Shown piece by piece: positions 1 through 64,000 of a stretch of 64,000 nt of DNA. Source of the stretch: Pseudomonas neuropathica. GTDB lineage: Bacteria; Pseudomonadota; Gammaproteobacteria; Pseudomonadales; Pseudomonadaceae. The stretch spans positions 310,001 through 374,000 of the forward strand of contig NZ_JACOPX010000004.1 of the NCBI RefSeq assembly GCF_015461835.1. The letters run 5' to 3'. Under the pieces are notes generated by a model. The model had not been told where the DNA came from and searched no databases. It saw only the letters and a program-made list of their open reading frames with translations. The position numbers and the translations under genes were made by a program. The stretch's first letter is position 1. Every line of letters starts with the position of its first letter.

Positions 1-164
1 AGCAAAACCGGAGTGCGATCGGACAACGTGGAAAAACTGACGTCCTTTTCTTTTCCAGCAATAGCCGCCGGCACAAACACCATACCTTCCCGATTTATTG
101 CAATCGATCGTTTCCAGGCGGGAGACTTGGCCCCGTGAGAACTGCGCACGCAAAACCAGAGCAT
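1..164 (-). CDS. Hypothetical protein, 3' end outside window
   Basis: An open minus-strand frame begins with ATG at 164 and runs off the left edge without a stop (54 codons, starting MLWFCVRSSHGAK). GAGGAAAG lies eight bases upstream of the ATG as a good ribosome binding site. No family is recognised. It lies about 200 bp downstream of two other minus-strand genes and may share their transcript. The visible part has no obvious membrane segment or motif, so the call rests on the open frame and the ribosome binding site. Confidence 0.45.
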   Translation of the reverse strand, partial: MLWFCVRSSHGAKSPAWKRSIAINREGMVFVPAAIAGKEKDVSFSTLSDRTPVL

Positions 165-365
165 TTATAACTTTCCTCAACAGCTTAAACATCATCATGT
201 CATTCAAGGCAACTAAACAGCCGCACTACGCCTGACTCTCCGGTAGTCGCGGGGGCTGTTGGCTTGACTCGAACCACATTAACAACGCAGGGCCGCCGAG
301 GCCTTACTGGCATCTTACTCAGTCTTACTTACTCGCCCAGAGGCTTTGCACCTCAAGGGTTTGCG

Positions 366-857
366 TTAGCGAGGGACGTGGCATACGCCATTGATCAGGT
401 TATTGATATTGTAATAATACTCGGCATCGGAGAAGTAATTGAACGTCACCATGCCACCTTGAAAACCTCTTTCCATAAAAGGAAGTTCATCGCCGGCGTT
501 GTCCGCATCAAACTTTACAATCGAACGCGTCTTGAACAGAAATCTGGAAGTGTCCAGATGTGTCAGTGCAATCTCGAACTTGCGATCATAGGTATAAACT
601 TTGCCTTCAGGGGTTTTGACGACGTAGTACACATAGAGAGCGCCCTCCCTTGGATCGATCGTCATATCACCAACGCCATGCCAACGAACTTTGTGATCAT
701 GAGTATGGACAAAATCGATGGATGCGAAACAGGGGGCGCGTGGAATATCACGATTAATAAAATAGAAATACTTGATAACCAGAGCACCAAAAATGCATAC
801 AGACAAGATACCAAACAGTGCGATTACTTTTTTCCAACGAGTTGGTAATTCACGCAT
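366..857 (-). CDS. Single-pass membrane protein, unknown function
   Basis: A 163-residue protein with one N-terminal membrane segment (about residues 10-31) and a soluble, probably periplasmic remainder. The ATG at 857 follows GGAGG by five bases. The gene overlaps the upstream regulator gene by 34 nt, so the two are translationally linked. A small membrane protein beside a membrane-anchored winged-helix regulator resembles ToxR/ToxS-like layouts, in which the small partner modulates the regulator. That role is inferred from position only, and I see no recognisable ToxS sequence. Confidence 0.7.
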   Translation of the reverse strand: MRELPTRWKKVIALFGILSVCIFGALVIKYFYFINRDIPRAPCFASIDFVHTHDHKVRWHGVGDMTIDPREGALYVYYVVKTPEGKVYTYDRKFEIALTHLDTSRFLFKTRSIVKFDADNAGDELPFMERGFQGGMVTFNYFSDAEYYYNINNLINGVCHVPR

Positions 858-1582
858 ATGGCCTCCCCTTTACTTTCCGGCTTGATACACTTGACCAGTA
901 ATTGGGAGAGCGGTTTTCGCACATAGTAGTTAATATCGGACAATACAATGGGTGGCTCGAACTCGCTGAGCGCTTTGACAATATCCTCTTTGGACATTTT
1001 TTCACTTTCTTCAACATACAATTTCGCTTCGCCTTCTTGCCAGATGAGTTTCCACTCCTCCAGATCAGCAGGTTTTTTAAACACCAGATAAGCGTAAAAG
1101 ACCGGAAGAGCAATCGCCGGCGCCAGGATTGCAGGCAAAAGGAAGCGCCAGTAACGACTGAATGGCGTTTTCACCAAGGAGGCGTCGACGATGAATGGTT
1201 CAGCATCAATTATCAGCGCGGGCTGCGACTCAGAGGCTTGAGTCTGTGCCCTGACCAAGCGGATTTCACACAACAGCACCACGCCACGGCGAGGCAGGGT
1301 CTTGAGACTGTCCCGAGGCAACCCGACGTCAGCGAAATGCGTGCGAAGCATGTGCAGGGTCTTGTAATAACTGCTGTCGGAAATCACCAGTCCGCGCTCC
1401 CCCCAGACCCTGGAAATGAGCTGTTCCTTATCGGTCACGCCGGCTATCAGCGCCAGCAGCAGATCGCTTTCATTGCTGCCCAGCAAGGCTGACCGCCGCG
1501 CCCGGCTGAGGGTCATTTTTTCTGCATCGTAGTAACAATCGCTCGCTGACGCTTGTGAGCCGATGCCCTCTGACTGTTCCAA
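824..1582 (-). CDS. ToxR/CadC-type membrane-anchored transcriptional regulator
   Basis: The 252-residue protein has an OmpR-type winged-helix DNA-binding domain at about residues 15-110 (the stretch ending KTLPRRGVVLL is typical of the recognition wing). A membrane segment follows at about 145-165, then a short periplasmic tail. This is the ToxR/CadC one-component plan, in which a membrane-tethered factor binds DNA directly. The chosen start is TTG at 1582, with GAGGA seven bases upstream. It overlaps the membrane-protein gene downstream. Targets are unknown, and no fimbrial or transport genes are visible in the window. Confidence 0.75.
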   Translation of the reverse strand: MEQSEGIGSQASASDCYYDAEKMTLSRARRSALLGSNESDLLLALIAGVTDKEQLISRVWGERGLVISDSSYYKTLHMLRTHFADVGLPRDSLKTLPRRGVVLLCEIRLVRAQTQASESQPALIIDAEPFIVDASLVKTPFSRYWRFLLPAILAPAIALPVFYAYLVFKKPADLEEWKLIWQEGEAKLYVEESEKMSKEDIVKALSEFEPPIVLSDINYYVRKPLSQLLVKCIKPESKGEAICVNYQLVGKK

Positions 1583-1818
1583 GCTGCGTCCTCAACTGAT
1601 CTGCAATCCTCGAATTCCGATCATTCGATAGCTTTTCGGCACTATAGGACACAATGCAAACCCAAGCGGCGGTGCGTTGCTGCATCCACCTCAAAAAAAC
1701 TTCATACTCGGCTCCACTGAATCAACTCACGGGCCGCATCGCTGGCAAACACTCGCCATTTCGTAGATGCAAACGACCCCGTTTTTGCCTTGTCACTTTT
1801 TCCGGTAAAGCTAAACCC

Positions 1819-1862
1819 CTGATGAATAAAGCTATTTCAGACCTGTCCTCCCACACTCCGAT
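1819..1862 (+). repeat. Attachment-site core, left copy (attL), duplicate of mutS 5' end
   Basis: Forty-four bases match 28792-28835, the start of mutS, with one mismatch (C at 1842, T at 28815). The copy spans mutS codons 1-13 and the three bases before the ATG. A direct duplication of this length flanking phage genes and a tyrosine integrase is the signature of site-specific integration. Sequence to the left should be the ancestral mutS upstream region. Confidence 0.85.
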
Positions 1863-1911
1863 TGTGCTGGAGTACTTTGGTCGTTATGCCCCAACCCCCA
1901 GTGTTTGTTAA
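1822..1911 (+). pseudogene. Truncated mutS start fused to island sequence (29-residue frame)
   Basis: The displaced first 13 codons of mutS ([13 protein letters not shown]) run on into island sequence for 16 more codons and stop at TAA 1909-1911. It probably still sits behind the original mutS promoter. The product would be a non-functional 29-residue peptide. This is a by-product of integration into the gene's 5' end, not an independent gene. Confidence 0.6.
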
Positions 1912-1981
1912 GGATTAGCGCATTTCACCATTGCATGCGCAAACGCATGCTTGGCATTGAATGGCATTAAATGGCGTACGG

Positions 1982-2001
1982 TTTGCCCCATTTTTGCCCC
2001 A
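1982..2001 (+). repeat. TTTGCCCC double repeat, possible integrase arm site (left)
   Basis: Two tandem copies of TTTGCCCCA-like sequence lie 120 bp inside the left att core. Near-copies occur at 2619-2640, 26432-26453 and 28745-28764. The last two lie 25-27 bp before att cores. Repeated short motifs beside att cores are typical arm-type integrase binding sites. That reading is inferred. Confidence 0.4.
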
Positions 2002-2135
2002 TCCCAAGAGGCCTATGGCCGGACCTTTCGAAGTGGCAAATGTACAATGTGCGAACCGGAGTCGCTCGCTTTGGACTAGGATCATGCAGAATGATGGACA
2101 GATTTAGCCACGCATCGACTTCAAGGACGAACACC

Positions 2136-2366
2136 ATGCCAGATCCGTCGGATTTCAATATCGTCACGGCAGATGCTCTGACGTTGCTCCTGCATAACCA
2201 GCATGCACTCGGTGCAGCAATCGAAGAAATCACCCATTGGATCTCAGGGACTGGCGCAGACACTGTTGCCGATAACGCCGTTGCGGCCTTGGAAACGCTT
2301 GATCGAAATGCGCAAACGATCACTGACGCGATCATGCGACTTAGGCAGTCTAGTGCGCCTCGTTAG
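2136..2366 (+). CDS. Small conserved pseudomonad protein, unknown function
   Basis: A 76-residue, mostly helical, acidic protein starting at ATG 2136 behind AAGGACGAACACC. The frame is open further upstream, but this ATG has the ribosome binding site and begins the well-structured part (MPDPSDFNIVTADAL). It resembles short uncharacterised proteins I associate with Pseudomonas islands; no function is known to me. It stands alone on the plus strand in element 1. Confidence 0.55.
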   Translation: MPDPSDFNIVTADALTLLLHNQHALGAAIEEITHWISGTGADTVADNAVAALETLDRNAQTITDAIMRLRQSSAPR

Positions 2367-2705
2367 ATAGGACATCTATTACGTCCAATCGCGCAGGCAT
2401 CTTGACCTGGTCTTGGGCCTTAAATGCGTCCAGGAGATCACTTGAAGTTATAGCCCGCCAAGACCTGACCTCGCTCCCCTATTGGAGCAATTGCCGCTAC
2501 TGATTGTTTGGATAGGGACTCGAACCCCCGCCAGCGTCCTTGTATGCCGCTCAAGGCCAGTAAATTCGATGCTTTGGCCCTCTGCAACTGGCTTATTACG
2601 GCCTACGCCGGCCCCGGGTTTGCCCTAGATTTGCCCTAAATAAATACCTACATCTTCATCCGCTACCGGCTACGCTAGCAGAACAAAAACTCGAACGAGG
2701 CGTGC
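2367..2705. other. 339-bp non-coding stretch with tRNA-like and arm-like remnants
   Basis: No gene is seen. On the minus strand 2510-2535 reads like the T-arm and 3' end of a tRNA (GGGGGTTCGAGTCCC), but no complete cloverleaf can be built around it. At 2619-2640 is a TTTGCCCTAGATTTGCCC double motif like those beside the att cores. The stretch could be the scar of an older, tRNA-targeted element. Confidence 0.3.
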
Positions 2706-2948
2706 ATGGACCTATATGTAGCAATCTCGATTGATAAAAGTAGCTATGCGAGTGACCTAACAAAACTGAACCTGCCTGCGCTGCTGGGGAAAGCGGTCAC
2801 TGAAAAGCTAGGTGGCGCAGCTCATGTTCCGAACGCCACCATACTCAAGGTTAAGGAAGTGACTGCAATCTATCAGAACTGGCCAACCAAGCCAGCTGAA
2901 TCAAATCCTCCAAAACAGCTATCAGACATCCGTCCCGTGCGCAGCTGA
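2706..2948 (+). CDS. Hypothetical 80-residue protein
   Basis: ATG at 2706, preceded by CGAGGCGTGC, opens an 80-codon frame. The product starts MDLYVAISIDKSSY, has a compact N-terminal half and a proline-rich tail. No family is recognised. It lies 70 bp before the HEPN/AbiU2-like gene on the same strand and might be its partner, but nothing in the sequence demonstrates this. Confidence 0.42.
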   Translation: MDLYVAISIDKSSYASDLTKLNLPALLGKAVTEKLGGAAHVPNATILKVKEVTAIYQNWPTKPAESNPPKQLSDIRPVRS

Positions 2949-3018
2949 ATGCCCCCAACCTCATACCTGATGCGCTCAACCGACCTTGTCCTAATGAGCT
3001 TAAGAGCGGAGAGTACGA

Positions 3019-3672
3019 TTGGAAAATCTAAATTTAGTCATGACTGAAAATGGATTGAACCTTCTTGGAATTACCGACGCAGTAAAGCTCGTTGAAATTG
3101 ATCATCCACTGGCCAAGCGCGTAGCTGATCTTTACTTACATAAAATTGATATTGAATTTTCGAACTCTTGCCTTGATGCAATTAATCGCACTGAGGACCA
3201 AATTATACGGGAAGCTTTATGGAGATCTGCAGTCATCCATTTCTTCAAATGCTTTGGGGATGGCATCCGCTTTCTTCTGATGTCCGACCAGATATATAAG
3301 GGCCTACCAAAGGAAGCTAATGAGTCATTTAAATACTTTAAACTACTTAGAAACAAACACATTGCTCATGATGAAAACCCTTACAACCAGTGCTTATCTT
3401 GTGCAGCCATTAACGATGGAGGCAAAGATTACCATGTAGAAAAAATAGTTTGTATCTCCTCAACGAGCTCAACACTTGACGCCTCTCACTGGTCCAGTTT
3501 GAAAGCTCTAACTGACCGCGCACTCGAATGGATAACATTGGAGTTTGATATTTCTTGCGAAAAACTAACGAAAATTTTGGAAAAAGAAACTTACGAACAA
3601 ATTACATCAAAGCCTTCTCCCCACGTCACGGCACCCACAGCGAGGGAAATCGGCGACCGAAGAAAAATCTAG
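3019..3672 (+). CDS. HEPN/AbiU2-like protein, candidate defence ribonuclease
   Basis: A 217-residue, all-helical protein whose centre carries LRNKHIAHDEN, matching the Rx5H signature of HEPN ribonucleases and the AbiU2-like group in particular. The start is TTG at 3019 with GGAG seven bases upstream. Composition is clearly AT-richer than the core genes, indicating transfer. It ends two bases before a degraded att half-site at 3674, the same position next to an att copy that the other nuclease-like cargo genes occupy. HEPN proteins of this type act in abortive infection or toxin-antitoxin systems by cutting RNA. The family is inferred from one motif and the overall pattern. Confidence 0.62.
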   Translation: MENLNLVMTENGLNLLGITDAVKLVEIDHPLAKRVADLYLHKIDIEFSNSCLDAINRTEDQIIREALWRSAVIHFFKCFGDGIRFLLMSDQIYKGLPKEANESFKYFKLLRNKHIAHDENPYNQCLSCAAINDGGKDYHVEKIVCISSTSSTLDASHWSSLKALTDRALEWITLEFDISCEKLTKILEKETYEQITSKPSPHVTAPTAREIGDRRKI

Positions 3673-3673
3673 C

Positions 3674-3710
3674 CTTTCATACTCCGATTGCGCTGGAGTA
3701 TTTGGTCGTT
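3674..3710 (+). repeat. Degraded att half-site plus duplicated element left end
   Basis: Positions 3681-3710 match 1855-1885 with one mismatch and one gap. They include the end of the mutS-derived core (ACTCCGATT) and 20 bases of island sequence beyond it. The preceding seven bases are also core-like. This is what the left end of a second, tandemly inserted element would leave behind. Confidence 0.55.
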
Positions 3711-3876
3711 TAGCCCACCTATACTCAGCGCTTGGCGCAGCATCTGTCTGACGACTCAAACAACACACAGCCACCGCTCTGAGCTAGCTTCAGCAGATGC
3801 ACACGTTGGAAATGGTATAGATGACACACCGCAGCGGACTCGCCGATGTATCTGATCAAATTAGAAAGGAGCAGGA

Positions 3877-5319
3877 ATGATGAGTCTGACACCTAAATAT
3901 CTTTATCGATTTCGCCCTGTTGCTAACCTGCTGGGGATAGATCGTGAAAGCGAGCTTGAGGGGACATATATATACTTCGCCTCACCGGAGCAACTTAATG
4001 ACCCGCTGGAAGGCTATAGAGAATTGGTCTGGAAAGGCGACAAAATAATCTGGACAAACTTCTTCAATCACTACATTGAATGCATATTTATTCGCAACAT
4101 GCAGTATCTCGCTGGAAAGTTCGGAGAACGTGTTTTCCCATTACACCCCCACTTCAATGAAATGCCCCAAGAGCACGCGACAGACATAAAAAATGAAATA
4201 TACAAATTCACTGAAAACCAAAACATACAAAGACATATAGAATACCTCTCCACCAACCAGCACCCTATATATAGCAATGAGCTTTTGCTACACCTACGAT
4301 CCATACAACTTTTTGCAATGCAAATCATTTCAAAAGTTCTCGTTAAATATGATCTAATCCCTGAAGGGTATGGGATTAATGGTGAGTCCCTTGACGTTCT
4401 TTTAAGTACGTCTAGTAAACTTATGGATCAATTGGAGCATAGGGATGCCCCTGAGAGAGGATTGTTCTTCGATCAAACCATGTTAGCTGCCTTGCAGAGC
4501 ATTGATTTGGTCAACAGCTATACAGACGTCATGCGAGGCAACTCATCCGAATGGTTGCATCTATGCAACAAATCGCCTGAGGATTTTTTAAATTCTCGGA
4601 TTCGCCTAACCTATCCTGATTGGTTCGTTTCCTGTTTCATGGAGGATTGCTCAAACTCCTCCATTTGGGGAACCTACGGAAATAATCACAAGGGAGTCTG
4701 CCTAAAATTTAAGGTTCGAGAGGTTGTAGGAACTCCAACTATTACACTGCAAGTTCCAACAGCAAACAAGCCGGTAGCCAAGTGGTGGACACAGACAAAT
4801 TTTGTGTTCCAAAAAGTTCACTATACAAAAAAAAGCCCAGAACTAGATTTTTTCTTAAGCTTAGGTTCCTACACGGAAAAAGAACTAATCAGCAAATGGT
4901 ACACAAACATTCGAGGCGAAAAAAGCAACCGTATAAATGATATATTTGGCAACCTTAGAAAATGGCGCGAACACTACCAGTCAAGCGACAAGCTGAGCCT
5001 AACAACTAAAACCCGCCACTGGAAAAGCGAACAGGAATATAGACTAATATACAAACCTAATTTTGGCTCAAACCTCTCAAATCAAGATAGAAAGTTGAAA
5101 TATGATTTCAATGATTTAGAAGGAATTATATTCGGCATCAGCACTCCACTCGCTGAAAAACACAAATTAATGAAAATGATTGAGCAGCTATGTAAAAACC
5201 TACGCAGAGATGATTTTACTTTCTATCAAGCTTATTACTGCCACACAGACGAGAAGGTTCTATATCGACCAGTAGGCCATGTGTCCTTATCAAATGGCAT
5301 TACTCCCCACTCATATTGA
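3877..5319 (+). CDS. DUF2971-family protein, island cargo
   Basis: A 480-residue protein with the DUF2971 pattern: LYRFRP near residue 10, FASPEQLNDPLEGY around 34-47, a central SCFMEDCSNSSIWGTYG block and a C-terminal W-x-x-EQEYRLIY motif. The family's activity is not established. Members are common in mobile islands and beside restriction or abortive-infection genes. The start ATG at 3877 follows AAGGAG by six bases (ATG 3880 is an alternative). The gene is strongly AT-rich and stands alone in the first position of element 2. A defence role is inferred from location and neighbours. Confidence 0.72.
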   Translation: MMSLTPKYLYRFRPVANLLGIDRESELEGTYIYFASPEQLNDPLEGYRELVWKGDKIIWTNFFNHYIECIFIRNMQYLAGKFGERVFPLHPHFNEMPQEHATDIKNEIYKFTENQNIQRHIEYLSTNQHPIYSNELLLHLRSIQLFAMQIISKVLVKYDLIPEGYGINGESLDVLLSTSSKLMDQLEHRDAPERGLFFDQTMLAALQSIDLVNSYTDVMRGNSSEWLHLCNKSPEDFLNSRIRLTYPDWFVSCFMEDCSNSSIWGTYGNNHKGVCLKFKVREVVGTPTITLQVPTANKPVAKWWTQTNFVFQKVHYTKKSPELDFFLSLGSYTEKELISKWYTNIRGEKSNRINDIFGNLRKWREHYQSSDKLSLTTKTRHWKSEQEYRLIYKPNFGSNLSNQDRKLKYDFNDLEGIIFGISTPLAEKHKLMKMIEQLCKNLRRDDFTFYQAYYCHTDEKVLYRPVGHVSLSNGITPHSY

Positions 5320-5599
5320 TAGCAGCTTGTTTATAAACGAAAAGTTTCGAGCTGCTGTACCGACGAGGCACGACAGTACGACGATGGCTGGCGGCAGCGT
5401 CCTACGCTGATAATAAGGATTCGATTCGCTTCACCCGCTCTACTGTTTTCAATAGCCAGCCTACTCCGCTTCAACCAAGTGACTTTTAAGGTGTCTGTAT
5501 CTGGCTTTTCAGATACCTAATGAGCTTAAACGGGCACCTGCGCTCAGACGCCCCAGCCTATTCCGCTCCCTTACCATCCTGCCTGGCGGCTTCACATCA

Positions 5600-6877
5600 C
5601 TATTTGCAAGCCACCTCCCACAGCTGATCAAGCCTGGTCGTATAACTCTGGCTCATCATATCCCGGCGCATGCCCCAGTCCGGATTCGTCGGAACGCTAG
5701 CGGCTCGAAGTGTACCTCTCCCCCAACGCCCGTTGATCTGGTCCAACACCGCCATCACGCGGGTCGCGTTTGCTGGCTGGGAAATGGCAAACAGATCGTC
5801 GGTGTACTCACCTGGCTGGCAAAGATTCAACAGCATCACTTCTGCCTTGCTGTAGTTAAAGCCAGGCCGGAACACCCGATCAAGCGCATCGACCGCCACC
5901 TTGGTCAACAGGCGGACGTCGTCAGTTGGGTACGGCAGGTCCACCACTACACCGTTCGCGTATTTGGCTTCTTCCGGATTGAACATGCCCGTGCGGATGC
6001 TGACGCGGATCTTCTTGCACAATGTTTTTTGGGCGCGGAGCTTTTCCGAAGCCCGCATCATGTAAGTGGCCACGGCCTCCTTGATCGGCGGCAGATCCTT
6101 CAGTCGTTTGCCGAACATCCGGCTGCAACAGATTTCCTGTTTCGGCGGGTTCGGCTCTTCCAGCTCTAAGCATGAGGTGCCGGTCAACTCCCGCGCCGTC
6201 TTCTCGATTACCACGCTGAAGTTCTTTCGCAGCGACCACGCGTCGGCCTTAGCCAGGTCCATCGCTGTTTTGATACCCAGGGCATTCAGGTGCATCTTCA
6301 TGCGCCGCCCCACGCCCCACACTTCGGCCACGTCGGTATTGCGCAACACCCAATCGCGTTTCACCGGGTCGCAAATATTCACGACACCCCCGGTTTGGGC
6401 CTGCAATCGCTTTGCCGTGTGGTTGGCCAGCTTGGCCAGCGTCTTGGTCGGGGCGATACCCACACCAACCGGAATGCCGGTACATCGCAGGACCTGGCTG
6501 CGAATCTGTCGGCCGAGCACGTCCAGCCCGTCGATACCGGTGAGATCAGCAAAGGCCTCGTCGATGCTGTACACCTCCACCGCCGGGACCATCGATTCGA
6601 TTAGCGTCATCACCCGCTCGCTCATGTCGCCGTATAGGGCGTAGTTCGACGAGAACGCTACGATGCCGTGCTGCCGCAGCTTGTGCTTGATCTGGAAATA
6701 CGGCTCGCCCATTTTCACGAAGGGCTTGGCGTCGTAGCTGCGCGCGATGACACAGCCGTCGTTGTTTGACAGAACCACGATTGGGACTTTGGCCAGATCT
6801 GGGCGGAACACACGCTCGCAACTGGCATAGAAACTGTTGCAGTCGATCAAGCCAAAAACCGGTGGCGACTTAGACAT
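5600..6877 (-). CDS. umuC: DNA polymerase V catalytic subunit UmuC/RulB
   Basis: Y-family translesion polymerase of 425 residues. The N-terminus has the catalytic motif FGLIDCNSFYASCERVF and YSIDEAFADL with the conserved Asp-Glu pair. Helix-hairpin-helix and little-finger regions follow, then the C-terminal UmuC region. It copies past DNA lesions together with UmuD'. ATG 6877 overlaps the end of umuD by eight bases, giving translational coupling (an in-frame start at 6889 also exists). Expression should follow the LexA box upstream of umuD. Such rulAB-like pairs are frequent on Pseudomonas plasmids and prophages. Confidence 0.95.
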   Translation of the reverse strand: MSKSPPVFGLIDCNSFYASCERVFRPDLAKVPIVVLSNNDGCVIARSYDAKPFVKMGEPYFQIKHKLRQHGIVAFSSNYALYGDMSERVMTLIESMVPAVEVYSIDEAFADLTGIDGLDVLGRQIRSQVLRCTGIPVGVGIAPTKTLAKLANHTAKRLQAQTGGVVNICDPVKRDWVLRNTDVAEVWGVGRRMKMHLNALGIKTAMDLAKADAWSLRKNFSVVIEKTARELTGTSCLELEEPNPPKQEICCSRMFGKRLKDLPPIKEAVATYMMRASEKLRAQKTLCKKIRVSIRTGMFNPEEAKYANGVVVDLPYPTDDVRLLTKVAVDALDRVFRPGFNYSKAEVMLLNLCQPGEYTDDLFAISQPANATRVMAVLDQINGRWGRGTLRAASVPTNPDWGMRRDMMSQSYTTRLDQLWEVACK

Positions 6878-7295
6878 GGCTGCGCACACTGCCGGTGATC
6901 ACGCCCCAGATGGACAGCTCGTCCCCCTCAAGCACGTACCGTGGCGGGTATTTAGGGTTCTCCGACAGCAGGATCACATCTTTGCCGCGAATGCACAGGC
7001 GCTTGCACACCGGATCATTGTTTAGCAATGCAACGACGATGTGGCCGTGTGCAGGCTCAAGCGAGCGATCCACCACCGCCAGATCGCCCTCGAAGATTCC
7101 CGCGCCCTGCATACTCTCACCGATGATCGACACCAGGTAGACGTGCGGCGCGCGGATGTGCAACACCTCATCTAGCGATATTTGCGCCTCGATGTGATCT
7201 GCTGCTGGTGAAGGAAAACCAGCCGGCACCTGGAACAGGCAAAGCGGCAGCTTCAGGCCGCCCTCGGCGATAGGACCTAGAATTGAATAGCTCAT
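6870..7295 (-). CDS. umuD: UmuD/RulA, S24 self-cleaving SOS mutagenesis protein
   Basis: A 141-residue LexA/UmuD-like S24 peptidase. The catalytic serine lies in IIGESMQGAG and the lysine in DPVCKRL; PAGFPSP near residue 25 fits the RecA-stimulated Ala-Gly cleavage site. After cleavage UmuD' dimers join UmuC to form polymerase V. The LexA box at 7314-7329 lies 18 bp before its start, so it should be SOS-induced. It is first in a two-gene operon with umuC. Confidence 0.95.
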   Translation of the reverse strand: MSYSILGPIAEGGLKLPLCLFQVPAGFPSPAADHIEAQISLDEVLHIRAPHVYLVSIIGESMQGAGIFEGDLAVVDRSLEPAHGHIVVALLNNDPVCKRLCIRGKDVILLSENPKYPPRYVLEGDELSIWGVITGSVRSHV

Positions 7296-7313
7296 GACGC
7301 ACGACTTCCAATA

Positions 7314-7329
7314 CTGTACGAATGTACAG
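7314..7329. promoter_or_regulatory. LexA operator (SOS box) between umuD and the SRAP gene
   Basis: A perfect CTGT-N8-ACAG palindrome (CTGTACGAATGTACAG) in the 95-bp gap between divergent umuD and the SRAP gene. It matches the gamma-proteobacterial LexA consensus. It lies close to umuD and could repress both directions. Confidence 0.85.
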
Positions 7330-7390
7330 TTAACTTTCAGAAAGGCTTGCGGTCAATTTATGTAGGGAATATCTGATAGGCGGGCGTGCT

Positions 7391-8104
7391 ATGTGCGGAC
7401 GACTTTCGCAGTACGACGGTATTAACGACTTCGTTGCAGCGTTGAGCATGCCCAACGCCCTGGTTAACAACGCTGGCGACCTGCCCTTCGAACGCTACAA
7501 CGCCGCTCCCACTACCCAGTTGGCCATCTTCCACCAGGAAGGCCAGTACCTGCACGCAGACATGGTTCGCTGGGGCTGGCGGCCGCACTGGGCTAAGGAC
7601 CGCGCCTCGCCAATCAATGCCCGGGTAGAGAAAGTGGCCCACGGTCCGTTCTTCCGCGCGATCTGGCCGCACAGGGCAATCATCGCGATCAACAACTGGT
7701 TCGAATGGGTGGATGAAGGCGGGCCGAAGAAACAGCCCTACCTGATTCGTCGGAAGGACCGGGCGCCGATCCTGTGCGCGGCCATCGGCCAATACCCCAG
7801 CGCTGAGCACCCGCCAAGCGAGCACGACGGTTTCGTGATCATCACCGCCGACAGCGCTGGTGGCATGGTGGACATTCACGATCGGCGCCCGGTGACGCTC
7901 TCACCGGAACTGGCTCGGGAATGGCTGGACCCGCACACGCCCAAGGAGCACGCCGAGCAGATGGCGTTGCTCCAAGGCGAGTCAACCGAAGCGTTCGAAT
8001 GGTTCCAAGTGGATCGGGCCGTGGGCAACGTTCGCAACCATGGCCCGGAAATTATCGAACCAAAAAGCGCGATTACCGACGGCGACGAAAAGGGAAACGG
8101 CTGA
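7391..8104 (+). CDS. SRAP (HMCES/YedK) abasic-site DNA-protein crosslink protein
   Basis: A 237-residue SRAP domain protein. Cys2 in the MCGR start is the nucleophile that forms a thiazolidine link with abasic sites in single-stranded DNA. YNAAPTT, NARVEKV, NNWFEWVDE and the VDIHDRRP histidine are the other conserved blocks. The family shields abasic sites during replication. It is divergent from umuDC and shares their LexA-box intergenic region, so a joint damage-response cassette is likely. Confidence 0.93.
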   Translation: MCGRLSQYDGINDFVAALSMPNALVNNAGDLPFERYNAAPTTQLAIFHQEGQYLHADMVRWGWRPHWAKDRASPINARVEKVAHGPFFRAIWPHRAIIAINNWFEWVDEGGPKKQPYLIRRKDRAPILCAAIGQYPSAEHPPSEHDGFVIITADSAGGMVDIHDRRPVTLSPELAREWLDPHTPKEHAEQMALLQGESTEAFEWFQVDRAVGNVRNHGPEIIEPKSAITDGDEKGNG

Positions 8105-8170
8105 ACCGGCCCATTACCTTCAGCGTGACATCCAATGCATCACCAGCACCACCACAGTTAACCCACCCGC

Positions 8171-8222
8171 ATAATAATAATATTCTTATTATCTTATTAT
8201 TCTTATTATTCTTATTATTATC
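8171..8222. repeat. AT-only low-complexity tract
   Basis: Fifty-two bases made almost only of A and T, built from ATA repeats and then copies of CTTATTATT. It is the first of three short tandem repeats stacked between the SRAP gene and the Dam gene. No gene is present here. Confidence 0.8.
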
Positions 8223-8259
8223 TCCACACCATACCCGCGATGAACTTACAAAATTTTTT

Positions 8260-8297
8260 GTGCACTTGTGCACTTGTGCACTTGTGCACTTGTGCAG
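8260..8297. repeat. Octamer tandem array GTGCACTT, five units
   Basis: Five units with a strict 8-bp period, each with a GTGCAC palindrome (last unit GTGCAG). TTATCCACT, one base from the DnaA-box consensus, follows at 8298. Frames read across the array are low-complexity and not taken as genes. Confidence 0.85.
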
Positions 8298-8339
8298 TTA
8301 TCCACTTGTCCACCTATTCGCTTTCACCTATGTGTCTTT

Positions 8340-8507
8340 ACGTCATTGCGTCATTGCGTCATTGCGTCATTGCGTCATTGCGTCATTACGTCATTACGTC
8401 ATTACGTCATTACGTCATTACGTCATTGCGTCATTGCGTCATTGCGTCATTACGTCATTACGTCATTACGTCATTGCGTCTTAACGTCTTAACGTCTTTA
8501 CGTCTTT
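8340..8507. repeat. Octamer tandem array RCGTCATT, 21 units
   Basis: Twenty-one direct repeats of eight bases without interruption. The first base is A or G in runs (A, 4 G, 5 A, 3 G, 3 A, G, then A), and the last units decay to CGTCTTA/CGTCTTT. All frames give repetitive peptides, so it is treated as non-coding. It lacks the spacer-repeat layout of CRISPR. Confidence 0.9.
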
Positions 8508-8809
8508 ACGTCAGCGGACTTATCAAGGTTCACCACACCATCTCTTAGCGTGAGTAAGCGGTAATACGGTATTACCCACAAAAACATTTTTAAAAAATAA
8601 CTCCGCAGTCAATTGACATGATAATCAACCAAGGGGTATGTTCGCTCCTCGTTGCAGCCCAACTAATAACACGTCACCTCGCTAAACGAGGCGACGTACA
8701 CTTGCGAGCGAAATTTATGACTAGCGCACTGTTAATAACTGCCTACATTGAAACTATTCGTCTTATAAATATTTTGCTAACCCAATTAGCCAGCGTGCAG
8801 TTTTGGTGA
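8508..8809. other. 302-bp intergenic stretch, nothing supported
   Basis: AT-rich sequence between the octamer array and the Dam gene. A 63-codon plus-strand frame exists, but it has no convincing ribosome binding site or family resemblance. A small hairpin (CCTCGCTAAACGAGG) near 8677 is the only structure seen. Confidence 0.5.
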
Positions 8810-9604
8810 TCAGAACAGCCCACCCAAAGCTACCGGCTCCCAATTCATGATCACCAGTTCACCGCTGACCTCGGCCTTCACCTGCCGCTGATTCGCTGTG
8901 GTGTAGCGGATGTCCAAAGTCTCAAAGTGGAAGCCTTCGAACACACGGCGGATGTCCGGATGGTCGTTGATGCTTACCATCACCTTGCCTTTGCAGCGGC
9001 GCATGAAGCCGGCCATCCGTTCGTAGTTCTCAAACGGAAAGTCCACACCATAACCAGCAGTCTGCCAGTAAGGCGGGTCCATGTAATGGAAGGTATGGGC
9101 GCGGTCGTAACGTTCAGCGCATTCAAGCCAAGGAAGATTTTCGACGTAGGTACCGGACAGGCGCTGCCAAGCGGCCGAGAGGTTTTCCTCGATCCGCAGC
9201 AGGTTGATGGCCGGAGCAGTGGTCGCCGTGCCGAACGTCTGACCAGATACCTTGCCAGCGAAGGCATGGTGCTGCAGGTAGAAGAAACGGGCGGCGCGCT
9301 GGATGTCGGTAAGGGTTTCGGGGCGGGTCATTTTCTGCCATTCGAACACCTGCCGCGAGCTGAGCGCCCATTTGAACTGGCGCACAAACTCTTCGAGGTG
9401 GTTCTGCACGACGCGGTAAAGCGTGACCAGGTCGCCGTTGATGTCGTTGAGGACTTCGACCGGCGATGGCTGGGGCTTCATGAAGTAGAGCGCGGCACCG
9501 CCGGCAAAGACTTCAACGTAGCATTCGTGTGGCGGAAAAAGCGGAATGAGGCGGTCGGCCAGGCGGCGTTTGCCGCCCATCCAAGGGACGATGGGTGTAG
9601 ACAT
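8810..9604 (-). CDS. D12-class DNA adenine N6-methyltransferase (Dam-like)
   Basis: A 264-residue protein with the D12/Dam order of motifs: PIVPWMGGKRRLA for S-adenosylmethionine binding, VFAGGAAL (motif I) and the catalytic DPPYW (motif IV). Phage Dam-like enzymes methylate adenines to evade host restriction or to time replication. The start used is ATG 9604; a TTG three codons upstream is possible. It lies at the 3' side of the lysis genes on the minus strand, a position common in Pseudomonas prophages. Confidence 0.93.
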   Translation of the reverse strand: MSTPIVPWMGGKRRLADRLIPLFPPHECYVEVFAGGAALYFMKPQPSPVEVLNDINGDLVTLYRVVQNHLEEFVRQFKWALSSRQVFEWQKMTRPETLTDIQRAARFFYLQHHAFAGKVSGQTFGTATTAPAINLLRIEENLSAAWQRLSGTYVENLPWLECAERYDRAHTFHYMDPPYWQTAGYGVDFPFENYERMAGFMRRCKGKVMVSINDHPDIRRVFEGFHFETLDIRYTTANQRQVKAEVSGELVIMNWEPVALGGLF

Positions 9605-9710
9605 AAAAAGCAAGACCTTTACTGTATGTATAAACAGGTGCTAGGCTCGCCGCGCTTTGTGCACGGAGCAAGAGCCTTGGCTGGACTTGCAGGGACCATC
9701 TGCAGGGACG

Positions 9711-9753
9711 GCGGTCGATCCGGATGTTGACGCATCCGGATCGACCGCTCTTT
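9711..9753 (+). terminator. Rho-independent terminator, plus-strand reading
   Basis: A perfect 16-bp stem (9711-9726 with 9733-9748) with a 6-base loop, followed by CTTTTT on the plus strand. It sits just past the spanin gene stop. Its T-run serves plus-strand transcription, but the stem could also slow minus-strand transcripts from the lysis genes. Confidence 0.7.
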
Positions 9754-9754
9754 T

Positions 9755-10297
9755 TCACTTCGGTGTTGAGACTTCTTTGGCGTACGCCTGACAGGCCGCG
9801 AGGGCAATCAGCCCCCGGTCGCCGTCATCTGTGACGCCGATAATTCGTTGAGCATGCGCTGGGTCAAGTTCGGCTCTTGTGGGGCCATGAACCACGCCGC
9901 CGGTGGCGGTGGCGGCTGACACCAATCCGTTGCCGACGCCGGTGGTGGCATCGAGTAGGACTGACAGGCGCAGATCAGCAGTGGCAAGGCGGTCGCGCAG
10001 GCGACCTTGATCACGTTGGGCATCGCTCAAGGCTCGGTAATGGATTTGTTCGCTGGTGGCCAGGCGCTGCTCGAGCGCGAGGCGTTTGTCCTGTTCGGCA
10101 CGCTGCTGCGCAACCGTGGCCAGGGCCAACTGGTTAAAGGTTTCGGTGTGGAGTCGGGCCTGCTCTGCGAGCTGTTTGCCGTAGCGCCAATCCTGTAATT
10201 GCCAGGCGATGGCGGCGGAAGCACCGGCTAAAACGGCCAGCAGCACGCCTTTGGCCGGCAGCCGATACGGCGCCGGTATCAGTTCGCCGAGACGCAT
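9755..10297 (-). CDS. Rz-type inner-membrane spanin
   Basis: A 180-residue protein: an N-terminal membrane anchor (about residues 15-33, LLAVLAGASAAIAWQL), then a long charged periplasmic coiled coil rich in Glu, Gln and Arg. This is the i-spanin plan; with Rz1 it fuses inner and outer membranes in the last step of lysis. ATG 10297 begins MRLGELIPAPYR and overlaps the endolysin gene end. The o-spanin is nested in another frame. Confidence 0.88.
   Translation of the reverse strand: MRLGELIPAPYRLPAKGVLLAVLAGASAAIAWQLQDWRYGKQLAEQARLHTETFNQLALATVAQQRAEQDKRLALEQRLATSEQIHYRALSDAQRDQGRLRDRLATADLRLSVLLDATTGVGNGLVSAATATGGVVHGPTRAELDPAHAQRIIGVTDDGDRGLIALAACQAYAKEVSTPK
9808..10023 (-). CDS. Rz1-type outer-membrane spanin lipoprotein, nested in Rz
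   Basis: A 71-residue protein in a different frame wholly inside the Rz gene. It has a signal peptide ending in a lipobox (LLICAC, lipidated Cys about residue 20) and a proline-rich middle (CQPPPPPAAW). A short proline-rich lipoprotein nested in Rz is the classic Rz1 arrangement. It would cross the periplasm to meet Rz at lysis. Confidence 0.85.
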   Translation of the reverse strand: MPNVIKVACATALPLLICACQSYSMPPPASATDWCQPPPPPAAWFMAPQEPNLTQRMLNELSASQMTATGG

Positions 10298-10842
10298 AGC
10301 ACCGCCCTCGCCCGCCCCCACAATTCCAGCCGATCCTGCAGGCCATTGAGGCCGCCGTTAATCCTGCGGGTGATCGTGTTGAATTCGTTTTGATCGGCCA
10401 GCGCGTTCAGCCCATTCACGAACCAGAACCATGCGGCCGACTCGGCGGCCCACTGCGGCAGCTCCAGCAGTTCAGGCGTGCGCAGCAATCGCTCGTCACC
10501 GAACAGCGCCAAGCTGCAGCGCAGGTAGTTGTCGTGGCCAGTGACCTGGATCAGGCCGCGACCGCGATAGCGCTGGCCATCACCATCCGCTGCCGGTGTG
10601 TTGCCCAGTTTCGCAGCCAGGTTGCCGGTGTCGTATTTGCTCAGGTACTGGTCGCCGCCTAGCTCCCGGACGTACTGCAGCTGACCCGACTCGTGACCGA
10701 CTTGCGCTAGAAATGCGGCTTGGCGTTTCGGCGTGTTGATCTGTCGATGGGCCATGGCTGCGTTGAGGGCGGATACAAAAACGCCCGATTGGCGGCGGGC
10801 GTTGGGCATGATGCTTTGCAGCTGTTGTTCAGTGATGGACAT
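10279..10842 (-). CDS. Glycoside hydrolase 19 endolysin
   Basis: A 187-residue chitinase-like GH19 lysozyme. The catalytic glutamate lies in QVGHESGQL, and YRGRGLIQVTGHDNY is the family's signature loop. It cuts peptidoglycan during lysis. ATG 10842 has GGAG five bases upstream. No holin is obvious beside it. Its 3' end overlaps the spanin gene, forming the endolysin-Rz/Rz1 cassette usual after gene D in Pseudomonas P2-like phages and tailocins. Confidence 0.93.
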   Translation of the reverse strand: MSITEQQLQSIMPNARRQSGVFVSALNAAMAHRQINTPKRQAAFLAQVGHESGQLQYVRELGGDQYLSKYDTGNLAAKLGNTPAADGDGQRYRGRGLIQVTGHDNYLRCSLALFGDERLLRTPELLELPQWAAESAAWFWFVNGLNALADQNEFNTITRRINGGLNGLQDRLELWGRARAVLCVSAN

Positions 10843-10891
10843 ACAAACTCCAGACATAAAAAAACCGCACTCAGGCGGCGATGGGATGGGG

Positions 10892-11941
10892 TTACTGTTT
10901 CTCGATGTTCACCACCTTGAGGGGTGGTTTAGGCCCTTTCTTTTTCTTGCCCTTGGATTTACCGGCTTTGCCGGCGTTGCATTCGACCGTAGTGGACCAG
11001 CCGGACTGGGTGAACACCTGCTCGACCGAATCCGCCAGGTATTCGCCATCAAGCCCGACCTTGAAATCCTGAGCGATGATGGGACGCTCGGCGAAGATGT
11101 CCGTCCGGCCGGGCATTTCAAGCCGCACATCGGCGGTCGAGCGGTTGAACGCAGATAGACGAGCCTTGGCCGCCGCTTCTGCAGCCGTTTTGTTCGGGTA
11201 GATATGGCGGTCGGTATGCACTGCCGGCAGGCCGTCTGGTGCGTCATCGTTGTCGATGGTGACCACCGCGAGCTTGCCGTTCTTTTTGTCCTGATGCTTG
11301 GTGGCCACCGCCTTGTGCGAGTTGCGATCGCCGAGACTGAATTGCCAGCGACTGAGATCGCGGCGGGTCAGTGTGATAGCGCCGAATGCTTTGCCGCTGG
11401 CCGTCTGGCCACCTTGGCGCGGCATAACCAACAGCTTGCCGTCGGCGACCTTGGCCGTGCAGTCGTACTGCTTGGCCAGACGGGTGATGAAATTAAAATC
11501 GGACTCGTTGAGCTGGTCGACCCGAGCAACCTTGGTCGACACCGGACACACCGGTGTCCAGCCATTGCGCGCCGCGACGTCAGCCACGATCTTGGACAGC
11601 GGCACGTCTTCCCAGCTTCCGCTACGGATGGTCTTGCCGCTGCCACGCATGTCGCTGGCCTTGCCCTTGATCACGATGGTATCCGGTGGGCCTGATACCT
11701 CGACCGTGTCGACGGTGTAACTGCCCATGCGCGCCAAGGTCGTTTCGGCATACCCCAGGTAGATCTCGATTGAGCTGCCACGCCGTGGCAATTGCACTTG
11801 CCCATCACGGTCGTCGATACGCAACTCAAACTCGTCGGACTCCATGCCCGGCTTGTCAGAGGTACGCAGTAACAACAGCCGATCATTGATCTTGGCCGTG
11901 ACATCGGCGCCATCGGCGACAATTCGAAACATCGGTGTCAT
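10892..11941 (-). CDS. P2 gpD-like tail protein (baseplate hub)
   Basis: A 349-residue phage late control D family protein, starting MTPMFRIVADGADVTAKIN. In contractile tails it forms the hub at the base of the tube. A lysine-rich tail (KSKGKKKKGPKPP) ends it. It is full length and follows the remnant of gene X. A minus-strand terminator lies just upstream of its ribosome binding site. Confidence 0.93.
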   Translation of the reverse strand: MTPMFRIVADGADVTAKINDRLLLLRTSDKPGMESDEFELRIDDRDGQVQLPRRGSSIEIYLGYAETTLARMGSYTVDTVEVSGPPDTIVIKGKASDMRGSGKTIRSGSWEDVPLSKIVADVAARNGWTPVCPVSTKVARVDQLNESDFNFITRLAKQYDCTAKVADGKLLVMPRQGGQTASGKAFGAITLTRRDLSRWQFSLGDRNSHKAVATKHQDKKNGKLAVVTIDNDDAPDGLPAVHTDRHIYPNKTAAEAAAKARLSAFNRSTADVRLEMPGRTDIFAERPIIAQDFKVGLDGEYLADSVEQVFTQSGWSTTVECNAGKAGKSKGKKKKGPKPPLKVVNIEKQ

Positions 11942-11954
11942 GGATTTTTCCCAA

Positions 11955-11977
11955 TAAAAAACCCGCACAGGGCGGGT
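11955..11977 (-). terminator. Hairpin and T-run between gene X remnant and gene D
   Basis: On the minus strand ACCCGC-CCTGT-GCGGGT is followed by TTTTTTATT. It sits between the X remnant and gene D and would end transcripts from the tail operon, or serve as a partial terminator. Confidence 0.6.
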
Positions 11978-12036
11978 CAGAAAAACAACGTGTCGTTACG
12001 CCTAGCGCGGCTGTGCGGCGGCGCGGGCAGCCTGCG

Positions 12037-12110
12037 TCAATCCCACAAACTGACGCCCTCACTGGTCGGACTCGGCAAATCCGGCAGGACGATGATCACG
12101 CCCAATCGGA
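12037..12110 (-). pseudogene. Tail protein X, C-terminal remnant
   Basis: The last 20-odd codons (LGVIIVLPDLPSPT...SLWD) match the end of P2 gpX-like tail proteins, which finish with a similar ELPD...NLW block. There is no N-terminal part and no start. The remnant joins directly to the N-terminal piece of the tape measure gene, so one deletion removed most of T, all of U and most of X. Confidence 0.65.
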
Positions 12111-12266
12111 ACGGCTGGTGTCGCCAATCGTGCGCTGCAGCACGCGCGCTTTGTTGCCTTCAGCCTCAAGGCGCTTGATGCGCCCGGTCACGTCCTTGAA
12201 CGCGGCGCCGACCGTGGAACTGACGGCACCGCCGATCACCAGCCCGAGGGCGAGTTTGTTTGCCAT
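12096..12266 (-). pseudogene. Tape measure protein T, N-terminal remnant
   Basis: ATG 12266 opens 56 codons beginning MANKLALGLVIGGAVSS and continuing with the VTGRIKRLEAEGNK block typical of tape measure N-termini in Pseudomonas P2-like phages. The frame then breaks at about 12105-12115 into gene X sequence and stops. The family is normally many hundreds of residues long, so tail length determination is lost. Confidence 0.75.
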
Positions 12267-12304
12267 GTCATGGCCCTCATGTGCCCAGCACTACCGATGG
12301 CGGC

Positions 12305-12744
12305 TCAATCCGTGAGCCACCACACCATATCCGCGAACGGCATCGACTGGATCTCGGCGGCGGAAAATCCAGTTTCCGCCGCCAGACGTTTCGCCGCGGA
12401 CTTGATCACGCTGGGGTTAAAGCCCGTCGTCGTTGTCCATGCGAAAATAGCCGGCCTGCAAGCGGTTAAAATCCACCAGCTTCAGCCCCTCCAGATCCGC
12501 CACACGCGCACCGGACAATGCAGCGAACAACACCAGCTCGCGCTGCTCATCATCGCCACCCACTTCACGGTTGGCCGCCCGCACGTCGCCCAGCCGCGCG
12601 CACTTCACGCACCGTCGGGTTACGCAGGTTCAACGTCTCGACGTCGATGCTATTGGCTTGGCTTGGGCGGGTCAGCGTTACGACGGCACCGACTGCACTG
12701 AGCGACAGCCAGGCCGGAAGGTTTTTAGCGATTGCTTGAGTCAT
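12305..12744 (-). pseudogene. Tail assembly chaperones gpE/gpE', frameshifted
   Basis: ATG 12744 starts MTQAIAKNLPAWLSL, the gpE-type chaperone. An extra base in a G-run (forward CCC at 12589-12591) breaks the frame; the remaining gpE sequence (DDEQRELVLFAALSG) continues in the next frame to a stop at 12417. A third frame then gives the E' extension, GFNPSVIKSAAKRLAAE to FADMVWWLTD, ending at 12305. The overlap of E and E' fits the conserved programmed frameshift of tail chaperones. The break inside E is extra and should inactivate it, unless it is a sequencing error. Confidence 0.75.
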
Positions 12745-12757
12745 CTGAATCTATTCC

Positions 12758-13261
12758 TTACAGGCCGAGTGCTTGGCGCACTTCGAGCAGTTGGTCTTTA
12801 CCGTCGATCACCTGAATGCCGGCGACCATGTCGATCTCGTACATCAGGCGCCCGTCGATTTCGAGCTTGTAGTACGTGACCGCAACGGCGTGTTTGATCT
12901 CGGCAGCATCACCGGCTTTCCAGTCACCCAGATCGACCTCTTTGAGGCGACCGCGCAGGGTGGCAACAACCGCTGTCACCGCCCCCTTTTGGCCCTTGAA
13001 GGCACCTCGGAACGTGGCGTTGAACGCTGTGCCATCAGCCAGGCCGAAGTATTTGAGCGACTCACGGCGCACGCCCTTGGTGACAAACGAGGCTTCCATT
13101 TTTTCAAGCCCCTGATCCATATCGATGGGGCCAGCCATGCCGCCGCCACGATATTCGTCGGTCTTGGTGGTCAGCTTGGGCAGCGTCAGGCTCGGCACGT
13201 CGCCGGAAAAGTTCACGCCGTCGACGAACAGGTTGGTGTTGTACAAAGTCTGAGGAATCAT
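12758..13261 (-). CDS. Major tail tube protein (P2 gpFII)
   Basis: A 167-residue full-length tube protein (MIPQTLYNTNLFVDG...), matching the P2 FII family in length and in the GGGMAGPIDMDQGLEKME block. Stacked hexamers form the inner tube through the contractile sheath. It lies 13 bp after the sheath gene, as in P2. Confidence 0.95.
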   Translation of the reverse strand: MIPQTLYNTNLFVDGVNFSGDVPSLTLPKLTTKTDEYRGGGMAGPIDMDQGLEKMEASFVTKGVRRESLKYFGLADGTAFNATFRGAFKGQKGAVTAVVATLRGRLKEVDLGDWKAGDAAEIKHAVAVTYYKLEIDGRLMYEIDMVAGIQVIDGKDQLLEVRQALGL

Positions 13262-13274
13262 TTGCTACGCCCCC

Positions 13275-14441
13275 TTAGGCTGCTTCAAGCACTTCGGTCA
13301 TCCACTGATCGGTGACTTCGAAAAGGAAATTCGGGTTCTCTGCCGGCGGCACGTCGGTGAAACGGATGCGCCAATACACCTTGCCCTGGGCGATCTGGCT
13401 GGCCGTGTTCAGTTCGGTGTCGGGGAACACTTCAAAGTTGATGATTGCGCCTTGGGCTTTCAGGTCGCGCATGAACGCATCCAGACCGTTGGTGACATCG
13501 GTCACGTAGGTCTTGGTGATCGAGCGGTCGACCGCCCACTTGTGCCCGGCCTGAACCGCGTCCATGAGAATGAACAGCGTGCGAACGCGGGTAACGAATG
13601 CCCACTTCGGATCGCTCGACAGCGTACGGTTGCCCCACAGGCGGTAACCGTCGTCACGAATGATTGTGGTGATATTGGCGTTGTTGAGCAGGTTGGCCCG
13701 GCAGGTCTCGTCGCCGTCCAGGTACTCGACCGCGCGACCGGTTCCGGTGATGCCAGTCAATTCCTTGTTTGACGGCGAAGCCCAGAAACCGTATTCAGCA
13801 TCCGTCCAGGCGAAAAGGCCCGCTGCCCATGCCGAACCCGGCGCGTCGACGGTCTTGCTGGTGATGGTGTCCCAATACCTGACGCCCGGGTCGACCATGA
13901 ACAGGTTGCGGCTGCCGAAGTTATCGGCGTAGGCCATGGCGGCCTCGTCGGTCGTGCCCGGGCCATCGATGATGCCGATGGCACGCAGTTTCTGCGCCAG
14001 GCTATCGAGCGCCGTGGCCACCGCCTGAGTGGCCGTGTGGCCTGGCGCGATCAACAACCGCGGCTGGGCGTTGAACAGGCTTTTGCCGTCGAGCAGCGCC
14101 TGCAGGCCGGTACGCTGACCCGAGACCAGTTCACCGCCAATGATCGCTGAGGTTTGCAGCGCGGCGTCTTCCAGCTTGGGCACGCCGATGGCGACGATCA
14201 CCGCCTTGGCTTTGACGTAGATCGCCTTACACGCCTTGGTGATTGCCGAATCGGCGCCGAAGGCGGCAATGGCCTCGCGCTCGGTGGTGATCAACTTCAG
14301 CTCGCCCGCCTTGGCCGTACCACCGCCGAGAACGCCCGGTGTGAAGGTGTCGCACAGACCGATAATCGACGAAGACGGCAGCGAGATGGTGCGCGCCCCA
14401 GTATCGACCGACGTGGTCGTGACGCCGTGGAAAAAACTCAT
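13275..14441 (-). CDS. Tail sheath protein (P2 gpFI)
   Basis: A 388-residue contractile sheath protein of normal length. Conserved features include the N-terminal SFFHGVTTTSVDTG, the central NFGSRNLFMVDPGV region and the C-terminal GKVYWRIRFTDVPPAENPNF. It surrounds the tube and contracts to drive it into the target. It is intact, unlike the chaperone and tape measure genes downstream in the same transcription unit. Confidence 0.96.
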   Translation of the reverse strand: MSFFHGVTTTSVDTGARTISLPSSSIIGLCDTFTPGVLGGGTAKAGELKLITTEREAIAAFGADSAITKACKAIYVKAKAVIVAIGVPKLEDAALQTSAIIGGELVSGQRTGLQALLDGKSLFNAQPRLLIAPGHTATQAVATALDSLAQKLRAIGIIDGPGTTDEAAMAYADNFGSRNLFMVDPGVRYWDTITSKTVDAPGSAWAAGLFAWTDAEYGFWASPSNKELTGITGTGRAVEYLDGDETCRANLLNNANITTIIRDDGYRLWGNRTLSSDPKWAFVTRVRTLFILMDAVQAGHKWAVDRSITKTYVTDVTNGLDAFMRDLKAQGAIINFEVFPDTELNTASQIAQGKVYWRIRFTDVPPAENPNFLFEVTDQWMTEVLEAA

Positions 14442-14520
14442 AAGGCTCGTTCTCCAGAAACGAAAAAGCCCCGCATGAGCGAGGCCGTGAGGGTGTTGGT
14501 GTTACGCGTAACGGAAAAGA

Positions 14521-14546
14521 AAACGCCCCGTCATTGCGGGGCGTTT
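14521..14546 (-). terminator. Terminator between fibre and sheath units
   Basis: AAACGCCCC and GGGGCGTTT arms (14521-14529, 14538-14546) with a short loop. The minus strand continues TTTTCTTTTCC. It overlaps the stop of the fibre assembly gene and separates the fibre genes from the FI-FII unit, as expected for P2-like late operons. Confidence 0.75.
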
Positions 14547-14970
14547 ATTGAAGCTGCTCAGTCAGCCAACGAGGTGTCGGTGGTCGGTGGTCAACCAGTG
14601 GAAACTCACCGGACTCCGGCCAGTTGCGCAGCGCTCGGCGATACGCTTGAAGCTCGGCGTATTGCACGGCCGTCAAAGTGGGGTCGCTGCTTTCCTCCAA
14701 CTCATCACGATGACGAGCCACTACACCATCCGTTTCGGATAACCGTTGGTCTCGCCAGCTCCTTTCGGTGGCGGCCAATTGCTCATTGCCGGGCGGCGGT
14801 AGGTCGGCCAGAACAGGAACACCATCGCGATCCCAGTCAATTACCTTACCTTCAGATTGCCCTGCCAGAAGCTCTGCGTGGTATTCAGCAGAGATTTTAA
14901 TCACGTCATCCGGCATAGCTGTATGAATGGACTCGTCATAAAAGCCGCGTGCAGATCTCGACGCAAACAT
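14545..14970 (-). CDS. Tail fibre assembly / chaperone protein
   Basis: A 141-residue protein with a variable N-terminus and a conserved C-terminal region (TLTAVQYAELQAYRRALRNW...) typical of phage tail fibre assembly chaperones. It follows the fibre gene by 10 bp, the usual position. It helps fibre subunits to trimerise. Confidence 0.82.
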   Translation of the reverse strand: MFASRSARGFYDESIHTAMPDDVIKISAEYHAELLAGQSEGKVIDWDRDGVPVLADLPPPGNEQLAATERSWRDQRLSETDGVVARHRDELEESSDPTLTAVQYAELQAYRRALRNWPESGEFPLVDHRPPTPRWLTEQLQ

Positions 14971-14980
14971 GAATTTCTCC

Positions 14981-16060
14981 TTATCGACCTATCGCAATGT
15001 AGTAGCAGTTCAACGCCACCCGGTTTGTCGATGATGACCACGCTTGATAGCGAGCGCCGGCAGTAGTTTGGCTCTCCATCGTGCCGAAAACACCGTTCGA
15101 TCCTGGAGTAATTGCAACCGTCAATACCAGGCTATCGAGCGATGAGGGGAAAATCACCGGGAAGGAAAATGGAACTGGTCCGTTAGCACTTCCTGCAACA
15201 GTTCCAAACTGGATTATTCGACCACTCGGCAGCTTCTGGAAGCTATTGATATCTACCGATGAACCGAATGCCGAGGCATATTTTAGCTGTGCTGTTCCCC
15301 CCACCGCGTACCAGTTAGCTCCATCCGATTCGACGGTCAGGCTGTCTCCAAGGCCGAGTGTGATGCTTGATAAGGTTTGGCTCCCATTGAAATAAATCAA
15401 CTGGTTCTGCTGTGTAACGATAAAGCAGGGCTGACTGGCAAACATCACAATAGGTAGTCTTGTGCCCGCCTTAACAGCCGCCGCAGAAGGCAACGTCACC
15501 GTGTAATTTCCACCGGCGCCGGCATAGATAAGTTTTCCAGCGTGCCCTGCATTGAGAGTTGTAACACCCACCAGAATGGCGAAGTCGGAATCATTCCCTA
15601 GCGCTCGCTGAACAAACTCAGTGGTGGGCAGCGACTTGCTGCTGTCGAACTGCGCCGGGGTTGGAGCGGTTGGATTATCCAAAAACACTGGGGACCTTAT
15701 CGGCGCGAAACCATAAGTCACGTTCTGGAACATCAGCGGTGTAGTGCCCAGGACAATTGTTCCGTCAGTTATCAATTGCCAACGGGTATCAGCCAGCGTG
15801 GAGCCCTGTTCGACAGACACCATTAGAGCCGATGTCACTTCAGAGTCTGAATCCGCATCGGTTGAACGAGTCCAAGCGCCTGCTAGCGCTACCCATATTC
15901 CGTTGTCTTTGGCGGTGTTCTGGTTTTTCACTAAAACTCGATCACCGGCCAGCAATGGCACACCGTCGATGGTCAGTAGTCCTGACAACACGATGTTTCC
16001 GGTGGTGGCGACCCGGACCGACTGCTTGTTATCCAGCTTGTAAAGTTCTTCCAGTATGCG
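14981..16060 (-). pseudogene. Tail fibre, N-terminal part missing
   Basis: About 360 residues of fibre sequence. The stretch KQSVRVATTGNIVLSG followed by GDRVLVKNQNTAKDNGIW is a common phage fibre repeat unit, and the C-terminal half is a tip domain. Upstream of LEELYKLDN the homology ends and the frame runs on to 16240 through unrelated phage DNA. No baseplate-attachment domain is present. The junction at about 16060 adjoins an inverted portal fragment. It could be expressed only as a chimera. Confidence 0.7.
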
Positions 16061-16063
16061 TGT

Positions 16064-16188
16064 ATCAACACTCCCGCCCTGCGCAATCTGCGGTCGCGCT
16101 CGCGGGCGGCGGTTCGCAATGACCCGTATGCCTTCAACGTCATCGACAAGCGCGTCAGCAACCTGATCGGCACGGGCATCACCCATTC
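16064..16188 (+). pseudogene. Portal protein (lambda gpB type) fragment, inverted
   Basis: Read on the plus strand this stretch encodes NTPALRNLRSRSRAAVRNDP and continues with YAFNVIDKRVSNLIGTGI, the N-terminal signature of lambda-type portal proteins. It has no start or stop and is opposite in direction to the terminase and tail remnants around it. A simple deletion cannot explain that, so an inversion took place. It joins the terminase remnant at about 16185. Confidence 0.75.
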
Positions 16189-16740
16189 GATGCGCTTGTG
16201 GCCCCGCACGTAGCGCACGACTTTGCGTTCGGCGACGCACTGGGCGAAGAACTCGTCCGGCAGGTCGTTAGCAAAGTGCAGCGATCCCGGCCCGTCTGGG
16301 AATGGATAGCGGTTGTAGATCCAATCTTTGGCGGTGTCAGTACCGACGAACCACAGCTCTGCGCCGTTGCGTTCGGTCTGGCCTTTCCACGTCACGTCAA
16401 CCATCGACGGGCGCTGTGCAATCACCGGTCGGCCCGGCTTGCTCGCGCCCTTGATGGCGAAGATGTTGCGCCAGCGGCGAACGCGGCAGAACTGGTAGAC
16501 CTCATCGGTGTGATGACCGCCGGAGTCGACACCCACGGCGAGAATCGCTAGACCCACACCGCAGGGATGCCGGTAACGAGCCTTGAGTTTCTCGTCCAGC
16601 ACCGCCCAGGTGCGTTCGTCTGCCGGGTCGCCCCAGATGATCTGGTGGTCAACAACCCACCGCTCCATGCCGACGCCGAAGCCCATCACCATCAGTTCTA
16701 GACGATTGGCCTGAACGTCGACGGCGCCGGTCGCTGGTTT
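16185..16740 (-). pseudogene. Terminase large subunit GpA, C-terminal remnant
   Basis: Roughly 185 residues from GAVDVQANRLELM to GHKRIEWV match the nuclease half of lambda-type GpA terminases. The N-terminal ATPase half is missing: the sequence joins directly to the small-subunit remnant upstream. The extreme C-terminus is replaced by the inverted portal piece. DNA packaging is therefore lost. The lambda-type terminase with a P2-type tail shows a mosaic phage. Confidence 0.78.
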
Positions 16741-16882
16741 TATCGAGCAGCGCCTCGGTGGCCTCAAGGTCGATTTTGCCGTTCTCGGTAAGGACCAGCC
16801 GATCCTGACTGGCCAATTTTGAAACATAGGATTTGGCCCAACCGCGCCGGGCCGCAAACTCCGTTTTGCTGATGATTGTCAT
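16735..16882 (-). pseudogene. Terminase small subunit (Nu1-like), N-terminal remnant
   Basis: ATG 16882, with GGAG eight bases upstream, starts MTIISKTEFAARRGWAKSYV, the winged-helix DNA-binding start of Nu1-like small terminase subunits. After about 48 codons (EATEALLDK) it joins GpA nuclease sequence. The frame continues as nonsense to 16649. Confidence 0.7.
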
Positions 16883-18044
16883 GCTTAATTCTCCAATCGC
16901 CTGTGCCACCGCCATAAGGCGCCGCACGTAGCTTGACGATCTTCGAGCTGAACGCGCTGTAGCTGATCACCCCGGCCCAACGCTCATCATTGGCCAGGAT
17001 CAACTCGACGTTCTGCATGTGCGCAATCAGCGCGCCGCTTTCGCTACGGGCTAGTAGATCCTTCCAACCACCAGCAGCCGGCGGCTTGACCACCGCCAAC
17101 ACCTGCCGGCGCACCGCCTCCAAACCTTCCGCGACATGCAGATCGTTGAAGTCGGTCCACTTGGCTTCCCGCTCACTGGAAAAGATCGGCGCAACCACCT
17201 GGCCACCGACAATCAGCGCCGCGTTGTTCGCTTTCTCTTCACCGGGGTTCCACGCATCGCCATTCGGCTTCGTGGTCTTCCAGTCGTCGTCTCGGCAGAT
17301 GATCAGCGGGCAACCGGCGAAACGCTCGCGCATGGCCTTGCAAACCACCAGCAAATTGCCCGCATCAAACGCAACGGCCACGGTCAATGACGTGGCCATA
17401 TGCAGACTTGCACCGGTCGCGTAGCCCTCACATACCAGCACCGGCTCGCCCGGATCCGGGTGCGGCCCGATCAGATGGAAAGCGCCCTCCTTCGACATGC
17501 CGTAAGGCCAATAGGACTTGTCCCGACCGGTGTCCTCTTGTTTGGTCGGGAACACCACCTGCAGTCCGACAATCTCGTCACGCACATTGCTCATCGGCAC
17601 CAGAAACGCACCGGTGCGCGGCGCATACCGAACGCCGAAGCCAACAATCTGCTTGCGATCCAGATAGTCGCTACGGCCCTTCTCCGGCATGCGTTTGAAC
17701 ATACCCGCTGCGCGCTTCGCCGCACGACGTGCCCCGTTGGCCGAAATTTCTGCGGCGCGGCGTTTGGCCTCTTCCTGCCGAGCACGCATAACCTCGCGCT
17801 CTTCAGGCGACATCCGCCCGGCCTTGACCTTGATCTTCTGAGACTCACCAGAACGCCAGTCCCCGAACGCACCGAAGATCAGCGTCTCGCCTTTCTCAGT
17901 GCGCTGTTCATGAACGACATACCAGCCGTTCTTTTCCTTGCCCTTGTCTTGCGTCGTCTTGCAGCGGGTCAACTTGCCGAACACCAAAGGCTGCGCAGGC
18001 TCAAGACCGTAATCCGCGAATTGCCCCAGTACGTCATCGAGCAT
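16764..18044 (-). pseudogene. Phage primase-helicase, truncated after Toprim
   Basis: The 426-codon frame begins as a phage replication primase. A Toprim domain (VLVCEGYATGASLHM, then CPLIICRDDD) is present at about residues 215-300. Near residue 345 the start of a VapE-like helicase domain is seen (ELILANDERWAGVISY to GGGTGDW). Homology ends there at about 16890, and about 40 residues of read-through into the terminase remnant follow. The ATPase part is gone. The intact protein would prime and unwind phage DNA. Confidence 0.78.
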
Positions 18045-18264
18045 GGCGTGCCCCTTTTAATTCCGCGAGGGAAAGGCAGTCGACACACTGGGTACAGCCG
18101 GGCTGCGCCAAACGTCGAGCCTCGGGGATAGGACCATCGCAGGTTTCACAGAACAGAAACGAATGCGCCGCCAAAGCGGGCTTGGCGGCGAGGAAACGTG
18201 CAGCGAGTGCCTGATCGATGCGCTCCTGCACCAGGTCATTAGCGAAGTCGACGATATCAACCAC
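18034..18264 (-). CDS. TraR/DksA-type zinc finger protein
   Basis: A 76-residue protein with a four-cysteine zinc finger (FCETCDGPIPEARR, then CTQCVDC) after a short helix, as in phage TraR/DksA-like proteins that act on RNA polymerase. GTG 18264 is chosen as start: it overlaps the cII-like gene by eight bases and begins (M)VDIVDFANDLVQ, the family's usual start. It also overlaps the primase start by 11 bases. Confidence 0.8.
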   Translation of the reverse strand: MVDIVDFANDLVQERIDQALAARFLAAKPALAAHSFLFCETCDGPIPEARRLAQPGCTQCVDCLSLAELKGARHAR

Positions 18265-18775
18265 GATCAGTACCCCGCGTCGTCTGATTGACATAGGTGG
18301 CGCGGTTGAACAACCCCAACAGCCCCTGAATTCCACGAAACACCTGCAGGCGAATCGCAGCCAGTTCCTCATCGGAAACAACCCCGTCACCAATGCTCTT
18401 GGCCCAGGTATCCGCCAGATCCGCGACTTGCCGGAAGTACTCGGCAATCCCGGTGGTCAACGTCTCCGGCATGTCATTGGTGTACGCCTCAGCCAGTTCC
18501 TGCCAAGTCGTATCACCAACCAAGGCATGCACTGCATCCAGAATGCGGCGATCCTTGGTCAGCTCCAGAATCTCGCCGAACTCTTGAATGTTTACCGTGT
18601 GGCTGGGGTGGGTTGGGGAAAGCTTGTGCTGCAGCGTGGTCGCATTTCGGCCGGTGGTGGCGGCGATGGCTGCGGCGCCGCCGGGGTAGTCCCGTGCGGC
18701 ATGGTAAAGCGCGAGATCAAGCGGCAAAACTTCCCGCTGCGCCCGCTCAACAGAACTCAAAGCGATACGGCTCAT
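18257..18775 (-). CDS. Phage regulatory protein CII family
   Basis: A 172-residue protein with the Phage_CII pattern: LDLALYHAARDYPGGAAAIA, then GRNATTLQHKLSP, a helix-turn-helix for DNA binding. In Pseudomonas prophages this gene follows cro in the leftward early operon. It probably activates lysogenic or late promoters. It is intact although replication and packaging genes downstream are broken. Confidence 0.85.
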   Translation of the reverse strand: MSRIALSSVERAQREVLPLDLALYHAARDYPGGAAAIAATTGRNATTLQHKLSPTHPSHTVNIQEFGEILELTKDRRILDAVHALVGDTTWQELAEAYTNDMPETLTTGIAEYFRQVADLADTWAKSIGDGVVSDEELAAIRLQVFRGIQGLLGLFNRATYVNQTTRGTDRG

Positions 18776-18835
18776 GGCATTAATCCTTGTAAGTTGCCAG
18801 TGCCGCGCGACATGCAGTGGTGATACATTTGCCGC

Positions 18836-19102
18836 GTGGCTTGAAAGGGCCCAAACGCCGGCTAGATCTTAGGGATCGATACCGGCACCGTGCCGGGGCG
18901 AGCAATCCGTTGCTCACCCCTGGCGCAACAGCTGCCAAATCTGTGGTGGAAGAGGCAGCAACACCAAGGCTTCCGAGCCTTGGAAAAGCGCGATAAAGGA
19001 AGACGGTTGCATGTGGTGTGCCCGCCTACCTTTATCGCGACCCGACAGCGCTGTGGTGGTGCGTGCCGGGAGGAACTGGGCGACCTTTGGGTCGCCTTTT
19101 TT
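18836..19102 (+). ncRNA. Candidate structured antisense RNA between cII and cro
   Basis: No gene fits this stretch, but it folds strongly. Visible hairpins: 18882-18896; 18895-18920 (10-bp stem with one mismatch, TCCG loop); GCTGCC/GGCAGC at 18931-18936 and 18954-18959; 18964-18983 (perfect 8-bp stem, TCCG loop); a perfect 11-bp pairing of 18989-18999 with 19029-19039; and a terminator at 19079-19102. An extended -10-like TGATACATT lies at 18821-18829. The loop segment 18940-18954 is perfectly complementary to 20867-20881, just before the ribosome binding site of the rightward operon. Position and strand recall lambda OOP. Transcription is unproven. Confidence 0.5.
19079..19102 (+). terminator. 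Terminator after the structured cII-cro region
   Basis: GGCGACC and GGTCGCC arms with a four-base loop, followed by six T on the plus strand. It ends five bases before the cro stop codon and faces the cro gene, so it serves a plus-strand transcript from the cII-cro gap. Confidence 0.75.
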
Positions 19103-19106
19103 CTTA

Positions 19107-19343
19107 CTACGCTGCGGCTTTTCTGATAGTCACTTCTTCCGTAATACCAAAATGTTCGAGTACCTCAGCCAAAGGCACGCTTCCTTCACTTTCCCGGGCT
19201 AAAGCTTTGATCAAAGAAACACTGGGATCCTTACTCGCATATTTGACATGAAGTCGAAGATAGCTTGATGCGATGTTGCATCGATCAGCGTATGCAGCAA
19301 GCCCCTGTGGGTCCAAAGTATTTATGTATTCGCGCAAATTCAT
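19107..19343 (-). CDS. Cro-like DNA-binding protein
   Basis: A 78-residue helix-turn-helix protein (MNLREYINTLDPQGLAAYA...), resembling Cro/YdaS-type regulators of Pseudomonas prophages. ATG 19343 is chosen because the family begins with this residue. It is divergent from the CI-like repressor, with two palindromic operators between them, and is first in the leftward early operon (cro, cII, zinc finger, primase). Confidence 0.82.
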   Translation of the reverse strand: MNLREYINTLDPQGLAAYADRCNIASSYLRLHVKYASKDPSVSLIKALARESEGSVPLAEVLEHFGITEEVTIRKAAA

Positions 19344-19368
19344 GGAAATTGCCCTTCCAGACAAAAAT

Positions 19369-19424
19369 TAACCTATTGGGTTATTTTTTTCAATACCCAC
19401 AAGGAAATTCACCTTAAAGGTTAA
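19369..19424. promoter_or_regulatory. Two palindromic operators in the cro-cI gap
   Basis: TAACC-N5-GGTTA at 19369-19383 and TTCACCTTAAAGGTTAA at 19408-19424. Both are variants of a TTAACCT-N3-AGGTTAA palindrome that recurs at 20809 and 20840. Repressor and Cro binding here would switch the divergent genes. Confidence 0.65.
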
Positions 19425-19442
19425 TCGCGCCAGAATCGCAAT

Positions 19443-20090
19443 ATGAAAATTTCAGACACCCGCCTTCAAAATTTCCGACGCGTCATAGCCGAGAAAAAGC
19501 TTCGCCTGATAGACATAGCGGATCGGCTTGGCAAGGCACCTGCCCAAGTCAGCGCCTTTGGAGGCAAAAACCCTACAAAAGGCATTGGTGACCGAATAGC
19601 TCGTGAGCTGGAAAAAGCTCTCGAGCTACATTCGGGTTACTTGGATATGCCATTTGGCTTAGGGGAGTTCAACAACGCCACCGTATTAAGTCATACAGGA
19701 CGTAAGCTACCCGTGATGGGATCAATTGCAGCTGGCGCATGGTGCGAACCTGACGCGAATTTTGACCCAAGAGATGCTGAAGAGTGGATCGATTCTCCCG
19801 GACCAGTGGGCGCTCGGGCATTCATTCTGAGGGTCGAAGGTGTAAGCATGGAGCCAAAATTCATGGAGGGCGACAAGATTGTTATCGACCCATCACTTGA
19901 AGCATTGCCAGGTCATTTTGTTGCCGCCAAACGAACCAGGGATCAGGCCGCAACGTTGAAGCAACTGAGACAGGAAGGAAGCGAACAATTCCTTTATGCA
20001 TTAAACCCTGACTGGCCTGAGAGAATTATTCGTATGTCAGAGGAATGGACCATTTGTGGCCGCGCGCGGTGGAAAATTTCTGATCTCTGA
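19443..20090 (+). CDS. CI-like prophage repressor with S24 peptidase domain
   Basis: A 215-residue protein. Residues about 1-60 form a helix-turn-helix (RLIDIADRLGKAPAQVSAF). The C-terminal S24 domain has the catalytic serine in EGVSMEPKF and lysine in FVAAKRTRD, with an Ala-Gly cleavage site in SIAAGAWCEP. RecA-stimulated self-cleavage would lift repression after DNA damage. It is divergent from cro. All visible catalytic residues are kept, so repression may still work in this defective prophage. Confidence 0.93.
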   Translation: MKISDTRLQNFRRVIAEKKLRLIDIADRLGKAPAQVSAFGGKNPTKGIGDRIARELEKALELHSGYLDMPFGLGEFNNATVLSHTGRKLPVMGSIAAGAWCEPDANFDPRDAEEWIDSPGPVGARAFILRVEGVSMEPKFMEGDKIVIDPSLEALPGHFVAAKRTRDQAATLKQLRQEGSEQFLYALNPDWPERIIRMSEEWTICGRARWKISDL

Positions 20091-20145
20091 AGCCTGATAT
20101 TCCAGCTACTGACCACTGATCCTGTACCCACCTTGAGCCACTTGA

Positions 20146-20745
20146 ATGTCCCAAGACGACCTGCAGCACCAACAAGCAAAGGCAGTCGAGTTTTACGCTG
20201 CCGCGTTGAACGGTTGGCAAACCACAAGATTTGAACTCGATAAAAGCTTACTGACCTTGAGCGCCGCTGGAATCGGTCTAGTCATTACGTTGATCTCCAC
20301 TGTAGGCGTGCGTTCTATTGAGAGCTTAATTCTCAGCCTGCTGACGATGATTTGCTTCGTCATCACTTTGGTCACAGTCCTCACGATTTTTGATCGAAAT
20401 GCAAAATATCTTATTTCATGCATCTCAGACGCTGGCCCAATCAGCGACCCCATACTTGCTACGCTAGATCGCATTGCAGTAGTGTCATTTATGGGGGGCG
20501 TAATCCTAGCTTCCGTCATTGGCATCTCAACAGCGGCAAATGCGTATATAGATAAGGCGGCAAAAATGACAGAAAACTCGAAAACGAATTCCTTGACTCT
20601 CTCGCAGGAGTCAATGGACATGTTCGCGCAATTTAAACCCGTGGTGGCCCAAGCCAAAACCACACCAGCAACGCAAGAAACTCCGTCAGCGAATACTACC
20701 CAACAAACGCAGGCTGGCTCGACACAACAAACGTCGAATAAATGA
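20146..20745 (+). CDS. Membrane protein downstream of CI, possible moron
   Basis: A 199-residue protein. Three hydrophobic segments (about residues 35-55, 58-82 and 108-130) suggest an inner-membrane protein, followed by a long Thr/Gln/Ser-rich tail (ATQETPSANTTQQTQ). It lies 55 bp after the repressor gene on the same strand and has its own terminator, so it should be expressed in the lysogen. That placement is typical of lysogenic-conversion genes such as superinfection exclusion. No family is recognised. Confidence 0.65.
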   Translation: MSQDDLQHQQAKAVEFYAAALNGWQTTRFELDKSLLTLSAAGIGLVITLISTVGVRSIESLILSLLTMICFVITLVTVLTIFDRNAKYLISCISDAGPISDPILATLDRIAVVSFMGGVILASVIGISTAANAYIDKAAKMTENSKTNSLTLSQESMDMFAQFKPVVAQAKTTPATQETPSANTTQQTQAGSTQQTSNK

Positions 20746-20762
20746 CCCGGCAGGCAAGACAT

Positions 20763-20790
20763 AAAACCGCTATGTCCTAGCGGTTTTTTT
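20763..20790 (+). terminator. Rho-independent terminator after the membrane protein gene
   Basis: AACCGCTA and TAGCGGTT arms around a TGTCC loop, followed by seven T on the plus strand. It separates the repressor/membrane-protein unit from the rightward operon. Confidence 0.88.
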
Positions 20791-20808
20791 GTGCCTCAAG
20801 AAAAAAAC

Positions 20809-20856
20809 ACCTTAAAGGTACATCGCAAAACTTGATTTATTAACCTTTAAGGTTAA
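20809..20856. promoter_or_regulatory. Second pair of CI/Cro-type operators, rightward operon
   Basis: ACCTTAAAGGT at 20809-20819 and the perfect palindrome TTAACCTTTAAGGTTAA at 20840-20856. They match the operators between cro and cI, 1.4 kb away. They lie 40-85 bp before the first gene of the rightward operon, so the same repressor probably controls it. Confidence 0.65.
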
Positions 20857-20894
20857 TATCGCCTAACTCTTCCACCACAGAGCGAGGCAACACC

Positions 20895-21071
20895 ATGCAC
20901 ACCACAGCAACCCTGCACGTCCACCCGGCCACGGCTAACCCCTTCCAAATCTTTGAGATTCGCCGCCTAGCCCGCGAGTCCGGCTGCGCGTTTGTCGCCA
21001 CCAAATCGAAGCTGAAGGCACGCGCCACTCCTACCCCATTCAATCCGAAAGGCGGAGGGCACGCGGCATGA
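20895..21071 (+). CDS. Small phage protein, first gene of rightward operon
   Basis: A 58-residue frame, MHTTATLHVHPATANPFQIF onward, basic in its second half (RRLARESGCAFVATKSKLKA). ATG 20895 follows GAGGCAACACC. Its end overlaps the next gene by ATGA. No function is recognised. Its leader at 20867-20881 is perfectly complementary to the candidate RNA between cII and cro. Confidence 0.6.
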   Translation: MHTTATLHVHPATANPFQIFEIRRLARESGCAFVATKSKLKARATPTPFNPKGGGHAA

Positions 21072-21658
21072 TCAAGTTCAAAATCGACAACCGTACCCTT
21101 CAGTTGCTCAACGCCCAGGTCAACCTGACCGAAACTTTCAGCCATGTACTCCGGGCTGCGCCAAAGCGAGAGTGCCTAGCGTTTCGCCTCAAAGCTGAAC
21201 GTGGCATTACGGAAAGCACGTTCGTCGTGGAGCTGGGCAACGAACGCCATACGCTGACCCTGCCGAACGAAAAGAAGATGCATCTCAAGCTGGCCGACTT
21301 CATCGAAGAGATCGCCAACGGCCCGTTCGATGCGAGCAATACCGGCGACCTGCTGCACCGCCCTCACGCCAGCCGCGAATACGGCCGCTTTGAGGCATCG
21401 GATAAGCAGCAGGTGTTCGAGCTGGTGCGCACCGGCGGCGTGCTGAACCTCGACATGGGCTTTGACTACCCGCTAATTGTCGCGCTGCACCGCACTCAAT
21501 CTCGAACAGGTGTCACCACCATCCTGAGCATCGGTAACAAAAGCCCGCACACCCGGTGCTTCACCGTGTACGGCAGCGATGCCGAGATCTACGTCAAGGT
21601 CAGCGAGTCCATCAACCACCTTGCTGCAGCGGCAACTCCAGCCGCGCACGCGGCATGA
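21068..21658 (+). CDS. Phage hypothetical protein
   Basis: A 196-residue soluble protein (MIKFKIDNRTLQLLNAQV...) with mixed helix and strand character and a short Ala-rich end. It overlaps the preceding gene by four bases (ATGA), so it is translationally coupled in the rightward operon. I recognise no domain. Proteins like it are common in the early region of Pseudomonas prophages. Confidence 0.65.
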   Translation: MIKFKIDNRTLQLLNAQVNLTETFSHVLRAAPKRECLAFRLKAERGITESTFVVELGNERHTLTLPNEKKMHLKLADFIEEIANGPFDASNTGDLLHRPHASREYGRFEASDKQQVFELVRTGGVLNLDMGFDYPLIVALHRTQSRTGVTTILSIGNKSPHTRCFTVYGSDAEIYVKVSESINHLAAAATPAAHAA

Positions 21659-21668
21659 GGGGCAGACC

Positions 21669-21953
21669 ATGGAACGCACCCTCGCCCAAGCCGCAACCCA
21701 CCTCGGCCTGACCCGGCCCAAGCTGATCGCACGCATGCGGGAAAAAGGTCTGCTCAACGAGCGAAACCTGCCGGCCTACCCCAACCGTGATCGCGACTAC
21801 CTGCGCATCAAGGACGGCCAGTGGTACCACGACCAGCTCGGCATGCAGTACAGCCAATCGACCCGGGTAAAACAACCCGGCATCCGCTGGCTGGCCGACC
21901 AGTTGAACATCGACCTACCTGCCATCCCGGCAGACAACCGTGACGTGGCCTAG
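21669..21953 (+). CDS. Phage antirepressor KilAC-domain-like protein
   Basis: A 94-residue protein resembling the KilAC antirepressor C-terminal domain: LAQAATHLGLTRPKLIARMR, then KGLLNERNLPAYPNRDRDYL, and the ending RVKQPGIRWLADQLNI. Such domains bind DNA or repressor. It is a stand-alone version without the N-terminal domain of full antirepressors. ATG 21669 has GAGGGGC eight bases upstream. Confidence 0.75.
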   Translation: MERTLAQAATHLGLTRPKLIARMREKGLLNERNLPAYPNRDRDYLRIKDGQWYHDQLGMQYSQSTRVKQPGIRWLADQLNIDLPAIPADNRDVA

Positions 21954-22119
21954 GGAATACGCCCGCCAGATCATCGCCATGCGGACACGAGAGGAGCGCA
22001 ACGCCGCGCTCCTCGAAGTGCCCGAACATCTGCGCGAGCTGACCAGAACGCATTGCCTGAACGCCTGGAACCACCCGGCCAGAAAACAACGCAAGGAGGC
22101 CCAACAAAGCCATGAGTAA
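21940..22119 (+). CDS. Small phage protein, GTG start
   Basis: A 59-residue, basic, helical frame (VTWPREYARQIIAMRTREER...) overlapping the preceding gene by 14 bases and the next by eight. The ARQIIAMRTREERNAALLEVPEH pattern resembles short conserved proteins in Pseudomonas prophages. Function is unknown. Confidence 0.6.
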   Translation: MTWPREYARQIIAMRTREERNAALLEVPEHLRELTRTHCLNAWNHPARKQRKEAQQSHE

Positions 22120-22429
22120 CACAGCACAAAACCCGCTACGCCTGCACCCGGCGCCGGAATCAGCCACCGTCGAATTGCTTTACCGCATCTTCGGCGACGT
22201 CCTGATCCCGCTCGACAAAGTGCGCGAGCAGTATTTCCGCAACCTCAACGAGCAATCGTTCGTGGCCGAGATCAGCAGCGGCCGAATCCAGCTCCCCATC
22301 ACAACGCTGGACACCAGCCGCAAGGCACCGAAGTACGCACACATCCGCCACGTCGCTTCCCTAATCGACATCCGCGCCTACAAGGCCGACGAAGACATGC
22401 AGCGACAGCAGGACGACACCAACGAGTAA
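22112..22429 (+). CDS. prtN: Pyocin activator PrtN-family protein
   Basis: A 105-residue protein with the PrtN pattern: ELLYRIFGDVLIPLDKVRE, then QYFRNLNEQSF, GRIQLPITTLDTSRKA and HIRHVASLIDIRAYKADED. PrtN activates pyocin and late tail genes in P. aeruginosa by binding P-boxes. Here it lies in the CI-controlled rightward operon of a prophage that keeps sheath, tube, hub and lysis genes. It may still drive expression of those genes after SOS induction, although no particle can be completed. I did not find a convincing P-box. Confidence 0.82.
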   Translation: MSNTAQNPLRLHPAPESATVELLYRIFGDVLIPLDKVREQYFRNLNEQSFVAEISSGRIQLPITTLDTSRKAPKYAHIRHVASLIDIRAYKADEDMQRQQDDTNE

Positions 22430-22486
22430 CACCCAAAACCGAATGGCTGCCACCACCAGCCGAAGACTTCCCCAGGAGCACACCAC

Positions 22487-22954
22487 ATGACCACAGTTCA
22501 AATTTACGCCCTGATAGTAATCGCCATCATGATCGTCGGCGTTTATTGGCTCGCCTACCGGCACGGCTTCAGCAGCGGCCGAGCCGAGGGACATTCAGAG
22601 GGCTACAGCGAGGGCTATGACGTTGGCGGCTGTGTTGGGTTTCGGGACGGTCAAGCGAGCCAGAGCGCTGATAGCGCGGAAGAAATCCGCAACCTGCAGC
22701 ACACCCTTGATCAGGCGCACGACCAACGCAAGAAACTCTACACCCACTACGAGCGCGCCTTGGCTGCCTCAAAACTTGGCGAACAGGAACGACTGACCCT
22801 ACTGGAAATCGCCGAGAAACTCCGGATCGCATCTGAAACATTCAGCGCCTTTCGCACCGGCAAAAAGCTGGAACGCGATACCGGCGTCCTCCGTGACCAG
22901 GCGCTAGCCATGGCTGCTCTGCTGAAACCGGCCGAGCAGGAAAACGCCGCATGA
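22487..22954 (+). CDS. Small membrane-anchored coiled-coil phage protein
   Basis: A 155-residue protein with one N-terminal membrane segment (IYALIVIAIMIVGVYWLAY), a Gly/Glu-rich linker with repeated EGxSEG steps (about residues 30-50) and a long coiled coil. ATG 22487 follows AGGAGCACACCAC. Similar proteins occur in the early operons of Pseudomonas prophages. Function is unknown. Confidence 0.65.
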   Translation: MTTVQIYALIVIAIMIVGVYWLAYRHGFSSGRAEGHSEGYSEGYDVGGCVGFRDGQASQSADSAEEIRNLQHTLDQAHDQRKKLYTHYERALAASKLGEQERLTLLEIAEKLRIASETFSAFRTGKKLERDTGVLRDQALAMAALLKPAEQENAA

Positions 22955-23310
22955 GCGAAATCCGTCCCCAATCCAGCACCCACCGCACCCCGGCTAACGC
23001 CCCATCAGCGATTGATGCACCAACGCGCACTCAAATTTCGGAGGAAAGCGGCATGCAAATGGACCAGCACGACACCCAAACCACGACCGCTTTGCTCCGC
23101 AAGGAAACCAGCGTCGACACAGTAGAAACAAACAGTCTCTGCTGCGCAGCAGCAGGCATTATTCCACCTTCCAGCAGCACCACCGAGGCGCTTATACCCC
23201 ACAAAAAGCTGCGCGAGGCAGCGCCCCCCAATGCCACGCTAAACGCTCAGAATCGCCCGCCCGCGCAGCTTGCAGAGGGGTATAAGCGTCCCTCACTGGA
23301 GGCCGCATGA
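22951..23310 (+). CDS. Low-complexity phage hypothetical protein
   Basis: A 119-residue, Thr/Ala/Pro-rich protein that overlaps its neighbours on both sides by ATGA. The coupling supports translation, but the sequence looks disordered and no family is seen. A Cys-Cys pair near residue 65 is its only notable feature. Confidence 0.5.
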   Translation: MSEIRPQSSTHRTPANAPSAIDAPTRTQISEESGMQMDQHDTQTTTALLRKETSVDTVETNSLCCAAAGIIPPSSSTTEALIPHKKLREAAPPNATLNAQNRPPAQLAEGYKRPSLEAA

Positions 23311-23594
23311 GCGAAGTATCAATTGTTTTCTACGCTCCTCCACCAGCTCTACTGGATGCGTTACGTGACAAAGAATGCTTCGTCACCTCCTCTTACGGGA
23401 ATTCAATTGAACAACGCGATGCCGCTCATAGGCGAGAGCTGATCCTTAAAGAAGAACTCGAATTCCTCACAACACGTCACGAAAAAGTACTTGCCCGCGA
23501 GGAGGCGTTAGAAAAGGCAATCTGCATTATGAGGGAGCGTAATCGTTGTCTCGGGCTCAGCCGCAGCAAATCAAACGGGGAGGACGAAATATGA
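23307..23594 (+). CDS. Phage hypothetical protein with coiled coil
   Basis: A 95-residue protein beginning MSEVSIVFYAPPPALLDALR. The C-terminal two thirds form a charged helix likely to be a coiled coil. It overlaps the genes before and after by four bases each (ATGA), continuing the coupled rightward operon. No function is recognised. Confidence 0.6.
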   Translation: MSEVSIVFYAPPPALLDALRDKECFVTSSYGNSIEQRDAAHRRELILKEELEFLTTRHEKVLAREEALEKAICIMRERNRCLGLSRSKSNGEDEI

Positions 23595-23788
23595 GCCTAC
23601 CGCGCTGGGTGATGATTAATCGTGCCTCTGAATTGACTGGCTATAGCGAAGACGCGATTCGCCACAAAGTGAAGAACGGTACCTGGGCACAAGGGCGAGT
23701 TTGGCGCAAAACACCAGACGGCCGAATCGCAATCAACATGACGGAGTATGACAAGTGGGCCGAGAGCGCACCTCAGCAAGCGGCCTAG
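23591..23788 (+). CDS. Excisionase-like winged-helix protein
   Basis: A 65-residue protein (MSLPRWVMINRASELTGYSE, then DAIRHKVKNGTWAQGRVWRK) with the helix-turn-helix and wing of small Xis proteins. It directs the integrase toward excision. It overlaps the integrase start by 34 bases and the preceding gene by four. ATG 23591 has GGGGAGG just upstream. Position directly before int strengthens the call. Confidence 0.85.
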   Translation: MSLPRWVMINRASELTGYSEDAIRHKVKNGTWAQGRVWRKTPDGRIAINMTEYDKWAESAPQQAA

Positions 23789-24987
23789 AAGCGGAGCTGG
23801 CTAAACACAAAGGAATTGAAATACACGGCGGAAGCATTCGCGTCGTGTTCATGTGGCGGCGAATTCGTTGCCGCGAGACCCTTGGCTTACCTGTAACTAA
23901 ATCCAACATCAAGCACGCCGCCCTACTCAGGGCGGCAATTCTTCACGAGATCAAGACGGGACATTTTGAATACGGTCGCCACTTCCCAAACTCAAAGAAC
24001 GCGACCAATTACACCGTGGTAAAAGACGAGCGGATCGGGGCGCTGATGGAACGTTACAAACCGCTGAAGGCAGTCGACATAACCCCGATGACCGAAGAAA
24101 AATACGGCTATGCATTGGACATCTGCGCCGAACTGCTCGGCTCCGACCGATTGGCGGGCATCCTGTTACCCGAAGATATCCAGCGACTGCGGACTCAACT
24201 GATCGCCACCAGGGCGCCGTCGACGGCTAACCATTACTTGGCTACTTTCGCAGGCTTCTTAGCGTGGTGTGAAGACAACAGATATTGTCGTGAGGGGTTG
24301 GCGGCGGCTTGCGTCCGTTTTGCAATGATCGGACGTGAACCAGATCCACTGACGAAAGCAGAGTTCGACCAGTTGATAAATAAAGGCTGTTTACACATTC
24401 AGGATTCAGCTGCGATCACACTCGCCGTTTACACCGGTCTTCGGCCCGGGGAATTATGCGGGCTGGCAGTGGAGGATATAGACCTGGTCTCCGGGCAGCT
24501 ACACATAACCCGTGCGATCACTGCAGACGGCACATTCAAAGTCCCCAAAACTGGCAAGCCTCGCACCGTGTTTTTGATGCCACCAGCCCTCGACGCGTGT
24601 AAAACCCTTATCGGTCTCGTTGCGAAGCATGAACCTAGGACAATCGAAATCTATATGAATCGGTATGAGAGCCGGATGGAAACGGTCACTTCCCTATTAT
24701 CACCATCATCACAAGCCCGAAAGAAAATCATCAATCATTGGTTTGTTCCTACATCCTGGAACACCAAATGGGCAGCCATTCAAAAACGTGCCGGTACCCG
24801 ACCACGCCGGCCTTACCAGACACGACATACCTATGCATGTTGGTGCCTCACGGCTCGCGGAAACCTTGCATTCATCGCAAAGCAAATGGGGCACAAAGAC
24901 TTCACTATGCTAGTCGATGTTTACGCTCGATGGATGGATGATGAGTCACCGGATGAGCTGTCCCGCATTTGGAACAACCTACGATGA
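23755..24987 (+). CDS. int: Tyrosine integrase, mutS-specific
   Basis: A 410-residue tyrosine recombinase. The N-terminus resembles the arm-binding domain of Arm-DUF3596 integrases (GIEIHGGSIRVVFMWR). Catalytic residues: Arg in VYTGLRPGEL (about 229), the RPYQTRHTYA block (about 357-366), His in QMGHKDF and the nucleophile Tyr in LVDVYARW (about 391). It presumably recombines the 44-bp core in mutS codons 1-13. The start used is GTG 23755, inside xis. A decayed close homologue lies at 26513-27190. Confidence 0.93.
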   Translation: MGRERTSASGLEAELAKHKGIEIHGGSIRVVFMWRRIRCRETLGLPVTKSNIKHAALLRAAILHEIKTGHFEYGRHFPNSKNATNYTVVKDERIGALMERYKPLKAVDITPMTEEKYGYALDICAELLGSDRLAGILLPEDIQRLRTQLIATRAPSTANHYLATFAGFLAWCEDNRYCREGLAAACVRFAMIGREPDPLTKAEFDQLINKGCLHIQDSAAITLAVYTGLRPGELCGLAVEDIDLVSGQLHITRAITADGTFKVPKTGKPRTVFLMPPALDACKTLIGLVAKHEPRTIEIYMNRYESRMETVTSLLSPSSQARKKIINHWFVPTSWNTKWAAIQKRAGTRPRRPYQTRHTYACWCLTARGNLAFIAKQMGHKDFTMLVDVYARWMDDESPDELSRIWNNLR

Positions 24988-24999
24988 GATAAACACCGA

Positions 25000-25023
25000 A
25001 ACCGCCCAAAAACTTGGGCGGTT
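25000..25023. terminator. Hairpin between int and the PIN-like gene
   Basis: AACCGCCCAA and TTGGGCGGTT arms around AAAC. It lies between convergent int and the PIN-like gene and could end both transcripts. The T-run is weak on the plus strand. Confidence 0.6.
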
Positions 25024-25038
25024 GCCTCGCAACAGTCT

Positions 25039-26292
25039 CTATTGTTCTTCAATAAGAGCTGCCAGATAATTATTAGCAATAGCGAGCCTGCTGTTTAAAA
25101 CCTTGATATTCTGCTCAATGCTTCGTACCTCTTCAAAAACGTCAGCCTCTGACACGTCCCTACCCACATCTCCGCCCAAATTTATCAAATCCAAATCACG
25201 ATAGCGCCTATCCAAACTTGACTTTGCGAGATCTCGTCTAAAAGATAAATTTGCGATATATGCCTTGCATTCCGACTCAGTTAAACCGTGATAAAAAGAG
25301 GGCTCTTCAGGAACGCCCCCAGCATCATCACCGCGATACAAATTGTTTAGCGCCCGTGAAATAGTCCGATTAATTGACTTATTGACGAAGGATTCCGCGA
25401 CAGAATTTGATATAGTCTCTTCCAACCGAGTTTCTCTAATCTCCTCAACTGCTTCAGGCGAGGCTTCTTGGTGAAGAAACCCATTGGCATATTCAAGAAA
25501 TCGATCAGGCTGATACATATAAAAGGAATTAGATGTTTTAAGAATAAACTCTTCTATTAGCTCAGGCAATGGTCCGACGGTTTTCCCGCTTTGTTTTAGC
25601 CACCAGTCCTCCTTAACATCCCCCGTCACATAAATAACACCTACCCCCTCTTCTTTCGACTTCTCAATGAGCTGCAACCATCCAATATAATCACCATATG
25701 GTGCGCAACGGTCACTCAGTGTAACTCCATCTCCCCCTTTGGCAGCGTCCTTAAATCCTGGCGGTATTTTCTGTTGGTAACGAGCGATTCCTTCTGTGAC
25801 AATATCTTCAAGCCTTTCGACCTCATACCCTTCACCCACACGCCCTTCGAACAAGTCAGCCAGCTTATCCTTTATATCATCCTCGTAGATGCGTCGATCA
25901 TGAATCTCTTTATTCACTTTTAACTCATCAACCACCTTACAGAATGAATCCACAAACCCCTCAAGTGCTTGAGCACCAATAAATGGATGTTGCTTTTGGT
26001 TTTCAAAACCAGATTTCAGCTTAACTAAATCAGCTATAGCCCCATCGTACAACTTAGCCTGATCGCCTATCAACTTCAGTCTATTTGAAAAGTACTCTTT
26101 GGCAACCTGATTAGAAACCCAAATCCGGTCTTTCAGCAACTCAAGCACATTGATTAGCGCAGCACGTGTTGAGTCTGAATATCTATATAGGTCCAGTAAA
26201 ACATTTGCGTCGAGAGCAATGATCCCGCCCTCCCATAGCCCTTTCAATTTCTCAGGTTCATTTGCGAACTGCCCTGGAAATAAACTTCTCAT
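25039..26292 (-). CDS. PIN-like domain nuclease, island cargo
   Basis: A 417-residue protein. Near the N-terminus IIALDANVLLDLYRYS gives the first acidic site of a PIN-like (PIN_8) fold; YGDYIGWLQLIEKS and IYVTGDVKEDWW supply the later conserved aspartates. The C-terminal half is charged and helical. PIN enzymes are Mg-dependent ribonucleases. ATG 26292 is chosen because GAGG lies seven bases upstream. The gene is AT-rich and faces int. It sits between int and an att copy, a typical cargo slot. No antitoxin gene is adjacent. A defence role is inferred. Confidence 0.72.
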   Translation of the reverse strand: MRSLFPGQFANEPEKLKGLWEGGIIALDANVLLDLYRYSDSTRAALINVLELLKDRIWVSNQVAKEYFSNRLKLIGDQAKLYDGAIADLVKLKSGFENQKQHPFIGAQALEGFVDSFCKVVDELKVNKEIHDRRIYEDDIKDKLADLFEGRVGEGYEVERLEDIVTEGIARYQQKIPPGFKDAAKGGDGVTLSDRCAPYGDYIGWLQLIEKSKEEGVGVIYVTGDVKEDWWLKQSGKTVGPLPELIEEFILKTSNSFYMYQPDRFLEYANGFLHQEASPEAVEEIRETRLEETISNSVAESFVNKSINRTISRALNNLYRGDDAGGVPEEPSFYHGLTESECKAYIANLSFRRDLAKSSLDRRYRDLDLINLGGDVGRDVSEADVFEEVRSIEQNIKVLNSRLAIANNYLAALIEEQ

Positions 26293-26431
26293 AACGATCC
26301 CTCGACCCGTCCCAAAAATGGCTAATGGACAGTATGGCACCGGCCTTGACTCTCGCGAAATCTTCAACATCGGTTCGTTGTAGTCTTTCCCAATCGAAGC
26401 AACGCACAAAAACCCTTGGCAGAAAATAAAA

Positions 26432-26453
26432 TTCGCCCCTTTTTTACCCTAGA
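26432..26453 (+). repeat. Double TTCGCCCC/TTACCC motif, possible arm site (middle)
   Basis: A degenerate version of the TTTGCCCC double repeat, ending 25 bp before the middle att copy. The spacing matches that of the motif at 28745 to the mutS core (27 bp), supporting both as ends of separate elements. Confidence 0.35.
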
Positions 26454-26478
26454 TATTTTCACAAAGCTCGCTAAGCCG

Positions 26479-26516
26479 CTGATGAATAGAACAATTTCAG
26501 ACCTGTCCTCCCACAC
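26479..26516 (+). repeat. Degenerate att core, middle copy
   Basis: Thirty-eight bases match the mutS-derived core with three mismatches near the start (AATAGAACAATTTCAG against AATAAAGCTATTTCAG). The copy carries the C variant of the left core. It stops at CCCACAC, where it joins directly to internal integrase sequence. Confidence 0.75.
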
Positions 26517-27190
26517 GTTTTGCAATGATCGGTCGTGAACCAGGTCCCCTGACGAAGGCAGAGTTCGACCAGTGAATAAATAAGGGCTGTTTACACGTTC
26601 AGGATTCGGCTGCGATCACACTCGCCGAGTACTAAGGCTTTCGGCCCGGAGAACTATGCGGGCTTGCAGTGGAGGATATTGACCTCGAACCCGGACAGCA
26701 GCACATAACCAGGGCGATCACTGCAGGTGGCACCTTCAAACTACCCAAGACCGGAAAGCTTCGCACCGTGTTTTTAATGCCTCCAGCCCTCGATGCGTGC
26801 AAAACCCTTATAGGTTGGTTGCCAACTATGAGCCGAGTAGGATCGAGATCTATATGAATCAGCATGAGAGCAGGGAGGAAATGGGACGCCATTGCCGTCT
26901 CCGACCACGCAGGCTAGAAAGAAAATAATCAATCACTGTTACGTCCCACCGTCATGGAATACCAAATGGGCCGCCATACAGGAGCGCTGAGATACGCCCA
27001 CGTCGACCCAATCAGTCCAGACATACATATGCATGCCAGTGAATGACTGCGCGCGGAAATTTGGCGTTCATTGCGAAACGGATGGGACACAAAGACTTCA
27101 CTATGCTCGTGGTTGTCTATGCGAAATGGATGGACAACGCCTCAAATATTGAGAACATCCATATCTGGAAAGGAATTTCGAAATTGATGT
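26513..27190 (+). pseudogene. Decayed integrase, 5' part deleted
   Basis: From GTTTTGCAATGATCGG onward this stretch parallels 24316-24987 of the intact integrase, including the GGAGGATATTGACCTCG region and the GGACACAAAGACTTCACTATG active-site region. In-frame stops and small indels break it (for example TAA at 26632-26634). The first 180-190 codons are missing, replaced by the att core. Divergence shows it is an older or different copy, not a recent duplication. Confidence 0.88.
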
Positions 27191-27228
27191 CTAACTGAAG
27201 CCCCTGATAACAGGTGCGAAAAATAGAA

Positions 27229-27253
27229 AAAGGAGCCGAAGCTCCTTTTTTTT
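27229..27253. terminator. Bidirectional terminator
   Basis: GGAGC-CGAA-GCTCC followed by eight T on the plus strand. On the minus strand the loop reads TTCG and is followed by TTTTTCTATTTTT. It lies directly after the stop of the HEPN gene and serves the TPR-HEPN operon. Confidence 0.85.
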
Positions 27254-27660
27254 CATGCCGCCTTTGAGGAAATAAGTTGCTGTACCAACGCAATTTTAGA
27301 CGCACAGCGAAGGTATACCGCTTCAGCATCAATATGAGTGACAGTAGCATCCAGATGATAATCTGATTTACAACGCAACTCATGCAGACTCTTCAGGGAC
27401 CATCCAATCTGTTTCAAATGCATTCTGACCTGTTTATCAGCGTGCATATGATTTTGATAGTACGCCCCGAGGGTGGCGTGAACTGGCCCTCTTACATCAG
27501 AAACTGGAGGCACACTTATCGTATCAGCATACTCGAGAGAGACATGATACAAACCGTAATACGCACGCGATACAGCACTACGTCGCTCAGCCTCTGTACC
27601 GGGCACCGCATTCAGTAAGGTCAACGCTACATTGCTAATATCTTCATAACTGACTGGCAT
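27253..27660 (-). CDS. HEPN-domain protein, toxin-like
   Basis: A 135-residue helical protein with both HEPN hallmarks: the SRAYYGLYHVSLEYAD helix and the C-terminal LRCKSDYHLD, giving the Rx5H catalytic motif. HEPN proteins with this motif are usually metal-independent ribonucleases acting as toxins. ATG 27660 follows AAGGA by eight bases, 13 bp after the TPR gene stop, so the two form an operon. In known HEPN-MNT systems the partner is a nucleotidyltransferase. Here it is a TPR protein, which is unusual. Confidence 0.75.
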   Translation of the reverse strand: MPVSYEDISNVALTLLNAVPGTEAERRSAVSRAYYGLYHVSLEYADTISVPPVSDVRGPVHATLGAYYQNHMHADKQVRMHLKQIGWSLKSLHELRCKSDYHLDATVTHIDAEAVYLRCASKIALVQQLISSKAA

Positions 27661-27673
27661 ACCGCAAATCCTT

Positions 27674-28456
27674 TTACGCTACCGCGGAAGATAGGACCGA
27701 ACGACGATCAATGAAGTTCACTACCAATCTATCCCAGCTTAAAATATCGTCACAACCGAGCACTAACTCAGCAACACGATCATTGATTGCAACTAACTGC
27801 GCTGCATCCTTCACAGGTAAAGGAACTTCAATATAAATATGCTTAACGCCGTCGAAGTTACTGAGCTTCTCATGCATAAAGCTTGCAACAAGCCCAAACT
27901 CAATCATTGCCTGCTCAACAAATGTACCAACCAACTTATATTCAGACAAAGAGATATTCATCTCTCCCAGATGGCTGATAACAGATCGTGCAGTGGCCAT
28001 ACAAGGCATATCCTCTATGACAAAAGTTGGATTTGCTCTCGCAAAACCCGCGACAATCTTTTCAAGATCTTCGTAGTCACAAACAAAAGTGCTCGTATGT
28101 ACAATTTTTTCGAGTATTTCTGGAGAGCCTGGCGATCTTTCTAAAGCTTTAAGAAAATAAACTTTAGCCTCGGTGTACCTACCGAGCATTCTCAATGAGA
28201 TGCCGTAGTTAACCAACCCGACCTCATCCATGGATAAGCGCAGGTTTTTAAGATGAAGCTCCTTAGAAGCATCATATTCGCCAAGTGCTGCTTTAAGCAT
28301 ACCGGAGAGCATAAAAGCTTCGGCAGCGCTAATAGCTTTCAGACGCTCGATATCACGCTCGATAGACTTAACGTCAAAAGGACGTTTGGTTTCCTGGTCG
28401 CTGAGGGCCTGGATCCTATCTGTGATGCCTGCGGTCGCAAGCTGGGGAACGGGCAT
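27674..28456 (-). CDS. TPR-repeat protein, partner of HEPN
   Basis: A 260-residue protein with at least two tetratricopeptide units (LKAALGEYDASKELHLKNL, and LRMLGRYTEAKVYFLKALER near residues 105-130). The C-terminal region (HIYIEVPLPVKDAAQLVAIN...) matches nothing I recognise. A strong AAGGAGG lies five bases before ATG 28456. It is first in a two-gene operon with the HEPN gene, the usual place for an antitoxin. A perfect 13-bp inverted repeat lies about 70 bp upstream and may be its operator. Confidence 0.68.
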   Translation of the reverse strand: MPVPQLATAGITDRIQALSDQETKRPFDVKSIERDIERLKAISAAEAFMLSGMLKAALGEYDASKELHLKNLRLSMDEVGLVNYGISLRMLGRYTEAKVYFLKALERSPGSPEILEKIVHTSTFVCDYEDLEKIVAGFARANPTFVIEDMPCMATARSVISHLGEMNISLSEYKLVGTFVEQAMIEFGLVASFMHEKLSNFDGVKHIYIEVPLPVKDAAQLVAINDRVAELVLGCDDILSWDRLVVNFIDRRSVLSSAVA

Positions 28457-28525
28457 AAACCCTCCTTTGAACGGCTTTCCTTGCCATAATTTTCGCGATC
28501 TCTACCGTGCATGGCGGACCGCAAA

Positions 28526-28557
28526 AACGCTTACCTATCCTTACATAGGTAAGCGTT
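28526..28557. promoter_or_regulatory. 13-bp inverted repeat upstream of the TPR-HEPN operon
   Basis: AACGCTTACCTAT and ATAGGTAAGCGTT form a perfect palindrome around CCTTAC. It lies in the leader of the TPR-HEPN operon. On the minus strand it is followed by TTTTTGC, so it could be an operator or a leader terminator. A 12-base part (ACCTATCCTTAC) recurs at 28764-28775 just before mutS. Confidence 0.6.
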
Positions 28558-28791
28558 CTCGCCTTGGGGGCGGAAGTCTACGTAGCAGATTGGCATCAAG
28601 CAACATAGTCCGACGAAACACCCCTTCTCCATAGCTCCCGAGGACGACATTTTCTCATCGTGTTAACCTCGTTCAACTCATGCTAGTGACTGGGACAATA
28701 AAAGAACAGCACCATTCGAAAATAAATATCAGGCTGTTTTGTAATTTGCCCCATTTCTGCCCCACCTATCCTTACGATTAACGCTAACCTA
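28558..28791. other. Region upstream of mutS, island-derived
   Basis: Contains no gene. At 28745-28764 is the TTTGCCCC double motif seen beside the other att copies. No clear -35/-10 pair or ribosome binding site for mutS was found here; the sequence just before the ATG is CTAACCTACTG. Confidence 0.5.
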
Positions 28792-28835
28792 CTGATGAAT
28801 AAAGCTATTTCAGATCTGTCCTCCCACACTCCGAT
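28792..28835 (+). repeat. Attachment-site core, right copy (attR), in mutS
   Basis: The mutS side of the 44-bp duplication, spanning CTG plus codons 1-13. It keeps the mutS reading frame intact, so integration swaps only what lies upstream of the ATG. Confidence 0.85.
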
Positions 28836-31377
28836 GATGCAGCAATACTGGCGCCTGAAGAATCAGCACCCGGACCAGCTGATGTTCTACCGCATGGGCG
28901 ACTTCTACGAGATCTTCTACGAAGACGCGAAGAAGGCGGCCAAGTTGCTCGACATCACCCTGACCGCGCGCGGACAGTCGGCGGGACAGGCGATTCCGAT
29001 GTGCGGGATTCCGTATCACGCGGCGGAAGGCTATCTGGCAAAACTGGTCAAGCTTGGCGAGTCCGTGGTGATTTGCGAGCAAGTCGGCGACCCGGCCACC
29101 AGCAAAGGCCCGGTGGAACGTCAGGTGGTGCGTATCCTCACGCCGGGGACGGTCAGCGATGAGGCACTGCTGGATGAACGCCGCGACAACCTGATTGCAG
29201 CCCTGCTGGGTGACGAACGTCTGTTCGGCCTTGCCGTGCTGGACATCACCAGCGGCAACTTCAGCGTGTCGGAAATCAAAGGCTGGGAAAACCTGCTGGC
29301 GGAACTGGAGCGGATCAACCCGGTTGAGTTGCTGATTCCGGATGACTGGCCGAGAGACCTGCCAGCGGAAAAACGCCGTGGTGTCAGTCGCCGCGCACCG
29401 TGGGATTTCGAGCGTGACTCGGCGCTGAAAAGTCTTTGCCAACAGTTTTCCACTCAGGACCTCAAAGGCTTCGGCTGCGAGAACCTGACCCTGGCCATCG
29501 GCGCGGCCGGTTGCCTGTTGGCCTACGCCAAAGAAACCCAGCGCACCGCCCTGCCCCACCTGCGCAGCCTGCGCCATGAACGTCTCGACGACACCGTGGT
29601 ACTCGACGGCGCAAGCCGCCGCAACCTCGAACTCGACACCAACCTGGCCGGTGGTCGCGACAACACCCTGCAATCGGTGGTCGATCGCTGCCAGACCGCC
29701 ATGGGCAGCCGCTTGCTGACCCGTTGGTTGAACCGTCCGTTGCGCGACTTGACCGTGTTGCTGGCGCGCCAGACCTCGATAACATGCCTGCTTGATCGCT
29801 ATCGCTTCGAAAAGCTGCAACCGCAGCTCAAAGAAATTGGCGACATTGAGCGGATCCTCGCGCGGATCGGCCTTCGTAATGCCCGCCCTCGTGACCTCGC
29901 GCGCCTGCGTGACGCGCTCGGCGCACTGCCTGAACTGCAAATGGCGATGACCGATCTGGAAGCGCCGCACCTGCAAGGTTTGGCGACGATCACCAGCACT
30001 TATCCGGAACTGGCGGCATTGCTGGAAAAAGCCATCATCGACAACCCGCCAGCGGTGATCCGTGACGGCGGTGTGTTGAAAACCGGCTATGACAGCGAAC
30101 TCGACGAGCTGCAATCGCTGAGCGAAAACGCCGGCCAGTTTCTCATCGACCTGGAAGCTCGGGAAAAGGCCCGCACCGGCCTGAGCCACCTCAAAGTCGG
30201 CTACAACCGTATTCACGGCTACTTCATCGAGTTGCCGAGCAAGCAGGCCGAATCGGCCCCGGCGGACTATATCCGGCGCCAGACGCTGAAGGGTGCCGAG
30301 CGCTTCATTACGCCGGAATTGAAAGAGTTCGAAGACAAGGCCCTCTCCGCCAAGAGCCGTGCCCTTGCGCGCGAGAAGATGCTGTACGAGGCGCTGCTGG
30401 AAGACCTGATCAGCCAGTTGCCACCTTTGCAGGACACCGCCGGCGCGCTGGCCGAATTGGACGTATTGAGCAACCTCGCCGAGCGTGCGCTGAATCTTGA
30501 TCTGAACTGCCCGCGCTTCGTCAGCGAGCCGTGCATGCGCATCTCCCAGGGTCGTCACCCGGTGGTCGAGCAAGTGCTGACCACCCCATTCGTGGCCAAC
30601 GACCTGAGCCTCGATGACAACACGCGCATGCTGGTGATCACCGGCCCGAACATGGGTGGTAAATCCACCTACATGCGCCAAACCGCATTGATCGTGTTGC
30701 TCGCTCACATCGGCAGCTTCGTGCCGGCAGCCAGTTGCGAACTGTCGCTGGTCGACCGCATCTTCACTCGAATCGGTTCCAGCGATGACCTGGCCGGTGG
30801 CCGTTCGACCTTCATGGTCGAAATGAGCGAAACCGCCAACATCTTGCACAACGCTACCGAGCGCAGCCTGGTGCTGATGGACGAAGTCGGGCGCGGCACC
30901 AGCACCTTCGACGGTCTATCGCTGGCATGGGCGGCGGCCGAGCGCTTGGCGCATCTGCGCGCGTACACGCTATTTGCCACCCACTACTTCGAACTGACTG
31001 TGTTGCCGGAAGCCGAGCCACTGGTGGCCAACGTCCACCTCAATGCGACCGAGCATAACGAACGCATCGTCTTCCTGCACCACGTGCTGCCGGGACCTGC
31101 CAGCCAGAGCTACGGTCTGGCGGTGGCGCAACTGGCTGGTGTGCCAAGTGAAGTCATCGTGCGTGCCCGCGAGCACTTGAGCCGACTGGAAGAAACCGCT
31201 TTGCCGCATGAAGCGCCGAAACCTGCAGCCAAAGGCAAACCGGTAACGCCGCAGCAAAGCGACATGTTCGCCAGCCTGCCACACCCGGTTCTCGATGAGC
31301 TGGCTAAACTGGATCTGGATGACCTGACCCCGCGCCGAGCTCTCGAAATGCTCTATGCACTGAAGAACCGGATATAA
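28795..31377 (+). CDS. mutS: DNA mismatch repair protein MutS
   Basis: An 860-residue MutS of normal length. The mismatch-probing FYE motif (GDFYEIF, Phe about 37) is in domain I. The C-terminal ATPase has Walker [10 protein letters not shown] (about 617) and the [16 protein letters not shown] block. It binds mismatches and recruits MutL. The first 13 codons are the island's integration target. The coding sequence is complete, but upstream DNA is all island. The strain's mutation rate may therefore depend on island promoters. Confidence 0.98.
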
Positions 31378-31540
31378 GCACTGAAGAAGCGGATATAACG
31401 CAAACGGCTTCAAGCTGTTAGAATCTCGCGCGGTTTGGGATGCTGCTGGCTAATAGCCTGGCCAGCAGGTATCGCTCCCGAACCTGGCGACCCCAACCGT
31501 GAAGGGGCAACGCTGCCGCCGCCTGAGGAGAAAATTAGAA

Positions 31541-31864
31541 ATGACCTTCGTCGTCACCGACAACTGCATCAAGTGCAAGTACACCGACTGCGTAGAAGTG
31601 TGTCCGGTGGACTGCTTTTACGAAGGCCCGAACTTCCTGGTGATTCACCCGGATGAGTGCATCGACTGCGCCCTGTGCGAACCGGAATGCCCGGCCGTAG
31701 CCATTTTCTCCGAGGACGAAGTTCCGGAAGAGATGCAGGAGTTCATTCAACTCAACGTTGAGCTGGCTGAAATCTGGCCGAACATCACCGAGAAGAAAGA
31801 ATCGCTGCCAGATGCCGAAGAGTGGGATGGCGTCAAAGGCAAGATCAAAGACCTCGAACGCTGA
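31541..31864 (+). CDS. fdxA: Ferredoxin I FdxA, 7Fe type
   Basis: A 107-residue ferredoxin with cysteine clusters for a [3Fe-4S] and a [4Fe-4S] centre ([17 protein letters not shown] and [12 protein letters not shown]). It is a low-potential electron carrier. ATG 31541 follows GAGGAG. Its position after mutS and before rsmZ/rpoS matches P. aeruginosa. Confidence 0.97.
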
Positions 31865-31883
31865 TCAGCCCCGCGCTCGAACG

Positions 31884-31907
31884 AAAAGGCCCCTCGCGGG
31901 CCTTTTT
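31884..31907 (+). terminator. fdxA terminator
   Basis: AAAGGCCC and GGGCCTTT arms around CTCGC, followed by a T-run, 20 bp after the fdxA stop. Confidence 0.88.
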
Positions 31908-31922
31908 ACTTTTCTGCAGGCG

Positions 31923-32049
31923 AAAAAAGGGGCGGTATGACCCGCCCACATTTTTCCCTATTCCCTGTATTCCTTTTCATCGTCCTGATGAATCGCGTCC
32001 TGCGATGTCCGTTCCCCTCTTCCTTGAAGGGCGTGTCTGTCCGTCGACA
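31923..32049 (-). ncRNA. rsmZ: RsmZ regulatory RNA
   Basis: The minus strand starts TGTCGACGGACAGACACGCC and ends with a GGGCGG...CCGCCC hairpin and a T-run, 127 nt in all. It contains many GGA motifs (ACGGACA twice, AAGGAAG, CAGGAC, CAGGACG, AAGGAAT), most in predicted hairpin loops, which titrate RsmA/CsrA. In pseudomonads rsmZ lies between fdxA and rpoS, exactly as here. It links the Gac two-component system to secondary metabolism, biofilm and virulence traits. Confidence 0.93.
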
Positions 32050-32221
32050 CAGCCCCGATACTAGAGAGTTCCCTGACAAGAGCAATCGGCTGTGGGTGCC
32101 GAAAAAAATTGTCATAAGCACTTAATGTTAAAAAATAAACATATAAAACAATAAGTTAGATTGAGACGATGGCCGCAATCGACGTCTGCCGTCTTGTAAA
32201 AATAGGGAACACTTACGAGAG

Positions 32222-32239
32222 AGTAAGCCAAGGCTTACA
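32222..32239 (-). promoter_or_regulatory. GacA upstream activating sequence for rsmZ
   Basis: The minus strand reads TGTAAGCCTTGGCTTACT, matching the GacA box TGTAAG-N6-CTTACA in 11 of 12 key positions. It lies about 175-190 bp before the rsmZ start, the known distance for Gac-controlled small RNAs. Confidence 0.88.
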
Positions 32240-32324
32240 CCGCGAGACTACAAAGGATGGAAATGCCAACCGTACGTCCGACAATGAAAAAGAGCGGCGG
32301 AATGCCCAGCAAATCGAGGCTAAC

Positions 32325-32350
32325 AAAAAACCCCGAACCAGTCGGGGCTT
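32325..32350 (-). terminator. rpoS terminator
   Basis: On the minus strand CCCCGAC...GTTCGGGG is followed by TTTTTTGTT, about 25 bp after the rpoS stop. Confidence 0.88.
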
Positions 32351-32374
32351 CTTGCGGGCGAGCGTGTGAGGCGC

Positions 32375-33385
32375 TTACTGGAACAGCGACTCGCTCGACA
32401 GGCCATTCTTCTCGAGGATTTCACGAAGGCGCTTGAGGCCTTCTACCTGGATCTGCCGCACCCGTTCCCGGGTCAGGCCGATCTCCAGGCCTACATCTTC
32501 CAGCGTGCTGCTCTCGTGGCCGCGCAGACCGAAGCGGCGTACAACCACCTCGCGCTGCTTGTCGGTCAACTCCGACAGCCATTGATCGATGCTCTGCGAC
32601 AGGTCGTCATCCTGCAGCAATTCACAAGGATCGGTCGGACGATCGTCGGTAAGGGTGTCCAGCAGGGTTTTATCCGAATCCGGACCCAGCGAGACGTCGA
32701 CAGAAGAAACCCGCTCGTTCAGGCCAAGCATGCGCTTGACCTCGCCCACCGGTTTTTCCAGCAGGTTGGCGATTTCTTCGGGTGAAGGTTCGTGGTCGAG
32801 CTTTTGTGTCAGCTCCCGTGCAGCCCGCAGGTACACGTTGAGCTCCTTGACCACATGGATCGGCAACCGGATGGTCCGGGTCTGATTCATGATCGCGCGC
32901 TCGATGGTCTGACGAATCCACCAGGTCGCATAGGTCGAGAAGCGGAAGCCGCGCTCGGGATCGAACTTTTCCACCGCCCGGATCAATCCGAGGTTGCCCT
33001 CTTCGATCAGATCCAGCAGCGACAGCCCCCGATTGACGTAACGCCGGGCGATTTTGACCACCAGCCGCAGGTTACTTTCAATCATGCGCTTGCGCCCGGC
33101 CGGATCGCCACTTTGCGACAGTCGCGCAAAATGAACTTCTTCTTCCGGAGAGAGCAGTGGGGAAAAGCCGATTTCGTTGAGATACAACTGCGTGGCATCA
33201 AGTGCACGCGTGTAGTCGATGTACTTATGTTGTTTAAGTGAAGCGGAGTGTTTGGATTTGGAACGAACGGAAGGTGGAGCAGCCCCTTCATCATTCGACA
33301 TCGAAGATTCCGAATCGATGCCGGTCTCCATAAGGAGAACCTCATCGTCGATGTCAAACTCCGGCACTTCTTTACTGAGAGCCAT
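32375..33385 (-). CDS. rpoS: RNA polymerase sigma factor RpoS
   Basis: A 336-residue sigma-38. Region 1.2, region 2 ([39 protein letters not shown]), region 3 and region 4 ([18 protein letters not shown]) are all present. It directs stationary-phase and stress transcription. It follows nlpD, inside which the main rpoS promoter lies in pseudomonads. Confidence 0.98.
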
Positions 33386-33491
33386 TGTTATAGTCCTTTG
33401 GTGAGTTCGACCCCAAGCTCAAGCGACGCCTTTATCCTTGGCAGCGCTGGAGCCTGTCCCCTCTACGCGACGGAACAGGCTGGCTTACAAA

Positions 33492-34361
33492 TCAACGTCT
33501 TGGCAGGAACTGCAGCGGATCTACAGGTTTACCTTGGCGGCGAATCTCAAAATGCAGTTTCACCCGGTCTGTACCCGTTGACCCCATTTCGGCAATTGTC
33601 TGTCCGACCTTGACCTGCTGTCCCTCCCGAACCAACAGCCTGCGGTTATGTCCGTAGGCACTGACGTAGGTTTCGCTGTGTTTGATGATGACTAATTCGC
33701 CGTAGCCCCTTAAGCCACTCCCGGCGTATACCACCGTCCCATCAGACGCAGCTAAAACAGGCTGTCCCAAATCTCCGGCGATATCAATTCCTTTATTCAA
33801 ACTACCGTTTGAAGAGAATTTTCCAATCAGAATGCCATTAGATGGCCATCCCCAGCCGGTCGGGGCTGGGCCTGCCGGAGGCAACGGCGCGGGCGCTTGC
33901 TTGTTGGCGACGGACGGTACAGCCCCCGTAGAACCGGTGGTTGTAGTGGTCGTGGTGCCATTTGCCTGGCGCCGGATTACCGTGGTTTTACTCGACGAAG
34001 AAGGTGAAGAACTGCTGTTGCTCACCACCGCCGTCGGCGTTGAACCGGTGCGGCCGTCGAAGCGAATCGTCTGACCCGGATGGATCGTATACGGCGTAGG
34101 AATATTGTTCCGGGCCGCGAGGGCTTTGTAGTCCCAGCCGTAACGAAACGCGATCGAAAACATCGTATCGCCCGGACGGACTACATACTGTCCGGTCGTC
34201 ACCGTAGGACGCTGGGCCACCGCGTTATTGCGATCGACCACCCGCACATTGCTCGATTTGGTGCTGGAGCAACCGACCAGCAAGGTGCTCAAGACAAGGC
34301 CAGTCACCAGGCGCTGAAAGCTCGTGTTACCCATACGCTGCGCAATGACTGTGAGACTCAC
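33492..34361 (-). CDS. nlpD: Lipoprotein NlpD, amidase activator with LysM and LytM domains
   Basis: A 289-residue outer-membrane lipoprotein. GTG 34361 with AGGGAG six bases upstream is chosen; it gives a signal peptide ending in the lipobox LLVGC. A LysM domain (YVVRPGDTMFSIAFRYGW), a Ser/Thr-rich linker and a C-terminal LytM/M23 domain follow. The usual metal-binding His of the first LytM motif is Asn (LNKGIDIAG), as in NlpD proteins that activate amidase AmiC instead of cutting peptidoglycan. Confidence 0.95.
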   Translation of the reverse strand: MSLTVIAQRMGNTSFQRLVTGLVLSTLLVGCSSTKSSNVRVVDRNNAVAQRPTVTTGQYVVRPGDTMFSIAFRYGWDYKALAARNNIPTPYTIHPGQTIRFDGRTGSTPTAVVSNSSSSPSSSSKTTVIRRQANGTTTTTTTGSTGAVPSVANKQAPAPLPPAGPAPTGWGWPSNGILIGKFSSNGSLNKGIDIAGDLGQPVLAASDGTVVYAGSGLRGYGELVIIKHSETYVSAYGHNRRLLVREGQQVKVGQTIAEMGSTGTDRVKLHFEIRRQGKPVDPLQFLPRR

Positions 34362-34573
34362 CCGCCGCTCCCTTTGTGGTGGCTGAAAAATGTGGAATGC
34401 CGGATGTCGGCATGAGGTGTCGCAAGTATAACGGGCCGGATCGGCTTTACCTTTAATGAAGCGAAATGGCTTCACGCACACGTTTGCCAGCTGACAATCT
34501 GCTGCGTTTAAACCATCGTTGCCCGAGTAAGACACAGGCGAACGAAAGGAATTCAGCGCGCGTAAACAAATGC

Positions 34574-35987
<1,414 letters not shown>

Positions 35988-36000
<13 letters not shown>

Positions 36001-37046
36001 GGGCTGTCCGTCTGCCCCACCGGCACCAGATCAACGAGTTCGCGCACCAATACGGTGGCGAAGCATCCGGCCGGGAGGACGAATTCCAGTTGCAGAATGT
36101 CAGGCTGGGGATAATGCCACGTCAACCCGCCAATGGGCAGCCGCAGGATGCGACGTTCGTGGCTCATACCGGCGTTGATCAACCAATCGCGCAGCTCTGC
36201 TTCACCGGCAGCAATCCCCTGCTCCAGATCATGGACAGCGCCTGCGGTCGGCGAGTCACCCTCGCCCCACTGCGGGCCCGTCGGATGCAGGTCAAGAATC
36301 GCCAGACGCGGGTCGCTGCACTCGGCTTCACCGGCCGGGAAAAAACTGCGGCTGTCGGTGAACGCGAGCAGGTCGCCGACCTGGGCTTTTTGCCAGGTGC
36401 CATCGGCCACTCGTGCGGCGAGCACCTTGTTGAAGAGAAAACTGCGCGCCGTCGAGAGCAGGCGCGAACGCACATTGCGTTGTTCCGGCAAGGCCTTGCG
36501 CGCCGCCCACGAACGCGCATCAACGACGTTGCCGCCGTCGTGGCCGAAACGCTGGGCGCCGAAATAATTGGGGATGCCTTGTTGGGCTATCAGCTGCAGG
36601 CGCTGGTCAATCGCCGCTTTATCGCCATCGAACTGAGTCAAACGCAAGGTGAAACCGTTGGCCGAATGCGCACCGCGTTGCAATTTGCGTTTGTGACGAG
36701 TGGTCTTGAGAATCTTCAGCGTGTCATTTTCCGCCGCTGACAGATCCGGATCGGCCTTGCCCGGCAATTGCACGCTGAACCACTGGCGAGTCAGCGCCTG
36801 ACGATCCTTGAGGCCGGCATAGCTGACGGTGCGCAACGGCACGCCGGCAGCCTTGGCGATACGCCGCGCGGCTTCTTCAGTGTTCAGGCCGCGTTTTTCG
36901 ACCCAGATCCACAGATGTTCGCCATCGCCGCTGAACGGAATATCGAGGACTTCATCGACCTGAAAGTCTTCAGCGATGGCTTTCAGTACCGCAGTGCCGA
37001 GGGGTTCACCATAGGCCCGCGGGCCGAGCAATTGCAGTTCGTTCAT
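35988..37046 (-). CDS. truD: tRNA pseudouridine(13) synthase TruD
   Basis: A 352-residue TruD. The catalytic aspartate lies in [14 protein letters not shown] and the [12 protein letters not shown] block is conserved. It makes pseudouridine 13 in tRNA-Glu. The gene overlaps ispF by four bases and surE by 13. Confidence 0.97.
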
Positions 37047-37516
37047 GCGCGCAGCAACAAGGCAACGGAGTGCACGGCGATACCTTCTTCGCGACCGACA
37101 AAGCCGAGCTTTTCGGTGGTGGTAGCTTTCACGTTCACTTGATCCAACTCAACTTGAAGATCCGCCGCGATCAGCGCGCGCATCGATTCGATATGCGGGG
37201 CCATTTTCGGTGCCTGGGCAACGATAGTGTTGTCGACATTGCCGACTTTCCAGCCTTTGGCATGGATCAGCGCGACCACATGACGCAGCAGCGCACGGCT
37301 GTCGGCGCCCTTGAATTGCGGGTCGGTGTCCGGGAAATGCTTGCCGATATCACCCAGCGCAGCGGCGCCGAGCAAGGCATCGCTCAAGGCGTGCAGCAGG
37401 ACGTCACCGTCGGAATGAGCGAGCAGCCCGAAGCTGTGTGCGATGCGCACGCCGCCCAGAGTAATGAAATCGCCTTCAGCGAAACGGTGCACATCATAGC
37501 CGTGGCCAATACGCAT
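37043..37516 (-). CDS. ispF: 2-C-methyl-D-erythritol 2,4-cyclodiphosphate synthase
   Basis: A 157-residue IspF of the MEP isoprenoid pathway. Metal ligands Asp8 and His10 are in [12 protein letters not shown] and the third His is in [12 protein letters not shown]. Unlike many bacteria, ispD is 3 kb away and not adjacent. The fghA terminator lies directly upstream. Confidence 0.97.
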
Positions 37517-37551
37517 AAAAAAACGCCCCGATTTTTGTCAGGGCGTGATTC
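37515..37551 (-). terminator. fghA terminator
   Basis: On the minus strand ACGCCCTGA...TCGGGGCGT is followed by seven T that run up to the ispF start. It separates the formaldehyde genes from the ispF-rpoS block. Confidence 0.82.
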
Positions 37552-37559
37552 TACCTGCA

Positions 37560-38405
37560 TTAGTCCCGAAGGGCTTGTGCGTGATGCTGCAAGTGGTCGT
37601 CTATGAAGCTTGAGATGAAGAAATAGCTGTGGTCGTAGCCCGGTTGCAGGCGCAATGTCAGCGGATGACCCGCTTGTTTTGCCGCTTGTTGCAGAGCTTC
37701 GGGTTTGAGCTGGGTGGCGAGGAAGTCATCGCGATCCCCTTGATCGACCAGCAGCGGCAGTTTTTCATCCGCCTCGGCAATCAGTGCGCAGGCATCCCAC
37801 TCTTTCCATTTGGAACGGTCTTCGCCCAGGTAGCGCGAAAAGGCTTTCTGGCCCCACGGACAATCCATCGGGTTGTTGATTGGCGAGAACGCCGACACCG
37901 ATTGATAGCGTCCCGGGTTACGCAGCGCACAGACCAGCGCACCGTGACCGCCCATGGAGTGACCGCTGATGCTGCGTTTGTCCGAGGCGGGGAAATGCGC
38001 TTCGACCAGTGCAGGCAACTCATGCACGACATAGTCATGCATCCGATAGTGGCGCGACCAAGGTTCCTGCGTGGCATTCAGATAGAAACCGGCACCGAGG
38101 CCGAAATCCCACGCGCCATCCGGATCACCCGGCACATCCGGCCCACGGGGGCTGGTGTCCGGCGCAACGATGATCAGACCCAGTTCGGCAGCCATGCGCA
38201 TCGCGCCGGCCTTTTGCATGAAATTCTCGTCGGTGCAGGTCAGGCCGGACAACCAGTACAGCACCGGCAACTTGCCGCCCTGCTCCGCCTGCGGTGGCAG
38301 GTACACGGCGAACACCATGTCGCAACCGAGCACGTCTGAGCGATGGCGATAACGCTTGTGCCAACCGCCGAAACTCTTCTGACAGGAGATGTTTTCCAGA
38401 CTCAT
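37560..38405 (-). CDS. fghA: S-formylglutathione hydrolase
   Basis: A 281-residue esterase-D family enzyme. The nucleophile serine is in [11 protein letters not shown]; the Asp and His of the triad are in the C-terminal DQGDRDDFL and GYDHSYFF. It converts S-formylglutathione to formate and glutathione, completing the detoxification begun by AdhC upstream. Confidence 0.96.
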
Positions 38406-38499
38406 GGGATTCTCCCAGCTGCAAGTGGCAAGCTTCGAGCTCCAAGAAAGGGCAAAAGCGCCTTTGCTTGCAGCTTGAAGCTTGTACTTGGCGCTGCTT
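38406..38499. repeat. Imperfect inverted repeat between adhC and fghA
   Basis: AGCTGCAAGTGGCAAGCTTC near 38417 and GCTTGCAGCTTGAAGCTTG near 38464 form an imperfect hairpin of a type scattered in P. fluorescens genomes (REP-like). It fills most of the gap between the two genes. Confidence 0.5.
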
Positions 38500-39663
<1,164 letters not shown>

Positions 39664-39728
39664 TCAACGCCAACTGATGAATAATCAGGACAAAAGCAAA
39701 ACATTATTGCCATACAGGGATAATCCCG

Positions 39729-40625
39729 ATGTCCGAAAGCCGCTGGGAAGGCATTGACGAGTTTGTCGCCGTTGCCGAATGCAGCCAGTTCACCGCCGCC
39801 GCCGAACGCCTTGGGGTTTCGTCCTCGCACATCAGTCGACAAATCGTACGGCTGGAAGAAAGACTTCAGACGCGCCTGCTCTATCGCAGCACACGCCGGG
39901 TGACGCTGACCGAGGCCGGGCAGACCTTCCTGCAACATTGCCAACGCTTGCAGGATGGCCGCGAAGAAGCCTTGCGCGCCGTCGGCGATCTGACCAGCGA
40001 ACCGAAAGGCATGCTGCGCATGACCTGCGCCGTGGCTTACGGCGAGCGTTTTATCGTGCCGCTGGTGACGCGATTTATGGGCCTTTATCCGCAGTTGCGC
40101 ATCGATATCGAGTTGAGCAATCGCCAGCTCGATCTGGTGCATGAAGGGCTGGATCTGGCGATTCGCCTGGGTCGTTTGCAGGACTCGCGATTGGTCGCGA
40201 CACGCCTGGCGCCACGGCGAATGTATCTGTGCGCATCACCGTCCTACGTCGAGCGGTACGGTCGCCCACATAGCCTGTCGGAATTGAGTCGGCACAATTG
40301 CCTGATTGGCAGCTCGGACATCTGGCAGCTTGAGCAAAACGGGCGGGAGTTTTCCCAGCGCGTGCAGGGCAACTGGCGCTGCAACAGCGGGCAAGCGGTG
40401 TTGGATGCGGCGTTACAGGGGGTGGGGTTGTGTCAGTTGCCCGATTATTACGTGCTGGAGCATTTGCACAGCGGCGCGCTAATTTCGTTGCTGGAGGCGC
40501 ATCAGCCGCCAAATACGGCAGTGTGGGCGCTATACCCGCAACAGCGGCATTTGTCGCCGAAGGTGCGCAAGTTGGTGGACTTTCTCAAGGAAGGATTGGC
40601 TGAGCGGCCGGAATATCGAGGTTGA
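39729..40625 (+). CDS. LysR-family transcriptional regulator
   Basis: A 298-residue LysR protein. An N-terminal helix-turn-helix (FTAAAERLGVSSSHISRQIV) is followed by a substrate-binding domain. It is divergent from adhC with a 116-bp gap, the classic LysR layout, so it probably regulates adhC-fghA. The same position in P. aeruginosa carries a regulator of the glutathione-dependent formaldehyde genes. Confidence 0.92.
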   Translation: MSESRWEGIDEFVAVAECSQFTAAAERLGVSSSHISRQIVRLEERLQTRLLYRSTRRVTLTEAGQTFLQHCQRLQDGREEALRAVGDLTSEPKGMLRMTCAVAYGERFIVPLVTRFMGLYPQLRIDIELSNRQLDLVHEGLDLAIRLGRLQDSRLVATRLAPRRMYLCASPSYVERYGRPHSLSELSRHNCLIGSSDIWQLEQNGREFSQRVQGNWRCNSGQAVLDAALQGVGLCQLPDYYVLEHLHSGALISLLEAHQPPNTAVWALYPQQRHLSPKVRKLVDFLKEGLAERPEYRG

Positions 40626-40630
40626 AAAGC

Positions 40631-40706
40631 AAAAGATCGCAGCCTTCGGCAGCTCCTACAAAGGCATGCGAACCCATGTAGGAGCTGCCGAAGGCTGCGA
40701 TCTTTT
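40631..40706. repeat. REPIN-like 30-bp inverted repeat
   Basis: Perfect 30-bp arms (40631-40660 and 40677-40706), containing GATCGCAGCCTTCGGCAGCT, around a 16-base loop. It lies between convergent lysR and ispD and probably also acts as a bidirectional terminator. This is a well-known P. fluorescens REP family. Confidence 0.9.
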
Positions 40707-40712
40707 GATCTT

Positions 40713-41420
40713 TTAGCGGCGATTCGCCCAACGCTGGCGCAACCATTCAAGATCTTCCGGCCGGGTCACCTTAAGGTTATCCGCCCGCCCTTCAATCAGA
40801 CGAGGCTTAAGCCCCGCCCACTCCATCGCCGAAGCTTCATCAGTGATCACAGCATCCGCCACCAGACTGTCCGCCAACGCCCGATGCAACGCGCCGAGGC
40901 GAAACATCTGCGGCGTATACGCCTGCCAGATCACGCTGCGATCGACGGTTTCCAGCACTCGACCGTACTTGTCGACTCGCTTCAAGGTGTCGCGCGCCGG
41001 GACGGCGAGCAGGCCGCCGACCGGATCGTCCGCCAGTTCATCCAGTAACTTGTCGAGATCTTCGCGACTCAGATTCGGTCGTGCCGCATCGTGCACCAGC
41101 ACCCAATCCTCATCATCGGCACCCTGCGCATGCAAATGCAGCAAGGCATTGAGCACCGAACTGGAACGCTCGGCGCCGCCTTCGACGCGCTGAATACGCG
41201 AGTCGCCAGCGCACGCCAGGTTCGGCCAATAAGGATCATCAACAGCAAGACTGACCACCAGGCCCTTGAGGCTTGGGTGATCGAGGAAACAGCCGAGGCT
41301 GTGTTCGAGAATTGTGCGTCCGCCCAGTTGCAAGTATTGCTTGGGACGGTCCGCGGCCATTCGGGCACCGATGCCCGCAGCAGGAATCACGGCCCAGAAG
41401 GCCGGCAGGGAATTGATCAT
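40713..41420 (-). CDS. ispD: 2-C-methyl-D-erythritol 4-phosphate cytidylyltransferase
   Basis: A 235-residue IspD. The N-terminal PAAGIGARMAADRPKQYL binds CTP, and the VLVHDAARPNLS block is conserved. It makes CDP-methylerythritol in the MEP pathway. ATG overlaps the ftsB stop (ATGA), so both are in one operon. Confidence 0.96.
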   Translation of the reverse strand: MINSLPAFWAVIPAAGIGARMAADRPKQYLQLGGRTILEHSLGCFLDHPSLKGLVVSLAVDDPYWPNLACAGDSRIQRVEGGAERSSSVLNALLHLHAQGADDEDWVLVHDAARPNLSREDLDKLLDELADDPVGGLLAVPARDTLKRVDKYGRVLETVDRSVIWQAYTPQMFRLGALHRALADSLVADAVITDEASAMEWAGLKPRLIEGRADNLKVTRPEDLEWLRQRWANRR

Positions 41421-41695
41421 TGGGCCAACTGGTAAAGGGTTTCGCCGTCCTTGACCATGCCCAGTTCGTGACGAGCCCGCTCTTCAACGGTCTCCATGCC
41501 CTTTTTCAACTCGCTGACTTCAGCGTCCATCACACGGTTGCGCTCCAGCAAACCTTCGTTCTCGGCGTGTTGATCAGCAATCTGCTGATTCAGCTCGGCG
41601 ACCTGCGCCAGACTGCCATTGCCCACCCACAGGCGGTACTGCAGACCGGCCAGTAGCAAGAGCAAAACGAGAAACAACCAGTAAGGACTGCGCAT
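41417..41695 (-). CDS. ftsB: Cell division protein FtsB
   Basis: A 92-residue divisome protein: a short cytoplasmic start, one membrane segment (LFLVLLLLLAGLQYRLWVG) and a periplasmic leucine-zipper coiled coil. It forms the FtsQLB complex. It is located between eno and ispD, as usual in gamma-proteobacteria. Confidence 0.95.
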   Translation of the reverse strand: MRSPYWLFLVLLLLLAGLQYRLWVGNGSLAQVAELNQQIADQHAENEGLLERNRVMDAEVSELKKGMETVEERARHELGMVKDGETLYQLAQ

Positions 41696-41866
41696 CGAAT
41701 ATCAGGTATCCAGTGAAAAAAGACAGCCACGCCAAAACTTTGAAGCATCTGATAGCACGAAGCCTGGAAGACCCAGGCTTGTGCTGTTAAGGCATCAGAT
41801 TAGTGGCAAATCCATCGCTGTCACGACTTTTTCGACACAATCCGGTGTCCTTCCATCGATTTGTAC

Positions 41867-45817
<3,951 letters not shown>

Positions 45818-46070
45818 TTAAAGCGGTACGAGCCGCCGGGGAAAGCGAAGGAAGGCCGAAGCCCCCGATCACCTGCATTAATCACAGTGCACCTTTCAAA
45901 AAAACCGCCGCGTTGGGACAGACCGGCAGGTGAAACACCGGTACGTTGCTCGCTACACATTTTTTGGAATCGCCCAGCAAAGACTGCTTGGTAATCGGCA
46001 ACTCCTGCAATTCAGGCGAATCCACAGAAGTTGTATCAAGAAGGGAGCGTAGTCTACCGGAATGCTCCTT

Positions 46071-47399
46071 TCAGCTCAAACCTTGATCTTCGTCTGTTGG
46101 CAGCCAATGCAATTTCCAGCCGTCCTGTGCATGACCATCAAGTCCCGGCAGGTTCGCCACCGCGAGCAATTCATCGCCGCGAAACAGCAGCGGCAATCTG
46201 CCACGGACGAAGCCCGGCACCGCGCGCTCATTGAGCAGGCGCTTGAGGTCACGGTGGCCGCGATCCGCCAGCTGCATGACTTCACCGCCCTGACGATAGG
46301 CAATGCGCAAAGGCCCGACGGGAGTCTGCCCGCTGAACGTGACATGTCCGTTATCCGCCAAGCGTAGCGCTGACGCCGGGCTCTGCCACTCGGCGCCGAT
46401 CACTGGCGTGTGCAACCAGCCGCCGCTGAGCCACCACAGGCGCCCGGCGCTGCGGTGCAGTTCGCCATCTGCCAGACGCCAGATAGGGGAAGCATCGGGA
46501 GCGGCATCACAGAGATCCGTCCAACCCGACCAATGGTCGGTGTCAGGCAATTGTGTGAAGGGTTCAAGCCAATGGCTGATCGCGTTCCGTTGGCGCGCGG
46601 CGGACAGTGCGGCGAGTGGCGCCAGCTCCAGCGATGACAATCCCAGCCATTCGAATTCATGAGCGGTGGCGGCTTGAGCCAGATCAATCTGCGCCAACTC
46701 ATCGAGCAGCCCCTGCGCCTCACGCAGATGCGCGGCGCTGCGGGCCATGTTCGCCTGCGCTTGCGGCCAGCGCTCGCTCAGCACCGGCATGACCTGATGG
46801 CGCAGGTAATTGCGCGAAAACTGCCGATCCTGATTTGACGGGTCTTCGATCCAGCTTAACGAGTGAGCCTGTGCGTAACGTTCCAACTCGGCGCGAGTGA
46901 CATCCAGCAACGGGCGAATCAGCGTGCCCTGCCCCACTGGCCTTTGCTGCGGCATTCCCGACAATCCACGCACTCCCGCTCCACGCAGCAGCCGGAACAG
47001 CAGTGTTTCCGCCTGATCATCACGATGCTGGCCAGTGAGCAACATGTCATTGGCTTGCGTCAGCGCACTGAACACGGCGTATCGCGCATTCCGCGCCGCC
47101 CGCTCCAGACTTGCACCCGGTTGCACCCTCACCCGTTCAATCAGCAACGGCACCCCCAGCGCATCGCAGACAGACTGGCAGTGTTGCGGCCACGCATCAG
47201 CCGCAGCCTGAAGGCCGTGATGGATATGGATTGCGCTTAGCGCGGGGATGGATTCGGTTTTTGCCAGATCGGCAAGCAGGTGCAGCAGGACGGTGGAATC
47301 GAGACCACCGGAAAACGCAATCCGCCAATGAGCGGCGCTGCGCCACGGCTCAAGGTTGCGCAAAAACCGTGAAGGCAAATCAATCATGGACCGACCCAT
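46071..47399 (-). CDS. tilS: tRNA(Ile)-lysidine synthase TilS
   Basis: A 442-residue enzyme with the PP-loop ATP site AFSGGLDSTVLLHLL near the N-terminus and TilS substrate-binding and C-terminal domains. It modifies the CAU anticodon of tRNA-Ile to read AUA. ATG 47399 is preferred (AAGAG seven bases upstream); ATG 47387 is possible. The longer open frame runs into a REPIN repeat and is not used. Confidence 0.93.
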   Translation of the reverse strand: MGRSMIDLPSRFLRNLEPWRSAAHWRIAFSGGLDSTVLLHLLADLAKTESIPALSAIHIHHGLQAAADAWPQHCQSVCDALGVPLLIERVRVQPGASLERAARNARYAVFSALTQANDMLLTGQHRDDQAETLLFRLLRGAGVRGLSGMPQQRPVGQGTLIRPLLDVTRAELERYAQAHSLSWIEDPSNQDRQFSRNYLRHQVMPVLSERWPQAQANMARSAAHLREAQGLLDELAQIDLAQAATAHEFEWLGLSSLELAPLAALSAARQRNAISHWLEPFTQLPDTDHWSGWTDLCDAAPDASPIWRLADGELHRSAGRLWWLSGGWLHTPVIGAEWQSPASALRLADNGHVTFSGQTPVGPLRIAYRQGGEVMQLADRGHRDLKRLLNERAVPGFVRGRLPLLFRGDELLAVANLPGLDGHAQDGWKLHWLPTDEDQGLS

Positions 47400-47424
47400 A
47401 TTTAACTCTTTGCCCCAAAACAAA

Positions 47425-47514
47425 TGTAGGAGTGAGCCTGCTCGCGATAGCGGTGTGACAGCCAACACATTGGTTGAATGTTACGCCCTCATCGCGAGCA
47501 GGCTCACTCCTACA
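47425..47514. repeat. REPIN-like 24-bp inverted repeat
   Basis: Perfect 24-bp arms (47425-47448 and 47491-47514), containing TGTAGGAGTGAGCCTGCTCG, around a 42-base loop. It lies between accA and tilS. It belongs to a different P. fluorescens REP subfamily from the one at 40631, but both arms end in TGTAGGAG. Confidence 0.9.
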
Positions 47515-47531
47515 GGGGTATTGCGTTCAAC

Positions 47532-48479
47532 TTAGAGACCGTAGCTCATCAGTCGATCATAACGGCGCTTCAGCAACGCTTCGTTATCAAACTTCTTCAG
47601 CATCGCCAGTTGCGAGCTCAGCTCGGCACGGATCGACGCAGCGGCAGCTGCCGGATCACGGTGGGCGCCGCCCAGAGGCTCGCTGATCACCTTGTCGACG
47701 ATACCGAGGCCTTTCAGACGCTCGGCAGTGATGCCCATTGCTTCAGCAGCATCCGGCGCTTTTTCGGCGGTTTTCCACAGAATCGAAGCGCAACCTTCCG
47801 GCGAGATTACCGCGTAGGTCGAGTATTGCAGCATGTTCAACTGATCGCAGACGCCGATGGCCAGCGCACCACCGGAACCACCCTCACCGATAACGGTGGC
47901 GATGATCGGGGTCTTCAGGCGCGACATCACGCGCAGGTTCCAAGCGATCGCTTCGCTCTGGTTACGCTCTTCAGCGTCGATACCCGGGTAAGCACCCGGG
48001 GTGTCGATAAAGGTCAGGATCGGCATCTTGAAACGTTCGGCCATTTCCATCAGACGGCAAGCCTTGCGGTAGCCTTCCGGACGCGGCATGCCGAAGTTAC
48101 GGCGCACCTTCTCGCGGACTTCACGACCCTTCTGGTGACCGATGATCATCACCGGCTGGTCTTCCAGACGGGCGATACCGCCAACGATGGCCGCGTCGTC
48201 AGAGAAGTGACGGTCGCCGTGCAGTTCGTCGAACTCGGTGAAGATGTGCTCGATGTAATCGAGGGTGTACGGGCGTTTCGGGTGACGCGCCAGACGTGCG
48301 ATCTGCCAGCTGGTCAGCTTGCCGAAGATGTCTTCGGTCAGCGTTTTGCTCTTGTCCTGCAGGCGGGAGATCTCATCGCCGATATTCAGCGAATTGTCAT
48401 TACCGACCAAGCGCAACTCTTCGATCTTGGCTTGCAGGTCGGCGATCGGCTGTTCGAAATCTAGAAAATTCGGGTTCAT
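47532..48479 (-). CDS. accA: Acetyl-CoA carboxylase carboxyltransferase subunit alpha
   Basis: A 315-residue AccA starting [15 protein letters not shown] at 48479. The carboxyltransferase core ([19 protein letters not shown], then [13 protein letters not shown]) is intact. With AccD it transfers carboxyl from biotin to acetyl-CoA in fatty acid synthesis. It follows dnaE, as in most gamma-proteobacteria. Confidence 0.97.
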
Positions 48480-48591
48480 AGGCGTCCGTCTTGGGTCGTG
48501 TCCCAAATGAGCTTGGGCCGGCCGGTTGTCTATTCGCGCCCTACCTTAAGGGAGAGGCGCGCTGAGGTCGAGATTAAAAATTCAGGTTGCG

Positions 48592-48616
48592 GGCAAGCGC
48601 CATGATGGCGCTTGCC
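48592..48616. terminator. Hairpin after dnaE
   Basis: Perfect 12-bp arms (GGCAAGCGCCAT and ATGGCGCTTGCC) just after the dnaE stop. The T-run follows only some 15 bases later on the minus strand, so terminator function is likely but not strong. Confidence 0.5.
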
Positions 48617-48618
48617 GG

Positions 48619-51600
48619 TCAACGGTATTGGAGGAAGACGTTGTCTCGCCCGAACTGGTCACGCAGGGCTTGAATCAACGCATCCGCCGGATCGATCCGC
48701 CAGGTCTCACCGAACTGCAGCAAGGTCTTCGCATCCGGACTGGTGTACTCCATGGTGATCGGGCACGCGCCGCGATGACGCTTGAGCAAATCCCCCAACC
48801 AGCGTAGCTGATCGCCTTTCAGATCCTGGGTTTGCAGCTTCAGGCGCAGGCTTTCGGCCAGATTGGTGCGCGCATCTTCCATGCTCATCACACGTTTGAC
48901 CCGCAGGCGCAGGCCGCCGGAGAAGTCATCGTTGCTGACTTCACCTTCGACCACCACCATCGCGTCGGTCTGCAACAACGACTGCGCAGAATGGAACGCA
49001 TCGGCAAACAACGATGCCTCGATCCGCCCCGAGCGGTCGTCGAGGGTGATGAAGCCCATCTTGTCGCCCTTCTTGTTCTTCATTACGCGCAGGGCAATGA
49101 TCATCCCCGCCACGGTTTGCGTATCGCGCGCCGGCTTCAGATCGATGATGCGTTGACGAGCGAAACGGCGAATTTCGCCTTCGTATTCGTCAATCGGGTG
49201 ACCGGTCAGGTACAGACCCAAGGTGTCTTTCTCACCTTTGAGGCGTTCCTTGAGGGTCAGCTCCTTGGCCTTGCGATGGGACGCATAAACGTCGGCATCT
49301 TCTTCGACAAACAGCCCGCCAAACAGGTCGGCGTGGCCAGAGTCGTGGGTACGCGCAGTCTGCTCGGCCGCCTTGATCGCCTCTTCCATCGCTGCCAGCA
49401 GTACGGCGCGATTGCGGTCGATGTTGGCCTGATAGGCTTTTTGTTCGTCGTGGAAGTACGGCCCGAGACGATCAAGCGCACCGCTGCGGATCAAGCCGTC
49501 GAGGGTACGTTTGTTGATGCGCTTGAGGTCGACACGCGCGCAGAAGTCGAACAGATCCTTGAACGGACCTTCCTGACGCGCCTCGGTGATCGCCTCAACC
49601 GGGCCTTCACCAACACCTTTGATCGCGCCGAGGCCGTAGACGATGCGGCCGTCGTCGTTCACCGTGAACTTGAACTCCGAAGTGTTCACGTCCGGCGCGT
49701 CGAGGCGCAGCTTCATCGTGCGCACTTCCTCGATCAAGGTCACGACCTTGTCGGTGTTGTGCATATCCGCCGACAGTACCGCAGCCATGAACGGCGCCGG
49801 GTAGTGAGCCTTCAGCCACGCGGTCTGGTACGACACCAGACCGTAGGCGGCGGAGTGGGATTTGTTGAAGCCGTAACCGGCGAACTTTTCTACCAGGTCG
49901 AAAATGTTACCGGCAAGGTCGGCATCGATGTTGTTGGTCGCGCAACCTTCAATGAAACCGCCGCGCTGCTTGGCCATTTCCTCGGGTTTTTTCTTACCCA
50001 TCGCCCGACGGAGCATGTCCGCACCGCCGAGGGTGTAACCGGCCATGACCTGAGCAATCTGCATCACCTGTTCCTGATACAGGATGATGCCGTAAGTCGG
50101 TGCCAGAACAGGCTTCAAACCTTCGTACTGGTAATCCGAATGCGGGTAAGCCAGTTCGGCGCGACCGTGCTTACGGTTGATGAAGTCGTCCACCATGCCG
50201 GACTGCAGCGGGCCCGGACGGAACAGGGCCACCAGTGCGATCAGGTCTTCCAGGCAGTCGGGCTTGAGCTTTTTGATCAGCTCTTTCATGCCGCGCGATT
50301 CAAGCTGGAACACCGCGGTGGTTTCAGCTTTCTGCAACAACGAGTACGTCGGTTTGTCGTCCAGCGGGATAAACGCGATATCCAGTGGCGGCTCGTTGAC
50401 CTTGGCGCGGTCGCGGTTAATGGTTTTCAGCGCCCAGTCGATGATCGTCAGAGTCCGCAGACCGAGGAAGTCGAACTTCACCAGACCAGCCGCTTCAACG
50501 TCGTCCTTGTCGAACTGGGTCACCAGACCGTCACCGGCTTCATCGCAATAGATTGGCGAGAAGTCAGTCAGTTTGGTCGGCGCAATAACCACACCACCGG
50601 CGTGTTTACCAACGTTACGCACAACGCCTTCGAGCTTGCGCGCCATCTCCCAGATTTCCGCAGCCTCTTCATCGACCTTGATGAAGTCACGGAGGATTTC
50701 TTCCTGCTCGTAGGCTTTTTCCAGGGTCATGCCGACTTCGAACGGAATCATCTTCGACAGACGATCCGCCAGGCCGTAGGACTTGCCCTGCACACGCGCC
50801 ACATCGCGCACCACAGCCTTGGCCGCCATGGAACCGAAAGTGATGATCTGGCTTACCGCGTTGCGGCCGTACTTCTCGGCCACGTAATCGATCACGCGGT
50901 CACGACCGTCCATGCAGAAGTCGACGTCGAAGTCGGGCATCGAGACCCGTTCCGGGTTAAGGAAACGTTCGAACAGCAGGTCGTATTCCAGCGGATCGAG
51001 GTCGGTGATCTTCTGTACATAAGCCACCAACGATCCGGCACCCGACCCCCGGCCAGGACCTACCGGAACGCCGTTATTCTTGGCCCACTGGATAAAGTCC
51101 ATCACGATCAGGAAGTAACCGGGGAAACCCATCTGGATAATGATATCCAGCTCGAAATTCAGCCGGTCGACGTAGACCTGACGCTTGGCTTCGTAGTCTT
51201 CGGTGGTGTCCTTGGGCAGCAGCACCGACAAGCGTTCTTCGAGACCGTCGAAGGAGACTTTGCGGAAATATTCGTCGATGGTCATGCCATCGGGAATCGG
51301 GAAGTTGGGCAAAAAGTGCGTGCCCAACTTCACTTCGATGTTGCAGCGCTTGGCGATCTCGACGGTGTTTTCAATCGCGTCGGGAATATCGCTGAAGAGC
51401 TCGATCATTTCCTCGGCGCTTTTCAGGTATTGCTGATCGCTGTAATTCTTCGAGCGGCGCGGATCGTCGAGGGCGCGGCCCTCACCGATGCACACGCGGG
51501 TTTCGTGGGCGGCGAAGTCTTCCTGCTTGATGAAGCGCACATCGTTGGTCGCCACCAGCGGCGCGCCGAGCTTGTCAGCGAGCGCGACAGCACCGTGCAG

Positions 51601-52140
51601 CTGTTCTTCATCGTTAGGGCGGTTGGTGCGCTGGATTTCCAGATAGAAACGATCCGGGAATACCGCCATCCATTCGCGCGCCAAAGCCTCGGCCTCAGCC
51701 GGGTTGCCGCCGATCATGGCCATGCCGATCTCGCCTTCTTTGGCGGCGGACAGCATGATCAGACCTTCGTTGGCTTCAGCTACCCACTCGCGCTCGACGA
51801 TGATCATGCCGTTGCGCTGGCCTTCGATGAAGCCGCGCGAGATCAACTCGGTGAGGTTGCGATAGCCCTTGGCATTCATCACCAACAGGCTGAGCCGGCT
51901 CAGCGGAGCGTCCGGATCTTTGTTCGACAGCCACAGGTCGGCACCGCAGATCGGCTTGATGCCCGCGCCCATGGTGTTTTTATAGAATTTGACCAGGGAA
52001 CACATGTTGTTCTGGTCGGTGACTGCGACCGCCGGCATGTTCATGGCCGTCAGTGCCTTGACCAGCGGCTTGATCCGCACCAGCCCGTCGACCAGGGAGT
52101 ATTCAGTGTGCAGGCGTAGATGAACGAATGAAGCCGGCAT
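48619..52140 (-). CDS. dnaE: DNA polymerase III subunit alpha
   Basis: A 1173-residue replicative polymerase. It starts with the PHP domain (FVHLRLHTEYSLVDG); the catalytic aspartates are in MPDFDVDFCMDGRD; the tandem HhH and OB domains follow. A long antisense frame over the gene is only a codon-bias shadow. Confidence 0.98.
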   Translation of the reverse strand: MPASFVHLRLHTEYSLVDGLVRIKPLVKALTAMNMPAVAVTDQNNMCSLVKFYKNTMGAGIKPICGADLWLSNKDPDAPLSRLSLLVMNAKGYRNLTELISRGFIEGQRNGMIIVEREWVAEANEGLIMLSAAKEGEIGMAMIGGNPAEAEALAREWMAVFPDRFYLEIQRTNRPNDEEQLHGAVALADKLGAPLVATNDVRFIKQEDFAAHETRVCIGEGRALDDPRRSKNYSDQQYLKSAEEMIELFSDIPDAIENTVEIAKRCNIEVKLGTHFLPNFPIPDGMTIDEYFRKVSFDGLEERLSVLLPKDTTEDYEAKRQVYVDRLNFELDIIIQMGFPGYFLIVMDFIQWAKNNGVPVGPGRGSGAGSLVAYVQKITDLDPLEYDLLFERFLNPERVSMPDFDVDFCMDGRDRVIDYVAEKYGRNAVSQIITFGSMAAKAVVRDVARVQGKSYGLADRLSKMIPFEVGMTLEKAYEQEEILRDFIKVDEEAAEIWEMARKLEGVVRNVGKHAGGVVIAPTKLTDFSPIYCDEAGDGLVTQFDKDDVEAAGLVKFDFLGLRTLTIIDWALKTINRDRAKVNEPPLDIAFIPLDDKPTYSLLQKAETTAVFQLESRGMKELIKKLKPDCLEDLIALVALFRPGPLQSGMVDDFINRKHGRAELAYPHSDYQYEGLKPVLAPTYGIILYQEQVMQIAQVMAGYTLGGADMLRRAMGKKKPEEMAKQRGGFIEGCATNNIDADLAGNIFDLVEKFAGYGFNKSHSAAYGLVSYQTAWLKAHYPAPFMAAVLSADMHNTDKVVTLIEEVRTMKLRLDAPDVNTSEFKFTVNDDGRIVYGLGAIKGVGEGPVEAITEARQEGPFKDLFDFCARVDLKRINKRTLDGLIRSGALDRLGPYFHDEQKAYQANIDRNRAVLLAAMEEAIKAAEQTARTHDSGHADLFGGLFVEEDADVYASHRKAKELTLKERLKGEKDTLGLYLTGHPIDEYEGEIRRFARQRIIDLKPARDTQTVAGMIIALRVMKNKKGDKMGFITLDDRSGRIEASLFADAFHSAQSLLQTDAMVVVEGEVSNDDFSGGLRLRVKRVMSMEDARTNLAESLRLKLQTQDLKGDQLRWLGDLLKRHRGACPITMEYTSPDAKTLLQFGETWRIDPADALIQALRDQFGRDNVFLQYR

Positions 52141-52171
52141 AGTGATCCTGTCCAGTTACATAGAGACAACA

Positions 52172-52193
52172 AGGCCCGGATTGTACCGGGCCT
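52172..52193 (-). terminator. Hairpin after rnhB
   Basis: AGGCCCGG and CCGGGCCT arms around a 6-base loop; the minus strand continues TTGTTGTC. It probably ends the long lpx-rnhB transcript before dnaE. Confidence 0.6.
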
Positions 52194-52216
52194 CGAACAA
52201 AACATCAGCCTTGCGA

Positions 52217-52858
52217 CTAAACCTGCGTCAGACCTTCCAGCGCTTCGTAAGCCAGACGCACCGGGGCGAACGAGCGCCGGTGAATCGGCGTCGGGCCAAG
52301 ACGCGACAAGGCTTCCAGATGAACGGGCGTCGGGTAGCCTTTATGGCCGCCGATGCCGTAACCCGGATAGATCAATTCGAAGGCAGCCATTTCGCGGTCG
52401 CGGCTGACCTTGGCCAGAATCGACGCCGCAGCAATCGCCGGCACCTTGCCGTCGCCCTGCACCACCGCTTCGGCACGCATCGGCAGTTGCGGGCAGCGGT
52501 TGCCGTCGATCATCGCCAGTTTCGGCTGAATGTGCAGGCCGGCCACCGCGCGCTGCATGGCCAGCATGGTCGCGTGCAAGATGTTCAGCTCGTCGATTTC
52601 TTCCACTTCGGCGCGCGCAATACACCAGCTCAAGGACTTTTCGATGATTTCGTCGTAAAGCTTTTCGCGCTTGGCCTCAGTGAGTTTCTTCGAGTCGTTG
52701 AGACCGAGGATCGGCCGGTTCGGATCGAGGATCACCGCCGCCGTCACCACCGCACCGCACAACGGGCCGCGACCGACTTCATCAACGCCGGCAACCAGCT
52801 CTTCTACTTCGGCGACCAGAGTGAAATCCAGGCCCATCTGCATGCTTGTCTTGCTCAT
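52217..52858 (-). CDS. rnhB: Ribonuclease HII
   Basis: A 213-residue RNase [17 protein letters not shown] holds the first acidic catalytic pair; [12 protein letters not shown] is the next signature. It removes ribonucleotides from DNA. ATG 52858 overlaps the lpxB stop (ATGA); a second possible start is five codons in. Confidence 0.96.
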
Positions 52859-53985
52859 CGCGTTTGACCGATCAGGTTAAGGACGGCGTCCGCCGCCTGA
52901 TTGGAGGCATCCAGCCGCAGTGTGCGGTGGATCTCGTCGAAACCACGGGTCTGTTCTTCGCCACCTTCGATCAGTGGCGACAGGGTCTGTGCCAGCGCGT
53001 CGACTGTCGCATCATCCTGCAACAATTCAGGGACCAGCAGGCGCTGGGCCAGCAGGTTCGGCAAGGACACGTACGGGCTCTTGACCATGCGTTTGAGGAT
53101 CCAGAACGTCAACGGCGCCAAGCGATACGCCACCACCATCGGCCGCTTGTACAACAGCGCTTCAAGGGTCGCGGTGCCGGAGGCAATCAACACGGCATTG
53201 CACGCTGCCAGGGCCAGATGGGATTTGCCGTCGAGCAAGGTCACCGGCAGATCACGCCCGGCGAGCAGCTCTTCAAGTTGCGCGCGGCGTTCGGGGTTGG
53301 CGCACGGGATGACAAAGCGCAAACCCGGGCGCATCGCACGCAGACGTTCGGCGGTGTCGAGGAACAGCGCGCCCAGACGGGAGACTTCGCCGCCGCGACT
53401 GCCGGGCATCAACGCCACCAGCGGGCCGTCGGGCAGGCCCAGTTCGGCACGCGCCGCAGCGCGATCGGCTTCCAGCGGAATGGTATCGGCCAGCGTGTGA
53501 CCGACGAACCGCACCGGCACGCCTTTCTCTTCGTAGAATTTTGCTTCGAACGGCAGCAGCGTCAGCATCAGGTCGCAGCCTTCACGGATCTTCAGCACCC
53601 GTTTCTGCCGCCACGCCCATACCGACGGGCTGACGTAATGCACGGTCTTGATCCCGGCCTGACGCAGCTTGAGTTCGATATTGAGGTTGAAGTCCGGCGC
53701 GTCGATACCGATGAATACATCCGGTTTCTCGGCGATCAGCGTCGCGATCAGGTCCTTGCGGCGCTTGAGCAGCTCGCGCAGGCGACCAAGGACTTCCACC
53801 AGGCCCATGACCGACAAACGTTCCATGGGAAAGTAGGACGTCAGGCCCTCGGCCTGCATCAACGGACCGCCGACGCCGATGAACTCGACCGCCGGATGCT
53901 GAGCCTTGAGCGCGCGCATGAGGCCGGCACCGAGAATGTCACCGGAAGCTTCACCCGCCACCAGCGCAATACGCAGATTGGCCAT
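52855..53985 (-). CDS. lpxB: Lipid-A-disaccharide synthase
   Basis: A 376-residue LpxB glycosyltransferase starting [19 protein letters not shown]. It joins UDP-diacylglucosamine and lipid X into the lipid A disaccharide. It is next to lpxA with two bases between. Confidence 0.97.
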
Positions 53986-53987
53986 GA

Positions 53988-54764
53988 TCAGCGAGTGATG
54001 CCGCGAGTCGATGACTGGATGGAATCGCGGAACACCGCAACTTCCGGAAACTGCGCAGCAGGCTCGGCCAGCTCAGCCAGTGCCTGCTCAACCGTCAGAC
54101 CTTGGCGATAAACGGTTTTATAGGCGCGACGCAGAGTGTGAATCGCGTCCTCGCTGAAACCACGACGGCGCATGCCTTCGAAGTTCATGCTGCGCGCTTC
54201 GGCGGGGTTGCCGAACACGGTGACGAAGGCAGGAACGTCCTTGCCGATGGCGGTGCCCATACCGGAAAAGCTGTGGGCGCCGATGTGGCAATACTGGTGC
54301 ACCAGAGTGAACCCGGAGAGGATCGCCCAGTCATCCACGTGCACATGCCCGGCCAACGCGGTGTTGTTGACCAGAATGCAGTGGTTGCCGATAACGCTGT
54401 CATGTCCGATGTGGGCATAAGCCATGATCAGGTTGTGATCACCCAGCGTGGTTTCCGAACGGTCCTGGACGGTGCCACGGTGAATGGTCACGCCTTCACG
54501 GATGACGTTGTGGTCACCGATCACCAAGCGGGTTTCTTCACCCTTGTACTTCAGATCAGGCGTGTCTTCACCTACCGAGGAAAACTGGTAGATGCGATTG
54601 TGCTTGCCGATGCGGGTCGGGCCTTTGAGGATTACATGCGGCCCGATCACGGTACCCTCGCCGATTTCCACACCTGCGCCGATGATCGACCACGGGCCGA
54701 CCTCGACGCCCTCAGCCAGAACGGCCGACGGATCGATGATTGCGCGAGGGTCAATCAAACTCAT
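53988..54764 (-). CDS. lpxA: UDP-N-acetylglucosamine acyltransferase
   Basis: A 258-residue left-handed beta-helix acyltransferase with hexapeptide repeats through its first 180 residues. The catalytic His is in [13 protein letters not shown]. It performs the first committed step of lipid A synthesis. The start overlaps the fabZ stop by four bases. Confidence 0.97.
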
Positions 54765-55201
54765 AGCTTGCGTTCCGCACAGATGATTTCAGCCGAGCAG
54801 ACCGGCTTGCCATCGACCGAAGCCTGGCACTCGAATTTCCAGATCTGACGCTTGCAGCTGATGAACTTGGCTTCGAGGATCAACTGGTCGCCCGGCAAGA
54901 CTGGCTGGCGGAAGCGCAGCTTGTCGGAACCGACGAAGTAATACAGCGTGCCGTCGGCAGGCTTCACATCAAGCATTTTGAAACCGAGGATCCCGGCAGC
55001 CTGAGCCATCGCTTCGATGATCAGCACGCCCGGCATGATCGGGTGCGCCGGGAAGTGACCATTGAAGAACGGCTCATTGATGCTGACATTCTTGTAGGCG
55101 CGAATGCGCTTGCCTTCAGTGTCCAGTTCCACCACCCGATCCACCAGCAGGAACGGGTAACGGTGAGGCAGGTATTCGCGAATCTCGTTGATGTCCATCA
55201 T
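54761..55201 (-). CDS. fabZ: 3-hydroxyacyl-ACP dehydratase FabZ
   Basis: A 146-residue hot-dog fold dehydratase. The active-site His is in [13 protein letters not shown] and the Glu follows in [11 protein letters not shown]. It competes with LpxA/LpxD for hydroxyacyl-ACP, so its place in the lpx operon balances phospholipid and lipid A synthesis. Confidence 0.97.
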
Positions 55202-55307
55202 TTCGGGGGGAAGCCTATGTAAAGATTGGGAGCGCGACTGACGCGCACTCCTCTAGCAAATCAAGGAGGCAGTCTAGAGGCTGTGCACACTTGATATGGA
55301 AATGGTA

Positions 55308-56363
55308 TCAGCCATCTGATGAAGCATTGCCGTCAGGGGTCACTTCCCCTACGCGCTTTTCCAGCTGTTTCAAACGTCGCGCGATGTCATCGAGCTGACG
55401 GATGCGGGCCGCGCTTTTGCGCCATTCGGCCGCCGGTTGCATGGCTGTGCCGGAAGAATAGGCACCCGGCTCGGTAATCGAGTGAGTCACCATGGTCATC
55501 CCGGTCAGGAAAACGTTGTCGCAAATATCAATATGGCCCACCAGGCCAACACCGCCGGCCAGCATGCAATGCTTGCCGATTTTGGTGCTGCCGGAGATCC
55601 CCACGCACGCCGCCATCGCGGTGTGATCACCGACCTGGACGTTGTGGGCGATCTGGATCTGGTTGTCGAGCTTCACGCCATTGCCGATCACGGTATCGGC
55701 CAGAGCGCCGCGGTCGATGGCGGTATTCACGCCAATCTCGACATCGTCGCCGATGGTCACGCCACCGATCTGGGCGATTTTCTGCCAGATACCTTTCTCA
55801 TTGGCGAAGCCGAAGCCTTCACCACCGAGCACGGCACCGGACTGAATCACCACACGCTTGCCGATGCGCACATCGTGATACAGCGTCACGCGTGGGGCGA
55901 GCCAGCCGCCTTCACCGATTTCGCTGCGGGCACCAACAACGCAATGTGCGCCCAGTGTCACCTGCGCGCCAATCCGCGCACCGGCTTCGATCACCACAAA
56001 GGGGCCGATGCTGGCGCTTGGATCAACCACCGCGTCCGGCGCAATCACCGCTGACGGATGGATACCCGCAGAGGCTTTTGGCTTCGGATCGAACAGGTGG
56101 GAGATGCGCGCGTACGCCAGGTAAGGATCAGGCACCACCAACGCATTACCGGCAAAACCTTCGGCATCGGCCTCTTTAAGCAACAGTGCTGCCGCCTGCG
56201 AGCCCGTCAGGTATTTGCGATATTGAGGATTTGCCAGAAAGCTCAATTGAGCTGGGCCAGCCTCTTGCAAAGTGGCTAGCCCAGTAATTTGCTTCTCAGG
56301 GTCGCCACGCAGGGTGGCGCCGAGGAACTCGGCCAACTGGCCGAGCTTGATAGTCACGGTCAT
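55308..56363 (-). CDS. lpxD: UDP-3-O-(3-hydroxymyristoyl)glucosamine N-acyltransferase
   Basis: A 351-residue LpxD: an N-terminal uridine-binding domain, a hexapeptide beta-helix (many IG.G/VG.. repeats) and a C-terminal helix. It adds the N-linked acyl chain in lipid A synthesis. Three bases separate it from the skp gene upstream. Confidence 0.97.
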
Positions 56364-56366
56364 GGG

Positions 56367-56870
56367 TTACTTCAGCTGATTCATGCGCTCGATAACCTGG
56401 CGCGTGATGTCGTACTGAGGCTTGACATCGATCACTGCGCCACGCTCGAACACCAGGTCAAAACCACCTTTCTTGATGACTTCTTCCACTGCGCTATCCA
56501 GTTTCGGCTTCAGTTGCTTGAGCATTTCGCGGTCGGCAACGGCTTTGGCTTCGTTCAGTTCCTTGGACTGGAACTGGAAGTCACGGGCCTTTTGCTTGAA
56601 TTCCAGCTCCAGACGCTCGCGCTCACCTTGCTGCATTTTGTCGCCGCCGGCCATCAGACGATCCTGAATGCCCTTGGCGCTGCTTTCCAGCGTCTTCAGC
56701 TTGGTCAGTTGCGGACCAAACTTCTTCTCGGCATCAACGGCGTATTTCTTCGCCGCGTCGGATTCCAGCAAGGCCATCTGATAGTTCAGAACGGCAATTT
56801 TCATGTCGGCAAATGCCGGGCCTGCCACCATCAAGGAGGCCAGGAGAACCAATTGAGTCAACTTACGCAC
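56367..56870 (-). CDS. skp: Periplasmic chaperone Skp/OmpH
   Basis: A 167-residue protein with a cleavable signal peptide (LVLLASLMVAGPAFA) and a long helical tentacle region rich in Lys, Glu and Gln. It holds unfolded outer-membrane proteins for BamA, which is encoded directly upstream. Confidence 0.96.
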   Translation of the reverse strand: MRKLTQLVLLASLMVAGPAFADMKIAVLNYQMALLESDAAKKYAVDAEKKFGPQLTKLKTLESSAKGIQDRLMAGGDKMQQGERERLELEFKQKARDFQFQSKELNEAKAVADREMLKQLKPKLDSAVEEVIKKGGFDLVFERGAVIDVKPQYDITRQVIERMNQLK

Positions 56871-56915
56871 GATGCACTCCTACAAAATCCATTGTCGTTA
56901 TCTTGGGTCAGACGC

Positions 56916-59291
56916 TTAGAACGTCTGGCCGAGGGAGAATTGGAACACTTGAGTTTCAGCGTCATCCGGTTTCTTGATCGGCATGGCCAACGCAAAGCTC
57001 AGAGGCCCCAGTGCGGTGACCCAGGTCACACCCACACCGACGGAACTGGCCATGTTGCTCAGGCTGATGTCGTTGCACTTGGTGTTCGACGTCGAGCCGT
57101 TTGCATTGGTAGTGTCCTTGCACTGCGAGTCAAATACGTTACCCACATCCCAGAAAACAGAAGTACGCAGGGAACGCTGATCTTTCACGAACGGCAGCGG
57201 GAACAGAACCTCGACACCACCCTGGATCAGGACGTTACCACCGAACGGCAGTGGATCCTGGTCCGGGTCAGCCAGCGTACCCGGGTTGGTACCACGGCTC
57301 GGCGTACTGCGCGGGCCGAGGGTGCTGTCCTTGAAGCCACGAACCGAGTTGAAACCACCAGCATAGTAGTTTTCATAGAACGGCAAGCCGTCAGTCGAAC
57401 CGTAACCGTCGCCATAACCCAGCTCGGTGTGCAGACGCAGGGTGTAGTTCTCGCTGATCGGCTGGAACAGCTGACCACGGTAATCAAGTTTGTAGAACGA
57501 CAGGTCGCTACCTGGAATGGTGGTTTCCAGGGTCAGGCTCTGCGAACGACCACGGGTCGGCAATACGCCTTTGTTCAAGGTGGACTCGGACCAGCCGGCC
57601 GATGCCTTGAAGTTCAGGTACTGGTCGCCTTCCTGCTTAACGAAGTCGAAAATCTCGTCAACGGTGTAAGTACCGGTCTTGATCTTGTCTTGCTGCGCGG
57701 ACAGGCCGAAGGTCAGACGCGAAGTTTCGCTGATCGGGTAACCAACGTTCACGCCGGCACCCAGGCTGTCTACCGCATAGCTTGCTACGTCGACGTCGAG
57801 GTCTTTGTAGTCAGTGGTGCGATAGAACGCGTTGTAACCCAGGCTCACGCCATCGGCGGTCCAGTACGGGTCAACGTAACCGAAGTTGTAGCGGCTCTGG
57901 TATTCGCTTCGGGTCAGGCCGATGCTGACGCGGTTACCGGTACCGAGGAAGTTGTTCTGAGTGATCGAACCACCGAGGATCAGACCGGCGCTCTGGGCGA
58001 AACCGACGCTGGCGGTAATCGAACCGGAAGCCTGTTCTTCAACGGCGTAGTTCACGTCAACCTGATCGTCGACACCCGGGACAGCCGGAGTTTCAACGTT
58101 CACTTCTTTAAAGAAGCCCAGACGCTCAAGACGGGTCTTGGACTGGTCGATCAGGTAAGTCGAAGCCCAGCCACCTTCCATCTGACGCATTTCACGACGC
58201 AGCACTTCGTCTTCCGACTTGGTGTTGCCACGGAAGTTGATGCGGTTGACGTAGGCACGCTTGCCCGGATCAACGGCGAACAGGATGTCTACAGTGTGAT
58301 CATCATCGTGTGGCTGAGGTACGCCGTTGACGTTGGCGAAGGTGTAACCCTCGTTACCCAGACGACGGGTGATCAGCTCGGATGTGGTAGTCATCAGCTT
58401 GCGCGAGAACACCTGCCCCTTCTGCACCAACAACAGGGACTTGACCTGATCTTCAGGGACTTTCAGATCACCACTGAGCTTGACGTCACGAACGGTGTAC
58501 TTCTCGCCTTCGGTGACGTTGACAGTGATGTAGACGTGCTTCTTGTCCGGGGTGATGGACACCTGGGTCGAAGCGATATCCATGTTGATATAGCCACGGT
58601 CCAGGTAGTAGGAACGCAGACGCTCCAGGTCACCGGACAGTTTTTCACGGGCGTACTTGTCATCGTTCTTGAAGAACGACAGCCAGTTGGTGGTTTTCAG
58701 CTCGAACAGGTCGGTCAGGTCTTCCTCGGGGAAAACCGTGTTGCCTACCACGTTGATGTGCTGAATGGCCGCAACGGTGCCTTCGTTGATCTTCACCTTC
58801 AGGCCCACGCGGTTACGCGGCTGCGATACCACCTCAGTATCAACGGTAGCCGAGTAGCGACCTTGCGCGACGTACTGACGTTGCAGTTCGTTACGCACAC
58901 CCTCAAGGGTGGCGCGCTGGAAGATCTCGCCTTCGGCCAGACCGGATTGTTTGAGACCTTTCATCAAGTCTTCAGTGGAGATCGCCTTGTTGCCTTCGAT
59001 CTCGATACTGGCGACCGACGGGCGTTCAACGACCGTGATTACCAGAACGTTGCCTTCGCGGCCCAGCTGGATATCTTGAAAGAAACCGGTTTTGAACAAC
59101 GCACGAGTGGATTCCACCAGGCGACGATCATCCGCCTGCTCACCGACGTTCAACGGCAAGGCACCAAAGACGCTACCCGCGGAGACCCGCTGGAGGCCAT
59201 TGACGCGAATATCAGAGATAGTGAAGGACTCGGCGTGAACTTCGGCGATCATCAATACGGTGAGAACCGCAGTTAGCAGCAGACGTTTCAT
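56916..59291 (-). CDS. bamA: Outer membrane assembly factor BamA
   Basis: A 791-residue protein with a signal peptide (LLLTAVLTVLMIAEVHA), five POTRA domains over about residues 22-420 and a C-terminal 16-strand barrel ending QVFQFSLGQTF. It inserts beta-barrel proteins. ATG 59291 with AAGGA five bases upstream is chosen; an upstream in-frame extension is unlikely because it would precede the signal peptide. Confidence 0.97.
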   Translation of the reverse strand: MKRLLLTAVLTVLMIAEVHAESFTISDIRVNGLQRVSAGSVFGALPLNVGEQADDRRLVESTRALFKTGFFQDIQLGREGNVLVITVVERPSVASIEIEGNKAISTEDLMKGLKQSGLAEGEIFQRATLEGVRNELQRQYVAQGRYSATVDTEVVSQPRNRVGLKVKINEGTVAAIQHINVVGNTVFPEEDLTDLFELKTTNWLSFFKNDDKYAREKLSGDLERLRSYYLDRGYINMDIASTQVSITPDKKHVYITVNVTEGEKYTVRDVKLSGDLKVPEDQVKSLLLVQKGQVFSRKLMTTTSELITRRLGNEGYTFANVNGVPQPHDDDHTVDILFAVDPGKRAYVNRINFRGNTKSEDEVLRREMRQMEGGWASTYLIDQSKTRLERLGFFKEVNVETPAVPGVDDQVDVNYAVEEQASGSITASVGFAQSAGLILGGSITQNNFLGTGNRVSIGLTRSEYQSRYNFGYVDPYWTADGVSLGYNAFYRTTDYKDLDVDVASYAVDSLGAGVNVGYPISETSRLTFGLSAQQDKIKTGTYTVDEIFDFVKQEGDQYLNFKASAGWSESTLNKGVLPTRGRSQSLTLETTIPGSDLSFYKLDYRGQLFQPISENYTLRLHTELGYGDGYGSTDGLPFYENYYAGGFNSVRGFKDSTLGPRSTPSRGTNPGTLADPDQDPLPFGGNVLIQGGVEVLFPLPFVKDQRSLRTSVFWDVGNVFDSQCKDTTNANGSTSNTKCNDISLSNMASSVGVGVTWVTALGPLSFALAMPIKKPDDAETQVFQFSLGQTF

Positions 59292-59326
59292 GAAGTCCTT
59301 TCTTATTCCAACTGGCAATAAACAAA

Positions 59327-59345
59327 CTGCCGCAAAATGCGGCAG
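59327..59345 (-). terminator. Hairpin between rseP and bamA
   Basis: CTGCCGCA and TGCGGCAG arms with a three-base loop; the minus strand continues TTTGTTTATTG. It may weaken read-through from rseP into bamA or simply stabilise the message. Confidence 0.5.
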
Positions 59346-59365
59346 ATTCGCAATTCAGCGAAGCG

Positions 59366-60718
59366 TTACAGACGACCCAGATCGTTGACCAGAGCAAGCA
59401 ACATCACCCCGACCACCAAACTGATACCGATCTGTATCCCCCAACCTTGCACCCGATCCGACAAGGGACGACCACGCGCCCACTCGATCAGATAAAACAA
59501 CAAATGCCCCCCATCCAGTACAGGAATGGGCAGCAAATTCAGAACGCCCAGGCTAATACTCAGATAAGCAAGGAAATTCAGGAAATCAGCGACGCCCGAC
59601 TGGGCAGAAGCGCCCGCCACTTTAGCAATGGTTATCGGTCCACTCAAGTTTTTTACCGAGAGCTCGCCGAACAGCATTTTCTTCAGTGAATCGAGCGTCA
59701 GAATGCTCATGGTCCAAGTGCGACGGGCACCCTCGCCAATTGCAGCCAACGGCCCGTAACTGACCTCGCGGATCATCTCCGGTGGCCAGTCGACAGCTTT
59801 TACGCCCGCTCCCAGATATCCGCTGGGCGATTTGCTTTCACCGCGCGCTGCCAGGGTCACAGGGACGTCGATTTGAGCATTGTCGCGCTCGATACGCAGC
59901 ATGATTTTGGTATCAGGACGCGTACGCACTGTATCAACCACTTGCTGCCAGTCATTCAACGCCTGACCGTCGAGCGCCAACAGACGATCGCCAGTCTTCA
60001 GGCCGGCCGCCTGGGCCGGACCTTTCGGATCAAGTTCGGCGAGTACCGGCGGCAAGGCCGGGCGCCACGGGCGAATCCCCAGGGAGCGGATCGGATCCGG
60101 CTCATCTGCGCCTTTGAGCCAGTTATCCAGCTTCAGCTCACGCGGCGAATCGACAGTCGTGCCCTGTTCGCGCACCAGCAACTGCAGGGAACCGCTTTCA
60201 CCAAGGCGCCGGACCAATTGCAGATTGACGGCAGCCCAACCGGTAGTCGGCTCCCCATCGACAGCAACAATTTCCTGACCAGCGTTCAAACCGGCACTGG
60301 CGGCGATACTGCCGGATTCAACTGCACCAATGACCGGGCGAATCTGCTCGCTGCCGAGCATGGCCAACACCCAAAAGAACACCAACGCCAACAGGAAGTT
60401 GGCAATGGGGCCAGCGGCAACAATGGCGATACGCTGACGCACGGATTTGCGGTTGAACGACTGATCAAGCTGATCGACTGGCACTTCGCCTTCGCGCTCA
60501 TCGAGCATCTTGACGTAGCCACCCAACGGTATCGCCGCGATTACAAATTCGGTGCCTTGCTTGTCATGCCAGCGCAGCAACGGCATGCCGAAGCCTACGG
60601 AAAAGCGTAGAACCTTGACGCCACAGCGACGCGCGACCCAGAAATGGCCGAATTCGTGAAAGGTGACCAGCACACCCAAGGCGATCAGGGTGCCGGCAAT
60701 CATATAGAGCGCGCTCAT
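59366..60718 (-). CDS. rseP: RIP zinc metalloprotease RseP/MucP
   Basis: A 450-residue site-2 protease with HEFGH in the first membrane segment, two PDZ domains (about residues 110-190 and 205-285) and the second metal motif LDGGHLLFYL near residue 400. In Pseudomonas it cleaves MucA to release AlgU (sigma-E). Confidence 0.97.
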   Translation of the reverse strand: MSALYMIAGTLIALGVLVTFHEFGHFWVARRCGVKVLRFSVGFGMPLLRWHDKQGTEFVIAAIPLGGYVKMLDEREGEVPVDQLDQSFNRKSVRQRIAIVAAGPIANFLLALVFFWVLAMLGSEQIRPVIGAVESGSIAASAGLNAGQEIVAVDGEPTTGWAAVNLQLVRRLGESGSLQLLVREQGTTVDSPRELKLDNWLKGADEPDPIRSLGIRPWRPALPPVLAELDPKGPAQAAGLKTGDRLLALDGQALNDWQQVVDTVRTRPDTKIMLRIERDNAQIDVPVTLAARGESKSPSGYLGAGVKAVDWPPEMIREVSYGPLAAIGEGARRTWTMSILTLDSLKKMLFGELSVKNLSGPITIAKVAGASAQSGVADFLNFLAYLSISLGVLNLLPIPVLDGGHLLFYLIEWARGRPLSDRVQGWGIQIGISLVVGVMLLALVNDLGRL

Positions 60719-60772
60719 CTACTTTCTCCGCAATCCTGTTCAGTGCCGCGTGTAGCCATTGTGTTGCAAATT

Positions 60773-61963
60773 TTATCGAGCGTGACGCTTCAACCATTGC
60801 TCAGCCAGGACTCGCGCCTTGGCATCAGCCGTGAACACGGCCTCGAGATCTGCCAATGCAACAACCGGCTCGAGGTTCAAGACTTCCTCGATGATACTCG
60901 CGATTTCCAGGTAACGGACCCGTCCATCGAGAAACGCCGCCACCGCCACTTCATTGGCCGCGTTAAGCATCGCCGGAGCACTGTCGCCAGCCTCGGCAGC
61001 TTGCCGCGCCAGACGCAGGCAAGGGAAGCGTTCTTCATCCGGCGCTTCGAAATCCAGACGCGCGAGGGCGAACAGATCCAGCGGTGCTACACCGGAATCA
61101 ATGCGCTCCGGCCAGGCCAGCGCATTGGCAATCGGTGTACGCATATCGGGATTGCCCAACTGCGCCAGTACCGAACCGTCGACATAATCGACCAGCGAGT
61201 GAATCACGCTCTGCGGATGAATCACCACCTCGACCTGCGAAGGCCTTGCATCGAACAACCAACAAGCCTCGATCAACTCAAGACCTTTATTCATCATGCT
61301 GGCCGAATCGACCGAAATCTTGCGCCCCATGGACCAGTTCGGGTGCGCACACGCCTGATCAGGTGAAACATGCGCCAATTCACTCATGGGCGTCTGTCGG
61401 AACGGACCACCAGAGGCTGTGAGTAAAATCCGACGGACACCGACCGAGCTCAACCCACGAGCAAAATCCAGTGGCATGCACTGGAAAATCGCGTTGTGTT
61501 CGCTGTCGATCGGCAGCAGCACTGAACCGCTCTTGCGCACCGCTTGCATGAACAAGGCGCCGGACATCACCAGCGCCTCTTTATTGGCCAGAAGAATCTT
61601 CTTGCCTGCTTCAACGGCCGCCAAGGTCGGACGCAGCCCTGCTGCACCAACGATTGCTGCCATCACCGCGTCGACTTCCGGAGCAGCAGCGACCTGACAC
61701 AGGCCCTCTTCCCCTACTAATACGCGGGTCGGCAAACCGGCGGCACGCAAATCGTCCTGCAAACTGCGCGCGGCAGCTGCCTCGGGCACCACAGCGAATT
61801 GCGGCACGTGGCGCACGCACAAGGCAAAAAGCTCGCTCAAACGCGTGAAACCACTCAACGCGAAAACCTGATAACGCTCAGGATGACGGGCAATGACATC
61901 AAGCGTGCTCAGGCCGATCGAGCCCGTCGCGCCCAGAACGGTAATCTGCTCAGGACGACTCAC
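60773..61963 (-). CDS. dxr: 1-deoxy-D-xylulose 5-phosphate reductoisomerase
   Basis: A 396-residue enzyme. GTG 61963 overlaps the cdsA stop (GTGA) and gives the family's N-terminus ([16 protein letters not shown]), which binds NADPH. It makes methylerythritol phosphate, the first committed MEP intermediate; ispD and ispF elsewhere in the window act later in the same pathway. Confidence 0.96.
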
Positions 61964-62766
61964 GGCGCAGCCATCCACAACAGCACGGCAAACACCGGAA
62001 TTGCCGCGGTCAGACTGTCGATACGATCAAGCACGCCGCCATGACCGGGCAGCAGATTACTGCTGTCCTTGATACCGGACTGACGCTTGAACATGCTTTC
62101 AGTCAGATCGCCAACCACGGAGATGAAGACGATCAGCGCAGCGCCAATCAAGCCTTTAAGCAACTCGGCGACGGTCCAGTCGCGGACAAACGCGACAATG
62201 GCGGTAATCAGCAGACTCAGCGCCAGACCACCGTAGACGCCTTCCCAGCTCTTGCCCGGGCTGACTTGCGGGGCCAGCTTGCGCTTGCCGAATTTGCGAC
62301 CAGAGAAGTAGGCACCGATATCGGCACCCCAGACCAGCACCATCACGGCCATGATCAGCCAGTTACCCAGCGGGTACTGTTTGATCTGCACCAGACCTTG
62401 CCAGGCCGGCAAAAGAATCAGCAAGCCAATGACCAGTTTGGTGGCAGCCGTGGACCAATGCTCGCTGGAACGCGGATATGTCAGCACCAGATAAGTCGCC
62501 ACCGCCCACCAGAGCACCGAGGCACCCAGCACCCAAGGTGCCAGGCCCGGCAGCACATACATGACGAACAACATCAATGCGACGACCGCGGCATACCCGA
62601 CGCGGAACGATTGAGCGGTAAAGCCCGCCAGTCGCGCCCATTCCCAGGCGCCCAGACTCACGACCAGACCGATGAACAGGGCAAAACCCGAACCTTCGAG
62701 CAGGAAAAAACCGCACAAGGCGATCGGCAGCAGGATCAGCGCAGTGATGATTCGTTGTTTAAGCAT
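61960..62766 (-). CDS. cdsA: Phosphatidate cytidylyltransferase
   Basis: A 268-residue, multi-pass membrane enzyme. The C-terminal signature is the block running [18 protein letters not shown], followed by LDRIDSL. It forms CDP-diacylglycerol for phospholipids. The start overlaps the uppS stop (TAATG). Confidence 0.96.
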
Positions 62767-63521
62767 TAAACCCGGGCTCCAGCTTCGACCTGTTCGCTCG
62801 TTTTACCGAAGCGACGCTGGCGCGAAGCGAAATCGGCCAGCGCATTACGCATGGCATCGTGTTTGAAGTCCGGCCAGAACAGGTCGGAGAAGTACAACTC
62901 GGCGTAAGCCAGTTGCCACAGCAAGAAGTTGCTGATGCGGTGTTCGCCACCGGTACGGATGCACAGGTCCGGCAATGGCAGATCGCCGGTCGCCAGACAG
63001 GTTTGCAAAAGATCCGGGGTGATGTCTTCCGGGCGCAGGTGCCCGGCCTGGACTTCACGTGCCAGACGCTGGGCAGCCTGTGCAATATCCCACTGACCAC
63101 CGTAATTGGCGGCGATCTGCAGGATGAAACGGTTGGCACCGGCCGTCATCGCTTCAGCTTCACGCATTGCTGCCTGAAGCTCCGGATGAAAGCGTGAACG
63201 ATCGCCGATGATGCGCAGGCTGATGTTGTTGTCGTTGAGGCGCTTGGCCTCACGACGCAATGCCTTGAAGAACAGATCCATCAAGGCACTGACTTCATCG
63301 GCCGGGCGCTGCCAGTTTTCACTGGAAAACGCGAACAGGGTGAGCACCTCGACCTTGGCCTCGGCGCACACCTCGATGACGGCACGCACAGCATCCACGC
63401 CCGCTTTATGCCCGGCGACACCCGGCATAAAGCGTTTTTTCGCCCAGCGATTGTTGCCATCCATGATGATCGCGACATGGCGCGGCACCGCGGACGGCGC
63501 AGTCTGCTTGGTCTTGTCCAT
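62766..63521 (-). CDS. uppS: Undecaprenyl diphosphate synthase
   Basis: A 251-residue cis-prenyltransferase. The catalytic Asp is in IIMDGNNRWAKKR; FSSENWQRP and the C-terminal RTGGEHRISNFLLWQLAY block bind substrate. It makes the C55 lipid carrier for cell wall and O-antigen, using MEP-pathway isoprenoids. Confidence 0.97.
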   Translation of the reverse strand: MDKTKQTAPSAVPRHVAIIMDGNNRWAKKRFMPGVAGHKAGVDAVRAVIEVCAEAKVEVLTLFAFSSENWQRPADEVSALMDLFFKALRREAKRLNDNNISLRIIGDRSRFHPELQAAMREAEAMTAGANRFILQIAANYGGQWDIAQAAQRLAREVQAGHLRPEDITPDLLQTCLATGDLPLPDLCIRTGGEHRISNFLLWQLAYAELYFSDLFWPDFKHDAMRNALADFASRQRRFGKTSEQVEAGARV

Positions 63522-63535
63522 TAAAAGCTCGAACC

Positions 63536-64000
63536 TTATACGGCCATCAGATCCGCTTCTTTTTGCTTGGTAGCCGCGTCGATATCAGCTTCAGCCTTGT
63601 CGGTGATTTTCTGAATATCGGCAGCAGCACGACGCTCTTCGTCTTCGCTGATTTCTTTGTCTTTGACCAGCTTCTTCAGCTCACCCAAGGCATCACGACG
63701 AATGTTGCGCACGGCAACTCGCGCGTCTTCGGCGGCACTGCGCGCCTGCTTGGTGAAGCCCTTGCGGGTTTCTTCAGTCAGGGCCGGCATGGAGATCAGC
63801 AACAACTCGCCCAGGTTGGTCGGGTTGAGGTTCAGGCCAGCGCTCTGGATCGCCTTGTCGATTGCGGCGAGCATGTTGCGCTCGAACGCAACGACTTGCA
63901 GGGTACGCGAGTCCTTAACGGTGATGTTCGCCACTTGAGTGATGGAGGTGTCTGCGCCGTAGTACGGCACCATCACGCTACCCAGAATGCTTGGGTGAGC
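63536..64000 (-). CDS. frr: Ribosome recycling factor, 5' end outside window
   Basis: The last 154 residues of a protein usually about 185 long. They begin [15 protein letters not shown] at the edge and end EADLMAV. RRF, with EF-G, splits terminated ribosomes. An internal ATG at 63976 is not the real start because homology continues upstream to the window edge. Confidence 0.96.

Follow-up and report, generated by a model that had tools for sequence, protein, structure and literature searches.

The window, by which we mean the whole stretch of 64,000 nucleotides analysed here from Pseudomonas neuropathica, carries a prophage in which a leftward cII and cro-like gene face a rightward cI and a longer rightward operon:

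18257-18775, minus strand: cII (PF06892, E 5.8e-21)
19107-19364, minus strand: cro-like repressor gene (phrog_35, E 1.5e-4)
19443-20090, plus strand: CI-like repressor gene (Peptidase_S24)
20895-21071, plus strand: gene A, 58 aa, head of the first gene block (phrog_35204)
22112-22429, plus strand: PrtN-like gene (PF11112; excisionase in PHROG)
22487-22954, plus strand: gene B, 155 aa, first gene of the block that runs to xis and int (phrog_28176)
23546-24987, plus strand: xis and int, end of the rightward operon

The rightward operon spans 20895 to the end of int at 24987. Besides genes A and B it contains a KilAC-domain gene, together with the PrtN-like gene, xis and int named in the original prediction. 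Gene A shares a stop-start overlap with the gene at 21068 (ATGA at 21068), and a chain of overlapping genes runs from gene B through 22951 and 23307 to xis (23591). Both genes A and B belong to PHROG families of unknown function. By eye, the gene B product has an N-terminal membrane helix and a coiled coil; its matches to FliH are weak, far below cut-offs, and its spanin match is weak as well.

Between cI and gene A, the window holds a 199-aa gene (20146-20745) without Pfam or PHROG match. The distance from the RNA described below to gene A varies from about 1.05 to 4.8 kb among the loci shown, so the stretch 20100-20800 looks like a cargo site. On the other side of cII, a primase ORF (16764-18044, minus strand) aligns to the first half of its PHROG profile only (3-423 of 802), and ORFs in another frame, tail-like by eye, follow closely; the prophage may be defective near this point.

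A folded element in the cII-cro gap

The gap between cII and cro is occupied by a folded plus-strand stretch, a chain of hairpins closed by a terminator:

18836-19102, plus strand: predicted small RNA of 267 nt (from fold, covariation and conservation; 5' end predicted from the -10 box)
18931-18959, plus strand: hairpin with seed loop 1, UCUGUGGUGGAAGAG (loop 18940-18954); two-sided changes at 5 of 6 pairs, 99.7% of cells paired
18964-18983, plus strand: TCCG-loop hairpin; two-sided changes at 6 of 7 pairs
18990-19038, plus strand: hairpin with seed loop 2, CAUGUGGUGUGC (loop 19010-19021); two-sided changes at 9 of 10 pairs
19041-19070, plus strand: hairpin with a third, UGUGGUG loop (19052-19058); 98.1% of cells paired, loop conserved
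19078-19102, plus strand: intrinsic terminator ending the RNA; its five T do not vary across the 113 aligned sequences

The whole RNA folds at -129.6 kcal/mol, with z = -5.1 against dinucleotide shuffles, and its stems covary; a folded plus-strand stretch with a terminator thus lies where it had been predicted. Two finer details of that prediction hold as well: seed loop 1, TCTGTGGTGGAAGAG (18940-18954), is enclosed by a GCTGCC/GGCAGC stem, and a TCCG loop is present in two hairpins. Folded alone, the seed-2 hairpin (18985-19042) and the terminator (19074-19102) each reach z -4.2; the seed-1 hairpin (z -1.2) and the third seed hairpin (z -0.8) do not rise above shuffles. A simple terminator scan lists the RNA terminator as its sole entry in 18600-20960, which we do not count as support because shuffles average 3.6. 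A coding function of 18836-19102 was ruled out, its length varying between relatives by steps that are not multiples of three.

At E <= 5.5e-8 the RNA occurs in 57 of 398 Pseudomonas genomes; the tally at E <= 0.001, 98 of 398, includes many short matches, mostly of the terminator. With a loose pattern, 58 stretches match among named Pseudomonas genomes, and at least 120 among viral contigs. We pooled 239 loci from the window, 60 fetched stretches and the loose-pattern stretches of genomes and viral contigs. As the two genome collections overlap and some contigs appear twice, locus counts are not counts of independent phages. Leaving out L085, which is without the terminator pattern, and five loci that end before the -10 box gave 233 loci with 193 distinct sequences, of which 113 representatives were aligned. 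In five loci (L080, L083, L086, L087 and L090) a fourth hairpin with a CTGTGGT loop stands in place of the RNA's first stem.

On this alignment RNAalifold proposes 50 pairs, 22 of them with two-sided compensatory change. For the 45 pairs named from the window, a structure that omits one A-C mismatch position (19045/19066), 95.3% of cells in the 113 sequences hold standard pairs. Two-sided changes occur in 26 of these 45 pairs, against 13.0 +- 2.0 in shuffles, none of 500 of which reaches 26; slid versions of the structure give 9-15 such pairs and 33-47% of cells paired.

A search of the phage collection by blastn returned no close copy of the RNA. The Rfam scan of the window at gathering scores lists the host's own RsmZ/PrrB small RNA gene (31922-32051, minus strand; RF00166, E 3.9e-29) and nothing at the RNA. 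More permissive scans gave no C4 RNA, either on 18700-19200 (E <= 1; weak matches far below gathering scores) or on six relatives (E <= 0.1). In the literature searched, where subscription journals are sparsely covered, no title or abstract start describes such an RNA. A P. putida small RNA sits between PP_5401 and PP_5402 (PMC7324555).

Loop sequences and the gene starts of the rightward operon

The loops of the RNA are complementary to sites at the heads of both blocks of the rightward operon:

20867-20881, plus strand: target 1, gene A leader, complement of loop 1 (15/15)
20897-20906, plus strand: target 2, gene A codons 1-4, complement of loop 2 (10/10)
22444-22462, plus strand: hairpin in the mRNA ahead of gene B, its loop CCACCAC; present in 112 of the 139 loci that have gene B
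22478-22489, plus strand: target 3, from just past the Shine-Dalgarno sequence through the gene B start codon, complement of loop 2 (12/12)

Loop 1 is the exact reverse complement of 20867-20881, as predicted, and the match is unique: in the 6.48-Mb genome the 15-mer occurs at exactly two places, the RNA and this leader, with one 1-mismatch copy on another contig. Loop 2, CATGTGGTGTGC (19010-19021), fits 22478-22489 in 12 of 12 positions, and its 12-mer is likewise found at just two places, the RNA and the gene B start; the host genome holds no further exact copy of the 12- or 15-nt targets. Calculated duplex energies are -28.4 kcal/mol for loop 1 with the gene A leader, -23.1 kcal/mol for loop 2 with the gene B start and -22.5 kcal/mol for loop 2 with the gene A start.

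The two seeds emerged from a longest-complement search of each of 60 fetched loci. Gene starts were scanned 0.3-6.9 kb downstream in 60 loci (the window and L031-L090, without L085); matches fell on gene A in 56 of them and on gene B in 43. Further B-like proteins were matched in groups of 4 loci and 1 locus and in L086 and L087. The KilAC-domain gene, which lies in the operon carrying the sites 20867-20881, 20897-20906 and 22478-22489, was matched over 10 nt in 4 loci, and the remaining groups comprise 1-2 loci each.

Loop and target change together. Loop 2 fits the gene B start over 12 of 12 positions in 109 of 131 loci, in three matched states: GCACACCACATG in 97 loci, GCAAACCAAATG in 9 and GCAAACCACATG in 3. 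L215 also has GCACACCACATG but escaped the search pattern. In ten further loci the fit consists of 11 Watson-Crick pairs and one G-U. The nine loci with GCAAACCAAATG were first known as targets without a recognised loop; the loop they predicted, CATTTGGTTTGC, was then present in the RNA of all nine. One mismatch separates loop 2 from the gene B start in L031 and L079, and there is no fit in L084, L088, L090, L108, L110, L228, L239, L240 and L265. In L082 both loop 2 and gene B are missing; we set this co-absence aside, as several loci that have loop 2 also lack a gene B by tblastn (L066 and L069, for example).

The gene A start tracks loop 2 in most loci, reading CACACC in 141 of 152 loci with GGTGTGC and CAAACC in 10 of 11 loci with GGTTTGC. 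Over 66 distinct loci, the complement to the locus's own RNA averages 11.97 nt at gene A, against 11.56 +- 0.10 after permutation, and 11.36 against 10.86 +- 0.09 nt at gene B; none of 2000 permutations reaches the observed values, in a test that does not remove relatedness. A complement of at least 11 nt to gene starts of the operon occurs in 58 of 65 distinct loci of the window type (7 fall below 11 nt), against 1 of 65 on the opposite strand and 33 of 650 shuffles, statistics which alone do not tell antisense from a repeated motif. The original prediction had turned on whether pairing is lost where both sequences change: it is kept in most loci, with exceptions. As far as sequences can tell, complementarity is maintained by paired changes, as it should be for a trans-acting antisense small RNA.

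Within the family, 28 of 298 genomes, from 6 of 19 genera, have a relative of gene A. In fetched regions of further family genomes, genus included, gene A was located in 17 of 20; upstream of these 17 relatives there is a complement of at least 12 nt in 10, of 10 nt (near chance) in 3, and none of 10 nt in 4 (L406, L410, L418, L424). L406, on contig C9 of the same host genome, is a second gene A relative with the leader CTCTTTACCACAGAGC; its fetched stretch contains no RNA matching that leader.

On the mRNA side, the hairpin upstream of gene B has 18 stem variants, many of them compensatory (for instance GGCTG/CAGCC, GGACTG/CAGTCC, GGCCG/CGGCC and GGCGG/CCGCC). In the window, 22432-22500 folded alone does no better than shuffles (z 0.0). 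The CCACCAC loop complements the GUGGUGG of RNA loops 1 and 3, and the gene B start itself is unstructured (z 0.9), as expected for a linear antisense target. A CCACCAC loop or leader lies ahead of both gene A and gene B, and both carry a GCACACCAC site at their start codons; the RNA would therefore hold each ribosome site by two contacts.

A second lineage of phages

Three P. aeruginosa phages, U5, Haddon and LPPA36, were reached through the surrounding genes. Their RNA has diverged and fits the leader of the operon's first gene in 15 of 15 positions; by eye, no obvious intrinsic terminator is seen in phages of the U5 type. In Haddon, a hypothetical protein is annotated opposite the RNA region (L270:4375-4515, minus strand), and is likely not a gene.

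In phage Turba the gap sequence is unrelated to the window RNA. There, GCATGTGCTGTGTC complements the start codon region of CDS 7517 at 14 of 14 positions, and an 11-nt part of it fits the CDS 7310 start codon as well. Further relatives, collected by CII, have two seeds, CCTCTCACCAAAGA for the leader of the first operon gene and CAGCACATG for start codons; in 15 loci of both types examined, the start-codon seed of Turba-type phages matches between one and four genes in each locus, including a DUF2303 gene and genes whose products look like membrane or coiled-coil proteins. The leader-seed hairpin is repeated two or three times in tandem in L327, L330 and L339.

The first operon gene of L315 has a PHROG in common with gene A, phrog_13491. 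The membrane gene of L335, a Turba-type phage, is a homologue of gene B (phrog_28176), and its start, ACACAGCACATG, matches the loop of its own phage, CATGTGCTGTGT. Homologous genes therefore carry different targets, each fitting the RNA of its own phage. Gene starts are complementary over at least 11 nt in 46 of 47 distinct loci of the Turba/U5 types, against 3 of 47 on the opposite strand and 31 of 470 shuffles; the exception, L316, has 9 nt, and L321 was too short to be counted. Cross-pairing between the two RNA types, taken over 66 loci of the window type and 10 hand-picked Turba-type loci, averages 6.7-8.0 nt only.

Predicted promoter, proposed mode of action and alternatives

Two conserved elements precede the RNA:

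18775-18799, no strand assigned: inverted repeat TGGCA-N15-TGCCA over the cII start, candidate CII activator site or RNA hairpin
18821-18829, plus strand: extended -10 box TGATACATT (pattern TGNTANANT)

The 233 loci with enough upstream sequence have the box, a count without L085 and the five loci ending before it. From its start to the end of the terminator there are 282 nt in the window and 228-291 nt in relatives. The conserved box and terminator suggest that the RNA is a separate transcription unit. A sigma-70 scan does not list this promoter because it has no good -35; we picked it by eye, as we did that of gene A.

A repeat TGGCN-N14/15-TGCCA occurs in 230 of 231 loci of the window type with enough sequence (spacer 15 in 208, 14 in 22), and in 230 of 231 its centre lies 35.5-36.5 nt from the -10 hexamer. 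A different inverted repeat is found in 78 of 118 Turba/U5-type loci, with a TAYYCTA box at 35.5 nt from it in 77 of the 78; 38 further loci of these types have the TGGCA repeat. The nearly fixed distance between repeat and -10 box, together with the terminator, suggests that the RNA is transcribed from a CII-driven promoter. Alternatively, the repeat may form a hairpin in RNA that surrounds the ribosome site of cII.

The CII of phage 186 is a member of PF06892 too. At the pE promoter of that phage, CII acts through half-sites, and CI and integrase are expressed from pE (PMC8538670). Here, too, a PF06892 CII is encoded nearby and a two-half-site element precedes a promoter reading towards cI; unlike at pE, transcription would end at the conserved terminator, short of cro and cI.

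From the matches and their joint changes, we consider it probable that the RNA of 18836-19102 pairs with the ribosome-binding regions of the genes at 20895 and 22487 and blocks their translation. In this reading the region gives rise to a prophage small RNA of 267 nt. Its hairpin loops would pair with the ribosome regions of genes A and B on the rightward mRNA: one loop would cover the gene B start codon, and another a stretch of mRNA shortly before the gene A ribosome site. The block would spread to downstream genes through overlapping stop and start codons; with gene A overlapping 21068 and gene B chained to xis, a block at the two heads could silence both parts of the operon. Since the loops match gene starts and change with them, an antisense brake on the operon, excision genes included, is likely. 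In the original reading of a small RNA repressing this operon, the plus-strand RNA, its terminator and the coevolving complementarity to a ribosome site stand; it lacked seed 2, the target mRNA hairpin and the promoter.

When the RNA is made is a question on which we are more tentative. CII, made early, would switch it on from a pE-like promoter while lysogeny is being established; any xis, int and antirepressor-like mRNA that is left over or leaks through would be silenced by the RNA, whose terminator would stop most transcripts from the CII promoter before they reach cro and cI. The full proposal, to which we give slightly less than an even chance, is a CII-switched RNA with a rewritable loop code that clamps the heads of the excision and antirepressor blocks at two points each; rewritten codes would be mutually blind, so that co-resident prophages would keep separate post-transcriptional immunity.

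A variant with the same RNA and targets, rather unlikely in our judgement, has the lysogen produce it all the time, independently of CII, as a second lock under CI. An extended -10 can function without a -35 hexamer, which is compatible with this variant; the two unrelated repeats at about equal distances from the -10 box speak against it, with 35.5-36.5 nt in 230 of 231 loci of the window type and 35.5 nt in 77 of 78 loci that have the Turba-type repeat.

A different kind of reading makes the other strand the functional one. Hairpins with CCACCACA loops in the cro-cII and rightward mRNAs would then bind one RNA-binding protein, after the models of the lambda nut and HK022 put sites, and the apparent complementarity would arise as one copy of the repeat is read on the opposite strand. 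In its favour, nutR occupies the corresponding place between cro and cII. The changes in the stems do not clearly favour the plus strand: overall there are 274 G-U against 196 A-C pairs, with the plus strand favoured in the third seed hairpin (inner stem 90:5) and the terminator (72:2) and several other helices leaning towards the minus strand, a mixed result that we do not use as support. Nor do the counts of complements of at least 11 nt separate a repeat from antisense. Against a protein-bound repeat stand the bracketing of the element by a plus-strand terminator, with its invariant T run, and a plus-strand -10 box; the matches that cross the start codons of gene B and of one to four genes in each Turba-type phage; the unstructured gene B site; and the fact that loops 1 and 2 match different targets beyond their shared core. 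We regard the protein-bound repeat as improbable, and leave it that weight because the strand test is mixed and sequence cannot fully separate repeat from antisense.

It is equally improbable that the RNA activates gene A by opening a leader hairpin whose stem holds the ribosome site. With an mRNA start at 20860 this hairpin has a folding energy of -12.4 kcal/mol (z -3.2), and its arms vary together, as in GTTTC/GAAAC in L038. The gene A promoter chosen by eye, TTGATT-16-TAATAT (20832-20859), is not listed by the sigma-70 scan; it places the start near 20866, from which the hairpin does not fold, and activation leaves the pairing over the gene B start codon unexplained. A mainly cis-antisense, OOP-like action that lowers CII is very improbable: by position the RNA is fully complementary to the cro-cII intergenic mRNA, but it overlaps neither coding sequence, and what is conserved and coevolves in it are loops that fit a different operon.

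The parallel with lambda OOP had been drawn in the original prediction, and holds in that both are terminated small RNAs near cII, opposite to an early message. Otherwise it is loose: OOP overlaps the 3' end of cII (PMC7067206), unlike 18836-19102, which lies outside cII (18257-18775), upstream of it and between cro and cII, with conserved seeds that fit a different operon.

Also near to the proposed antisense brake are two phage RNAs acting on ant. In C4, two pairing sites flank the ribosome site, and the RNA is cut from the same transcript as its target. C4 of P1/P7 pairs around the ribosome-binding site of ant mRNA, and P22 sar, also a small phage RNA, pairs with ant mRNA and hinders translation initiation (PMC12197685 for both). 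Judged by complementarity around ribosome sites, the RNA described here would resemble C4; unlike C4, it gave no C4 match in the Rfam scans, has a predicted promoter and terminator of its own 1.8 kb upstream of the first target, and has several gene starts as targets. Sar, of 68/69 nt, has one target gene, whereas this RNA has multiple hairpins and three conserved sites in two genes.

Multi-loop riboregulators such as GcvB, LhrC and S. aureus RNAIII are host-encoded. The prophage RNA shares with them G/U-rich or repeated loops and a predicted two-point loop contact with the ribosome site; it differs in that its known targets lie in its own prophage operon and that its loop code differs between phage lineages.

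Altogether, on strong comparative evidence, the RNA would add a variant to the known phage antisense RNAs, and it has no Rfam match. Lysis-lysogeny control in a large group of Pseudomonas prophages would thus have a conserved RNA layer without a counterpart in Rfam. With so many natural pairs of altered loop and altered target, RNA-RNA specificity, two-point pairing and the connection of CII with excision can be tested directly. If CII drives the RNA, the 186-type establishment promoter would gain a second product, one that shuts the opposing operon.
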